From: Anoxynatronum buryatiense
Lineage (GTDB): Bacteria; Bacillota; Clostridia; Peptostreptococcales; Tindalliaceae
NCBI RefSeq assembly: GCF_900182905.1
Contig: NZ_FXUF01000022.1
Location: forward strand, 1 to 45,151
Reading direction: 5' to 3'
DNA: 45,151 bases
Shown here: in pieces, positions 1-45,151 of the stretch
Numbering within the stretch: position 1 is the first letter of the stretch
Layout of the letters: every line of letters begins with the position of its first letter
Translations under genes and position numbers: made by a program
Notes under the pieces: generated by a model
Told to the model about the DNA's origin: nothing
Database searches by the model: none
Seen by the model: only the letters and a program-made list of their open reading frames with translations

Positions 1-25
1 TCGTACATCCGGCCGAAAAAAAGAA

Positions 26-70
26 AAGCCCCAAATCCTTTGTTATTGAAGGGTTTCAGGGCTTTTTTTA
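26..70. terminator. Bidirectional intrinsic terminator
   Basis: AAAGCCCC and GGGCTTTT arms close a hairpin. There is a T-run on the plus side and a T-rich tail on the minus side. It lies downstream, in minus orientation, of the degenerate operator at 79-119. Confidence 0.6.
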
Positions 71-78
71 TGCATTTT

Positions 79-119
79 TCTGTCAAACTCAAGATTCTGA
101 CAAACAATGGTTACTGGCA
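79..119 (-). promoter_or_regulatory. Degenerate copy of the TCTGACA operator
   Basis: TCTGTCA (79-85), TCTGACA (96-102) and ACTGGCA (113-119) sit at 17-bp pitch. They resemble the operators at 1371, 9653, 16604 and 21225, but the 11-bp pitch and the -10 box are missing. It is probably a decayed relative, or serves a gene beyond the left edge. Confidence 0.35.
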
Positions 120-141
120 AACGTTATAAATCTTCCTTCAC

Positions 142-187
142 ATAAAAAAACAAGGCCCCAGAAACAGATTCCAGTTCCGGGGTCTTG
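142..187 (-). terminator. Terminator of the response-regulator gene
   Basis: In the minus direction a GC-rich stem (174-187 pairing with 151-164) is followed by a run of seven T at 144-150. It begins about 30 bases after the stop codon of the response regulator. Confidence 0.8.
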
Positions 188-218
188 GAAGGTCCTGCAA
201 GGAAGCATCGTTTTTGCA

Positions 219-1322
219 CTACTCCTCAACAGATAAGTCTTTTATTCGCTTCGAGGGGGTCGCATCATACTCCTCTTCCAGGGTGCGTTCCAACCATTGA
301 TAATGGTTAAAGGCAGCTACGGCATTGCCTGTTTTCTGATAGATGTTCATCAGCCTATAATTTAAATCTTCATCAAAAGGAGCCAGTTTTGTGATGCCCT
401 TTAAAACCCTTACGGTCGCCTCTTCACATCCTCTAGTGCTATAGGCATTCATCATCTCTTTCAAGGCGATCAAAAGATCTTCCCGCAGCTGTTGATCCTT
501 TCCTGTGGCCCATAAATACCCTTCTTCTGCTAAGAAACCTTTCGCAAACAGAATTCCTGCCTTTTCAACCGCAGTGTATGTGGCCGTATTCTCCCGATTA
601 AAGCTGCTTAAGGCTTGTGTCACATGGAAATAATCACTGACTCCCTCTGTTATCCATAGACAGTAGCTGTTATCACTGTAGTTCAGTTGTACTGACTTTT
701 TTATTGAAGAAAAAAGATTTCGAATTTTGCATACGGATGTTTGTAAAATCTGCAGTGCTTTTTCCTGATCATGTTCGGGCCAAAGATCTTCAATGATTTT
801 TTCTTTGTGGATATAATGACCCTGCTCCATTAGCAGGTAAGCAAACAGTTCTTTGGCCTTGGTTCGTTGCCATTTAACCGGATTATCGCCGATGGTAACC
901 ATTAGCTTACCAAAAACTCTGATATGAAAGATTGTTGCTGACTCCTGGCTTTGAGCGCCGATTTCATTTTTAATTTTTTCAACCATTCGCTGAAATCGTT
1001 CAGCTTTTATGGGTTTTAGAATATAGTCAATGGCATTGATGTCAAATGCCTGGACTGCGTACTGATTATAGCTGGTTATAAAAACGATTATCAGAGCGGC
1101 GTTTGTCTCTAACAGCTTTTCAGCAAGGGTAATACCATCCATTTCAGGCAGATCGATATCGATAAATGCCACTTGAGGAGCGGTCATTTCAATTTCCTCG
1201 AGAGCCATTAAAGGATTTTGATACTTACCAACAACATGAAACGACTCCGTTTTGTCAATAAAGTCACTGGATTCTTCAAGGTTGTACCATTCGTCATCTA
1301 CCACTATGGCTCTAATCATCAT
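219..1322 (-). CDS. Response regulator with receiver, SARP-like winged-helix and BTAD domains
   Basis: A cytoplasmic transcription factor of 367 residues. The N-terminal receiver (about 1-120) has the acidic pair VDDE, a phospho-acceptor Asp near 55 in FIDIDLPEMDG, and the KP motif in YILKPI. A winged-helix of OmpR/SARP type (about 130-225) follows, with KWQRTKAKELFAYLL and KEKIIEDLWP. The C-terminus is a BTAD-type helical domain ending in WLERTLEEEYDATPSKRIKDL. A GTG lies one codon upstream, but GGAG at 8-base spacing favours the ATG at 1322. It follows the kinase gene with its own promoter (1356-1388) that carries the shared TCTGACA repeats, so autoregulation is likely. The combination of receiver and SARP/BTAD domains is known in Clostridia; the target genes proposed here are an inference from the repeated operator. 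Confidence 0.9.
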   Translation of the reverse strand: MMIRAIVVDDEWYNLEESSDFIDKTESFHVVGKYQNPLMALEEIEMTAPQVAFIDIDLPEMDGITLAEKLLETNAALIIVFITSYNQYAVQAFDINAIDYILKPIKAERFQRMVEKIKNEIGAQSQESATIFHIRVFGKLMVTIGDNPVKWQRTKAKELFAYLLMEQGHYIHKEKIIEDLWPEHDQEKALQILQTSVCKIRNLFSSIKKSVQLNYSDNSYCLWITEGVSDYFHVTQALSSFNRENTATYTAVEKAGILFAKGFLAEEGYLWATGKDQQLREDLLIALKEMMNAYSTRGCEEATVRVLKGITKLAPFDEDLNYRLMNIYQKTGNAVAAFNHYQWLERTLEEEYDATPSKRIKDLSVEE

Positions 1323-1355
1323 CACTTCAACTCCGTTTAACTTAAGAATAGTTTC

Positions 1356-1388
1356 ATTATAGCAAAGGGCTCTGACAGGATTCTGACA
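1356..1388 (-). promoter_or_regulatory. Promoter and SARP-type operator of the response-regulator gene
   Basis: Direct repeats TCTGACA at 1371-1377 and 1382-1388 have an 11-bp pitch (plus-strand reading). They stand 9 bp from a perfect -10 box, TATAAT on the minus strand (1356-1361). No separate -35 box is visible, which fits activator-dependent promoters of the SARP type. Confidence 0.7.
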
Positions 1389-1393
1389 AATAG

Positions 1394-3067
1394 TTACGCT
1401 CTGGCGCCAGAGATCGGAATCGAAAAGGCGACGATTGTCCCCTCGCCTAATCTGCTTTCTATTTCAAGCCCCGCACCATAATTTTTGATTAATCTTTTAT
1501 GGATGTTAGGAATTCCTATTCCTTCATTGTGTTTTTCTTCTGCCGTTAACCGCAGAAGTTTTTCAGGAGGCATCCCAACTCCATCGTCCTTTACTTTGAA
1601 ATTTATCTTTTCCTCGTCATGGTCAATCATTAGCCAGATATTGCCTCCTGCTCCCTTTTTTAATATGCCATGGCAGATAGCGTTTTCCACCAGTGGCTGG
1701 AGAATCAGTCGAGGTATATTGAGTGCAGGAGTAGAGGTATGGATAATTTGAAAATTAAGCCTTTCACCAAATCTTGTCTTTTCAATGGCTACATATGTCC
1801 TGACTGCTTCCAGTTCTTCTTCTATTAACACCATTGAAGAAGTGCTGTCGAAGTAGCATCTATTGGCAAGGTATTCACCCAGATTTCCGATAAGCTCCCG
1901 GGCCCCTTCGGGATCCCTTTTAATCATGGCACCAATCACACTTAACGTGTTATTTAAAAAATGGGGATTGATTTGAGCTTGTAAGAAAGAAATCTCATTG
2001 ATCTCTGCCTTATCAATCGCAGTGGAGGCAATGTCTTCCAATACTTTTTGATTATCGACAAACAGGGTAATATCGTTGACCGTAAGTATTTGGCCAATTT
2101 CCAGCTCTTCCTCTACTATCTTGGTGATTACAGCCGAATAATATCTTGCCTGACCATTTTGGCGTAAAGTAAACTGGGGAACGGGGTTTTCATCGGAGAT
2201 TCCATTAAGTTCTGGATGCTTTTCTAAAAATGAAGTGAAGTTACCCTTCGCAGGCACATTCAGGTCGGGGTAGATTTTTAGAAAGGCTTCATTGGCATCG
2301 ACAATGTAATCCGTTGAGTCAATGAGGATAACCCCTTCTTTGGCTTGTTTGAATACTATCTCTGTCGCTATGGGAATGGTGTTAAAAACCCGAAGATAGA
2401 AGATACCAAAGATATACAGCATTCCCGAAAATATGGAGACAACCGGAAAGTAATCAATCCCAAGATAACTGGTATTGGTAGCATTTAAATAAACGGTAAG
2501 CCACGGTAGTATTGAAGAAGTTATCATGACTAAATAGCCGTATCTGTGCATACCTGTGGCCCTTAGTAACCCTCGCAGGTAATAAAACATGGCTATCATA
2601 CCTAAAAGGGTCCCTGAAGCGACCATTAAAAAAAAGAGAGGCCCTTTTTCAGTAATAATTACAGAAAAATACCCGTTGCTTTCAAAGCGATAAGCGGAAA
2701 TATAAAGCCCGTGATAGGAATTGGTAAAGAAAATCGCAATATATAAAAGAGGGTGATACAGTCCTGCGTATTTAGCTATTTGTAAGTGCTTTTTCGAAGC
2801 CCTGGCATACTCCATGCTCATCAACAGCCAAAGATAATGTTGAACTGGGATGGGTATATGTTGCAAATTAAACCAAACCAGAGCCGACGTTAAGTCTGGG
2901 GCATTCATTTCACCAATATATGCCCCGCCATAAAAAATTGCTGAGATCAAGAGCATGATAAAATACTTAGCTGCCGGCATTTTTCTTCTTTTATAAGCAT
3001 AGTTGATCAGTAGCAATGCACATAGAATCATTAGAATAAGCACGGATGTTATTATTGGTTTGACCAT
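1394..3067 (-). CDS. Sensor histidine kinase, 7TM + PAS + LytS-type kinase
   Basis: A membrane sensor kinase of 557 residues. The first about 230 residues carry seven hydrophobic helices, as in the histidine-kinase N-terminal 7TM family. A PAS-like segment follows (about 235-345), then the LytS/YehU-type His_kinase domain with the phospho-acceptor His in QINPHFLNNTL, and an HATPase domain with the N-box NAICHG and the G-box DDGVGMP. AGGAGG is only one base from an ATG at 3073 but seven bases from the ATG at 3067, so the latter (MVKPIITS) is preferred. The gene precedes the SARP-like regulator by about 70 bases and is its probable partner. The ligand is unknown. Confidence 0.9.
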   Translation of the reverse strand: MVKPIITSVLILMILCALLLINYAYKRRKMPAAKYFIMLLISAIFYGGAYIGEMNAPDLTSALVWFNLQHIPIPVQHYLWLLMSMEYARASKKHLQIAKYAGLYHPLLYIAIFFTNSYHGLYISAYRFESNGYFSVIITEKGPLFFLMVASGTLLGMIAMFYYLRGLLRATGMHRYGYLVMITSSILPWLTVYLNATNTSYLGIDYFPVVSIFSGMLYIFGIFYLRVFNTIPIATEIVFKQAKEGVILIDSTDYIVDANEAFLKIYPDLNVPAKGNFTSFLEKHPELNGISDENPVPQFTLRQNGQARYYSAVITKIVEEELEIGQILTVNDITLFVDNQKVLEDIASTAIDKAEINEISFLQAQINPHFLNNTLSVIGAMIKRDPEGARELIGNLGEYLANRCYFDSTSSMVLIEEELEAVRTYVAIEKTRFGERLNFQIIHTSTPALNIPRLILQPLVENAICHGILKKGAGGNIWLMIDHDEEKINFKVKDDGVGMPPEKLLRLTAEEKHNEGIGIPNIHKRLIKNYGAGLEIESRLGEGTIVAFSIPISGARA

Positions 3068-3140
3068 TTCCATCCCTCCTGGTCAGCGTTATCAATGCTG
3101 TTGGGTTTTATGCATGCCAAGTGTGTCATCACTTACACAT

Positions 3141-3169
3141 ATTGTACGCTAGACATGCGCATTTGTCAG
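3141..3169 (-). promoter_or_regulatory. Promoter of the histidine-kinase gene
   Basis: On the minus strand CTGACA (-35, 3164-3169), 17 bp, then TACAAT (-10, 3141-3146). It is a sigma-A-type promoter about 75 bases before the kinase start. It lacks the double TCTGACA operator, so the kinase appears to be expressed constitutively. Confidence 0.6.
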
Positions 3170-3189
3170 GTTCTTTTAATTATGTAAAT

Positions 3190-3221
3190 ACACCTCCTGG
3201 TAGTGTAAAGCCAGAAGGTGT
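3190..3221. terminator. Hairpin, likely terminator
   Basis: ACACCT-CTGG pairs with CCAG-AGGTGT around a short loop. The plus side continues TTTGTTTT. It separates the kinase promoter from the SLH remnant. Confidence 0.5.
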
Positions 3222-3262
3222 TTGTTTTGATACCTATTATATTATTTGAATCTTCACTATGT

Positions 3263-3450
3263 TTACGGGTTAATCAGTTGTGCCTTTACCAGTAAGTTTC
3301 TGACAGCTGTCGCTGCTTCAGCATGGGTGAAAGTGTCTTTCGGATTAATGGTTTCCCCAGTCTTTCCGCTAAAGACTCCTATGCTAACCGTTTTTTTGAC
3401 AGCCTCATAAGCCCAGTCAGCCACTTGGTCTTTGTCTTTATCATTTTCAT
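3263..3450 (-). pseudogene. 3' fragment of an SLH surface-protein gene
   Basis: Positions 3264-3441 are nearly identical to 6542-6720, the last about 60 codons of the SLH protein at 6541-9570. The fragment ends in LLVKAQLINP and a stop. It has no start codon in frame: an in-frame TAA lies a few codons upstream. Directly upstream, 3448-3469 matches the promoter leader of the 13650-16448 gene (16569-16590). A deletion therefore joined one gene's leader to another gene's tail. Confidence 0.85.
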
Positions 3451-3589
3451 AGGTTAAGATTCTTTATAGGAGTTTCTCCGCCAAGAAACAGTTCGGATCA
3501 ACGTCTTGAAAAAACTGGATGATATTTGAGGTTTTTTGTTAGATACTTTGATGTAGGTTTACATGCAAATCCCCAAAACAAAAACACTT

Positions 3590-3599
3590 CCTGCACTGG
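3590..3599 (+). repeat. 10-bp direct repeat (target duplication) left of the IS
   Basis: CCTGCACTGG occurs here and at 5351-5360, exactly bordering the insertion element. It would form the loop and upper stem of the interrupted terminator. Confidence 0.75.
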
Positions 3600-3646
3600 A
3601 GGCCACTGAAAAAGAACCATTTTTTCAATAACAATATTAGCAAATC

Positions 3647-3700
3647 AAAACAGAGCATGAACTATGCAGGTTTTTCACTGAATAGTTCGTGCTCTGTTTA
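3647..3700 (-). terminator. Transposase terminator
   Basis: CAGAGCATGAACTAT (3651-3665) pairs with ATAGTTCGTGCTCTG (3682-3696) with one G-T pair. A TTTT tract follows in the minus direction. It lies just after the transposase stop codon. Confidence 0.8.
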
Positions 3701-3723
3701 TTAATTAGTCAGTTTTCTCTATA

Positions 3724-5172
3724 TTATTGTCCTATCAACTTGAGTATTCTTTTAATATTCACCGTGAAAATTGAGAGTGTCCCTTGCATCTGCATACCAA
3801 TTAAGCCCGAAGCTATTGCTACATCATACCCGTGCTGATGTTTTAGTTCGCTATTTTTTGCTTCAATCATATAGCGTTCTTTGGCTCGCTCTTTGAAGTA
3901 TTTTGTTTCTTCAAACGCCTTTTGCTCTTTGTGAAGGTCTGATTTAATTGATACAGAATAGGATTTAGAATGAGCTCCTTCTTTGTAACAGCCTTCACGA
4001 TTAGAACACCGCTTGCATATCTCAACATCGAAATAGTATGTGGTGACTTGATTTCTAATTTTCTTACCACCTCGTGCTTTTCTTATGGCCATATGGTCAG
4101 CTGGACAAACATAAAGTCCTGCATCTTTGTTAAATTCGAACTTATTGTGTTGCTTGCGTGCACCTTGCGAAATAACGGGATTGAGTTTTAAAATCAGTTT
4201 AATCTTATTCTCTCGGAAATAGTCCAAATTTCTTTTTTCAGAATAGGCTGCGTCTCCAATGACTTCCTCAATCGTCATGCCAGCTTGCTGGCTCTTCTCA
4301 ACCAGTGTTTGGAGTTCTTTTCCGTCGTTTTTTTCTCCTGTTGTAACTGTGGCACCGGTAATGATGCGTTCTTCACTCATCGCAAGATGTGTTTTATACC
4401 CAAAAGCAGTATCGGCTGTCTTGTGACCAGTACGAGCGTCTTCATCTTTTGAAAGTGCTAACTGTTCAAGGTTATCTGCAATAGCTTCATTTAGGTAATT
4501 CAATCGTTCCTGCACTTTTGCGAAAGCTGAAAGTTCAGGGATCATTTCTACAGTGTGTGTCAGTTTTTGACAGTACTCGATCACATCTTCAAGCAGTCCA
4601 CTACTAACCTTCTGGGGTAGCTTTTGTTTTAACTTTTCATCAACTCTGTAAACTTCTTTTCTCAATACTTTGGCACGTTCCAACAGCACCTCACGTGCAG
4701 ACTTTTGATTATACCTGGCCTTTGTATGGGTGGCGTCCACGATGATTGTCTTGCTCACCAATATGCCCCTCTCTTTGGCAATCGCAACAGTTTTCCCAAT
4801 CAGCAAATCTAATAGGTTCATATCTTTTAGGCGCAGTTTTCGAAACTTGGTCAACGAACTCGGGTCAATCAAGTCTGTGTCTTCGGGTGTCATATTCAAA
4901 AAGTACTTGAAGGACATGTCATAGAGGGAACGCTCAACAACATCGACGTCCGAAATTTCATAAATAATCTTCAATAGCAGATATTTGAACATCAAAATCG
5001 GGTCTTTAGCTCCGCGCCCCTGATCTAGACTGTAATTGACAAGTAGTTCATCATAAATGAATGAAAAATCTACAAGCTCATTAATTTGCCTAAGCAGATT
5101 ATCTTTGGGAATAATGAGATCATAAAGGTTCATGTATTGGCTTATCGTTAGTTGCTGAGGTCCTTTTATCAT
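3724..5172 (-). CDS. IS1182-family transposase
   Basis: A protein of 482 residues that fills the insertion sequence and should catalyse its transposition. The N-terminal region has the features of this family: YSLDQGRGAKDPILMFKYLLL and DPSSLTKFRKLRL. The DDE catalytic core includes IIVDATHTKARY, the VIGDAAYSEKRN block and a C-terminal YMIEAKNSELKHQHG segment. A Cys cluster near 385 (CKRCSNREGC) is also typical. AAGGAG lies 8 bases before the ATG. No frameshift or internal stop is seen, so the enzyme is probably active. Confidence 0.92.
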   Translation of the reverse strand: MIKGPQQLTISQYMNLYDLIIPKDNLLRQINELVDFSFIYDELLVNYSLDQGRGAKDPILMFKYLLLKIIYEISDVDVVERSLYDMSFKYFLNMTPEDTDLIDPSSLTKFRKLRLKDMNLLDLLIGKTVAIAKERGILVSKTIIVDATHTKARYNQKSAREVLLERAKVLRKEVYRVDEKLKQKLPQKVSSGLLEDVIEYCQKLTHTVEMIPELSAFAKVQERLNYLNEAIADNLEQLALSKDEDARTGHKTADTAFGYKTHLAMSEERIITGATVTTGEKNDGKELQTLVEKSQQAGMTIEEVIGDAAYSEKRNLDYFRENKIKLILKLNPVISQGARKQHNKFEFNKDAGLYVCPADHMAIRKARGGKKIRNQVTTYYFDVEICKRCSNREGCYKEGAHSKSYSVSIKSDLHKEQKAFEETKYFKERAKERYMIEAKNSELKHQHGYDVAIASGLIGMQMQGTLSIFTVNIKRILKLIGQ

Positions 5173-5293
5173 TAGTATGCTCCTTCAAATAGAAATGTTG
5201 TTCTTCCAATACTATTCGACAACAAAGCCTCATTTCCTTTTTGAAATACTGCTTTATTTAAATTATTTTTGCTGGCATATTAACAACAAGAAG

Positions 5294-5328
5294 AAGACCG
5301 TTATCACTTTTTTCATGATAACGGTCTT
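5294..5328. terminator. Read-through-blocking hairpin at the IS promoter end
   Basis: A perfect 13-bp stem: AAGACCGTTATCA (5294-5306) with TGATAACGGTCTT (5316-5328). It lies inside the element, upstream of the transposase. Such hairpins commonly shield transposase genes from outside transcription. Confidence 0.6.
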
Positions 5329-5350
5329 TAATGAGTTTTTCAGTGGCCTC

Positions 5351-5360
5351 CCTGCACTGG
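5351..5360 (+). repeat. 10-bp direct repeat right of the IS
   Basis: Second copy of CCTGCACTGG. It continues into GGAAGTGTTTTTT, the right arm and tail of the terminator that the element split. Confidence 0.75.
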
Positions 5361-5511
5361 GAAGTGTTTTTTGTTGCGTTCGTCCACATTGTTTACTGAC
5401 TGGATTTTCAAAGAATGCACCCCCAAGGTAGAAACCAACGCTACCGCTGTGTGCGCTTGAATTGGGGCACATGGAGCAGTGATTTCAACAATCCTGCCCC
5501 TCTGGTAGCTA

Positions 5512-5787
5512 TCACCACCACGGCCACACCAAGTCTGCAGGGAAAGGGCACGGAGGAACGCCTGGCGCATTTCCCTCACATCCGCCGGCTACCTGGTCTA
5601 ATTCCGCTTCCGCCAACTCACTTTTGGGGTGCTTCGCAAAGAATTCTTCCATCTCCTGGGTTTCCTCTGCTGTCAAGGTCACACCAAAGGCTTGGACCAA
5701 CGAGAGTACTTCTTCTTTGGACAGACACTGAGCCATCTGCTGACATTGTTCCTTTGTAGCGGTTTGTAAAAAAACTTTTATTGACAT
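5512..5787 (-). CDS. Nif11-like leader (NHLP-type) RiPP precursor, orphan
   Basis: A precursor of 91 residues. The leader (about 69 residues) resembles the Nif11-like class, with STKEEVLSLVQAFGVT-like helices and the ending AEAELDQVAGG. The predicted core after Gly-Gly is 22 residues, rich in Pro, Cys and Trp, with two Cys and a PWW end. The start chosen is MSIKVFLQ because AAGGAG lies 9 bases before it; a longer frame upstream has no ribosome-binding site. No modification enzyme, peptidase-transporter or other maturation gene is in the window, so the type of modification cannot be assigned. The IS1182 element sits about 150 bases downstream, in what was probably this gene's terminator. Confidence 0.75.
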   Translation of the reverse strand: MSIKVFLQTATKEQCQQMAQCLSKEEVLSLVQAFGVTLTAEETQEMEEFFAKHPKSELAEAELDQVAGGCEGNAPGVPPCPFPADLVWPWW

Positions 5788-6038
5788 ACACCCACGCTCC
5801 TTATTAAAAGATCTTCTGTGCAACAAGTGCTTATAACCTACATTCCACGTCAATTAGTTAATTGCAATAAATTCGCTATTCTCCTGTAGTTTGCGAGGAT
5901 TTCAAGTAGCAACTTCTATATGCTAACATTTCATGTGCCCCCTTTCAACAACAACATTTTAAATGCGTGGTTATCTTGTGATAATGTCACCTAAAGGTTA
6001 CCTTGAGAAGATGTCACCTTCTGCGATAAACTACCATC

Positions 6039-6206
6039 ATGAAAAAGGAGGTGCATTATCATTTGAGCAAACAACAGCTGAACCGATTCAACATCATTTC
6101 TCTTACCCTTGCTGGACATCTTAAGATCAAAGAAGCTGCTGATCAGATGGAACTTAGTGAACGCCAGGTGATGAGACCTTTGATTAAACCAATTGTCCGA
6201 AAATAG
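6039..6206 (+). pseudogene. Transposase N-terminal helix-turn-helix remnant
   Basis: An open stretch of 55 codons. It reads SKQQLNRFNIISLTLAGHL followed by KIKEAADQMELSERQVMR, a helix-turn-helix as found at the N-terminus of ISNCY/IS481-like transposases, and then stops. The catalytic core is absent. A TTG at 6063 with AAGGAGGTG upstream may have been the original start. Repeated ATGTCACC motifs just upstream may be remains of the element's end. Confidence 0.6.
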
Positions 6207-6551
6207 ATCAACAATCATGAAGACGTCAGTAATCATGATGTGCGCAAACAGTATATTTCCTTCTCAGGCTACCTGGGCATTTTTTGCAATATGCTTCTTT
6301 TGCCGTGAAGTTAGCCCTGGGGCTGGTCATCAACAGCATCGCCGTGATCACCGATGCCTTTAATAACATGACAGACATCAGCTCGTCGGTGATTTCCATC
6401 ATCAGCGCCAAGATCTCCAATAACCCTCCCTGACGGCAATCACCACTACGGCCACGGCCGGGTGGAATTCATTGGTTCCCTTGTGGTGGACGCCATTCCC
6501 GCGGAAATGCCGGATACCACCCATATTGTGGACACCCACACTACGGGTTAA
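6207..6551 (+). pseudogene. Broken CDF-type cation efflux gene (N-terminal part)
   Basis: Pieces in three frames give HDVRKQYISFSGYLGIF, then VKLALGLVINSIAVITDAFNN with MTDISSSVISIISAKISN, then GNHHYGHGRVEFIGSLVV. These are the first transmembrane helices and the metal-site motifs (DAFNN, HYGHG) of cation diffusion facilitators. One base is lost near 6302 and one gained near 6430. The rest is missing: the frame runs into unrelated sequence and the end of the SLH gene. Confidence 0.85.
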
Positions 6552-9500
6552 TCAGTTGTGCCTTTACCAGTAAGTTTCTGACAGCTGTCGCTGCTTCAGC
6601 ATGGGTGAAAGTGTCTTTCGGATTAATGGTTTCCCCAGTCTTTCTGCTAAAGACTCCTATGCTAACCGTTTTTTTGACAGCCTCATAAGCCCAGTCAGCC
6701 ACTTGGTCTTTGTCTTTATACTTCTCTATGCGCTTGTTATCTGCTTCTTTTAGACCGACTATCTCCATGGCTCTTGCATACATGCTCATGGCTTCTTCTC
6801 TGGTGATTTGATCATTAGGTTTAAACGTTCTGTCCGGGTAGCCAGAAATGAGTCCATATTCTGTTGCAACTGTTATGGCGTTGAAAAGTTTGTCCTCTTT
6901 GCTGACATCGGTGAATTTAGTGGTTGTTATTTCATCGGTTCTATAGATTCCCAGCGCTTTTGTGATGTATTGTGCAAACTCGCCTCGGGTAATTGGTTGA
7001 TCTGGCTCAAAGGTATTTGGGTTTGATATGATCAGTCTGGCGGCCATGTCGTTAACAGGCACCTTTGACCAATGGTTTTCGACTGCCGCCACCGTTATCG
7101 GGTTCCCGATTAGTGTATAGATTGAATTTGTAAGGGAACTAATTCTTGCATACCACTTGCCGTCCTTTTCAAATACGACTGTTGGTACGTGGCTGTATGA
7201 ACCGTCTGCATGAAAGACAATGCCTGTGGCAACCTTACTTGGGTCAATGTCTTCTGGAATTCCCATTATTCGTTCTGCAAAATGGCTAAACTGATTGATT
7301 TTAACTTCTTGTACCTTGCCATCTGCAGACGTTGCCCTTGCTGTGATTTCAAATTGCACCGGATCAAACAGGATTTCATGACCGGATGCTGTTGCTTGCT
7401 CTTTTAGTGCTTCAGCCTGGGCAGCCGGTATTTTGTTGATGCTAATTTCCACGTCAATGGACTGTAAGCTGTCCAACGAGATTCCCATGGTTTGGGCTAT
7501 TTTTTCAATGGTAAAGTTTGCAGAGTCTATGCGATACTCAATCTTTTCTTCTCTCACGGAAAGTGTAACATTATGATCTTCCATCTTTTTAAGGATATCA
7601 CCGGTTAGCACGACTTTGATTATATCGCCTGTGTTTGTCACCGGTATGATGACTTCGTTGGTACCATTGTTTTCTTTAATGGCGTTTTCAAGATGATTTT
7701 TCATCTGCTGAGAATCCACGACCAATTTGATTTCTGTTCGCCCATCTATTTCGGTTCTGGTTTCTGTCCCTGATTTTTGTGTTTCATTATTGACAATAAT
7801 TGTTATGTCCTTTGATGCTGATGGTGTGGCAGGTGGCCGGGGTGAGGATGAACCAGAGCCGCCGCCTCCTGTTGACGGTGCTGTATATGTGGGTATTGTT
7901 ATCGTAATACTTGGGCTTGCGTGAAAGCCAACTTTGGCTCTATAACGTACATTGTAGGTTCCTGCTGATAATCCTGTGATTTCTGTTCCTGTTACTTCAA
8001 GCCATGTACTGCTTGCATGTAGCTTGTATTCCATGGTCGTCGTTGTCCCTGTTATTTTGCCATCATTATTGGCTGTGGATGTAGGGGCGATGCCTGCCAG
8101 TCCCGTTGGAGGAGCTTGTTCATCGTTAACGATGGGCGGGTTAGCTGCATTCTCTACGTCATCAAAGGCTGCTAATCCAGCACCTGCAATAACAAAATCT
8201 GTGGATGGTTCTGTTAAAGGACTTGTCAAATGCTGTTGGTAATGACCATCTGTTTTAACCTGATAGCTTGTGTCGGCCGGTACTGTAACAGCAATGCTTT
8301 GATAAGCTCTGGTTGGCGAAAAGCTGGTCATTGGATTAAAAACGTCTTTAACATGAATGTGTGTAGGCGTTCCTGCAGGTTTCTGCCCTGAGAGATTTGC
8401 CATAAACATCGCTGCTGTACTTGCAGCTTCAATATCGTCCGATAATGTATGAATAGCTGGATTCGATACAGTCTCTGAAGCTGCTTTCACTGTTGCAGCT
8501 GCATTTATGGTGATGGTGCCGCCTGCGCCACCAATTCCACCACCGATGCCTGCGCCCTGCCCTCCACTTGTGGCTGTTACTGTTCCACCTTCTATGGTGA
8601 TGTCTCCACCTGCTCCACTATCGCCACCACCAATGCCTGCGCCCATATCTCCACCTGTGGCTGTCACCGTTCCACCTTCTATGGTGACGGAGCCGCCTGC
8701 TCCATTATACCCACCACCAATGCCTGCGCCCATATCTCCACCTGTGGCTGTCACCGTTCCACCTTCTATGGTGACGGAGCCGCCTGCTTGCCAAGCGCCA
8801 CCACCGATGCCTGCACCGCCAGCCTCCCCTGTTGCTGTTACTGTTCCACCTTCTATGGTGGTGGTACCACCTACGCCACTAATTCCACCACCAATCCCTG
8901 CACCACTACTTCCACCTCTCGCTGTCACTGTTCCACCTTCTATGGTGATGTCTCCACCTGCTCCATTATACCCACCACCAATGCCTGCGCCCATATCTCC
9001 ACCTGTGGCTGTTATGTCTCCACCTTCTATGGTGATGTCTCCACCTGCTCCACTATCGCCACCACCAATGCCTGCGCCTTGTGATCCACCTTGCGCATTA
9101 AGAGAACCGGTTCCATTTATCGTAACTGTATTTCCACTGCTCACCTGCAAACCTGCCATTAATGCCCCACTTTTAAGGATGTTGGCACCTTCCAAAGTAA
9201 GTGTCCCATCTGCATTATTTTTCAATTCAAAGGCAGCCCCACTTGATTGAATATTAACATTCTGAATGGCAATCTTCGCCTTAACACCATCCACAAGAAC
9301 CCTGTTGGCTGTGGTGGTACCAGTAATGACAAGTGTATCATTTTCATAAACATGCGCTGTCACACTTGGTGCGCCATGTGACACGACTATCATACCATCA
9401 TGTCCACCTGTTCCCGCCGTCATGGTTATGTCCCCTTCATTTATGTAAAAGGTATGTTCAGTAGAACTACTGCTGACAGTATCTGCATACGCCGGCAGTC

Positions 9501-9570
9501 CCACTGGTGCTGTCAGTGACAGCAGCATCGTCAGGATTATTACTAAACTTAACTTTTGCTTCATTTTCAT
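6541..9570 (-). CDS. SLH-anchored surface protein with seven 29-residue glycine-rich repeats
   Basis: A secreted protein of 1009 residues. It has a signal peptide (about 1-30), a region reading EGDITMTAG (about 40-160), and seven tandem 29-residue units of the form GAGIGGG..GAGG..TIEGGTVTATGG (about 165-365), probably a beta-solenoid. An Ig/FN3-like segment follows, then a Gly-Ser-Pro linker and a mid domain shared with the 16830-21143 protein (VNNETQKSGTET, LTNSIYTLIGN). Three SLH domains (about 825-1009, with ITRGEFAQYITKALG) anchor such proteins to the cell-wall polysaccharide. AAGGAG touches an ATG at 9579 but is 9 bases from the ATG at 9570, so the latter is taken. Expression should come from the promoter at 9638-9670. 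Confidence 0.88.
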   Translation of the reverse strand: MKMKQKLSLVIILTMLLSLTAPVGLPAYADTVSSSSTEHTFYINEGDITMTAGTGGHDGMIVVSHGAPSVTAHVYENDTLVITGTTTANRVLVDGVKAKIAIQNVNIQSSGAAFELKNNADGTLTLEGANILKSGALMAGLQVSSGNTVTINGTGSLNAQGGSQGAGIGGGDSGAGGDITIEGGDITATGGDMGAGIGGGYNGAGGDITIEGGTVTARGGSSGAGIGGGISGVGGTTTIEGGTVTATGEAGGAGIGGGAWQAGGSVTIEGGTVTATGGDMGAGIGGGYNGAGGSVTIEGGTVTATGGDMGAGIGGGDSGAGGDITIEGGTVTATSGGQGAGIGGGIGGAGGTITINAAATVKAASETVSNPAIHTLSDDIEAASTAAMFMANLSGQKPAGTPTHIHVKDVFNPMTSFSPTRAYQSIAVTVPADTSYQVKTDGHYQQHLTSPLTEPSTDFVIAGAGLAAFDDVENAANPPIVNDEQAPPTGLAGIAPTSTANNDGKITGTTTTMEYKLHASSTWLEVTGTEITGLSAGTYNVRYRAKVGFHASPSITITIPTYTAPSTGGGGSGSSSPRPPATPSASKDITIIVNNETQKSGTETRTEIDGRTEIKLVVDSQQMKNHLENAIKENNGTNEVIIPVTNTGDIIKVVLTGDILKKMEDHNVTLSVREEKIEYRIDSANFTIEKIAQTMGISLDSLQSIDVEISINKIPAAQAEALKEQATASGHEILFDPVQFEITARATSADGKVQEVKINQFSHFAERIMGIPEDIDPSKVATGIVFHADGSYSHVPTVVFEKDGKWYARISSLTNSIYTLIGNPITVAAVENHWSKVPVNDMAARLIISNPNTFEPDQPITRGEFAQYITKALGIYRTDEITTTKFTDVSKEDKLFNAITVATEYGLISGYPDRTFKPNDQITREEAMSMYARAMEIVGLKEADNKRIEKYKDKDQVADWAYEAVKKTVSIGVFSRKTGETINPKDTFTHAEAATAVRNLLVKAQLINP
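8500..9090 (-). repeat. 87-bp tandem repeats inside the surface-protein gene, about 7 copies
   Basis: Each unit encodes 29 residues. Several neighbouring copies are almost identical in DNA, which indicates recent homogenisation or slippage. Confidence 0.85.
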
Positions 9571-9637
9571 TTTTGTCATCTCCTTTTTACTTTAAAATCT
9601 TAGCATTTTCTATGGTACTATTGTGTAAGGCTTTTAT

Positions 9638-9670
9638 AGTATATCAAAGTCCTCTGACAGGATTCTGACA
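9638..9670 (-). promoter_or_regulatory. SARP-type operator and promoter of the 6541-9570 gene
   Basis: Repeats TCTGACA at 9653-9659 and 9664-9670 have an 11-bp pitch. They stand 9 bp from the minus-strand -10 box TATACT (9638-9643). A block upstream (9685-9727) is also duplicated at 21255-21296. Confidence 0.7.
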
Positions 9671-9756
9671 AACTATGGCTACTGGCACAAAGAAGCGCAC
9701 CCAGCGCCCCAAAAGAGGCGACTCATGTTGGGGTAAATTGGGAATCTCTTTGTATC

Positions 9757-9798
9757 AAAAAGCCCGCCTCAACGTTTTTCTTTTGAGGCAGGCTTTTT
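9757..9798. terminator. Bidirectional intrinsic terminator
   Basis: AAAAGCCCGCCTCAA pairs with TTGAGGCAGGCTTTTT. It closes the two-gene operon at 9850-10696 (minus) and insulates the surface-protein promoter. Confidence 0.85.
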
Positions 9799-9849
9799 CA
9801 TTGTGTTTCATTATTCACACGACTGTTAATAACTGCTGTTTCATCTGCG

Positions 9850-10194
9850 TTAATGCCAGTACGCCAGGCTGATGAGCTGTTTTAGAATCCGCACCTGTTC
9901 CTGACATCGTTCCCGGCTTTCATCGCTGAGTTGAATGGTTTCCGGAGGTAACATCCTTCGTGACTCAAGATGCCATAGCAGGGTTTCAAGCCGGGGATTT
10001 TCAGCCGATGCCTCCCGCAGAAAGCAAAGCAGTTCCTGGGTTTGATGGTAAAGCGGCGTGTTTTGGAGGCGCTGTTCATGGTACCTCCGGGCGTCCACCA
10101 GCAGGCAGATGGGGCTCATTCCTTTGCGGCGGGCACCCTCTGTTGCCGGATCGTTCATGTAATTGTTAACACTTTCAGACAGTATCCGATACAT
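9850..10194 (-). CDS. Hypothetical protein, second gene of the nucleotidyltransferase pair
   Basis: A protein of 114 residues that I do not recognise. It is rich in Leu, Glu, Arg and Gln and looks all-helical. It has no signal peptide or membrane segment. Its start lies 20 bases inside the 3' end of the nucleotidyltransferase gene, which suggests translational coupling and a joint function. The intrinsic terminator at 9757-9798 follows. By position it could be the partner or antitoxin of the upstream protein; this is an inference from gene order only. Confidence 0.65.
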   Translation of the reverse strand: MYRILSESVNNYMNDPATEGARRKGMSPICLLVDARRYHEQRLQNTPLYHQTQELLCFLREASAENPRLETLLWHLESRRMLPPETIQLSDESRERCQEQVRILKQLISLAYWH

Positions 10195-10696
10195 GGTATT
10201 TCTCCTTAAAACTCTTCAGATGACGGCGGAGTCCTTCCTTTTTGGTTTCATATAAATCTTCCCGTTGCAATACTTCTTCGATGATTTGAAAGATCAACGG
10301 GTGGTTTGCCTGGGGCATCATGGCATCCAGATCTTCCCAATCGCGCTCATTGAGACGTACCAGCTTGGAGACGATGATGTCTTCCGCTGACAGCGTGTAT
10401 ATGTTCAGATATTGAAAAGAAGTCAATTGGCGGCACCGGTCTTTGTAGTGTGGCGAGAGGAGGGTGCTTTCATATTCCAGCAGATCATAGTCCCTCAGAA
10501 AAACCAGCACCTTGGCCAGGGAAGCTGAATATTGCTGATCTACCAAATCAAAATCACGGGTAGCCCTGGAGGTATATCCCGCCAGCAGGCAGGCAGCACC
10601 ACCCAGCAGGTATATATCAAACGGTGCCACTTGAAAAGCCTGAGCCACTTTTTCCATTTCAAGCAGCCGTTCTTCCAGTTGATGAGCTTGATGCAT
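10175..10696 (-). CDS. Nucleotidyltransferase-fold protein (DUF6036/AbiEii-like)
   Basis: A cytoplasmic protein of 173 residues. YLLGGAACLLAGYTSRATRDFDLVD near 29-53 has the GG...T.DFDL pattern of minimal nucleotidyltransferases, with two acidic metal ligands. A helical part follows with LSAEDIIVSKLVRLNERDWEDLDAM, the conserved core of DUF6036-type proteins. The start chosen is MHQAHQLEER, where GGAGGTG lies five bases upstream; a longer frame has no such site. Relatives include the toxin of AbiE-type type IV toxin-antitoxin systems. The substrate is unknown. The overlapping 114-residue partner fits such a two-gene module. Confidence 0.75.
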   Translation of the reverse strand: MHQAHQLEERLLEMEKVAQAFQVAPFDIYLLGGAACLLAGYTSRATRDFDLVDQQYSASLAKVLVFLRDYDLLEYESTLLSPHYKDRCRQLTSFQYLNIYTLSAEDIIVSKLVRLNERDWEDLDAMMPQANHPLIFQIIEEVLQREDLYETKKEGLRRHLKSFKEKYHVSDTV

Positions 10697-10779
10697 GGAG
10701 ACACCTCCAACAGTCCTGTCACTGATATTATACCATACCTGCCGCCCGGCAAAACACAAACGCAGGGCACCGCTTAACG

Positions 10780-11270
10780 TTATTTCAGTAGTGTTTGCAT
10801 CACTCATTGCACAGCATGGTTTAGAATATCTTTTTGCAATCGTTGTGCTCATGGGACTTATTCAGATCAGCATCGGCGTTCTCAATTTAGTTAAATATGC
10901 GCGGATTATCCCCTATTCAGTCATGCTTGGTTTTTTGAACGGATTGTCCATTGTTATGTTCTTAGCCCAATGGGCACAGTTCAAAGTCGATGAAGTGGTG
11001 GCAAACGGTGTTGAAATGGTGACGAAAATGTGGCTGCTGCCGGTGGCTCTGGGAATTATGATCTTTTTCGTGATTGTAACCATGGCCATTATTCATTTTG
11101 TTCCAAAATACACCAATGCTATACCCTCAAGTTTGGTAGCGATTATCGTGATGATTATCATTGCCGTGCTATTAGGCAAAATGGTTATCCTTTAAAAAAT
11201 GTTCAAGACTTTGCAGGAATGGCCCTTCAGGAAAGATTGCCCCGATTTCATATTCCTCCAGCAGCTCTTA
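10780..11270 (+). pseudogene. SulP-family anion transporter remnant
   Basis: The frame reads LEYLFAIVVLMGLIQISIGV, then YARIIPYSVMLGFLNGLSIV followed by MFLAQWAQFK, which is the central membrane region of SulP/SLC26 transporters. A stop follows at 11193. The next family segment (QERLPRFHIPP) continues in another frame. The N-terminus, the last helices and the STAS domain are all missing. Confidence 0.85.
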
Positions 11271-11378
11271 TAGCACACATTTTCACGAAAAGCCCCTCTT
11301 TGCTATCGTCAGATAGTCATTTGGCGCAGTGCTCTCCACTCTGATTTAGACCATGCTACACGGTTATACTCTGGTTTA

Positions 11379-13262
11379 TCACTTTTCAATTTGTCGGGTT
11401 TCTGCCACCACTTGACCGATTTTTTTTATGTCTGACCGGGCGTACACCTTGGCTTTTTCCACAAGGGCATGGGCAAACCGAATAATTCCTTGATCAAACT
11501 TTTCTTTTGGGTATTCACCCCGGGCAATTCGATTAAGCGCCCGTTCGAACTTTCCAGCTGTATCAACAGATGTGATTTCATCCGGCAACGCTTCGATGGT
11601 GGCCATGCCTTTGGGGGTGGGCATTAAGTATTTTTTTTGTCGTTCAACATAGCCCACCTGGATAATCCGCTCGATGATTTCAGCTCGGGTGGCAGGCGTC
11701 CCGATCCCAAATTCCTTCATTTGGTCCCGGAGTTCTTCGTCGTCAATGGATTTACCGGCATTTTCCATGGCTGCCAACAGCGTATCTTCTGTGTAGGGTT
11801 TGGGCGCCTGGGTTTTCTTGTTAAGGACTTCCGTATTTTGGAAGATCACATCTTGTCCTTTGACGAAGGTTGGAAGCTTCTGATCTTCTTTTTCTTTGCC
11901 ATCTCCTTCACTTGTTTCTTTTACATATGCCTCTTTCCAGCCTTCTAATACAACGACCCGGCCCTTACACACAAAGGCTTCATGCTGGCATATAATAAGG
12001 GCTTTTGTGGTTTCATATTCATGGGTGGGCATGAAGGCGGCGATGAACCGTCGGGCAATCATGTCATATATCTTCCGTTCATCCTCGTTTAGTTTTTCCA
12101 GGACAGGCATCTTGGGTGTAGGAATCAGAGCATGGTGATCACTCACTTTGCTGTCATCAATCGTTCTTTTGGTGAACTTCAGGCTATCGACAAAAGAATC
12201 AATCAGCGGTTTATAAACCGGGATGCTCATTTTATTTAAGGTCTGGAAAACCGTCTCTTTCATGTCTTCTGTCAGCCGGTTGGAATCAGTTCGGGGGTAT
12301 GTGATGTATTTGTGCTTTTCGTAAAGGGCCTGGGCGGCTGCCAGGGTTCTTTTGGCCGAAAAGCCCAGTTTGCGGTTGGCATCACGTTGTAGGGATGTCA
12401 GGTCATACAGAAAAGGAGGCGGTGTTGACTTCTTTTCTTTTTTTATAGCTTGAATGACACCGGGTTGCCCTTTTGTTTTCTGTGCAATCACTTCCGCTGT
12501 TTCCAGCGTTTTTATGCGATGGGTCTGTTCTTTCAAGCTCCACCACAGGCTGGTGAAATTGCCATGGTCTGCCTTGACCTCGAAATAATCCACCCTCACA
12601 AATGCGTCGATTTCCTTTTGGCGGTTGACGGTAAAGGCCAAAGTAGGTGTTTGAACTCGACCCACAGAAACGACTCCGCTTTTTTCTGTGTATCCACTTC
12701 CAGTTCTTCCAGCCAGTGTAAATGCGCGGGTAGCAGACATGCCAATGACCCAATCGGCTTGAGAACGGGCAATTGCTGAATCTGCCAGATTTTCATAGGC
12801 CGACATGGGCTTTACCTCCTGCAGCCCTTTTTTAATCGCCTCAGGAGTCAAGGAACTTAACCATAATCGCTTTGATGGCTTATTAACTTTTAGATGGGCC
12901 GCCAAATTCACTGCGATTAAATGTCCTTCCCTGGCCGAGTCAGTTGCCCATACGATGGTCGAAACATCTTTGCGCTTGATTTGCGCCGCCACAACACTGA
13001 GAACAGACATATTCCGGGGGATAGGTTCTAACGTAAAGATGTAATTTTTCGGTATTACCGGCAAGGAAGCCATCTGCCATTTTCTGTATTTTTCATGGTA
13101 TGCGGCAGGCTCGGCCAGTTGTAAAAGATGACCCACTGCCCAGGTGATGATGTATGTGTCGTCTTCCAGATACCCATCGCTTTTTTTAGGCCTGTTCATC
13201 ATGACTGCAGCGATGTCCCGGGCAACAGACGGTTTTTCCGTGATAATCAGTGTTTTAGACAT
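11379..13262 (-). CDS. topB: DNA topoisomerase III (type IA)
   Basis: A protein of 627 residues that relaxes and decatenates DNA by single-strand passage. The N-terminal Toprim domain starts TLIITEKPSVARDIA. The acidic motif reads ATDSAREGHLIA, so the second Asp of the usual DxD is Ala and the usual EGE is EGH. The active-site Tyr lies near 320 in YITYPRTDSNRL. GTPATRAEIIERI is also present. The start MSKTL is supported by AAAGGAG five bases upstream. It is shorter than most TopB (650-730 residues) and has no Cys zinc motif at the C-terminus. A start remnant of another gene is fused in frame upstream. Confidence 0.9.
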   Translation of the reverse strand: MSKTLIITEKPSVARDIAAVMMNRPKKSDGYLEDDTYIITWAVGHLLQLAEPAAYHEKYRKWQMASLPVIPKNYIFTLEPIPRNMSVLSVVAAQIKRKDVSTIVWATDSAREGHLIAVNLAAHLKVNKPSKRLWLSSLTPEAIKKGLQEVKPMSAYENLADSAIARSQADWVIGMSATRAFTLAGRTGSGYTEKSGVVSVGRVQTPTLAFTVNRQKEIDAFVRVDYFEVKADHGNFTSLWWSLKEQTHRIKTLETAEVIAQKTKGQPGVIQAIKKEKKSTPPPFLYDLTSLQRDANRKLGFSAKRTLAAAQALYEKHKYITYPRTDSNRLTEDMKETVFQTLNKMSIPVYKPLIDSFVDSLKFTKRTIDDSKVSDHHALIPTPKMPVLEKLNEDERKIYDMIARRFIAAFMPTHEYETTKALIICQHEAFVCKGRVVVLEGWKEAYVKETSEGDGKEKEDQKLPTFVKGQDVIFQNTEVLNKKTQAPKPYTEDTLLAAMENAGKSIDDEELRDQMKEFGIGTPATRAEIIERIIQVGYVERQKKYLMPTPKGMATIEALPDEITSVDTAGKFERALNRIARGEYPKEKFDQGIIRFAHALVEKAKVYARSDIKKIGQVVAETRQIEK

Positions 13263-13436
13263 ATCGGCTCCTTTAATCTTGATCGCTTCCTCCTCAGCCA
13301 AATCGCCCACGAAGTACTCGTTGGGCAACTTATTCATCACACACACCTGTGCCCCTTCATCCCGGAAAGCCTGAACCATGACTTGTCCAATCACTCTGGC
13401 GCCGCCGGTGATAACCACCTCTTTGTCTTTAAACAT
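13263..13436 (-). pseudogene. 5' remnant of a short-chain dehydrogenase gene joined to topB
   Basis: The 58 codons before topB read VVITGGARVIGQVMVQAFRD, EGAQVCVMNK and DLAEEEAI. This is the Rossmann nucleotide-binding start (TGGxxxIG) of short-chain dehydrogenases. It stays in frame into topB. No ribosome-binding site precedes its ATG, whereas topB has its own, so a fusion protein is unlikely. Confidence 0.7.
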
Positions 13437-13602
13437 GATGTTGTCAAAAACTGAATATCAAGGCAAATTCATCCACATTCTCTTTGTTTGCCTTTTTCTT
13501 ATTAATTTGTCCGTAAGTGCCCAGATGGTAAATAGGAAAATTGAACAGATCAGATTAATTCACCCTATATGATAACACAAAAATTGATTTCTCAGACATA
13601 AG

Positions 13603-13634
13603 AAAAGACCCCAAAATACAATTCTGGAGTCTTT
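13603..13634 (-). terminator. Terminator of the 13650-16448 gene
   Basis: In the minus direction AAAGACTCCAGAAT pairs with ATTTTGGGGTCTTT, followed by TTTTC. It starts about 15 bases after the stop codon. Confidence 0.75.
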
Positions 13635-13649
13635 CAGGTTCCGGTTTTT

Positions 13650-16448
13650 CTATTTTGCGATACTGATTTCTCTTGTTCCCTCATCATATGTCACCGTTGC
13701 TCCCAGCAGCTCTCCGATCACCCGCAGGGGTACAAAGGTGCGACCGGGAGGGATAATCCTTGGTTCGGTATCTATCAGGATCATTTCGCCATTCACCAGT
13801 ACCTCTTTAGAGCCGATGGTCAACAGGATTTCTGTGTCTCTTTCTGTAATTAGCACCTGTCTTGTCTCTGGCAGCCAGGTCACTGTTGCTCCCAGGGCTT
13901 CGCTGATGAACTTGAGTGGTACCAGGGTTCTGTTGGTTTCGCCGTCGATAAAGGGCATGGCATCCAGCTGATGTGTTTCATTTCCTAGCGTGATATCTTG
14001 ATTTCCGATGGTAAGAAGGATCTTCTTTCTAGGAGGACTTGCTTCCTGTGAGTCTTTAGAGCCTTCTACTTCTTCAATGTCTTCCGCGCCACTTGTGTCT
14101 TCTGTATCTTCTGCCTGCTGTTGTTTGTCTTGACTCCTTTCTGAGGTGCTGCTGGAACCGCCTCCTCCGCCGGAGCTACCACCAGATTCTCCTTTTTCCG
14201 GAATATTCGTTTCATTTAACATTATGTTCATGGTAAAGGTGTGGCTGTCCGTTACAGGGGTGGGGGCGCTGTCTGTCACTGTGACGGTGAATGTGAAAGT
14301 GCCTGCTGTATGTGGTGTTCCTGTCAGTGTTCCGTTTGCAGAAAGAGCGAGGCCATTGGGCAATGCCCCTGCTGTCACTGCATAGGTTTTGGATCCATTG
14401 CCACCGGTTGCTGTAAATGTATGGCTTGTATACGCTGTTGATACGGTGCCATCTGCTGGGTTTGTCGGGTTCATCAATAGCTCTTCTGCTGCTATGTTCA
14501 TGGTAAAGGTGTGGCTGTCCGTTACAGGGGTGGGGGCGCTGTCTGTCACTGTCACTGTGAAATTAAATGTGCCTGCTGTATGTGGTGTTCCTGTCAGTGT
14601 TCCGTTTGCAGAAAGGGCAAGGCCATTGGGCAATGCTCCTGCTGTCACTGCATAGTTTTTGGATCCACTACCACCGGTTGCTGTAAATGTATGGCCTGCA
14701 TATACTGTTGATACGGTGCCATCTACTGGATTTGTTGGGTTCATCAATAAGTCTTCTGCTGCTATGTTCATGGTAAAGGTGTGGCTGTCCGTTACAGGGG
14801 TGGGGGCGCTGTCTGTCACTGTCACTGTGAAATTAAATGTGCCTGCTGTATGTGGTGTTCCTGTCAGTGTTCCGTTTGCAGAAAGGGCAAGGCCATTGGG
14901 TAATGCCCCTGCTGTCACTTCATAGGTTTTGGATCCATTGCCACCGGTTGCTGTAAATGTATGGCCTGCATATACTGTTGATACGGTGCCATCTACTGGA
15001 TTTGTTGGGTTCATCAATAAGTCTTCTGCTGCTATGTTCATGGTAAAGGTGTGGCTGTCCGTTACAGGGGTGGGGGCGCTGTCTGTCACTGTGACTGTGA
15101 ATGTGAATGTGCCTGCTTCATTTGGTGTTCCTGTCAGTGTTCCGTTTGCAGAAAGGGCAAGGCCATTGGGCAATGCTCCTGCTGTCACTGCATAGGTTTT
15201 GGATCCACTGCCACCGGTTGCTGTAAATGTATGGCTTGTATACGCTGTTGATACGGTGCCATCTGCTGGGTTTGTCGGGTTCATCAATAGCTCTTCTGCT
15301 GCTATGTTCATGGTAAAGGTGTGGCTGTCCGTTACAGGGGTGGGGGCGCTGTCTGTCACTGTCACTGTAAAATTAAATGTGCCTGCTGTATGTGGTGTTC
15401 CTGTCAGTGTTCCGTTTGCAGAAAGGGTGAGGCCATTGGGCAATGCCCCTGCTGTCACTTCATAGGTTTTGGATCCATTGCCACCGGCAGCACTAAATGT
15501 ATGGCTTGTATACGCTGTTGATACGGTGCCATCTGCTGGGTTTGTCGGGTTCATCAATAGCTCTTCTGCTGCTATGTTCATGGTAAAGGTGTGGCTGTCC
15601 GTTACAGGGGTGGGGGCGCTGTCTGTCACTGTGACTGTGAATGTGAATGTGCCTGCTTCATTTGGTGTTCCTGTCAGTGTTCCGTTTGCAGAAAGGGCAA
15701 GGCCATTGGGTAATGCCCCTGCTGTCACTTCATAGGTTTTGGATCCATTGCCACCGGCAGCACTAAATGTATGGCCTGCATATACTGTTGATACGGTGCC
15801 ATCTGCTGGATTTGTCGGGTTCATCAATAGTTCTGCATATCCGAACCGATATGGTTCTTCTCGACTACCTGTACCAGATTTGATAGGTAGTTGATTTAAG
15901 ATGACAAAACTGCCACATCGAACAGATACATAAACTGGTAACTCGTATTGTACGGTTATACCCGGTGGAAGCAGTTTTTGTCGATGATATGCTTGATCTT
16001 CTGTTCCAGGAATTGGTGTACTCGTCCAAAAATCCCCTCGCCAACTATGTATCGAAGAGTTCATTCGATCTAGCTCGTCATTTCCTAATATAGTGATTGA
16101 TGGACCATAACCTTTATCATCACCGAATACGCCACCGCTTCCTCCTCCCGGTCCTCCTAAAATAGTTTTTTCAAACTCATTTAAACTGATATTATCATTT
16201 ATGTACCTTCTCAAACTGGAACCTTGCCAATCGTTACTGCCTCCTGTATCATAAGCTTTAAAAAAAAGATTTTCATAAGTAGTGAAGATTGTTTTCATAC
16301 CATCTTGCATGCTAAACCAAAGTATTGGCTCATCATCATACGTTCCGAACTCGTAATAACTAATCGCCTCTGCACCGCCCTCGTACATAGGGTAGATTAC
16401 GATGAGTAATGCCACTAACGCAAGCATCATTTTCTTTTTAACTTTCAT
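13650..16448 (-). CDS. Secreted protein: DUF6273-like domain, six Ig-like repeats, copper-amine-oxidase-N domain
   Basis: A protein of 932 residues. Its signal peptide (about 1-27) is MKVKKKMMLALVALLIVIYP followed by a small-residue site. The N-terminal domain (about 28-205, with SSLRRYINDN and FWTSTPIPG) resembles DUF6273. Six 90-residue repeats follow (LLMNPTNPADGTVST, ALPNGLALSANGTLTGTP, TFTFTVTVTDSAPTPVTDSH), matching the putative-Ig He_PIG family. After a Gly-Ser and acidic linker, about 125 C-terminal residues contain two halves (TLVPLKFISEALGATVTW and TFVPLRVIGELLGATVTY) of the copper-amine-oxidase N-terminal domain. That domain is common on clostridial surface proteins and is not itself an oxidase. 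It lacks SLH domains. AAGGAGG with 7-base spacing fixes the start. Confidence 0.87.
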   Translation of the reverse strand: MKVKKKMMLALVALLIVIYPMYEGGAEAISYYEFGTYDDEPILWFSMQDGMKTIFTTYENLFFKAYDTGGSNDWQGSSLRRYINDNISLNEFEKTILGGPGGGSGGVFGDDKGYGPSITILGNDELDRMNSSIHSWRGDFWTSTPIPGTEDQAYHRQKLLPPGITVQYELPVYVSVRCGSFVILNQLPIKSGTGSREEPYRFGYAELLMNPTNPADGTVSTVYAGHTFSAAGGNGSKTYEVTAGALPNGLALSANGTLTGTPNEAGTFTFTVTVTDSAPTPVTDSHTFTMNIAAEELLMNPTNPADGTVSTAYTSHTFSAAGGNGSKTYEVTAGALPNGLTLSANGTLTGTPHTAGTFNFTVTVTDSAPTPVTDSHTFTMNIAAEELLMNPTNPADGTVSTAYTSHTFTATGGSGSKTYAVTAGALPNGLALSANGTLTGTPNEAGTFTFTVTVTDSAPTPVTDSHTFTMNIAAEDLLMNPTNPVDGTVSTVYAGHTFTATGGNGSKTYEVTAGALPNGLALSANGTLTGTPHTAGTFNFTVTVTDSAPTPVTDSHTFTMNIAAEDLLMNPTNPVDGTVSTVYAGHTFTATGGSGSKNYAVTAGALPNGLALSANGTLTGTPHTAGTFNFTVTVTDSAPTPVTDSHTFTMNIAAEELLMNPTNPADGTVSTAYTSHTFTATGGNGSKTYAVTAGALPNGLALSANGTLTGTPHTAGTFTFTVTVTDSAPTPVTDSHTFTMNIMLNETNIPEKGESGGSSGGGGGSSSTSERSQDKQQQAEDTEDTSGAEDIEEVEGSKDSQEASPPRKKILLTIGNQDITLGNETHQLDAMPFIDGETNRTLVPLKFISEALGATVTWLPETRQVLITERDTEILLTIGSKEVLVNGEMILIDTEPRIIPPGRTFVPLRVIGELLGATVTYDEGTREISIAK
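14215..15834 (-). repeat. 270-bp tandem repeats, six copies
   Basis: Six units encode the Ig-like domains. Long blocks are identical between copies, for example the segment beginning GTGGCTGTCCGTTACAGGGG, which recurs every 270 bp. Such repeats can gain or lose units by recombination. Confidence 0.95.
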
Positions 16449-16588
16449 TATAATTCCTCCTTGTTTCAAATTTATTCATCCTGTACTGGATACTCCATCG
16501 ATACGGGCAATCATATGATTCCTTTCCAACCAGGGACATCCTATTATGATGGGACTGGTTTCCACCTTCATAGGTTAAGATTCTTTAT

Positions 16589-16621
16589 AGTATATCAATG
16601 GCCTCTGACAGGATTCTGACA
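16589..16621 (-). promoter_or_regulatory. SARP-type operator and promoter of the 13650-16448 gene
   Basis: Repeats TCTGACA at 16604-16610 and 16615-16621 stand 9 bp from the minus-strand TATACT (16589-16594). The layout is identical to those at 9638 and 21210. Confidence 0.7.
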
Positions 16622-16660
16622 AACTATGGATAAGGGCAAAAGAGTTTACTTATACCATAA

Positions 16661-16704
16661 CACACAAAAAAAGAAAAAAGCCCTATCAATCGTTCCAGGG
16701 CCTT
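16661..16704 (-). terminator. Terminator after the response-regulator remnant
   Basis: In the minus direction AAGGCCC (16698-16704) pairs with GGGCTTTTT (16675-16683), followed by a long T-rich tail. It occupies the same place as the terminator at 142-187. Confidence 0.7.
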
Positions 16705-16710
16705 GGAATA

Positions 16711-16822
16711 TCCTGCAAGGAAGCATCGTCTTTGCACTACGCCTCAACAGTGCGTTTTTTATTCTCTTCGAAGGAATCCCATCATAGTCCTCCTCCAATA
16801 TGCGCTCCAACCATTGGACCGC
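16711..16822 (-). pseudogene. 3' remnant of a second SARP-like response-regulator gene
   Basis: This stretch matches 191-300, the end of the response regulator and its trailer. It encodes WLERILEEDYDGIPSKRIKN against WLERTLEEEYDATPSKRIKD in the intact gene. It then shifts frame and runs on. Everything upstream in the gene is gone, replaced by the 3' end of the 16830-21143 gene. It shows that a regulator copy once stood next to these surface proteins. Confidence 0.85.
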
Positions 16823-16829
16823 GGAGTTT

Positions 16830-19800
16830 CTAATCAATCAAATCCGCTTTTATCAAGAGATTGCGAATAGCGGTGGCGGCCTCAGCATAGGTGAAGGTGC
16901 CCAAAGGATCAATGGTGTGAGGGGTTCTTCCGCTAAAGACACCTGCCCGGGTAGTTTGGTTCACATATTCATAAGCCCAATCAGCAATGTCTTCTTGATC
17001 TGTGTAGGTGGTGATACGGGAAGCCCCTTCTCCCCGAAGTCCTACCATGTTCATGGCTTTCGCGTACATCACCATGGCTTCCTGCCGGCTGATAAAGGCC
17101 GATGGACGAAAACTGCCATCAGGATAGCCAGAGATAATCCCGTGTTGCGTGGCGATGGTAATGGCGTCCAGCAGTTCGTGAGAGTGATGTGCGTCGATAA
17201 AAGCACCAACCTCACCCATACCAGGGCGATAAAGTCCCAATGCCTTTGTGATATAGGCCGCAAACTCACCCCTTGTGATCAAGTCATCTGGTGCAAAGGT
17301 TTCGGGATGGGCGATGATCAGCCTTGCCGCTAAATCTTCCACATGGGCTTTTGACCAGTGATCCTTAACGGACGGAACCATAATCGCATTGTGAATCACA
17401 GAATATGTGGAATTGGTAAAGGAACTTAATCGTGCATAGCATTTGCCTTCTTTCTCAAAAACCGTCGTCGGTATGTGAGAGAAAGACCCATCAGGGTGAT
17501 AGATAACTCCTGTTGTTACCTTTTCAGGGTTTAGCCCTGCAGGAAGTTCTATGGTGCGTGATACAAAACTGGCAAATTGTGTGATGCTTACTTCTTTCTT
17601 TTCGCCCGTGACAGACGAAGTCGCAACGACATTGAAAGCTACTGGTGGAAACAGCACTTCATAGCCTTGCAGCTGTGCTTTTTTATTCATCCTCTGTATT
17701 GTTTCTTCGCCTACATAGGTGATGTGCAATTCGATTTCCATATCATGGAGAGAATCGGAATCAACGGACAGTGCATCGGCCATGGCTGCCAAGTTGAAGG
17801 CTTTGGCAGGCATCTGATAAGTCAGCTTTTCAGTGACAATGGAGAAGTCAATGTCCAGCTGCGCCATTTTCTGGAGAAGATCCGCTGTGAGGATGGTGGT
17901 AAACTGAGTGGCATTTTGAGTGGTGGCAAGAACTTCCACCACATTGTTTCTTGCACCTCTGTTTATTTCCCCGGGTGCTTGGATCTGATTCAGCAGGGAG
18001 ATTATCTTTTCAGTGTCCATTTTCAGCGTGGCGACTAATTGAGTCTTTTCTTCTGTTGAAGTTTCCGCTCCTGCGATATGCTTTTCTCCGTTGACCAGCA
18101 CTGTTATAGCGGCACCTGCTGGCAAGGCGGCAGGCTGGGCAGGGGGTGCGGTGGGAGTGTCAGATGGTCTTCTGCCAGAGCCACCACCAGAACCGCCACC
18201 AGTGTTGCCGCCGTTATCAGGGGCTGGGGGCACAGGTGCCCAAACTGCATAGAGGGTTTCGTGGTTGTTTGGCATGGTAAAAGAATCGCCAGCCGAATAG
18301 CTTGTTCCCTGTCCATTTGCCTGGGTGTTCCAGCCAGCAAAGCGATGACCAGCTTTTTCAAGATTACCGGTGTTCTCAGAAACAGTGATGGAAGCGCCAA
18401 TAGGATAGGTGCGGCTAACAGGCACATTGCCGCCGGTAGCCACATTGGCATCATATGAAACTATTAACAGATTCACCATCACCTCGGCAGTAAGGGGTAC
18501 TGTACTGGCAGACAGCCGATCCTCATGAATCGTTATTTTTCCGATGCCTTCTTGATCCAGTCTTCCCGACAGGGTGGCTGTAATAGTGGTGGGGGTCTGC
18601 TGAAGGGCTGAGATGGTCAGCCCGGTGAAAGCATCCGACACGCCAAGGTCTGAAGCATAGACAGCGCCCGTAACTGTTTCATGTTCAAGGCTGATGGTGA
18701 AGGTCTGGGTAAAGGCCACGTGACCCGTTACACTGGTTGGACTGGTGGTGACATTGGTTTGTTCTCGACGTAAGACTTCGACGGTGTAGGTCTTGGTAGT
18801 GGTGCCATCTTCGGCGGTGACCACCACATTAATGGTGGTTGCGCCAACAGGCAGGGAGATATCAGCACTGGCAGTGCCGCTTGAAACAGCAATACCATCA
18901 ACGGTGACTGTGGCAGACCCATGTGCTGTGCTGGGTGTCACGGTGATGCTGGTTACGGCATTACCCACACTGGCGGTATAGGCTGCCGTATCACTGTGAA
19001 AAACAGGATCTAACGTGCCACTGGACAAGGTGAGTCCGCTTAAGTTGGCATTAGCAGAGGCAGCTCTGGTTACCTGGATGGTGTAGGTCTTGGTAGTGGT
19101 GCCATCTTCGGCGGTGACCACCACATTGATGGTGGTTGCGCCAACAGGCAGGGAGATATCAGCACTGGCAGTGCCGCTTGAAACAGCAATACCATCAACG
19201 GTGACTGTGGCAGACCCATGTGCTGTGCTGGGTGTCACGGTGATGCTGGTTACGGCATTACCCACACTGGCGGTATAGGCTGTCGTATCGCTGTGAAAAA
19301 CAGGATCTAAAGTGCCACTGGACAAGGTGAGTCCGCTTAAGTTGGCATTAGCAGAGGCAGCTCTGGTTACCTGGATGGTGTAGGTCTTGGTAGTGGTGCC
19401 ATCTTCGGCGGTGACCACCACATTGATGGTGGTTGCGCCAACAGGCAGGGAGATATCAGCACTGGCAGTGCCGCTTGAAACAGCAATGCCATCAACGGTG
19501 ACTGTGGCAGACCCCTGTGCTGTGCTGGGTGTCACGGTGATGCTGGTTACGGCATTACCCACACTGGCGGTATAGGCTGCCGTATCATTGTGAAAAACAG
19601 GATCTAAAGTGCCACTGGACAAGGTGAGCCCGCTTAAGTTGGGTGGCGCTTCTAATGTCACTATTACCGTCACTGCTTCAGTCGGCATTAAAAAGGTATA
19701 CACTCCCGGGGTTCCCATGGTGGCTTCTCCCACAGCTCCCGTTACATTCACGGATGCCACTTGCTTGCCCGCTTCAATGTTAGCGATGGTTATTGTCACT

Positions 19801-21143
19801 GTTTCCCCTGCTGCTGCCGTTGCTTTGTCTGTAGTGACCGTGGCAGTTCCGCCCGCTACATCTGCGACTGTTATTGCGTAGGTTGCGGGTGTTGTTACAC
19901 CTGTCACAGCAGGTGTTGATGGAGAGGCTGCGTAATCGCCGTCTACCTTTCTTCTTGCGGTAAATGTGTAGCTGGTTTCCGGGGTTAGCCCTGTAAACGT
20001 TCTGCTCTCTTGCCAGTTCCCCCCACTTCTATGATATTCGATACCTGCTCCCAAATCACTTAGGGTGATTGACTGTGGTGTTTGAATCTCTACTATCGGC
20101 GTATTGGGCATGATTTGCATGCCGCCTGTTTGCTCACGCCAAATCGAACGTCCATCTGCTGTTTCAGCACTTACTCTAAACCTGGTATGCGTTGTACCTG
20201 CGGGGATTGTGTACGTTTGATGATTCGTTATTCCCGTGTTAGCATAAAAGACGTATCCTGCTTTATTTCTATCAATCTCCACACGATAACTCCTTGACGC
20301 TTCTGTCCCCGTCCCCCAGTCACTGATACTTCCCCATGAAATGGTTAGCGCTTGATCCGTGATTTGAGTGCCAGAAACAGAAACTATTCCTGGTTGAGTG
20401 GGCGGAAATGCAAATATCACATTTGCTCCATCTTCATTAGAGTCAACTCGTATAAAAGATGGGAGGAACAACGCAGGACGCACACCGGCAAAATGGGCTA
20501 CATGGGGGTTGGCAAGTTCTCCATTGGTAGTCGCAGCGAATACGCCGGTGGGAGTTTCTTGTATTGGTGAACTCGTCCAAAAGGAACTGTTTGGATATCC
20601 AATTCTCGCCCTATACGGAAACCATTCATTCCCGGAGATCAAGCCTAGTTTTTGTGTAAAATCAAGTGGTTCTATTGCTCCTGACCCAGTGCTGGTACCT
20701 GTGTAAAGTCCATGCATCCTATTTTCCCAAGTACTTGATCTGATTTCCCACTTCGCATTTATGATGACCCCTCTTGCTTCCGGCGTTGTTATAATCTGAT
20801 TGAAGTGCGTGTTTAAGTAGTCAAATATGTATGATGCATTCTTGTTACTGTAGGCAGGGGAGCCACCGACATCACCGTCACCAATATTAGGATTCCACTG
20901 TATATTGGCACCGTAGTTATCTGCCATGACTAAATAAACCCCATTTTCATCGTGTCCTGGAATGCTTCTGTTCCTATTCGCTACCTTCCACTCTCTTCCA
21001 CCAAAGTTTACCAACTGCCCATTACTCGGTTCAAAATATCCTTGTGCTTCTACATGTGGCGTGGTTGAGAATATGAGTATTAGTGTCATTAATATACATG
21101 TGACGATGAACAATCGTCTGAACTTAGATACAACTCTTTTCAT
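16830..21143 (-). CDS. Large SLH-anchored multidomain surface protein
   Basis: A protein of 1437 residues. After the signal peptide comes a DUF6273-like N-terminal domain (about 35-245, GGREWKVANRN, SSFWTSSPI), related to that of the 13650-16448 protein. Next are FN3-like segments (about 250-430), three 99-residue cadherin-like beta-sandwich repeats (NLSGLTLSSGTLDPVF), and an InlB/Listeria-Bacteroides-type repeat (AGHRFAGWNTQANGQGTSY). A Gly-Ser-Pro linker leads to a mid domain shared with the 6541-9570 protein and three C-terminal SLH domains (ITRGEFAAYITKALG). AAGGAG touches an ATG at 21152 but lies 9 bases from the one at 21143, which is preferred. It probably mediates adhesion or binding at the cell wall; the ligand is unknown. 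Confidence 0.88.
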   Translation of the reverse strand: MKRVVSKFRRLFIVTCILMTLILIFSTTPHVEAQGYFEPSNGQLVNFGGREWKVANRNRSIPGHDENGVYLVMADNYGANIQWNPNIGDGDVGGSPAYSNKNASYIFDYLNTHFNQIITTPEARGVIINAKWEIRSSTWENRMHGLYTGTSTGSGAIEPLDFTQKLGLISGNEWFPYRARIGYPNSSFWTSSPIQETPTGVFAATTNGELANPHVAHFAGVRPALFLPSFIRVDSNEDGANVIFAFPPTQPGIVSVSGTQITDQALTISWGSISDWGTGTEASRSYRVEIDRNKAGYVFYANTGITNHQTYTIPAGTTHTRFRVSAETADGRSIWREQTGGMQIMPNTPIVEIQTPQSITLSDLGAGIEYHRSGGNWQESRTFTGLTPETSYTFTARRKVDGDYAASPSTPAVTGVTTPATYAITVADVAGGTATVTTDKATAAAGETVTITIANIEAGKQVASVNVTGAVGEATMGTPGVYTFLMPTEAVTVIVTLEAPPNLSGLTLSSGTLDPVFHNDTAAYTASVGNAVTSITVTPSTAQGSATVTVDGIAVSSGTASADISLPVGATTINVVVTAEDGTTTKTYTIQVTRAASANANLSGLTLSSGTLDPVFHSDTTAYTASVGNAVTSITVTPSTAHGSATVTVDGIAVSSGTASADISLPVGATTINVVVTAEDGTTTKTYTIQVTRAASANANLSGLTLSSGTLDPVFHSDTAAYTASVGNAVTSITVTPSTAHGSATVTVDGIAVSSGTASADISLPVGATTINVVVTAEDGTTTKTYTVEVLRREQTNVTTSPTSVTGHVAFTQTFTISLEHETVTGAVYASDLGVSDAFTGLTISALQQTPTTITATLSGRLDQEGIGKITIHEDRLSASTVPLTAEVMVNLLIVSYDANVATGGNVPVSRTYPIGASITVSENTGNLEKAGHRFAGWNTQANGQGTSYSAGDSFTMPNNHETLYAVWAPVPPAPDNGGNTGGGSGGGSGRRPSDTPTAPPAQPAALPAGAAITVLVNGEKHIAGAETSTEEKTQLVATLKMDTEKIISLLNQIQAPGEINRGARNNVVEVLATTQNATQFTTILTADLLQKMAQLDIDFSIVTEKLTYQMPAKAFNLAAMADALSVDSDSLHDMEIELHITYVGEETIQRMNKKAQLQGYEVLFPPVAFNVVATSSVTGEKKEVSITQFASFVSRTIELPAGLNPEKVTTGVIYHPDGSFSHIPTTVFEKEGKCYARLSSFTNSTYSVIHNAIMVPSVKDHWSKAHVEDLAARLIIAHPETFAPDDLITRGEFAAYITKALGLYRPGMGEVGAFIDAHHSHELLDAITIATQHGIISGYPDGSFRPSAFISRQEAMVMYAKAMNMVGLRGEGASRITTYTDQEDIADWAYEYVNQTTRAGVFSGRTPHTIDPLGTFTYAEAATAIRNLLIKADLID
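18752..19642 (-). repeat. 297-bp tandem repeats, three copies
   Basis: Three units encode the cadherin-like beta-sandwich domains. Their DNA differs at only a few positions. Confidence 0.93.
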
Positions 21144-21209
21144 TTTTGTCATCTCCTTTTGACTATAAAATCTTAGAGTTTCTACGGTGCTGTTGTATCA
21201 GGCTTTTAT

Positions 21210-21242
21210 AGTATATCAAAGCCCTCTGACAGGATTCTGACA
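21210..21242 (-). promoter_or_regulatory. SARP-type operator and promoter of the 16830-21143 gene
   Basis: Repeats TCTGACA at 21225-21231 and 21236-21242 stand 9 bp from the minus-strand TATACT (21210-21215). The leader down to the start codon is also similar to that of the 6541-9570 gene. Confidence 0.7.
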
Positions 21243-21294
21243 AATGTACTGCTGGCACAAGGAGACGCACTTAGCGCCCCAAAAGAGGCGACTC

Positions 21295-21508
21295 ATGAAA
21301 GAACACCCGGATGTTTATACGCGGATGGTCGCTGCCTATGTCCTTAGTTATTCGATCACCGATGATTACCTGGCCGAGAATCCCCATCTCAAATTTGCCA
21401 GCGGTTCCGGCGAGTATTTTCCATACCTTTGATTTCCCTTTCTACTATTTCAATATCCGCGCCAACGCCGAAGAACGGGTGGCTAACTACCTGAAAAAAG
21501 CTAAATAA
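21295..21508 (+). pseudogene. Frameshifted gene remnant, family not recognised
   Basis: The first part reads MKEHPDVYTRMVAAYVLSYS and continues to GSGEYF. After a one-base shift near 21420 it continues HTFDFPFYYFNIRANAEERV and ends LKKAK with a stop. Codon use looks protein-like in both parts. A terminator follows at 21546-21592. Confidence 0.5.
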
Positions 21509-21545
21509 ATGAACTGGATCAATTCTAAAGAGCCTGCTTCTGCTG

Positions 21546-21592
21546 AAAAAAAGCCTGCCCCAGCGGTTTACTTCGCTGAGGCAGGCTTTTTC
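21546..21592. terminator. Bidirectional intrinsic terminator
   Basis: AAAAAAAGCCTGCC...AGCG pairs with CGCT..GGCAGGCTTTTT. It ends the remnant to its left on the plus strand. Confidence 0.85.
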
Positions 21593-21661
21593 ATCGTGTC
21601 ATGAACTGCTTGTTGACACGGATCTCACCCATTTAACCCATTTTTTTCTTACGGCACCTGA

Positions 21662-21802
21662 TCGGTGAGCACCTCTTGGGGGCGACCCTGGGCAATGATG
21701 CTTCCCTGACGCCCCAGAACAACCACTGCATCGCAGAACCAAAAAACATGGTTGGGGTCATGGGTGCAAATGATGGCTGTCTTGCCTGTTTTCATATTGC
21801 TG
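21662..21802 (-). pseudogene. Copied fragment of the btuD-like ATPase gene
   Basis: About 140 bases match 24788-24928, in the 24690-25478 gene, with only a few mismatches. The part covered encodes the H-loop region (CTHDPNHVFWFCDAVVVLG). Both ends stop abruptly, so this is a partial duplication or the remains of a paralogous operon. Confidence 0.85.
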
Positions 21803-21892
21803 AAAGCTTTTAGGATCAATGGTTAAGAGAGTGTTATTCCTTGATTGTTTTAGGCTATAATAGTACAATAAGAGTGGCATTAACCAATTTGA

Positions 21893-22169
21893 AATGAAGT
21901 TCCAAATTTTGGGTCTGAAACTATTGCAAATAAAGGGTTTAAAATGCTGCTGTCTGAAAAACTTCCTCGCCTGATAGAAGATTAAAACATTTGACGAAGA
22001 TCATATAAATGCAAAAAGCCTGATACTGCCTCAGTATTCTCTAATAGATGCCGCAAGAGTAGCATATAAAAAATTAGGTAACTATCGAGAAGTAGAACGG
22101 CTGTAGGAGTGGCTAAACGATCCAGGAGTGGCAGACATTTTTGTAGAAACCTGTGGAGCTTTTAAGTAA
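21893..22169 (+). pseudogene. Decayed coding segment, family not recognised
   Basis: One frame reads NEVPNFGSETIANKGFKMLL then SEKLPRLIED and stops. A neighbouring frame continues KTFDEDHINAKSLILPQYSL, then IDAARVAYKKLGNYREVERL, an amber TAG at 22104, then EWLNDPGVADIFVETCGAFK and a stop. The reading is clearly protein-like, with one frameshift and one nonsense codon. Confidence 0.5.
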
Positions 22170-22220
22170 TTAGAGTTGATTAAGGAAAATCTAAAATCAA
22201 TCGTCAAGGGAGGTTAAATT

Positions 22221-22514
22221 ATGGGATTGGTAGAGTTTGTAGAAAATCTGAGTGAGACAGAGTGGGAAGAGCTGGCGAAGCTGGGCACTGTAGAGGACAT
22301 TAACGCATTCGCCGAGAGCAGAGGTGTGACGCTTGATCAGAAAGAGTTGGAAGAGAATGTAAAGTTTAACAGTGAATTAGATGAAGAAGAGCTGGATGGG
22401 GTAGCGGGGGGATTAAAACTTCTCTATAATGGACCAGCGACGAATCGGCATATATCTTACACCTGTCCCGATACAGGGGAAAAAAAGTGGCGAATAAACT
22501 TTATGAGAAGATAG
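22221..22514 (+). CDS. Nif11-like leader (NHLP-type) RiPP precursor, orphan
   Basis: A precursor of 97 residues on the plus strand. The leader (about 64 residues) starts MGLVEFVENLSETEWEELAK, includes INAFAESRGVTLDQKELEE, and ends LDEEELDGVAGG as in Nif11-like leaders. The predicted core is 33 residues with one Cys, several Thr and Ser, and a basic end. AGGGAGG lies 8 bases before the ATG. It differs in core from the precursor at 5512-5787. No maturation enzyme or transporter is near. It may be matured in trans by a remote cluster, or be a relic. Confidence 0.75.
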   Translation: MGLVEFVENLSETEWEELAKLGTVEDINAFAESRGVTLDQKELEENVKFNSELDEEELDGVAGGLKLLYNGPATNRHISYTCPDTGEKKWRINFMRR

Positions 22515-22524
22515 TAAGACATCC

Positions 22525-22686
22525 ATGCGTCAATTTAAGAAGGCACCAGTGGTGCCAGAGCAACATTTATTCGAGTTCGATAAGGGTAGTGGAACGATTA
22601 CATCATACCCCTGTAATGTATCGTTGGTAATTAGAAAACCTGCAGTTAATCCGGTTTCTAAAAACCTTGAAGTGAGAATGATCTAA
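22525..22686 (+). CDS. Small 53-residue ORF resembling a BspA-type repeat start, probably a relic
   Basis: It starts 10 bases after the Nif11-type precursor. The segment LFEFDKGSGTITSY resembles the opening of BspA-like leucine-rich surface domains (FxFDxxTGTITGY), but the following pattern is lost. There is no clear ribosome-binding site. It ends inside the hairpin at 22681. Treat as a gene fragment unless expression is shown. Confidence 0.3.
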   Translation: MRQFKKAPVVPEQHLFEFDKGSGTITSYPCNVSLVIRKPAVNPVSKNLEVRMI

Positions 22687-22735
22687 AAAATCCTTTCAAG
22701 AGGTGTGGCCCACACTCTTAAAGGATTTTTTAGAT
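22681..22735. terminator. Long bidirectional hairpin terminator
   Basis: A perfect 16-bp outer stem (22681-22696 with 22720-22735, containing AAAAAATCCTTT) encloses an inner AAGAG..TGTGG / CCACA CTCTT stem. It serves the precursor gene on the plus strand, and could also act on minus transcription leaving the receptor gene. Confidence 0.75.
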
Positions 22736-22865
22736 TAAAGCTTATTTGATGGAAGTTTTTACCCTGCCAACTTGAGATGTGACCAAGTGATGAGCGCAGT
22801 ACACATTTGCTGTTGTCTTTCAGCAATTCATGCACTCTTCGCTGATTCGTTGTCAATTGATCTAC

Positions 22866-23714
22866 CTATCGGTACCGATCAATGAAGTGGGTGAGTCGCT
22901 TGACCCGCTGGTTGATCTCTTCCGCTTTTTTCAATACTTCTTCAGTTGTGGCGGCCTGTTCCTGGCTGACGGCACCGACAGTGCCAATGTTTTCATTGAT
23001 CTCCTGTACACTGTGATTCATGCCATTGACAATTTCCTCGATTTTCTTCACTGCCTCCTGAGACTGGAGTGACAACTTGCGCACTTCGTCAGCCACAACG
23101 GCAAATCCCCGGCCATGTTCTCCCGATCTGGCGGCCTCAATGGCGGCATTAAGACCCAGCAGGTTCGTTTGGCCGGCAATGCTCTTAATCATATCCAGAA
23201 TGGCAAAAGTGTCTTTCTGACGATTGGACAGATCGGTTACTCTTTCAACGGAGTTTTGCCCTGCGCTGGCCAGATTATCCGAAGAGGCTGCCAATTGTTC
23301 GATGCTCTCTGTTACCTGTTGCACAATGATTTCCAGTTCCGTGACATTTTCAATGAGTTTTTTATTGGCTTCAAAGTCAATGCCGGAGCTGAGGGTGCCG
23401 ATCACTTCATTGTTCACTCCATAAATGGGTGTGAAAATGGTTTTGATGGCTCTCCCGTAAACTTCCTCCGGCACGTCATCAAAAGTATCTTTTTTATAGC
23501 GCAACGCTTCTTCTATGGTTTTAATGCCTTTGATGGGCTTGCCCTCAGGCAGGTCAAGCTCAAAGGCATCGGCTCGATAATAACCGATGTACTTGTCCAA
23601 ATCGGTTAGCCCCACTGCCATGTCTTCATGAACTACCCGGTTGATATAGGGTAACACCAGTTTGAACGCCGCCAAAATCTCTTCGTTGGTTTGAAATGAA
23701 TGATTTGCCAACAT
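22866..23714 (-). CDS. Soluble methyl-accepting chemotaxis-type protein
   Basis: A protein of 282 residues with no membrane segment. The N-terminal about 115 residues form a sensor-like region, including [20 protein letters not shown], which looks like a PAS/Cache-type sensor end. The C-terminal about 150 residues are the MCP signalling domain, with the conserved tip [20 protein letters not shown] followed by [15 protein letters not shown]. It should signal to CheA/CheW from the cytoplasm. AGGGGGAG precedes the ATG. It stands alone between terminators, and no other chemotaxis genes are in the window. The signalling domain is short, as in many clostridial soluble receptors. Confidence 0.9.
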
Positions 23715-23897
23715 AATCTCCCCCTCTTCATGGAATCAACTCACCATGCATCCTATCCCTTTTCTGGAGGTTTTCAAACCCACAGTGAAGAAATGAGTGT
23801 TTCGGACACATATACATCTTGTGATTATGTTAATACCACAATGAGGGAACTTTGTAACAACATCCTTTAGTGACTTAGTTGCTGCGATCTGTTTCCG

Positions 23898-24671
23898 TCA
23901 CTGCTTTTTCCCCAGAAGGACATACCGGTGATAGGCATTCAACAGTTTTTTCTGAAGAGGCATTTGCTGCCACATGATCCGATCCACTTCTTTTAGCGGA
24001 ATCTGCACCACATTTTTAAATCCGCAATTGTTGGCCAACTTTGTGAAAATCTGCACGCCGTTTTTTCCAATGAGGGGCAATGATGCCATGATGTGAGGAT
24101 CATAGGTTTGTTCTTCTTGTTCTTCATGCTGCTGATTCTTTTGGAAGCTTTTCAACAGCGTTCCCATGGCTTTGAGTAAGCGCTGTTGAAGGGTTGGGCA
24201 AAACCAATTGGCATCGATCATAACGAAAATCCCTCCGGGTTTCATGACGCGATGCCATTCACTCAGGGCTTTTTCAGGATCTGTGATGGTCCACAACACA
24301 TTGCGGCTGATCACCACATCGTACTGATCACCGGTGGTTTCGCTTAGCTCTTGGGCATCCTGCTGCTCAAAAACCACTTTTCCCATATGTGGGGGCTGTT
24401 TGCTCCTGGCGATGGCCAGTAATTCTGCCGAAAGATCAACCCCTTTAACACTGTATCCCAGTTCTGCCAGCATGAACGCCAGATTTCCGGTACCTGTTCC
24501 AATATCTAAAATATTTCTGGGCGACTCTCCAATCAGTTGACGCAGCAATTTCATCCACAACTGCTTCTCTGCATCACTTTTGACAGCATGATCGTACCCT
24601 TCGTCGTAATGGCTGGCACAATGATCCCATCTGTGGCGAATAGCTTCTGTCAGCGCTTCTGTTTTCCTCAT
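23898..24671 (-). CDS. Class I SAM-dependent methyltransferase
   Basis: A cytoplasmic enzyme of 257 residues with a Rossmann-type SAM fold. Motif I is ILDIGTGTGNLAFMLAELGY (about 56-75), followed by VKGVDLSAELLAIARSK; later VVISRNVLWTITDPEKALSE and PGGIFVMIDANW are typical of the UbiE/Methyltransf_11 group. AGGAGG lies six bases upstream. It starts 18 bases after the btuD-like gene, so it is the last gene of the cobalamin-riboswitch operon. A role in modifying the imported corrinoid or another ligand is suggested only by this position. Confidence 0.85.
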   Translation of the reverse strand: MRKTEALTEAIRHRWDHCASHYDEGYDHAVKSDAEKQLWMKLLRQLIGESPRNILDIGTGTGNLAFMLAELGYSVKGVDLSAELLAIARSKQPPHMGKVVFEQQDAQELSETTGDQYDVVISRNVLWTITDPEKALSEWHRVMKPGGIFVMIDANWFCPTLQQRLLKAMGTLLKSFQKNQQHEEQEEQTYDPHIMASLPLIGKNGVQIFTKLANNCGFKNVVQIPLKEVDRIMWQQMPLQKKLLNAYHRYVLLGKKQ

Positions 24672-24689
24672 TTCAATCCTCCTGCCCGT

Positions 24690-25478
24690 TTACATATCCA
24701 TCACGGTGTCCAGAAAAGGCATCACCACCGACCGATGTCCAATTTGCTCTACTTGGCTGATTTCACCGTATATCTCCCGCAGTACTTCGTCGGTGAGCAC
24801 GTCTTGGGGGCGCCCCTGGGCAATGATGCTTCCCTGACGCCCCAGCACAACCACTGCATCGCAGAACCAAAAAACATGATTGGGGTCATGGGTGCAAATA
24901 ATGGCTGTCTTGCCTGCTTTCATATTGCTGCGAATGGTTTTCCACAGGAGCATCTGGTTTTTGAAGTCAAGACTGGCGGTGGGCTCATCCAGCAGCAACA
25001 TCTCTGTTTGTTGTGCAAAGGCTCTGGCCAGTAATGTTAGTTGTCGCTGGCCCCCACTTAACTGGGTGTATGGCACCTCTGCCAAAGAGGTGATGCCGGT
25101 CTTCTCCATGGCTTCAACAGCGGCTTCATAGTCAGAGGTTTTAGGGCCATACACACCTCCCATATAGGGTGTGCGCCCCATCAACACCACTTCTTTCACC
25201 TGGTAAGGAAAAGGGGGTGTATGTTCCTGGGGTACATAGGCCATCATCTGTGCTCTTTGTTTCGGGGGCATGCCGTGCAAAGGCTTGTCTTCCAGAAAAA
25301 TGTGCTGCTCATGTTTTCCCGGCATGACGCCTGTCAGGCATTTAAACAAGGTGGTTTTACCCGTTCCATTAGGGCCAAAAAGACCGCACAGCTGTCCTTT
25401 TGGCACTGAAAAACTGATTTCCCGCAGCACCTGATGGCTCCCATAGCTGAATGAAAGTTGCTCCACATGAATGGTCAC
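24690..25478 (-). CDS. btuD: ABC transporter ATP-binding protein, BtuD/FecE type
   Basis: A protein of 262 residues that should energise corrinoid uptake. Motifs are Walker A GPNGTGKTTL, Q-loop YVPQEHTPPF, signature LSGGQRQLTL, Walker B MLLLDEPTASLD and H-loop CTHD. A GTG start is preceded by GGGAGG at 7 bases. The permease gene ends 3 bases upstream. The riboswitch upstream of the operon is the main reason to prefer corrinoid over ferric siderophore as substrate. A 140-base copy of its 3' part lies at 21662-21802. Confidence 0.88.
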   Translation of the reverse strand: MTIHVEQLSFSYGSHQVLREISFSVPKGQLCGLFGPNGTGKTTLFKCLTGVMPGKHEQHIFLEDKPLHGMPPKQRAQMMAYVPQEHTPPFPYQVKEVVLMGRTPYMGGVYGPKTSDYEAAVEAMEKTGITSLAEVPYTQLSGGQRQLTLLARAFAQQTEMLLLDEPTASLDFKNQMLLWKTIRSNMKAGKTAIICTHDPNHVFWFCDAVVVLGRQGSIIAQGRPQDVLTDEVLREIYGEISQVEQIGHRSVVMPFLDTVMDM

Positions 25479-25481
25479 TGT

Positions 25482-26534
25482 TCAGCCTCCCATATAGTTT
25501 GATCGCCGCCGCAGCAAGAACAGTAAATAAGGTGCTCCCAGAATGGCGGTAATGATGCCGATGGGCACTTCCCCTGTGGAGATGGTGCGGGCAAGGGTAT
25601 CGCAGATCACCAGAAAAATACTTCCCATGATGGCTGCCAGAGGAATTAAAAAACGATGATCAGGGCCAACAATCAGCCGGGCCGCGTGTGGGAGCATGAG
25701 CCCCACCCAACCGATGATTCCAGTGAGAGACACAGAAATAGCAGTTATGGCCGTTGCTGTCACCATCAAAACAGCTTTTGTTCTTTCTGTATGAATGCCC
25801 AGGGTTTTGGCCTCTGTTTCTCCCAGAGATAATACGTTCAGTTTCCACGCGTTCATCCACAATAGCAACACCCCCACCGCCACAACGGGTAAGATGGTTT
25901 TGATATCTGACCAGGTGGCCTGGTACAGCCCGCCCATAAGCCAAAAGACCAGTCGTCGCAATTGTTCTTCGGTGCCGATATATTGAAAAATCGATACCAT
26001 GGCCGAAAAAAGGGAGCTGATGATCACACCTGAAAGAATCAGGGTCACCAGCGGCGTTTCACCATTCATTCTGGCAACGCTGTAGGTGGCTGTCACCGCC
26101 AGCATCCCAAAGAAAAACGCCAACAGCTGAAGGGAGTAGGGAAATTCAAAGAGAATGGCCAAAGCTGCTCCAAAGGCGGCGCCGGAGGAGACTCCCAGAA
26201 TGTAGGGTTCGATGAGGGGATTTCGAAAAATTCCCTGATACACCGCTCCGCTGGAGGCCAGCGCTGCCCCCACGGTCACTGCCAGCAGAATGCGGGTCAG
26301 TCTGATATCCCACACGATGGTGCCTGCCATTCCGTTGGGAACAGGCACTCTCCATAGCTTGTGCCTTAAAATCTGAAAAACCTCTCTGGGATCAATGAAG
26401 TAGGCTCCAATGCAGAGAGAGGCTGCCATGACCAGTACCAGCAACAGCCCCATCGTGCCAATAAGCTTCTTTTTATTCTGATTGTTAAAGGAGATTTTTT
26501 TTGGTGCTTTATAAATTTTCTGAGAGACTTTCAT
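25482..26534 (-). CDS. btuC: FecCD/BtuC-type ABC permease
   Basis: A polytopic membrane protein of 350 residues, about nine to ten helices. Family blocks are RLTRILLAVTVGAALASSGA, YQGIFRNPLIEPYILGVSSG, GIIGWVGLMLPHAAR (which contacts the ATPase) and TGEVPIGIITAILGAPYLLF. GAGGAG lies about 10 bases before the ATG at 26534; a GTG at 26552 overlaps that site and is less likely. It sits between the binding-protein and ATPase genes in one operon. Confidence 0.9.
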   Translation of the reverse strand: MKVSQKIYKAPKKISFNNQNKKKLIGTMGLLLVLVMAASLCIGAYFIDPREVFQILRHKLWRVPVPNGMAGTIVWDIRLTRILLAVTVGAALASSGAVYQGIFRNPLIEPYILGVSSGAAFGAALAILFEFPYSLQLLAFFFGMLAVTATYSVARMNGETPLVTLILSGVIISSLFSAMVSIFQYIGTEEQLRRLVFWLMGGLYQATWSDIKTILPVVAVGVLLLWMNAWKLNVLSLGETEAKTLGIHTERTKAVLMVTATAITAISVSLTGIIGWVGLMLPHAARLIVGPDHRFLIPLAAIMGSIFLVICDTLARTISTGEVPIGIITAILGAPYLLFLLRRRSNYMGG

Positions 26535-26559
26535 GCTGGACAATCTCCTCACCCGATGT

Positions 26560-27744
26560 TTAGTTGACTTCTACGATGGCAGTGTATTGCTGGGCTTCGA
26601 TGGCCTTCAAGGCTTCTTCTCTGGTCATACCGTAATCCTGCATGTACATGTTCACTTCTTCCGCTTCCAGGTCAATGTCTTCAAAAAGTTCAGGATAAAT
26701 GGTTTTGGCCATTTTCAGAAGTGCCACAGGTGTTTCAATGGTTGCCCGCCATTCTTCATATCCCAGACTAATGAACCTGTCATTTTCAATGGCCTGCAGG
26801 TGTTGTACATTGCCCCAGTTGAGACCTGCCTGTCTGCCCTCCCGAACCACCGCAGGGTCCAGGTAGCCGTCGTGTCCGTGGATAATCAAGACATCAGGAT
26901 CCAGCTTCAAGAGCTGCTCTTCTGATATCTTGACAAAGTCACCGCCTTCAATGAGATTGTTGGCATTGATGATTTCTGTTAAAAAATAAGATTGGATGCT
27001 TTTGGTGCCCATCACATTGTCCATGGTGGCAAAAATCACCACATCGGCTTTGTCTGCTGCTTCTATTCCCTGTGTGCGGCTGCGAATCAAAGCCACTTTT
27101 TCATCCATTCGCTGAATCAGAGCTGCCGCTTCCTCCTGTTTTTGGAACACTTCTCCCACCAGACGCACATGCTCCCAGGCCGTGTCGATGTGTGGCTCTT
27201 CAAAGCAAGAGGGGGACAGGAAGGTGATGACAGGAATGCCCAGCTCTTCGATTTTGTTGATGGCATCTGAGTGCAGCTCTTTTTCCGACTCATTGGTGAC
27301 CCACAGTTCCATGAAAACCACATCTGGCTTTAAGTTGGCCAGGGTCTCATAGTTCACCCCTGACCAGGCTGACCCGATGTCTGGGACAGTTCCCACCACT
27401 GGCACAACATGATTGCGAAAGGTGTTTTTCTTGGCATAATCGTCTACACCAACAATCATCTCTTGAATGCCAAATATCTGCATGGACTTTGCCGCCAAAC
27501 CCTCCCATTCGATGATGACTGCCGATGTGACTTCTTCTTTTATTTCAACTTCCCGGCCCCACATATCCTGAACGATGCGGGTTGAATTCTCTTGTTCATC
27601 CCCTGTTTCCTGAGGTGCACAACCATTTATGACCAGTAATGCCACGATTGCCAGCAAGATCATCCCTGCCGGTTGCGTCCATTTCATGCCCCTTTTGCTC
27701 TTGGAAAATGGCATGGGGTGATGTTTTTGAAGGCACTTGCTCAT
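26560..27744 (-). CDS. btuF: ABC transporter substrate-binding lipoprotein, BtuF/FecB type
   Basis: A protein of 394 residues. A hydrophobic stretch ends in the lipobox VINGC at about 38-42, so it is anchored outside the membrane. The body is a class III binding protein: WGREVEI near the mature N-terminus, LANLKPDVVFMEL, LLKLDPDVLIIHG. About 25 polar residues precede the signal helix. AAAGGA stands 8 bases before the ATG. It is the first gene after the cobalamin riboswitch, which makes a corrinoid the most likely ligand. Confidence 0.86.
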   Translation of the reverse strand: MSKCLQKHHPMPFSKSKRGMKWTQPAGMILLAIVALLVINGCAPQETGDEQENSTRIVQDMWGREVEIKEEVTSAVIIEWEGLAAKSMQIFGIQEMIVGVDDYAKKNTFRNHVVPVVGTVPDIGSAWSGVNYETLANLKPDVVFMELWVTNESEKELHSDAINKIEELGIPVITFLSPSCFEEPHIDTAWEHVRLVGEVFQKQEEAAALIQRMDEKVALIRSRTQGIEAADKADVVIFATMDNVMGTKSIQSYFLTEIINANNLIEGGDFVKISEEQLLKLDPDVLIIHGHDGYLDPAVVREGRQAGLNWGNVQHLQAIENDRFISLGYEEWRATIETPVALLKMAKTIYPELFEDIDLEAEEVNMYMQDYGMTREEALKAIEAQQYTAIVEVN

Positions 27745-27813
27745 TTGATCAAATCCTTTCAGGTTGAATTGATTTTTCGTGGGTGGTGGCTCATGTTGTT
27801 CCTATTCTCTACT

Positions 27814-27828
27814 TGCAAATGATTTGCA
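27814..27828. promoter_or_regulatory. Perfect 7-1-7 palindrome, Fur-family-like box
   Basis: TGCAAAT-G-ATTTGCA has the 7-1-7 layout of Fur, Zur and PerR boxes but not the Fur consensus. It lies between the riboswitch terminator and the btuF-like start. Confidence 0.4.
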
Positions 27829-27978
27829 TTTAAATGAACGCTTTCATTTTATCATTTACTGCAGATTTGTAAAGTGCCTTTTTTAGCATTTAGATTAAAT
27901 CCATTGCATTTTGGACTTGCCTTCTATACTTATTAATTTGGAAGGACTACCCTCGCTTCACCTGAAAGCAGTCCACGC

Positions 27979-28011
27979 AAAAATCCCTTTGTTCCACAGG
28001 GGAACAAAGGG
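27979..28011 (-). terminator. Riboswitch expression-platform terminator
   Basis: In the minus direction CCCTTTGTTCC pairs perfectly over 11 bp with GGAACAAAGGG and is followed by ATTTTTG. It lies between the cobalamin aptamer and the btuF-like gene. Confidence 0.85.
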
Positions 28012-28080
28012 CTATGAGTCGCACAAAATCGCAACGCTAAGCTACCTTTCCCAGATCCACGTGGGCATGGCACTACCATC

Positions 28081-28258
28081 GATTACAGGCAGGTCTCCTG
28101 GCTTGAGCTTCTTCATTGCTTTCTCCTTCCCATGCCCTGGGCACAGTGGTGAATGAAAGCAACTCTTCTCTTACAGTGGCGGGACCGCGCTAGATTTTCA
28201 CTAGACTTCCCTTTTAAGTGATGACCCTCGCGGGCATCACGCCTGAAATCGTATTAAA
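28081..28258 (-). ncRNA. Cobalamin riboswitch
   Basis: On the minus strand the leader has the conserved elements in order: AAAAGGGAAGT, GTGAAAATC, the CCGCCACTGTAA core, and the B12 box GCCAGGAGACCTGCC (28081-28104 region) ending in TGTAATC. A terminator follows at 27979-28011, and a promoter precedes at 28273-28301. It should shut off the downstream operon when adenosylcobalamin is abundant. Confidence 0.93.
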
Positions 28259-28272
28259 TTGTCTCAGCACTT

Positions 28273-28301
28273 AGCATATACATATAATATGATATTGTCA
28301 A
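28273..28301 (-). promoter_or_regulatory. Promoter of the corrinoid-uptake operon
   Basis: On the minus strand perfect TTGACA (28296-28301), 17 bp, TATGCT (28273-28278). It sits just upstream of the aptamer and just after the end of the 28310-29383 gene. Confidence 0.75.
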
Positions 28302-28309
28302 CGCGATTC

Positions 28310-29383
28310 TTATCTTCCCATCAGCTGCGACAAATCGATTTCATCGATGGTTTCACCGCTGCGCAGCCGATGACGATAGGACAGCATCAGCTCATCCAGC
28401 TGCTGCAGGGGCGCAATGTTCTGCTGCTCCTGCACCGTGGTTGTCACCACCTTTTGAATGGCACCATGGCGCAGTACCAGGCGTTTGGAACCCATGAGAG
28501 CCAGCACGGGATCATGGGTGGACATGAGGATGATTTTCTCCCGGCTGACCAGCAGGTCAAGGGCCTTTTTCCGGTCGATGCCGGCATTTTCGATTTCATC
28601 AATGAGCACAATGGGAGAAGTGCTGAGAAAAGCCGTATCGGCAATCATCAGCGCCCGGGACTGGCCGCCGCTGAGAGCGGTGACGGGGGTATCCCAATAA
28701 AACATTTCCCCTGCCAGGGCGTTGGCCTGTTCGGTGATTTCTTTCACCTTTGCCGCCACTTCAGGCTTGGGAATCATGCGGCTTTCGGCGTGCATTTCAA
28801 TGAACTCGCTGACGGAGAGGTCCATGATGAAGTTCATATTCTGGGATAACTGGGCCACCAGCTTATGTTCCAGTGAAAAACGCCAGGATTTGTCAGGCAC
28901 CTGCCCATTGATGAAGATGTGCCGTTTGGTGGGAGTGTCTCCCTGGGCCATCCATTCAATGTCGGCCAGCAGGCGGCTTTTTCCTGAGCCAGTGGGACCC
29001 ACAATGCAGACGATTTCGCCCTGATGAATGGTCACGGTGACGGCTTCCGGCTGACCATGCTTGTTTTGCCCCCCTGCAATGGTCACGGAAGACACCTGCA
29101 ACTGGTTGCCGGCCTGCAGGGTTTTCATGTGATCAAGATAGCAGGCCAGCTGGTTCACCAGGTCTTCCCTGTCGATGCCCAGGTCTTCCAGCAGCTCCTC
29201 CTCCAATTGATGCAGGTAATGCTGCAGGGTGATGCCTTTCGTGGGATGGGGGAGGCCGGCGGCTTCAAAGAAGCCGGTTGTATGGGTATCGTCGGCGAAG
29301 ATTGTTTGGAGGGACAGGGAATGGCCGGCTGTTGTTTGAGTTGATGCCTGATCTGATTGAGGATTTTTCTTTGCGGCAGGCAT
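28310..29383 (-). CDS. Permease-less ABC ATPase with an extra N-terminal domain (module copy 1)
   Basis: A protein of 357 residues. About 95 acidic N-terminal residues (FFEAAGLPHPTKGITLQHYL, then LGIDREDLVNQLACYL) are absent from the paralogue at 36578-37348. The ATPase part has Walker A GPTGSGKS, Q-loop QLSQNMNFIMDL, signature LSGGQSR, Walker B IVLIDEIENAG and H-loop STHD. The LSGGQSR and DEIENAG forms, and the lack of a dedicated permease for it, set it apart from importer subunits. It is the last of eight genes in one orientation and follows the GTPase by 82 bases. The substrate is unknown. A soluble role in metal or cofactor handling is inferred from the partner genes. Confidence 0.8.
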   Translation of the reverse strand: MPAAKKNPQSDQASTQTTAGHSLSLQTIFADDTHTTGFFEAAGLPHPTKGITLQHYLHQLEEELLEDLGIDREDLVNQLACYLDHMKTLQAGNQLQVSSVTIAGGQNKHGQPEAVTVTIHQGEIVCIVGPTGSGKSRLLADIEWMAQGDTPTKRHIFINGQVPDKSWRFSLEHKLVAQLSQNMNFIMDLSVSEFIEMHAESRMIPKPEVAAKVKEITEQANALAGEMFYWDTPVTALSGGQSRALMIADTAFLSTSPIVLIDEIENAGIDRKKALDLLVSREKIILMSTHDPVLALMGSKRLVLRHGAIQKVVTTTVQEQQNIAPLQQLDELMLSYRHRLRSGETIDEIDLSQLMGR

Positions 29384-29465
29384 GGTCTCCGCACCACCTT
29401 TCTTAAAAAGCTATGGTGAAAAATGATAAAAGCAGGATTTACCCGGAGTTTGTGCCGGGTGGCAG

Positions 29466-30155
29466 CTATTTGTGAAACTGCATTTTCCGCACATTTCCCA
29501 TCTGAAAATCAGCGCCGATTTTCACTTCTCCCAGGCAGTAGGAGCAGAGGGCGGCGGGCATGGAGAACCGCAGCCGTTTGCCACTGAGGGTTTTCACTTC
29601 ATCGGCTGCCTGCAGCAGTGTGGCGGCTTCTTCGGCTCCCTGCCCGGTGATGCCGTTCACATGCACAATATGTGCCCGGGGATTGGCCTGGCGTACCCGG
29701 AAGGCGAAGACTTCTTTTTCTGCCTGGGAAACAATGTCGTACTTGGTGATGATCACCACGTCTGCCAGTTTCAGCATGGGACCGATTTTCTGGGGGGTGT
29801 TCACTCCCATGAGGTTGTCGATGACGCACACGCCCATCACCTCTTTGATATGGGGAGAGCACCGGTTGCACAGGCCGGCGCTTTCGTTAAAGAGGATGTC
29901 CAGTCCCTGGGACTGGCCCCATTGGAAGCAGGCTTCGATGTTGCTGATGAAAAAATGATCGGGGCATAAGTTGCCTGACAGGCCCACTTTCACGGGAATG
30001 CCTGCTTTGGTATAGAGCTTGTCATCGTTGGTGGTGAGGCAGTCCATTTTCACCACTCCCACGCCGATGCGCTGACGCTGCATGCTTTTGCAGACGTTGA
30101 TGATCACCGAGGTTTTTCCCGAAGAGGGCGGGCCTGATACGGTGACTAATCGCAT
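29466..30155 (-). CDS. HypB/UreG-like GTPase with Cys motifs (module copy 1)
   Basis: A SIMIBI-class GTPase of 229 residues. P-loop GPPSSGKTSV (about 8-17), NESAGLC at the switch region, and TKYD for guanine selection. Cys motifs are DCLTTND, GNLCPDHFF, GLCNRCSP and CSYCLGE; in HypB and UreG, Cys and His at matching places bind nickel. Its start overlaps the end of the binding-protein gene by 10 bases, and GAGGTG precedes the ATG. The paralogue at 37341-38078 keeps all these motifs. It probably loads or moves a metal or metallocofactor. No hydrogenase or urease gene is nearby, so it is not called hypB. Confidence 0.82.
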   Translation of the reverse strand: MRLVTVSGPPSSGKTSVIINVCKSMQRQRIGVGVVKMDCLTTNDDKLYTKAGIPVKVGLSGNLCPDHFFISNIEACFQWGQSQGLDILFNESAGLCNRCSPHIKEVMGVCVIDNLMGVNTPQKIGPMLKLADVVIITKYDIVSQAEKEVFAFRVRQANPRAHIVHVNGITGQGAEEAATLLQAADEVKTLSGKRLRFSMPAALCSYCLGEVKIGADFQMGNVRKMQFHK

Positions 30156-31153
30156 GAACTCACCTCTCGAAAAGCCTGGACAAACACCTGGTTTGTCTGG
30201 TCTTTAAGATCTTCAAGGGAATGATTGCGAAGAAAATCCCAGCCCAGCCATTTGTAGGTGATTTCCCCGGGCAGCCCGGTGGCGGTATGGGCGTTGACGG
30301 GGGGAAAGCCCACGCCGGAGAGAATGGCCGCCATTTCGTCGCTTGCCAACAACTGGCATAGCTCTGGCATGGTTTTCTGCGCGCCTTGCTTCACAAGGCA
30401 GGTGATGGGGTTGAGAATGGCACCGTCTTCCGGCCAGACCAGGGTCACCTGATCGGTTTCTCGAATAAGCTTTGAGAAGGAATAGGGGATGGCGGCCACT
30501 GCCGGAGCCTCTGCTTTTCCTTTTCCCGCCATTTTCACCATTTGTGCCGGATGCAGGCCCATTTTCAGAGACCGGCCCATCTGCGCCACGCCTTCCATCC
30601 CATGCTCCTGATAGACATTGAGTAAGATCCCTTCGCAAAAATCTTCGTCATTGTGACCGCGAATGGCTACTTTTCCTTCATAGACGGGGTCCAGCAGGTC
30701 TTCCCAGCGCCGGGGCACCGGCAGGTCCTGGTGAAAGGTGCGATCCACCATCAGCAGGGTGGGATTGAACCCCAGCAAGGTATAATGGCCTTCCGGGTCG
30801 AGCACTCCCGCATCCCGCAAGGCCTGGGGACAGTTCTCCTGTTGGTTCAGGGTTTGGTAGACTCCGGTGTCTTTCATGTGGCGCATAAAGTGATGGTTGT
30901 AAAACCCGTTGAATCCTGGAGCAATGAAGATCTCCGGCAGGTCATCGGGGTTTTCCAGCTGATCCACCACTTCAAAATAATCCAGCTGTCGATTGGCATT
31001 GGCCACCACTGCCAGTGTTTTAGATGCATAGGCTGGGTGGGCTTCCACAAACTGGTCAAGGCGTTCTTCAAAGGGAACTTTCAGCGCACAGGGTATCAGC
31101 CCCAGAAAGTTGACTTTCAGGGCGTCCCGAATTTCTTGATGGCTGTCATGCAT
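30146..31153 (-). CDS. Ferric-binding-protein-like protein without signal peptide (module copy 1)
   Basis: A protein of 335 residues with the fold signs of class II periplasmic binding proteins (WEDLLDPVYEGKVAIRGHND, YSFSKLIRETDQVTLVWPED, ILNPITCLVKQGA). The N-terminus is MHDSHQEIRDALKVNFLGLI, with no signal peptide, lipobox or membrane helix, so it should stay in the cytoplasm. The start at 31153 has only a weak ribosome-binding site (GGTGA), and no signal-coding extension is open upstream. The low-complexity tract at 31174-31218 is just upstream. It overlaps the GTPase gene. The paralogue at 35540-36478 is also signal-less, which argues that this is a real property of the family. Confidence 0.8.
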   Translation of the reverse strand: MHDSHQEIRDALKVNFLGLIPCALKVPFEERLDQFVEAHPAYASKTLAVVANANRQLDYFEVVDQLENPDDLPEIFIAPGFNGFYNHHFMRHMKDTGVYQTLNQQENCPQALRDAGVLDPEGHYTLLGFNPTLLMVDRTFHQDLPVPRRWEDLLDPVYEGKVAIRGHNDEDFCEGILLNVYQEHGMEGVAQMGRSLKMGLHPAQMVKMAGKGKAEAPAVAAIPYSFSKLIRETDQVTLVWPEDGAILNPITCLVKQGAQKTMPELCQLLASDEMAAILSGVGFPPVNAHTATGLPGEITYKWLGWDFLRNHSLEDLKDQTNQVFVQAFREVSSCD

Positions 31154-31173
31154 TGATTCACCAGCTTTCTATT

Positions 31174-31218
31174 GTTCTGTTTTTCTGTTTTTCTGTTTTT
31201 CTGTTTTTCTGTTTTTTT
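31174..31218 (+). repeat. TTTTTCTG tandem repeat between genes
   Basis: About five copies of an 8-base unit fill the gap between the permease and the binding-protein-like gene. The further gap to 31298 has TTC-rich imperfect repeats and nothing else that I can identify. Confidence 0.9.
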
Positions 31219-31298
31219 ATTGACTGCCATTGATACCTTCACTAATTCCTTCAATCAATCCTTCAACGAATCCTCTTATTCGTCTTTCCATCATTCCT

Positions 31299-32321
31299 TC
31301 AACGGCCCCGGCCCCGGTAGAGGAGATACAGAAAAAAGGGCGCTCCCAATACAGAGGTGATCACCCCCACCGGCAGTTCCACCGGCCGAAAAACGGTGCG
31401 GGCCACGGTATCTGCCGTTAGAAGGAGCAGCCCGCCCATGAGCCCGGAACCAATGGTCAGATACCGGTAATCATCCCCCACCAGCAGCCGGGTCATGTGG
31501 GGGGCAATGAGTCCCACAAACCCGATGGTGCCGGCCACACTCACCGCACTGCCTGCCAGCACGGCGGCAGTGATCATGATGAGCGACCGATACAGACGCA
31601 CCCGCAGCCCCAGGCTGCTGCCCACTTCTTCTCCCAGCAAAAACAGGTTGATTTTAGGGCTTAGCAGCAGGGCTACCAATACTCCCAGCAGCGTGTAGCC
31701 GGCAATAAGGCTGACGTACGACCACCCCCGGCCAGCGAGGCCTCCCAGCAGCCAGGAATAGGTGACTTCAATATCATCACTGTTGAGAATCATCAACCCG
31801 GAGGTCATGGCATTGAGAAAGGCAGAGACCGCCACCCCCGCCAGCACAATGCTGACAGTGGTGTTCAGCTGTTGATGAAAGGTGAGCCCGTACACCAGCA
31901 GCACTGCCAGCAATGCCCCTGCAAAAGCGGCGGGAGGCAGTAGACTGAGCTTGCCGGGAAAGAAAATCATCACGCTCACCGCCGCCAGTCCGGCCCCGGC
32001 ATTGACACCAATCACCTGGGGTGATGCCAGGGGGTTTCGCAGCACCCCCTGGAGCAACGCCCCGGAAACCGCCAGGTTCACGCCCACCATCACTGCGGTT
32101 AACATGCGGGGAAGCCGGATATTGTAAACCACCTGACGGGCCAGACTGTCGGCATTGGAACCGGTGAAAACACCCAGCACCTGCCGGAAGGTGAATTCAA
32201 CGGTGCCCATCCGCAGGGTCACCATCATCAAAACTGCCAGTCCCAGGGCCATGAAGGTGAGGGACCACATGCGTTTCTTTCTGACTGCGTTCAGCACCTG
32301 TTCAGCTATGGCGGTGTTCAT
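31299..32321 (-). CDS. FecCD-type ABC permease
   Basis: A polytopic membrane protein of 340 residues. Family blocks are RLPRMLTAVMVGVNLAVSGA, LQGVLRNPLASPQVIGVNAG, GTIGFVGLIAPHMTRLLVGD and RPVELPVGVITSVLGAPFFL. It starts 5 bases after the binding-lipoprotein gene. Together with 32327-33352 and 33510-34319 it forms a complete importer for a chelated metal, most likely a ferric siderophore or heme. The Fur-like box at 35269 supports iron. Confidence 0.9.
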   Translation of the reverse strand: MNTAIAEQVLNAVRKKRMWSLTFMALGLAVLMMVTLRMGTVEFTFRQVLGVFTGSNADSLARQVVYNIRLPRMLTAVMVGVNLAVSGALLQGVLRNPLASPQVIGVNAGAGLAAVSVMIFFPGKLSLLPPAAFAGALLAVLLVYGLTFHQQLNTTVSIVLAGVAVSAFLNAMTSGLMILNSDDIEVTYSWLLGGLAGRGWSYVSLIAGYTLLGVLVALLLSPKINLFLLGEEVGSSLGLRVRLYRSLIMITAAVLAGSAVSVAGTIGFVGLIAPHMTRLLVGDDYRYLTIGSGLMGGLLLLTADTVARTVFRPVELPVGVITSVLGAPFFLYLLYRGRGR

Positions 32322-32326
32322 CCGGT

Positions 32327-33352
32327 CTATTCTCCTGCTCCAATGATTTTAGCGGTTCTTCGCAGGGCTTCTTCGTTGCTGATATTGCCGGGAGCAATCT
32401 GAGCCGGCAGTATGAATAGCTGGTTATTTTTCACCGCTGACAGTTCGCTCCATGCGGGGTTGTTTTTGAAGTCTTCCAACAGTTGCTTGTGTTCGTCTTT
32501 GTCGTTGCCTGAGGCTCGAAGCAGCACTATGTCGGGATCTTCGGCCAGAATGGTTTCGGCATCAAAGTCAACCCAGGTGGATTGGCCGGAGCCGGGAAGC
32601 CCCAGGGGAACGATGTTCTCAATGTTCATGCGGTGAAGCAGTGCTCCGAAGAAGCCGGTGGGCTGTGCGGCGGTGACTTTATCACCGATTTCCAGAATCA
32701 GGCCGGTCTCATACCCTAAAGGAGCGACTTTTGCCTGCAACTCAGCTGTGACGGCATCCAGTTGGGCGATGTAGTTTTCCCCTTCTGCCTTTCGGTTCAA
32801 CACTTCTGCCATGAAAAGAATACGGGAGACAAGGGGGTCGTCGATCACCTTATTGGGGTCAATGAACACCACTGCCCCGCTGATTTCTTCCAGCGATTCC
32901 AGCAAATCGGCATGTTGCCGGGTGTTGGCGAAGATTAGCTCCGGTGCCAGAGCGGCAATGGCTTCCAGGTTGGGGTTGTTTTGGTTGGACACGCTGGGAA
33001 GGTCGATACCTTCCTGGCGATTCTTGTACTCTTCCACTTTGCCCACGGGGGTAATGCCCAGTTCAAAAAGTTCTTCCATAAAATTGCGGGTAAGGGCCAG
33101 TACCCGTTCAGGCTGGTCTGGCAGTTCCACTTGCCGGCCCAGGTGGTCTTCGATGGTGCGCCCAGCAGCAAGATCTGTTTCGGCTGCTGCCGCTGCGTCT
33201 CCATCAGCGGCTTCGGCGGAAGACTCGGCAGCAGGTGTTTCTTCCGGTGCCTCAGCTGCCGGAGCCGGTGCACTTGATGTGGTGCCGCAGGCTGTCACCA
33301 GCAGGGTCAGCAGCAGCAAGAGGATCAGTAAGGTTTTTTTCGTTGATTTCAT
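32327..33352 (-). CDS. Iron-chelate-type substrate-binding lipoprotein (FecB/FhuD family)
   Basis: A lipoprotein of 341 residues. The signal peptide MKSTKKTLLILLLLLTLLVTAC ends in lipobox VTAC, followed by an Ala/Glu/Pro-rich linker to about 60. The body has LGRQVELPDQPERVLALTRN, LAPELIFANTRQHADLL and a VDFDAETILAEDPDIVLLRA segment, typical of class III siderophore-binding proteins. GGAGG stands 8 bases before the ATG. It lies between the ATPase gene and the permease gene in one operon. Confidence 0.88.
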   Translation of the reverse strand: MKSTKKTLLILLLLLTLLVTACGTTSSAPAPAAEAPEETPAAESSAEAADGDAAAAAETDLAAGRTIEDHLGRQVELPDQPERVLALTRNFMEELFELGITPVGKVEEYKNRQEGIDLPSVSNQNNPNLEAIAALAPELIFANTRQHADLLESLEEISGAVVFIDPNKVIDDPLVSRILFMAEVLNRKAEGENYIAQLDAVTAELQAKVAPLGYETGLILEIGDKVTAAQPTGFFGALLHRMNIENIVPLGLPGSGQSTWVDFDAETILAEDPDIVLLRASGNDKDEHKQLLEDFKNNPAWSELSAVKNNQLFILPAQIAPGNISNEEALRRTAKIIGAGE

Positions 33353-33367
33353 GTCATTTCCTCCGTT

Positions 33368-33431
33368 CGGTTATCAGTTCTCGGTTGTCGCTTTTTGGTT
33401 ATCAGTTCTCGGTTGTCGCTTCTCGGTTATG
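33368..33431 (+). repeat. Tandem repeat of about 30 bases between genes
   Basis: GGTTATCAGTTCTCGGTTGTCGC occurs twice in a row and starts a third time. A second tract, CTGTGTTCTG three times at 33461-33490, follows in the same gap. Confidence 0.9.
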
Positions 33432-33509
33432 GATTCAATCAGTGTTGTTGATGATACTGGCTGTGTTCTGCTGTGTTCTGCTGTGTTCTGCTGTTTTCCA
33501 TTGTTTGAT

Positions 33510-34319
33510 TTACCCGGCCGCCTTGTTTCGGCGGCATTTTCCAGGCTTGATGCCCGCGGGCACCACCACCGGGTGACAGCAGTGCTGCACCCGGCATACC
33601 TGGGCATGTATGCCATATGCATCATGCATGGCACTGTGGGTAATCACTGTTTCTGGCGGTCCCTGGGCAAAAACCTCTCCCTGCCGCAACAGATACACCC
33701 GGTCTGAAACGGCCATGGCGTGGTTCAGGTCATGAAAAACGGTGATGACGGTTTTATGAAAGGATTCTTTCAGATCCTGAATCACCTCCAATACATCCCA
33801 CTGGTGTTTGATATCCAGATAGGTGACCGGCTCGTCCAGCAAGACCAGCTGGGTATCCTGGGCCAGCACCATGGCAATCCAGGCCCGTTGACGCTCGCCG
33901 CCGGAAAGGTCGGCCACGTTCCTGTGGGCCAGGTGAGCGAGAGCCATGTAGTCCAGCGCCCATTGAACGGTTTCCCTGTCTTGACTGGTCATCATCCAGC
34001 CGGCTCTTTGATGGGGGCTTCGGCCTCTGGCCACCAGCTCCCACACGTTCATGTGCTGCACCGGTTCCTGCCCCTGGGGAAGAAAGCTGAGCTGTCGGGC
34101 GATTTCCCGGCGTCCCAGTTTTTTCAGGGGATCCCCCCGCAGGGTAATGGTGCCGGCATCGGGCTTCAACAGCCCCGCCAGGTTGCGCAGCAAGGTCGAT
34201 TTTCCTGAACCGTTGGGCCCCAACAGGGAGATCACTTCTCCCGGCTGTGCCTGCAGATCGATTTGATGCAGCACCCGCTTTTTTCCATAGGCAAAGTCCA
34301 ATTGACGAACTTCCAGCAT
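33510..34319 (-). CDS. FecE-type ABC transporter ATPase
   Basis: A protein of 269 residues. Walker A is GPNGSGKSTL, Q-loop FLPQGQEPVQ, signature LSGGERQRAW, Walker B LVLLDEPVTYLD and H-loop VFHD. The start MLEVRQLDF is chosen because AGGAGGG lies 9 bases upstream. The C-terminus has an unusual Cys/His stretch (VCRVQHCCH) and a basic tail that may reflect fusion to repeat-rich sequence. It follows the 59-residue gene and precedes the binding lipoprotein. Confidence 0.88.
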   Translation of the reverse strand: MLEVRQLDFAYGKKRVLHQIDLQAQPGEVISLLGPNGSGKSTLLRNLAGLLKPDAGTITLRGDPLKKLGRREIARQLSFLPQGQEPVQHMNVWELVARGRSPHQRAGWMMTSQDRETVQWALDYMALAHLAHRNVADLSGGERQRAWIAMVLAQDTQLVLLDEPVTYLDIKHQWDVLEVIQDLKESFHKTVITVFHDLNHAMAVSDRVYLLRQGEVFAQGPPETVITHSAMHDAYGIHAQVCRVQHCCHPVVVPAGIKPGKCRRNKAAG

Positions 34320-34420
34320 GTGATCTTTCCCTCCTCCACAAAAAAGAACCCTCCTGATGACAATGCTTTTTTCGCACCGCCTCATGGAAGGGTTCACTCA
34401 CAGAACCGCCTTCCGGCCGT

Positions 34421-34600
34421 TTATTTTTCCGGCCAGTCAACCACATATCGATATTGTTTGCCACAGTGAAGAATGATTTCTTTCTGGCCTTTTTTCAGAA
34501 AGCGCATTTCAATTTTCATTTCGCTGAAACCGTCATGCTCGTACAGCGACTGATAGAGCTCCTGAATTTTCGTCAACACCATTTCATTGTTCACCGCCAT
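34421..34600 (-). CDS. Small conserved-looking protein between ArsR and the FecE-type ATPase
   Basis: A protein of 59 residues starting MAVNNEMVLTKIQELYQSLY and including EIILHCGKQYRYVVDWPEK. It has a perfect AGGAGG seven bases before the ATG and starts 3 bases after the arsR stop, so translation is well supported. It looks like a small alpha/beta protein with one Cys, no signal peptide and no membrane segment. I do not recognise its family. Its place suggests a role with the regulator or the importer. Confidence 0.75.
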   Translation of the reverse strand: MAVNNEMVLTKIQELYQSLYEHDGFSEMKIEMRFLKKGQKEIILHCGKQYRYVVDWPEK

Positions 34601-34603
34601 GGC

Positions 34604-34978
34604 TCATCCTCCTGCGCATTTCTTGGGTTGATGATGGTCTTCTGTCAGGTTGGCCCCGTAGCCGCAGGAACCATCGTGACGACAGCCATGATCCTTGAAA
34701 AGCGTCTGGTATTCCTGGCGGGCGATGGCTTCCAGTTCCCGGGAGATGCCGTTGATCTGCTCTTTTTGCACTGCATAGAAAACATAATAGCTTCTTTTTT
34801 CACCCACCACCAGGCCGCTTTCCCGCAGCACCTTCAGATGCTGGGACACTGCCGCCTTGGAGATGTTCAAGTGCCTCGCCAGGCCGCCGACACAGTAATC
34901 TTTTTCCAGCAGCATGATCACCATTTTCAGCCGGGTTTCATCTGCCAGTGCTTTCAGTGTGCGTAATAAGGATTCCAT
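34604..34978 (-). CDS. ArsR/SmtB-family metal-responsive repressor
   Basis: A winged-helix repressor of 124 residues. The family core is ALADETRLKMVIMLLEKDYC, then VGGLARHLNISKAAVSQHLK and VLRESGLVVGEKRSYYVFYA. Possible metal ligands are the Cys in KDYCVGGL and a Cys/His-rich tail (CRHDGSCGYG, then HH and a last Cys). The start MESLLRTL is preferred because GGAG lies 8 bases upstream; a longer frame to 35116 reads through repetitive sequence. It heads the eight-gene operon down to 28310. A palindrome at 35214-35227 is a plausible operator. Confidence 0.88.
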   Translation of the reverse strand: MESLLRTLKALADETRLKMVIMLLEKDYCVGGLARHLNISKAAVSQHLKVLRESGLVVGEKRSYYVFYAVQKEQINGISRELEAIARQEYQTLFKDHGCRHDGSCGYGANLTEDHHQPKKCAGG

Positions 34979-35116
34979 GCGTATCGCTCCGTTCCTTTCA
35001 CTGACTTCACTGACTTCATTAACTTCACCGGCTGCATTGGCTGATTCAGTTCGCTGAACGCCAGCACTTTTGAACTGAGATTGACAGCTGATGATGCGGT
35101 ACTGAGGTGTTAACAT

Positions 35117-35195
35117 CTTGATGTTTGGTGATGTTTGGTGATGTTCGGTAATGTTTGGTGACTTTTGGTGAAATCATTGGCGATGTTTGGTGGGT
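35117..35195 (+). repeat. GATGTTTGGT tandem repeats
   Basis: About six imperfect copies of a 10-base unit lie between arsR and its control region. Similar short repeats (ACTTCACTG) continue into 34995-35025. Confidence 0.85.
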
Positions 35196-35213
35196 TTTGA
35201 GTTCGACTTTGAC

Positions 35214-35227
35214 TCAAATTAATTTGA
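35214..35227. promoter_or_regulatory. Candidate ArsR operator
   Basis: TCAAATTAATTTGA is a perfect 14-bp palindrome upstream of arsR. Size and AT-rich centre fit ArsR-type operators. Confidence 0.5.
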
Positions 35228-35268
35228 TTAAGCAATGACTTAAACAGAATTCTACCCCATCTAATTGA

Positions 35269-35289
35269 TTTTGTCAATCATTATCATTT
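35269..35289. promoter_or_regulatory. Fur-like box upstream of the ArsR/Fec/module operon
   Basis: The minus-strand reading GATAATGATTGACAA matches most of the Fur consensus GATAATGATTATCATTATC. It lies about 50 bases upstream of the ArsR-type palindrome. Confidence 0.5.
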
Positions 35290-35429
35290 ATATTTTGCAT
35301 ACTCTTTTCCCTCCCTCTTTCACTCATTCCGTCTCCCCGGTTGAGGCAGATAGAGATCGTTAGGTGTTGACGAGAATCCAGAGTGAGCGTATTTTTTGTG
35401 AAGGGTTAAATAGTCTTCGAAACAACAAT

Positions 35430-35487
35430 AACCTCCGCATACAATTTATATGCGTTGTCGAAGCGCACAAAATGATATGCGGAGGTT
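35430..35487. other. 12-bp inverted repeat with long loop, role unknown
   Basis: AACCTCCGCATA (35430-35441) and TATGCGGAGGTT (35476-35487) pair perfectly, with a smaller TGCG/CGCA stem inside. No T-run follows in either direction. It lies just after the module-copy-2 operon. The rest of 35290-35539 shows nothing I can identify. Confidence 0.6.
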
Positions 35488-35539
35488 GATTGAATGAATA
35501 CCTATTAATAGCCGGAATGCGTTAGTATATGATCATGTT

Positions 35540-36478
35540 TTATTCCAGTACATTCATATCGTTCTTTTCAACCCACTCCCAGTCGGGATATATGAAACGC
35601 GTCTTCTGCTCTTTCAATTCCTGTTTAGGTTCAACGCGGTCATGAACCGGGATCATAAATCCCCGTTGACTGTATAAATGCTGCAACTCTTCTGAATAAA
35701 GACTCTCCATAAGTAATTCCTTTGCTTCAAGCCCAGCTCCGGTCCTCACAGCAACGTAAGAAATGATTACCATGAGACCCTCCTTAGGCCAAATTTGACT
35801 AACGTGACCACTTTTGCCTGCACCAGTAGCGAAAAGCAACGGAACAATACCTAAAGGATATTCTCCCCGATCCACAGCATCAAATATCGCTGCGGGATTG
35901 CTTAAAACGCTAAAGTTATGCCTCGCTTTCATCAAGCCTTCCTCGCCATATAAATACCAGAATCCTTTCAAAACTGACTTTCCGGCTGGTTTGTCTGTGC
36001 TTGCTATTGCTACTTTTCCCGCCAGGGCCGGATCCAGTAAATCCTCCCAACCAAGGATCTCTCCTGTTTCTTTTAGCATTTCATCATTTTTGATAATGAC
36101 CACAGGCACAAGCAACGAAGGCTGGAAATAGCCCTGGGGATGCGACATCTCCGCAAATTCAGAGCGAATTGGAAACCAGTCCTTAATCGACTCAAAGAGA
36201 TGCAGGTTACCCAAAAGCATGTCTTTGCGATGGAACAGTTGCATGTCTGTGCTCACAACTATGTCAGCCCCTATGCCTCCCTCATTTAGATCCCGCTCAA
36301 GCCTCTCATCCATTAACATCTCTTCAATTAATCCATAATAGTCAAAAAGAACGGTTCCCCTACTATTCACCTTCCACTCCGATTCTTTCGCATCCAATCT
36401 CTCTTTAACCGCCTTGTTAAGGCATGCCGGGTTGTTCCAATACACTTTTATATCTTTATTCACAGGCTGATTGTTCAT
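35540..36478 (-). CDS. Ferric-binding-protein-like protein without signal peptide (module copy 2)
   Basis: A protein of 312 residues of class II binding-protein type (GWEDLLDPALAGKVAIASTD, LGIVPLLFATGAGKSG, VSQIWPKEGLMVIISYVAVR). It begins MNNQPVNKDIKVYWNNPACL, without signal peptide, lipobox or membrane helix. GGAGGGAG stands 8 bases before the ATG, so the start is firm. It is last in its operon, after GTPase and ATPase genes; in copy 1 the same kind of protein comes first. Being cytoplasmic, it cannot feed a membrane importer in the usual way. Confidence 0.83.
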   Translation of the reverse strand: MNNQPVNKDIKVYWNNPACLNKAVKERLDAKESEWKVNSRGTVLFDYYGLIEEMLMDERLERDLNEGGIGADIVVSTDMQLFHRKDMLLGNLHLFESIKDWFPIRSEFAEMSHPQGYFQPSLLVPVVIIKNDEMLKETGEILGWEDLLDPALAGKVAIASTDKPAGKSVLKGFWYLYGEEGLMKARHNFSVLSNPAAIFDAVDRGEYPLGIVPLLFATGAGKSGHVSQIWPKEGLMVIISYVAVRTGAGLEAKELLMESLYSEELQHLYSQRGFMIPVHDRVEPKQELKEQKTRFIYPDWEWVEKNDMNVLE

Positions 36479-36577
36479 CCTTCATTCTCCCTCCATTATT
36501 GATTAAGGCTATTGCAACTTTGCTGAAAGCTGCATTGACGCTTTGCCTTGCCGGGTGATGGTCGATTAAATGGACGC

Positions 36578-37348
36578 TCACATTAGCGAACATACAGACA
36601 CTCTTTCTCCCTGACGTAATTGATCCTGCACCGTTTGAATGACACCTGCCATCTGCTCCAGCATCTTTCGCACAGATTTTTCTTCTGATGCCAGTTCAAG
36701 AACACGCTGCATTCCTCCATTTCCCATAACGATACGCTTCTCACCCAGCAAAGCCAGTAACGGATCATGGGTCACGACCAGCACAATCTTCTGTTGTGCC
36801 GCTAGTGTTTCCATCGCTTTCAGTCGATGTATCCCAGCGTTTTCCACTTCATCAATGAGCACAACCGGCGAATCTCCGTTAATCGCAACATCTGCGATCA
36901 TCAATGATCGGGACTGCCCGCCACTCAGCCGGGTCAAATTTTCGCCAGGCTTAATCGCTTCTCCTGCAAAGGTATTCGCGCATTCAATCACCTCATCTGC
37001 TTTTTTATCAGGTTCTTGAAAGCCACGGCAACCCGCATGCATGATTAAAAACTCTCTCACTTTCATATCAAGAATAAAATTCATATTTTGTGAAAGATGG
37101 GCCACTAAATTCTTTTCGTATCTGCTCATGGCATTATCTGCCGGCGCATTGCCATCAAGAAGAATTTGGCGCCTGGAAATTGAATCTCTTTGAGATATTT
37201 GCTCAATATCATTAATCAGCTGACTCTTGCCCGAACCAGTAAATCCCACAATGCTGTATACCTGTCCAACCTTAATGCTCACCTCTCGTACTGCTTCGGG
37301 TTCTCCGTTTTTCTGAAATCCTCCAAGTATTGTTATTTCCTTAAGCAT
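36578..37348 (-). CDS. Permease-less ABC ATPase (module copy 2)
   Basis: A protein of 256 residues. Walker A GFTGSGKS, Q-loop HLSQNMNFILDM, signature LSGGQSR, Walker B VVLIDEVENAG and H-loop VTHD. It matches the ATPase part of 28310-29383 throughout but has no N-terminal extension. GGAGGTG lies six bases before the ATG chosen, which overlaps the GTPase stop by 8 bases (ATGCTTAA). No permease gene is in this operon. Confidence 0.83.
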   Translation of the reverse strand: MLKEITILGGFQKNGEPEAVREVSIKVGQVYSIVGFTGSGKSQLINDIEQISQRDSISRRQILLDGNAPADNAMSRYEKNLVAHLSQNMNFILDMKVREFLIMHAGCRGFQEPDKKADEVIECANTFAGEAIKPGENLTRLSGGQSRSLMIADVAINGDSPVVLIDEVENAGIHRLKAMETLAAQQKIVLVVTHDPLLALLGEKRIVMGNGGMQRVLELASEEKSVRKMLEQMAGVIQTVQDQLRQGERVSVCSLM

Positions 37349-38078
37349 ACAGCCCACCTCCACGTGTGTTAAAATCCATCTTATAGACCACTCCGTGCTG
37401 ATGCTTATTGCCAAGACGTTTTTCCCCCATGCAGTACGAACAGATTGCCGTAGGCATAGGATAGCGCAGCCGTGAATCACTGATCTCCTGCAGAGGCGAT
37501 TCTTGATTCACAATGGCCGCCAGCCCTTCACAACCACTACCCGTCAAGCCGTTCGCTTCAGTAATCAGGGCCTTGGGATTTATTTCTCTGATTCTGGCTT
37601 TGAAAACTTCTCGTTCCGCCTGAGACACCATGTCTCCCTTTGTCACAATGACTACGTCTGAGGTGGTGACGACTGGTCCTGCTTTTTGAGGTGTTTTGAT
37701 GCTGGACAGGCAATCCACCACACAAAAGGTCAGTACTCCGTCTATACCCGGCGCACAGCGATGACACAACCCTGCCGTTTCAATAACTAATATTTGAGAT
37801 TCCTTTTCTTCTGCCCATGAAATCATCTCTTCAAAATTCACAGCATAGAAGTGGTCCGGGCATATATCATTGCTCAATCCAATGGCCACTGGAACACCCA
37901 GCTCCGCATATTTTTTATCGTCTTCCGTTTCCAGGCAGTCTACTTTAACCACCGCCACTTTTTGTTCGTTCCTCAATAAGCTCTGCACCACATGCAGCAT
38001 TACTGCCGTTTTTCCCGTAGCCGGTGGTCCCGCCACAATGATGGCTTTGGGACGATTCCTCGTTGTGTTTTCTGTCAT
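37341..38078 (-). CDS. HypB/UreG-like GTPase with Cys motifs (module copy 2)
   Basis: A protein of 245 residues. P-loop AGPPATGKTAV, VDCLETEDDKKY, NDICPDHFY, IETAGLCHRCAPGIDG, TKGD and CSYCMGE match copy 1 at 29466-30155 in order and spacing. The ATG at 38078 is used because AAAGGA lies 9 bases upstream; the one at 38096 has no such site. It is the first gene of the operon, behind a Fur-like box. Like copy 1 it probably couples GTP hydrolysis to metal or cofactor transfer. Confidence 0.85.
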   Translation of the reverse strand: MTENTTRNRPKAIIVAGPPATGKTAVMLHVVQSLLRNEQKVAVVKVDCLETEDDKKYAELGVPVAIGLSNDICPDHFYAVNFEEMISWAEEKESQILVIETAGLCHRCAPGIDGVLTFCVVDCLSSIKTPQKAGPVVTTSDVVIVTKGDMVSQAEREVFKARIREINPKALITEANGLTGSGCEGLAAIVNQESPLQEISDSRLRYPMPTAICSYCMGEKRLGNKHQHGVVYKMDFNTRGGGLYA

Positions 38079-38254
38079 ATGCCTCGTTCCTTTCATTAGG
38101 CCGTGGCCCCCGCAAGACCTACCAGCGCTGTCATCTCTTTCTCTTTAACCTGATAAAACATGTTATCTAAGTCTCTTTGTTCCATAGATATTCGTCGAGA
38201 ATAATTGAAATCTGAGACTCACAGCCGTTTCAACCGATATCGAATATCATTTTC

Positions 38255-38276
38255 ATTATAATGATCATTATCATTC
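38255..38276 (-). promoter_or_regulatory. Fur-like box overlapping the promoter of module copy 2
   Basis: ATAATGATCATTAT (38258-38271) is a perfect palindrome. With the following CATT it matches most of the Fur consensus. A minus-strand TATAAT (38255-38260) lies within it, so binding would block the promoter. The -35 region is weak. Confidence 0.65.
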
Positions 38277-38372
38277 AAATCTATCCAATATCGGACAGTT
38301 TTCAGAAAAGACAGAAACGTCTAATGCCTTATGAAAAAGCCTGATGCCTATGAAAAAGTTTAATGCCTCATG

Positions 38373-38433
38373 AAAAAGCCTGCATTGACGCTTGTTTGAT
38401 TCGCTTATCAAACAGGCTCCCCTGCAGGCTTTT
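38373..38433 (-). terminator. Two-level hairpin terminator of the importer operon
   Basis: AAAAAGCCTGCA and TGCAGGCTTTT form the outer stem, and TGTTTGAT / ATCAAACA the inner one. In the minus direction TTTTTC follows. Three AATGCC..ATGAAAAAG repeats stand beside it (38321-38380). Confidence 0.8.
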
Positions 38434-38450
38434 GCTCTTTGAAATATTCC

Positions 38451-39632
38451 TTAAAATTTCAGTCGCGTTCCAGCGACAGGATCAAAAAAATGGGCTTTCT
38501 CCATATTGATTTGACAACGCACCTGCTGGCCCTCCTGAAAGGTTAGTTCCCGGTTTCCCACGATGACAAGGTTCCGGTCGGTTCCCCACTGCAAATGCAT
38601 CACCATCTCCCGCCCCATGTTTTCCATGAGGCTGATCTGGCTTGAGAGACCGGCAAATTCACCGGTTATTGACGACGAAATCCCTTCGCTTTGCCTGCTT
38701 GGGTCCTGGTGATGCTGCTCCTGGCTGGATGTTGATGCGACACCGGCGGCCTCCAGCATGAGATGTTCCGGTCGAATACCGCAAATCACCCGCCCGCTGC
38801 TTCCCACTTGCTCCAGCAGCTTTTTACCCTGGTGAGGGATCAGGGGCAACGCCTGGTTCTCCAGTTGCAAAGCCACTGTGTGATGCTGTTGTATCAGGGT
38901 TCCTTCCAGAAAATTCATGGCCGGCGATCCGATAAAGCCTGCCACAAAGAGGTTTTGCGGCTGTTCATAGATTTCGTCGGGGGTGCCGATTTGCTGAATG
39001 GTGCGGTTGTTCATCACCACAATCCGGTCGCCCAGAGTCATGGCTTCTGTTTGGTCGTGGGTGACGTAGATGAAGGTGGTTTGTAGTTTTTTGTGGAGCG
39101 AGGCAATTTCTGCCCGCATGCGCACCCGCAGCTTGGCGTCAAGATTGGAGAGGGGTTCATCCATCAAAAAGACGCTGGGGTGGCGCACAATGGCTCTTCC
39201 GATGGCCACCCGCTGGCGCTGTCCGCCGGAAAGTTCTTTGGGCTTGCGGGTGAACAGTTCTTCAAGAGACAAAATCCTGGCCTCCTCCAAGATGCGCCGA
39301 TGAATTTCATCTCTGTTAACGTGTTGATTTTTAAGCCCCAGGGCCATGTTTTCGTAGACGGTCATGTGGGGGTACAGGGCATAGTTTTGAAATACCATGG
39401 CGATGTTTCGATCTTTGGGCGCTTTTTCATTCACCCGGGCTTCGCCTATATACACGTCTCCTTCGGTGATTTCTTCCAACCCGGCGATCATGCGCAGGGT
39501 GGTGGATTTGCCGCAGCCGGAGGGGCCGACGAAAACCACGAATTCCTGATCCTGAATATCCAGTGAAAAATCTTGAACCGCCACTGTGTTGCCATATTTT
39601 TTGGTCACGTTTTTCAGTGCCAGACTTGCCAT
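38451..39632 (-). CDS. ugpC: ABC sugar-importer ATPase, UgpC/MalK/MsmX type
   Basis: A protein of 393 residues. Walker [11 protein letters not shown], signature [10 protein letters not shown], Walker [13 protein letters not shown] and H-loop VTHD, followed by the about 140-residue C-terminal regulatory (TOBE-type) domain, including GIRPEHLML and [16 protein letters not shown] lies seven bases before the ATG at 39632. It is the last gene of an operon with two permeases, a binding protein and a phosphatase. ATPases of this family may also serve other sugar importers. Confidence 0.9.
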
Positions 39633-39718
39633 GGGACTTCCTCCTTGATGCTTGGTAGGTACATGATACATGCTCGTTAGATGTTCTGTGGGGGTGTACC
39701 TGACGCCTTATGGTTTCG

Positions 39719-41380
39719 TCAGATTAAATGATTGCCTGATGAAGCGAAGTGAACTGACCCGGATTTTGTGAGGAACTGCCGGTTTTGAACCACCTGCACC
39801 TGATTCAATCCACCCTTCGCCGCATCTTCCATCAGAAGATCCGGCACATTGCCGGGGATCTGCTTCACTTTGATGAAGGGGTCGATGCCATGGGTATAAG
39901 CCATTTGGTGCGCCATAAAGGTGGTGGTGGTGACTGTGTAAAGGGTTTCGAGGTCAAGGGGTTTTCCCTGAAAGGTACAGGCAGTCAGTCGCCGCCCGGG
40001 GGACTTCTCAATGTCAAAGGTGTAATCGATGCCTTTCCACAACTGGTAGTCATGGATGCGCACCATGGGGCTTCGCCAGGCATCGTTGATGCGGCAGCCC
40101 ACAGGGCTGGTGTCATCTGGTTCAAAAATGGTTGCGGCGGTCTCCAGCATGGCCAAAATAGCTTCACCCTTTATCTGCACCACCCACAGGTCGTCGGGAA
40201 AGGGGAAAAAGCGAAGAAGGTCACCCCGGGTAACAGCACCTGCTTTCAATCCTTTAAACAAGCTGTTGGAGACCGACAGTACCGACATCTCTGTGCTGCC
40301 TCTTTCCATCAAAATTCCGTGCATCCATTGCACCAGGGGATGTTCGTTGATGCATATATCTATCAGCAGATCATTGATGGGGCAGGGGGTTGTCAGGTTC
40401 GCAACCACCTCTGATTCCCATTTTAGGGCTTCTTTTTCGAAGGCGGCCAACCGATCGATCAGGCTGATTGCCGGTGGTACGGTCAGCTCCCCATTTTCCA
40501 ACAGCTGCAGGCTTTCTGAATCGTCACCCGTCAGCACGCCTGCTTCCACAGATGTGATGGTCCAGGGGTCATCCGCCGCTCCCCGGCTCAGGTGCAGGGT
40601 CACTGCCCCCAGGCCGGTTCCCAGGGCTCCCGGCTGCACCACCACCTGCCTCCCCAACTTCTGAACGAACCGGCGGTGCTGGTGGCCGGTGAGAAGCACG
40701 TCAATCTCCGGAAAGGTTGCCAGCATTTCCAGCCCCCGGTTTTCTTCCGGCTTGGGCAGGGATTTCCCTGTGATTTCATGCCGCTGTGTGCCGCCATGGT
40801 AGGCGACCACCACCACATCCACCTCATGATTGTTTTTGATGCGTTTGATCCAGTAAGCCAGAGTGTCAATTTCATCTTCAAGAACGATGTGTTCGTCCAC
40901 CTGCCGAAACACCCGGGTGGTGAGACCGATGACCGCAACGGTCACCGATCCCAGTTTTCGGATGATATAAGGCAACCCCACCGCCGGTTCCCCGGTTTCC
41001 CTGTGAACGCAGTTGGCCGACAGCCAGGGGAAGGGAGAGAGGGCCACCACCTGTTGCAGTGCCTCAAGGCCGTAGTGGAACTCGTGGTTTCCGATGACGG
41101 CACCGTCACATTTCAGTTGGGACAGTGCTTCCACCATGGGGTGGTTTTCGAGGGGGCCGTCTTTGCCATATACATGCACCAGCGCTGATCCCTGAATGGC
41201 ATCACCGTTATCAATGTAAAGCACCGGGTCACCCTGTTGCCGTTTGGCTTCAATGAGGGTGGCAATCTGAGCCAGACTGCTGAGAGGCTGGGTTTCGCCG
41301 GTTTGCACGGCAGGGTTGCCGGATGGCATGAGCTGGCCGTGGAGGTCAGAAGTGCAGAGAATGCACACTTTTTGTTTCAT
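39719..41380 (-). CDS. 5'-nucleotidase/UDP-sugar hydrolase-like metallophosphatase without signal peptide
   Basis: A protein of 553 residues. The N-terminal calcineurin-like domain has SDLHGQL, YIDNGDAIQGS, IGNHEFHYG, VVAYHGGTQRHE and LTGHQHRRF, all metal-binding blocks. The C-terminal 5'-nucleotidase domain follows (about 340-520). Most relatives are secreted; this one starts MKQKVCILCTSDLHG with no signal peptide. The ATG lies 2 bases after the binding-protein stop. Its substrate may be a phosphate ester brought in by the importer. Confidence 0.85.
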   Translation of the reverse strand: MKQKVCILCTSDLHGQLMPSGNPAVQTGETQPLSSLAQIATLIEAKRQQGDPVLYIDNGDAIQGSALVHVYGKDGPLENHPMVEALSQLKCDGAVIGNHEFHYGLEALQQVVALSPFPWLSANCVHRETGEPAVGLPYIIRKLGSVTVAVIGLTTRVFRQVDEHIVLEDEIDTLAYWIKRIKNNHEVDVVVVAYHGGTQRHEITGKSLPKPEENRGLEMLATFPEIDVLLTGHQHRRFVQKLGRQVVVQPGALGTGLGAVTLHLSRGAADDPWTITSVEAGVLTGDDSESLQLLENGELTVPPAISLIDRLAAFEKEALKWESEVVANLTTPCPINDLLIDICINEHPLVQWMHGILMERGSTEMSVLSVSNSLFKGLKAGAVTRGDLLRFFPFPDDLWVVQIKGEAILAMLETAATIFEPDDTSPVGCRINDAWRSPMVRIHDYQLWKGIDYTFDIEKSPGRRLTACTFQGKPLDLETLYTVTTTTFMAHQMAYTHGIDPFIKVKQIPGNVPDLLMEDAAKGGLNQVQVVQNRQFLTKSGSVHFASSGNHLI

Positions 41381-41382
41381 GC

Positions 41383-42825
41383 CTACCACCCCAGTATTTG
41401 TCTGACTTCTTCTGCGGCACCATTCAGAGCCTCTTCGCCGGTTTTCTCTTTCAGAAACGCAGCGGCAAAGGCATCCAGCATCAGGCTGTCAATTCTGGCA
41501 CCATGCACCCCCGGCCAGTTGTACCAGTTTCCCAGGTCCTCCAGCTGATCATACGACCGGGTGGCCTGGGGATTGGCGGCCATGTATGCGCTGAGAAGAC
41601 CATTCGGCTCAATCAGGCTTTTTCGGGCAGCCATATAACCCATTTTTTCCACAATAATGGCGCCTGCCTCAGGTGATGTGGCATATTTGACGAATTCCCA
41701 GGCAGCAGCTTCCCGCTCTGGGTCAGAGGGCATGATATAGAGATTGCTGCCACCTGCGGGAACACGCCGGGGATTGCGATTGACCATGTTGTCGTACGTG
41801 GGCAGCAGCATAATGCCCAAATCAAAATCGGCATTTGCAGTGAAGTTCACCAGATTACCTGTGGTGGCAACAATCATGACCGATGACCCGTTGATAAAGT
41901 TTTCTGCGGCTTCAGAACCGCTGATGTTGGGATAGGTACCCTCTTCATGCATCATGGTGAGCCAGAAGTCCATCACCCGCTGTCCCGGTTCATCATTGAA
42001 GTGAATGGTTTGGGTTTCCTGTGACGCCATTTGGCCTCCGAAAGATTCCACCAGGGTCTGAAACTGCCAGGTGTCATAATCCAGCTGGAACCCAATGCCC
42101 GCAAGCCCCGCTGATGGTTGCGCCGCTTTTTTCGCCCACTCCCGCACTTGCTCCCAGCTTTCCGGCTGATCAACGTAGTCAATACCCGCTTGTTCCAGCA
42201 GATCTTTGTTGACATAGATCAGCGGTGTACTGATGGCAAAGGGCATGGCGATCTGCTCTCCCTGTTCATCTTGACCCAGGGTCAGCATGTTGGGGAAGAA
42301 ATCGCTGAGATCAGTGTTTTCCTGTTCAATGTAGGGTTGCACACTGACAGCTCCCAGGCCTTCTTTCATGAAATTGTGGCTTGAGAGTCCCATAATGGTG
42401 AGATCCGGCAGCTGCCGGGCAACCGCCAGTGTCTGCAGCTGCTCCAACAGGCCGCCGTACCAGCCGGGCACCATTTCGTGTTCCACGCGAATACGATCCT
42501 GAGAATCATTGAAGCCCTGTACAATTTCATTCATGGCTTCTTCCCGGGGGCCAGAGAAAACGTGAAGAAAGGTGAGGGTGATGGGCTCGGTGCTCACCGG
42601 TGCCGCTGAAGCCGCCGGTGCCGATGTACCTGTATCACTGCCGGTGGCAGCGGTGTCGCTGGCTTGGTTTTGGACTGTGCCTGAGGTGCAGGCCGACAGA
42701 AACAGGGCCACTGCCAGCACGAGTGCAGCCAGCCTAAACGACTTCATCCGGTTGATTGGGTTGATCGGATTGACATGATTGACATGATTGATCGGATTGA
42801 TCGGGTTGATGTCTTTAAAGAACAT
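41383..42825 (-). CDS. Extracellular solute-binding lipoprotein (family 1, UgpB-like) with a repeat-encoded N-terminal extension
   Basis: A protein of 480 residues. AAGGAG lies 9 bases before the ATG at 42825, so translation should start there. About 25 residues with the repeats INPINPINHVNHVNPINPIN precede a normal lipoprotein signal, MKSFRLAALVLAVALFLSAC. The ATG of that signal (42747) has no ribosome-binding site. The body has ITLTFLHVFSGPREEAMNEI, LPDLTIMGLSSHNF, PFAISTPLIYVNKDLLEQAG and a late GGSNLYIMPSDPEREAAAWE block, as in UgpB/MalE-type proteins. The ligand could be a sugar or a glycerophosphate ester. Confidence 0.85.
   Translation of the reverse strand: MFFKDINPINPINHVNHVNPINPINRMKSFRLAALVLAVALFLSACTSGTVQNQASDTAATGSDTGTSAPAASAAPVSTEPITLTFLHVFSGPREEAMNEIVQGFNDSQDRIRVEHEMVPGWYGGLLEQLQTLAVARQLPDLTIMGLSSHNFMKEGLGAVSVQPYIEQENTDLSDFFPNMLTLGQDEQGEQIAMPFAISTPLIYVNKDLLEQAGIDYVDQPESWEQVREWAKKAAQPSAGLAGIGFQLDYDTWQFQTLVESFGGQMASQETQTIHFNDEPGQRVMDFWLTMMHEEGTYPNISGSEAAENFINGSSVMIVATTGNLVNFTANADFDLGIMLLPTYDNMVNRNPRRVPAGGSNLYIMPSDPEREAAAWEFVKYATSPEAGAIIVEKMGYMAARKSLIEPNGLLSAYMAANPQATRSYDQLEDLGNWYNWPGVHGARIDSLMLDAFAAAFLKEKTGEEALNGAAEEVRQILGW
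42749..42816 (-). repeat. Short tandem repeats extending a coding start
   Basis: ATTGATCGG and ATTGACATG 9-base units alternate. They stay in frame and encode the Asn-Pro-Ile / Asn-His-Val repeats of the binding protein's N-terminus. The gap 42832-43060 upstream has TCGTCTGTC-like short repeats and no other feature I can see. Confidence 0.88.
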
Positions 42826-43060
42826 TGTCACACACTCCTTTTGATCTCGTTGGGTTGGTGAACCTTCAAATAGCTGCTATCTGTGGAATCCGTCTATGAT
42901 TGATTGTTTTGTGTCATCAGTTTGTCTGTCGCATGCATTATCATCTGTCGCACACGCTTTCGTCTATCATCTATTTCTTTCGTCTGTCACCCATTCACAT
43001 GGTATGACACTCACTCTTTCGTTTGGCATCCAATGGAACAGGCGTTTACGGAAAGGCTGA

Positions 43061-43882
43061 CTACTTAATGCCACTGTGCACATGACTCTGAACAAAGTAC
43101 CGCTGTCCCAGCACATAAATCACCAGCACCGGCAACACCGACAGAGTGGCCGCAGCCATGGTGGGGACCCACTGCACCAGGGTTTCGTCGCGAAAAGCGA
43201 CGATTCCCACGGGAAGAGTCATCTTTTGAGAATCTCTCAATACCACCAGTGTCCAGTAATAATCGTTCCAGTTGCGCACCAGCTGAATCAGCCCGACAGA
43301 AATAATCGCAGGCACTGCACTTCTCAAATACACGTGGTACAGCACCTGAAAGCCGTGGCAACCGTCAATGCGGGCAGCTTCATCCAGTTCCCTGGGAATC
43401 TGGAGAAAAAACTGACGCAGAACGAAAATGGCGTAGCCACTGGCCAGATGAGGCACGATGACTCCCTGATAGGTGTTCACCCAGCCGAAGGCATTAATCA
43501 CCATAAAAAGTGGAAATAGAATGGCCTGGGGTGGAATCATCATGGTGCATAAGACAAAGAAAAACAGTGGTTCACTGCCTTTAAACCGATAACGGGCAAA
43601 GGCATAAGCCGCCAGCACTCCCAGTGTCAGCTGCCCTGCGGTCAGGCAGCCGGCCACAAAAACACTGTTGAAAAACCAGCGCATGAACGGCGAATTTTCC
43701 AGTACCTGCCGATACCCTTCTAAACTGACCGAAGTGGGGAAAATCAGCAGGAAACGTTGAAAAACAGCGCCGTAGTCCGACAGGGAAATGCTGACCATCC
43801 AAAGAAATGGTATCAGTATCAGGATGGCGGTGATCATGAGAATGGCGTGAATCCACCAGCCTGTCAATCGATGTTGGTTCAT
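43061..43882 (-). CDS. ugpE: ABC sugar permease, MalG/UgpE type
   Basis: A membrane protein of 273 residues with about six helices. It has the conserved cytoplasmic EAA loop ELDEAARIDGCHGFQVLYHV and the N-terminal ITAILILIPFLWMVSISL. GAGGTG stands 8 bases before the ATG. It follows the MalF-type gene and precedes the binding-protein gene by about 235 bases of repeat-rich sequence. Confidence 0.88.
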   Translation of the reverse strand: MNQHRLTGWWIHAILMITAILILIPFLWMVSISLSDYGAVFQRFLLIFPTSVSLEGYRQVLENSPFMRWFFNSVFVAGCLTAGQLTLGVLAAYAFARYRFKGSEPLFFFVLCTMMIPPQAILFPLFMVINAFGWVNTYQGVIVPHLASGYAIFVLRQFFLQIPRELDEAARIDGCHGFQVLYHVYLRSAVPAIISVGLIQLVRNWNDYYWTLVVLRDSQKMTLPVGIVAFRDETLVQWVPTMAAATLSVLPVLVIYVLGQRYFVQSHVHSGIK

Positions 43883-43899
43883 CGTGTTAACACCTCGAT

Positions 43900-44030
43900 G
43901 TTTCTTTTGTGGTGATGCTGAATGCTTCTTTCTTGATCATGAGTGTTTCTTTCTTGATCATGCATGTTTCCTCTTTGATAGTGCATTGATAGTGCATTTT
44001 TTTGACTGCTCATGCACTTTTCTTGACTGA
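43900..44030 (+). repeat. Short imperfect repeats between permease genes
   Basis: TTTCTTTCTTGATCATG occurs twice. GATAGTGCATT occurs twice. Variants of TGACT(G) follow. No promoter or terminator is evident. Confidence 0.75.
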
Positions 44031-44043
44031 TCCTGTACCTGCT

Positions 44044-44913
44044 TTACTGATAATGAACCTTTCGCTGGACGATTCGCACCATCAGCAGTGTCAGGATCAT
44101 CGTCGCCACAAACAGCACTGTGGCTGCCGCCGTTGCCAGACCGGTATTGAAAAACTTGAAGGCTTCCTGCCAGACAAAAAACACCATCATGTTGGTGGCA
44201 TTATTGGGACCACCCATCGTCAGTATTTGCACCGTTGCAAACACCTGAAAAGAAGACAGTGTCGTCATGACAAAAACAAAGAAGGTGACAGGAGATAGCA
44301 GGGGCAATGTGAGACGGGTCAGGCGTGTGAAAGGCGAGAGACCGTCAATGGCCGCTGCTTCATAGATTTCTTTGTCCAACTGCTGGATGCCTGCTATAAA
44401 CAGGATCACATTGTAGCCGAAAGACTGCCAGATGCCCAGAATCACCAGGGCCAGCAGCGCACTTTTTGATTCGTTCAGCCAATTGGGCCCCTGAATTCCC
44501 ACCAGAGACATCACCTGGTTAATAAGACCGTGCCGGGCATTGTACAGCAGGCTGAAAGACAGGCTGGCTGCCGCCACAGAGATCACCACCGGGATAAAGA
44601 AAACAAACCGGTACAGGGCCTTGGCTTTCTTTGTCTGTTCAATGAGCAGGGCGTACATCAGCCCCAACACTATGGAAACCGGCATGGTGGTCATCACATA
44701 CATCAGTGTGTTACCAATGGTTTTTTTGAAGATGTGGCTGCCAGCCAGCTGTCGATAGTTTTGAATCCCCACAAAGGTCATGTCCCCTGTCAGCAAATGC
44801 CATTCACTGAAACTGATGAACAGGGAGTACAGAAAGGGAAAGACAAAAAAGACACCATATAGCGTCATCGTTGGAAATAGCAATAAATAGGGCAACTTAC
44901 TTCGCGTGACCAT
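44044..44913 (-). CDS. ugpA: ABC sugar permease, MalF/UgpA type
   Basis: A membrane protein of 289 residues with about six helices. The EAA loop reads EIYEAAAIDGLSPFTRLTRL. The start helix is LPYLLLFPTMTLYGVFFVFP. The ribosome-binding site is weak (AGG four bases before the ATG). It is the first gene of the importer operon. The stop codon of a transposase fragment lies only about 20 bases upstream, so the native promoter has probably been displaced. Confidence 0.88.
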   Translation of the reverse strand: MVTRSKLPYLLLFPTMTLYGVFFVFPFLYSLFISFSEWHLLTGDMTFVGIQNYRQLAGSHIFKKTIGNTLMYVMTTMPVSIVLGLMYALLIEQTKKAKALYRFVFFIPVVISVAAASLSFSLLYNARHGLINQVMSLVGIQGPNWLNESKSALLALVILGIWQSFGYNVILFIAGIQQLDKEIYEAAAIDGLSPFTRLTRLTLPLLSPVTFFVFVMTTLSSFQVFATVQILTMGGPNNATNMMVFFVWQEAFKFFNTGLATAAATVLFVATMILTLLMVRIVQRKVHYQ

Positions 44914-44933
44914 AGAACCTGCATTCCCGGAAT

Positions 44934-45151
44934 TTATAACGAGGGCGGATCCACACCTAACGCTATATAAATATCTTTCTGTTTCTGTGTCACTTCACCC
45001 AGGAGGCGACCATGCTCAGGTGATTCAAACAGCTCAATTGAGTCAAGTTCATCCAGGAGACCCTGGAGGGTCCATTTGGTGAAAAGGCCAGCATCCTGCA
45101 TCTTCTTTTTCACGTAAGACAAATAGATTAAAGCAATAAACTCAACGAATA
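44934..45151 (-). CDS. Transposase C-terminal part (IS4/IS1634-like), cut by the window edge
   Basis: The frame is open to the right edge: FVEFIALIYLSYVKKKMQDA, then LLDELDSIELFE and LGEVTQKQKDIYIALGVDPP. This matches the end of IS4/IS1634-type transposases. The rest lies outside. No terminal inverted repeat can be recognised in the 20 bases before the permease gene. Confidence 0.65.
   Translation of the reverse strand, partial: FVEFIALIYLSYVKKKMQDAGLFTKWTLQGLLDELDSIELFESPEHGRLLGEVTQKQKDIYIALGVDPPSL

Follow-up and report, generated by a model that had tools for sequence, protein, structure and literature searches.

An IS1182-family insertion sequence in Anoxynatronum buryatiense splits a hairpin, and target choice in its clade probably follows hairpin-forming structure

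An IS1182-family insertion sequence in Anoxynatronum buryatiense lies in the loop of a terminator-like hairpin, with one arm of the hairpin left on either side of the element. The DNA analysed (hereafter the window) is the 45,151-nucleotide stretch covering positions 1-45,151 of contig NZ_FXUF01000022.1, from a 4.16 Mb host assembly of 47 contigs. We conclude, with a probability of roughly 0.8, that this DDE element selects its targets by their inverted-repeat, hairpin-forming structure and splits the hairpin at the loop. At the level of sequence, the support consists of the split hairpin, the target duplication, locus-specific pairing beyond that given by the letter profile, the empty site of a relative (locus L123) and hairpins internal to the element.

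The transposase gene (3724-5172, minus strand) encodes 482 residues with DUF772 and DDE_Tnp_1_6 domains. The protein scores 329 bits against NF033551, the NCBIfam model for IS1182 (cut-off 270), and exceeds the cut-offs of PF05598, PF13751 and PF01609, identifying it as an IS1182-family protein with a DDE domain. Residues D146, D307 and E437 are unvarying across 16 aligned transposases, and this candidate triad presumably provides the catalytic residues of the window transposase. No related solved structure was found at an E-value of 0.01, and no second copy of the element was found across the 47 contigs of the host assembly. Terminal inverted repeats matching at 16/16 bp (GGAGGCCACTGAAAAA) bracket the single open reading frame, an organisation in keeping with the family. 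They are located at 3598-3613 on the transposase 3' side and at 5336-5351 on the 5' side (both given on the plus strand), with the first base of the former and the last base of the latter also belonging to the duplication.

An earlier note on this DNA had placed the element at 3600-5350 between copies of a 10-bp loop repeat, CCTGCACTGG (3590-3599 and 5351-5360), which lies inside a 13-nt repeat family, D4. The relatives described below share the end consensus GAGG[C/G]CACTGAAAAA. Applying these symmetric GAGG...CCTC ends to the window copy retains the right end, moves the left end to 3599 and yields an element of 1752 bp (3599-5350, minus strand). The flanking duplication is likewise retained, with a length of 9 bp: CCTGCACTG, at 3590-3598 and again at 5351-5359, comprising the hairpin loop and the CC of the stem. 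The tenth base of the earlier repeat arose because GG/CC is common to the stem and the terminal repeats.

Outside the element, AAAAACACTTCC (3580-3591) and GGAAGTGTTTTT (5360-5371) are complementary, and lie within the left arm AACAAAAACACTTCC (3577-3591) and right arm GGAAGTGTTTTTTGTT (5360-5375) of the split hairpin. The reconstructed site with one copy of the duplication has a fold energy of -17.5 kcal/mol (z -3.24), which none of 200 dinucleotide shuffles equalled, and the hairpin axis is offset from the centre of the duplication by 1 nt. The order is A-tract, hairpin, T-tract, such that a GC-containing stem is followed by a T-tract in both directions, and the site is a putative intrinsic terminator. 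The arms, the loop copies, the fold and the NF033551 match together bear out the proposal of an IS1182 element in the loop of a terminator-like hairpin, and the T-runs described on either side of it are present.

The 3' end of a Nif11-like leader-peptide reading frame (5512-5853, minus strand, as listed; its true start is perhaps further in) faces the split hairpin from approximately 140-150 bp away. This upstream gene had been described as Nif11-type, and it does resemble the Nif11 leader model TIGR03798 (E 3.3e-6), but its 27.2 bits fall under the 32.3 cut-off; no Pfam match was found for it. A 178-bp stretch at 3264-3441 recurs at 6542-6719 with 99% identity, including an identical 39-bp core. 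This repeat is the 3' end of an SLH-domain gene (6541-9579), also present to the left of the element. The element and the Nif11-like reading frame thus sit between the SLH gene and a copy of that gene's 3' end.

The earlier note had suggested comparing empty sites in relatives. For the window itself none was found in 40 relatives, with right and left flanks searched separately; matching pieces of just 41-119 bp occurred in three of them. For L123, a copy on a Priestia plasmid, the comparison supports a hairpin that precedes insertion: 22 plasmid records align to at least 80% of the joined site at a single location, and each of the six plasmids inspected has one uninterrupted site with the hairpin retained (stem score 13.5-17). 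The L123 repeat GTAAAAAC is single in five of the six and carries one substitution in the sixth, while two of the stems are perfect and four contain a mismatch or wobble. A corresponding search with the left flank of L128 against plasmids returned only its own record and one 54% partial match.

Relatives of the window element (clade 1) were collected in a scan of genome contigs, from which the best 80 of 387, together with the window copy, gave 81 loci, a sample that leans to close relatives. Of the 81, 61 were complete at both ends with no less than 25 nt of flank on either side, and 20 were dropped. Exact duplications abut the ends in 48 of the 61, with lengths of 8 bp (28 copies), 9 bp (18) and 7 bp (2); the 13 copies lacking an exact duplication were excluded from the stem statistics.

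These duplications bear on a different mode of insertion documented within the same family. As described in the accessible text of Furi et al. 2016 (PMC4923244) and of Wan et al. 2017 (PMC5678879), an inserting IS1272 or TnSha1 takes the place of the hairpin: the stem-loop is excised and no duplication arises. The window clade, in contrast, splits the hairpin and duplicates its centre. Given the family relationship, replacement might have been expected here too. However, neither arm has been lost from the window and the loop occurs there twice, so that the stem-loop is not gone and a duplication is present; replacement is refuted for the window copy by the retained arms, and with duplications flanking so many of the relatives it has next to no likelihood as a general account of the clade.

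Pairing between the flanks was compared with that in swaps of right flanks between sites, which preserve the average letters at each position. The mean stem score over the 48 sites was 12.12, versus 5.77 (sd 0.27, maximum 6.70) in 500 swaps, and a score of at least 10 was reached at 31 of these sites compared with a swap mean of 2.98 and maximum of 7. Mean fold energy followed the same trend (-16.8 kcal/mol versus -8.7 in 40 swaps). These data can be set against the alternative that the transposase reads a palindromic consensus in duplex DNA via symmetric contacts, with hairpins as a by-product. Letters are indeed enriched 8-12 nt outside the duplication, with A on the left in 29-40 and T on the right in 29-38 of the 48 sites, as a consensus would predict. 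Yet the swaps retain this letter profile and lose half of the stem score, the stem letters vary between clade-1 sites, and in a second clade (see below) the duplication length tracks the hairpin over 17-35 bp. A pure sequence consensus is rejected by the swap control, and we regard the consensus explanation as a whole as improbable.

Selection of targets by structure is further supported by the position of the duplication. When the centre was allowed to shift by up to 8 nt, a stem score of at least 9 (a cut-off of our own choosing) was reached at 35 of the 48 sites; 200 flank swaps gave on average 5.3 such sites and never more than 11. The flanks of other copies, which the earlier note had proposed to collect, are therefore mostly non-random sequence. 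The duplication is centred exactly on the hairpin in 21 of the 35 (200 swaps: mean 1.3, maximum 6), and its even or odd length tracks the parity of the hairpin axis in 28 of the 35 (Fisher p 0.002). Four copies in Bacillus sp. FJAT-14578 (L057, L059, L061 and L062), 99.6-99.9% identical, split four different hairpins. The possibility that the hairpin is the element's own longer terminal repeat was rejected, as near-identical elements have different flanks.

The hairpin is not universal. Thirteen of the 48 copies with exact duplications lack a stem scoring at least 9; L028, L031 and L033 come near the cut-off at 8-8.5, and L042, L055 and L070 have neither stem nor tracts. Among the 35, the stem is off-centre by 6.5 nt in L041, 3 nt in L036 and 2.5 nt in L048. 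Additional copies gave mixed results: L083, L117 and L119 have 9-bp duplications and stem scores of 4-4.5, L116 (the same locus as L046) scores 6.5, L120 scores 12.5 and L118 lacks usable ends, while the plasmid copies L121 (15.5) and L123 (14.0) are strong and L122 (6.0) is weak. Hairpins are therefore strongly preferred, not required. Furthermore, the clade-1 duplication is constant at 7-9 bp while the loops fitted at the 35 sites span 3-11 nt, and for this reason the description of the loop as duplicated is only approximate.

Some copies have unusual flanks. In L079, the sequences outside the two ends are inverted and almost identical over about 40 nt or more and a direct duplication is absent. 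In L053 some 90 nt at one end of the element recur, inverted and nearly unchanged, at the other; inversion or nesting is perhaps the origin of both arrangements. The identical elements L005 and L006 of Bacillus dakarensis have a common left flank and differing right flanks, pointing to either recombination of the copies or a join introduced by assembly.

Gene context was scored at the 44 sites that had 1 kb or more of flank, using reading frames of at least 100 residues. Forty of the 44 sites are located outside reading frames (27% for random positions), and 23 lie within 120 bp downstream of a stop (random 7%); the window site is not among these 23. Such a distribution could arise if insertion were random and selection spared only the copies at harmless gene ends. 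This would not, however, produce duplications centred exactly on the hairpin axis, nor clade-2 duplications equal to the hairpin; selection alone is rejected by the centring, and we attach very little weight to it.

A further alternative is that a termination event (a paused polymerase, an RNA hairpin or an R-loop) or the bend of the A/T tracts is recognised, as opposed to a DNA hairpin. An A-tract, hairpin and T-tract occur together at 28 of the 48 sites, a further seven have the two tracts but lack a strong stem, and many sites directly follow genes, all of which would suit recognition of termination or bending. Against it, L026 and L063 are hairpins without A/T tracts, as L120 also appears to be by eye, and the palindrome at L058 overlaps the end of an IS3-type transposase reading frame (rve_2, E 9e-17). 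On balance we consider it unlikely. Similar palindromes (GATGAC.CCTGT...ACAGG..TCATC) are found at L012, L016, L045, L048, L058 and L074, some visible from one side only; palindromes of the L058 type are a recurring transposon-in-transposon target. Because of the tractless sites and the L058 palindrome in the IS3-type reading frame, the target looks like a hairpin, with terminators as the commonest kind. The proposal of terminator targeting thus holds in that most copies are at such sites, but the target appears to be the hairpin and not the terminator as such. That most copies are at intrinsic terminators would follow from terminators being common hairpin structures between genes.

The element itself carries hairpins inside both ends. 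That inside the transposase 5' end (5294-5328), which the earlier note had pointed out, is present with arms at 5294-5306 and 5316-5328 and folds at -18.8 kcal/mol on the plus and -19.8 kcal/mol on the minus strand (z -5.6 and -6.5). A second, inside the transposase 3' end (3648-3699), folds at -31.5 and -26 kcal/mol respectively (z -7.5 and -6.6). A scan with a terminator consensus reported only 5328-5294 on the minus strand, and one site is chance level (shuffle mean 2.0). Among the 61 elements, hairpins scoring at least 10 lie between terminal repeat and transposase gene on the left in 53, on the right in 53 and on both sides in 47, compared with 3% in mononucleotide shuffles; for the 52 distinct elements the figures are 45, 44 and 39, with approximately 2% in dinucleotide shuffles. 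Many of these hairpins are flanked by A-runs and T-runs. It had been suggested that the internal hairpin might replace the lost terminator, and the recurrence of hairpins inside both ends strengthens this proviso, with the role in termination itself a conjecture. The internal hairpins would probably stand in for the split host terminator, ending transcription that arrives from the host gene, and keep outside transcription out of the transposase.

A second IS1182 clade (clade 2), with ends like CAGACTGTAGACAAA and a transposase about 22% identical to that of the window, shares the hairpin targets and differs in duplicating the entire stem-loop, over 17-35 bp. An ISEfa7-annotated copy is 59% identical to the clade-2 copy L129. 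In genome G372 we examined 26 of 31 listed copies, the five omitted being the lowest-scoring and mostly partial; 25 of the 26 are flanked by 19-35 bp duplications that coincide with a hairpin to within 2 nt in every case, and in the remaining copy the hairpins to left and right differ. A broader collection of 34 loci, with a duplication threshold of at least 6 bp, includes 23 with duplications of 17-34 bp, every one containing a hairpin; of these 23, four (L164-L167) belong to the 26 from G372 as well. The other 11 of the 34 have no duplication, some being cut by contig ends, and include L142 with the same hairpin on both sides. Many clade-2 hairpin targets carry A/T tracts. Sequence recognition does not readily account for a duplication length that tracks the hairpin.

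Two G372 sites could be located in a sister species, with the hairpin present and the element absent at both. One matches the whole query; at the other (L213; G579, contig 26), about 240 bp of other DNA (approximately 7408-7648) separates the hairpin from the next matching stretch. Neither clade's pattern is clear in L126, L127 and the G709 copies. The window genome contains a remnant of a clade-2 transposase (L152, G000:C16:53897-54319), 62% identical to L129 over residues 302-442, and both clades have therefore been present in this host.

In the most likely mechanism, the transposon ends join symmetric points on a pair of DNA hairpins, near the loop in clade 1 and at the foot in clade 2. For clade 1, two joins 8 or 9 bp apart around the hairpin axis would place the element inside the loop, flanked on either side by a copy of the loop region and one stem arm. 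What the transposase would recognise is an extruded cruciform or a single-stranded DNA hairpin.

That IS1182 members target hairpins or terminators has been published before, for ISCbo5 and for IS1272/TnSha1. The account of ISCbo5, PMC3098183, is presumably that of Skarin et al. 2011. As far as its available text goes, all sites but one of ISCbo5/ISBma2 in Clostridium botulinum group III and C. novyi are hairpin-forming inverted repeats, exclusively at gene ends that are most likely transcription stop signals (PMC3098183). ISCbo5 is thus like the window element in family and in having hairpin targets at gene ends; the available text gives no position within the hairpin, duplication length, control or internal terminators. 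For IS1272 and TnSha1/TnSha2 in staphylococci, the accessible portions of PMC4923244 and PMC5678879 describe hairpin or inverted-repeat targets without a sequence consensus, some of them RNA-seq-confirmed terminators, and note that the possible targets of some older IS1272 copies are not inverted repeats. Among the hypothetical pathways in the accessible part of Wan et al. 2017 (PMC5678879), clade 1 looks like pathway c, in which the loop alone is duplicated, and clade 2 like pathway b, in which the whole stem-loop is. In the literature searched, with subscription papers, ISfinder and TnPedia outside our reach, we did not find the loop-centred 8/9 bp mode as an IS1182 finding, nor a duplication length that tracks the hairpin, a quantified dependence on structure or conserved internal hairpins at both ends.

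DDE transposases usually produce duplications of near-fixed length, determined by the enzyme. Within this single family, where the duplication lies (clade 1) and how long it is (clade 2) follow the target hairpin. We lean slightly towards the broader view that IS1182 transposases are general DNA-hairpin-directed integrases that recognise an extruded hairpin and have a clade-specific join point, close to the loop or at the foot of the stem. On this view the fold of the target, and not the geometry of the enzyme alone, would determine where the duplication falls and, for one clade, also its length, and the elements' own terminator hairpins at both ends would make insertion near neutral. The copies described here supply many natural examples for two pathways drawn as hypothetical in the accessible part of Wan et al. 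(PMC5678879), and how a transposase reads DNA shape becomes directly testable. Targets at gene ends, together with the terminator-like hairpins that the elements carry, may explain how these elements reach high copy number with little harm.
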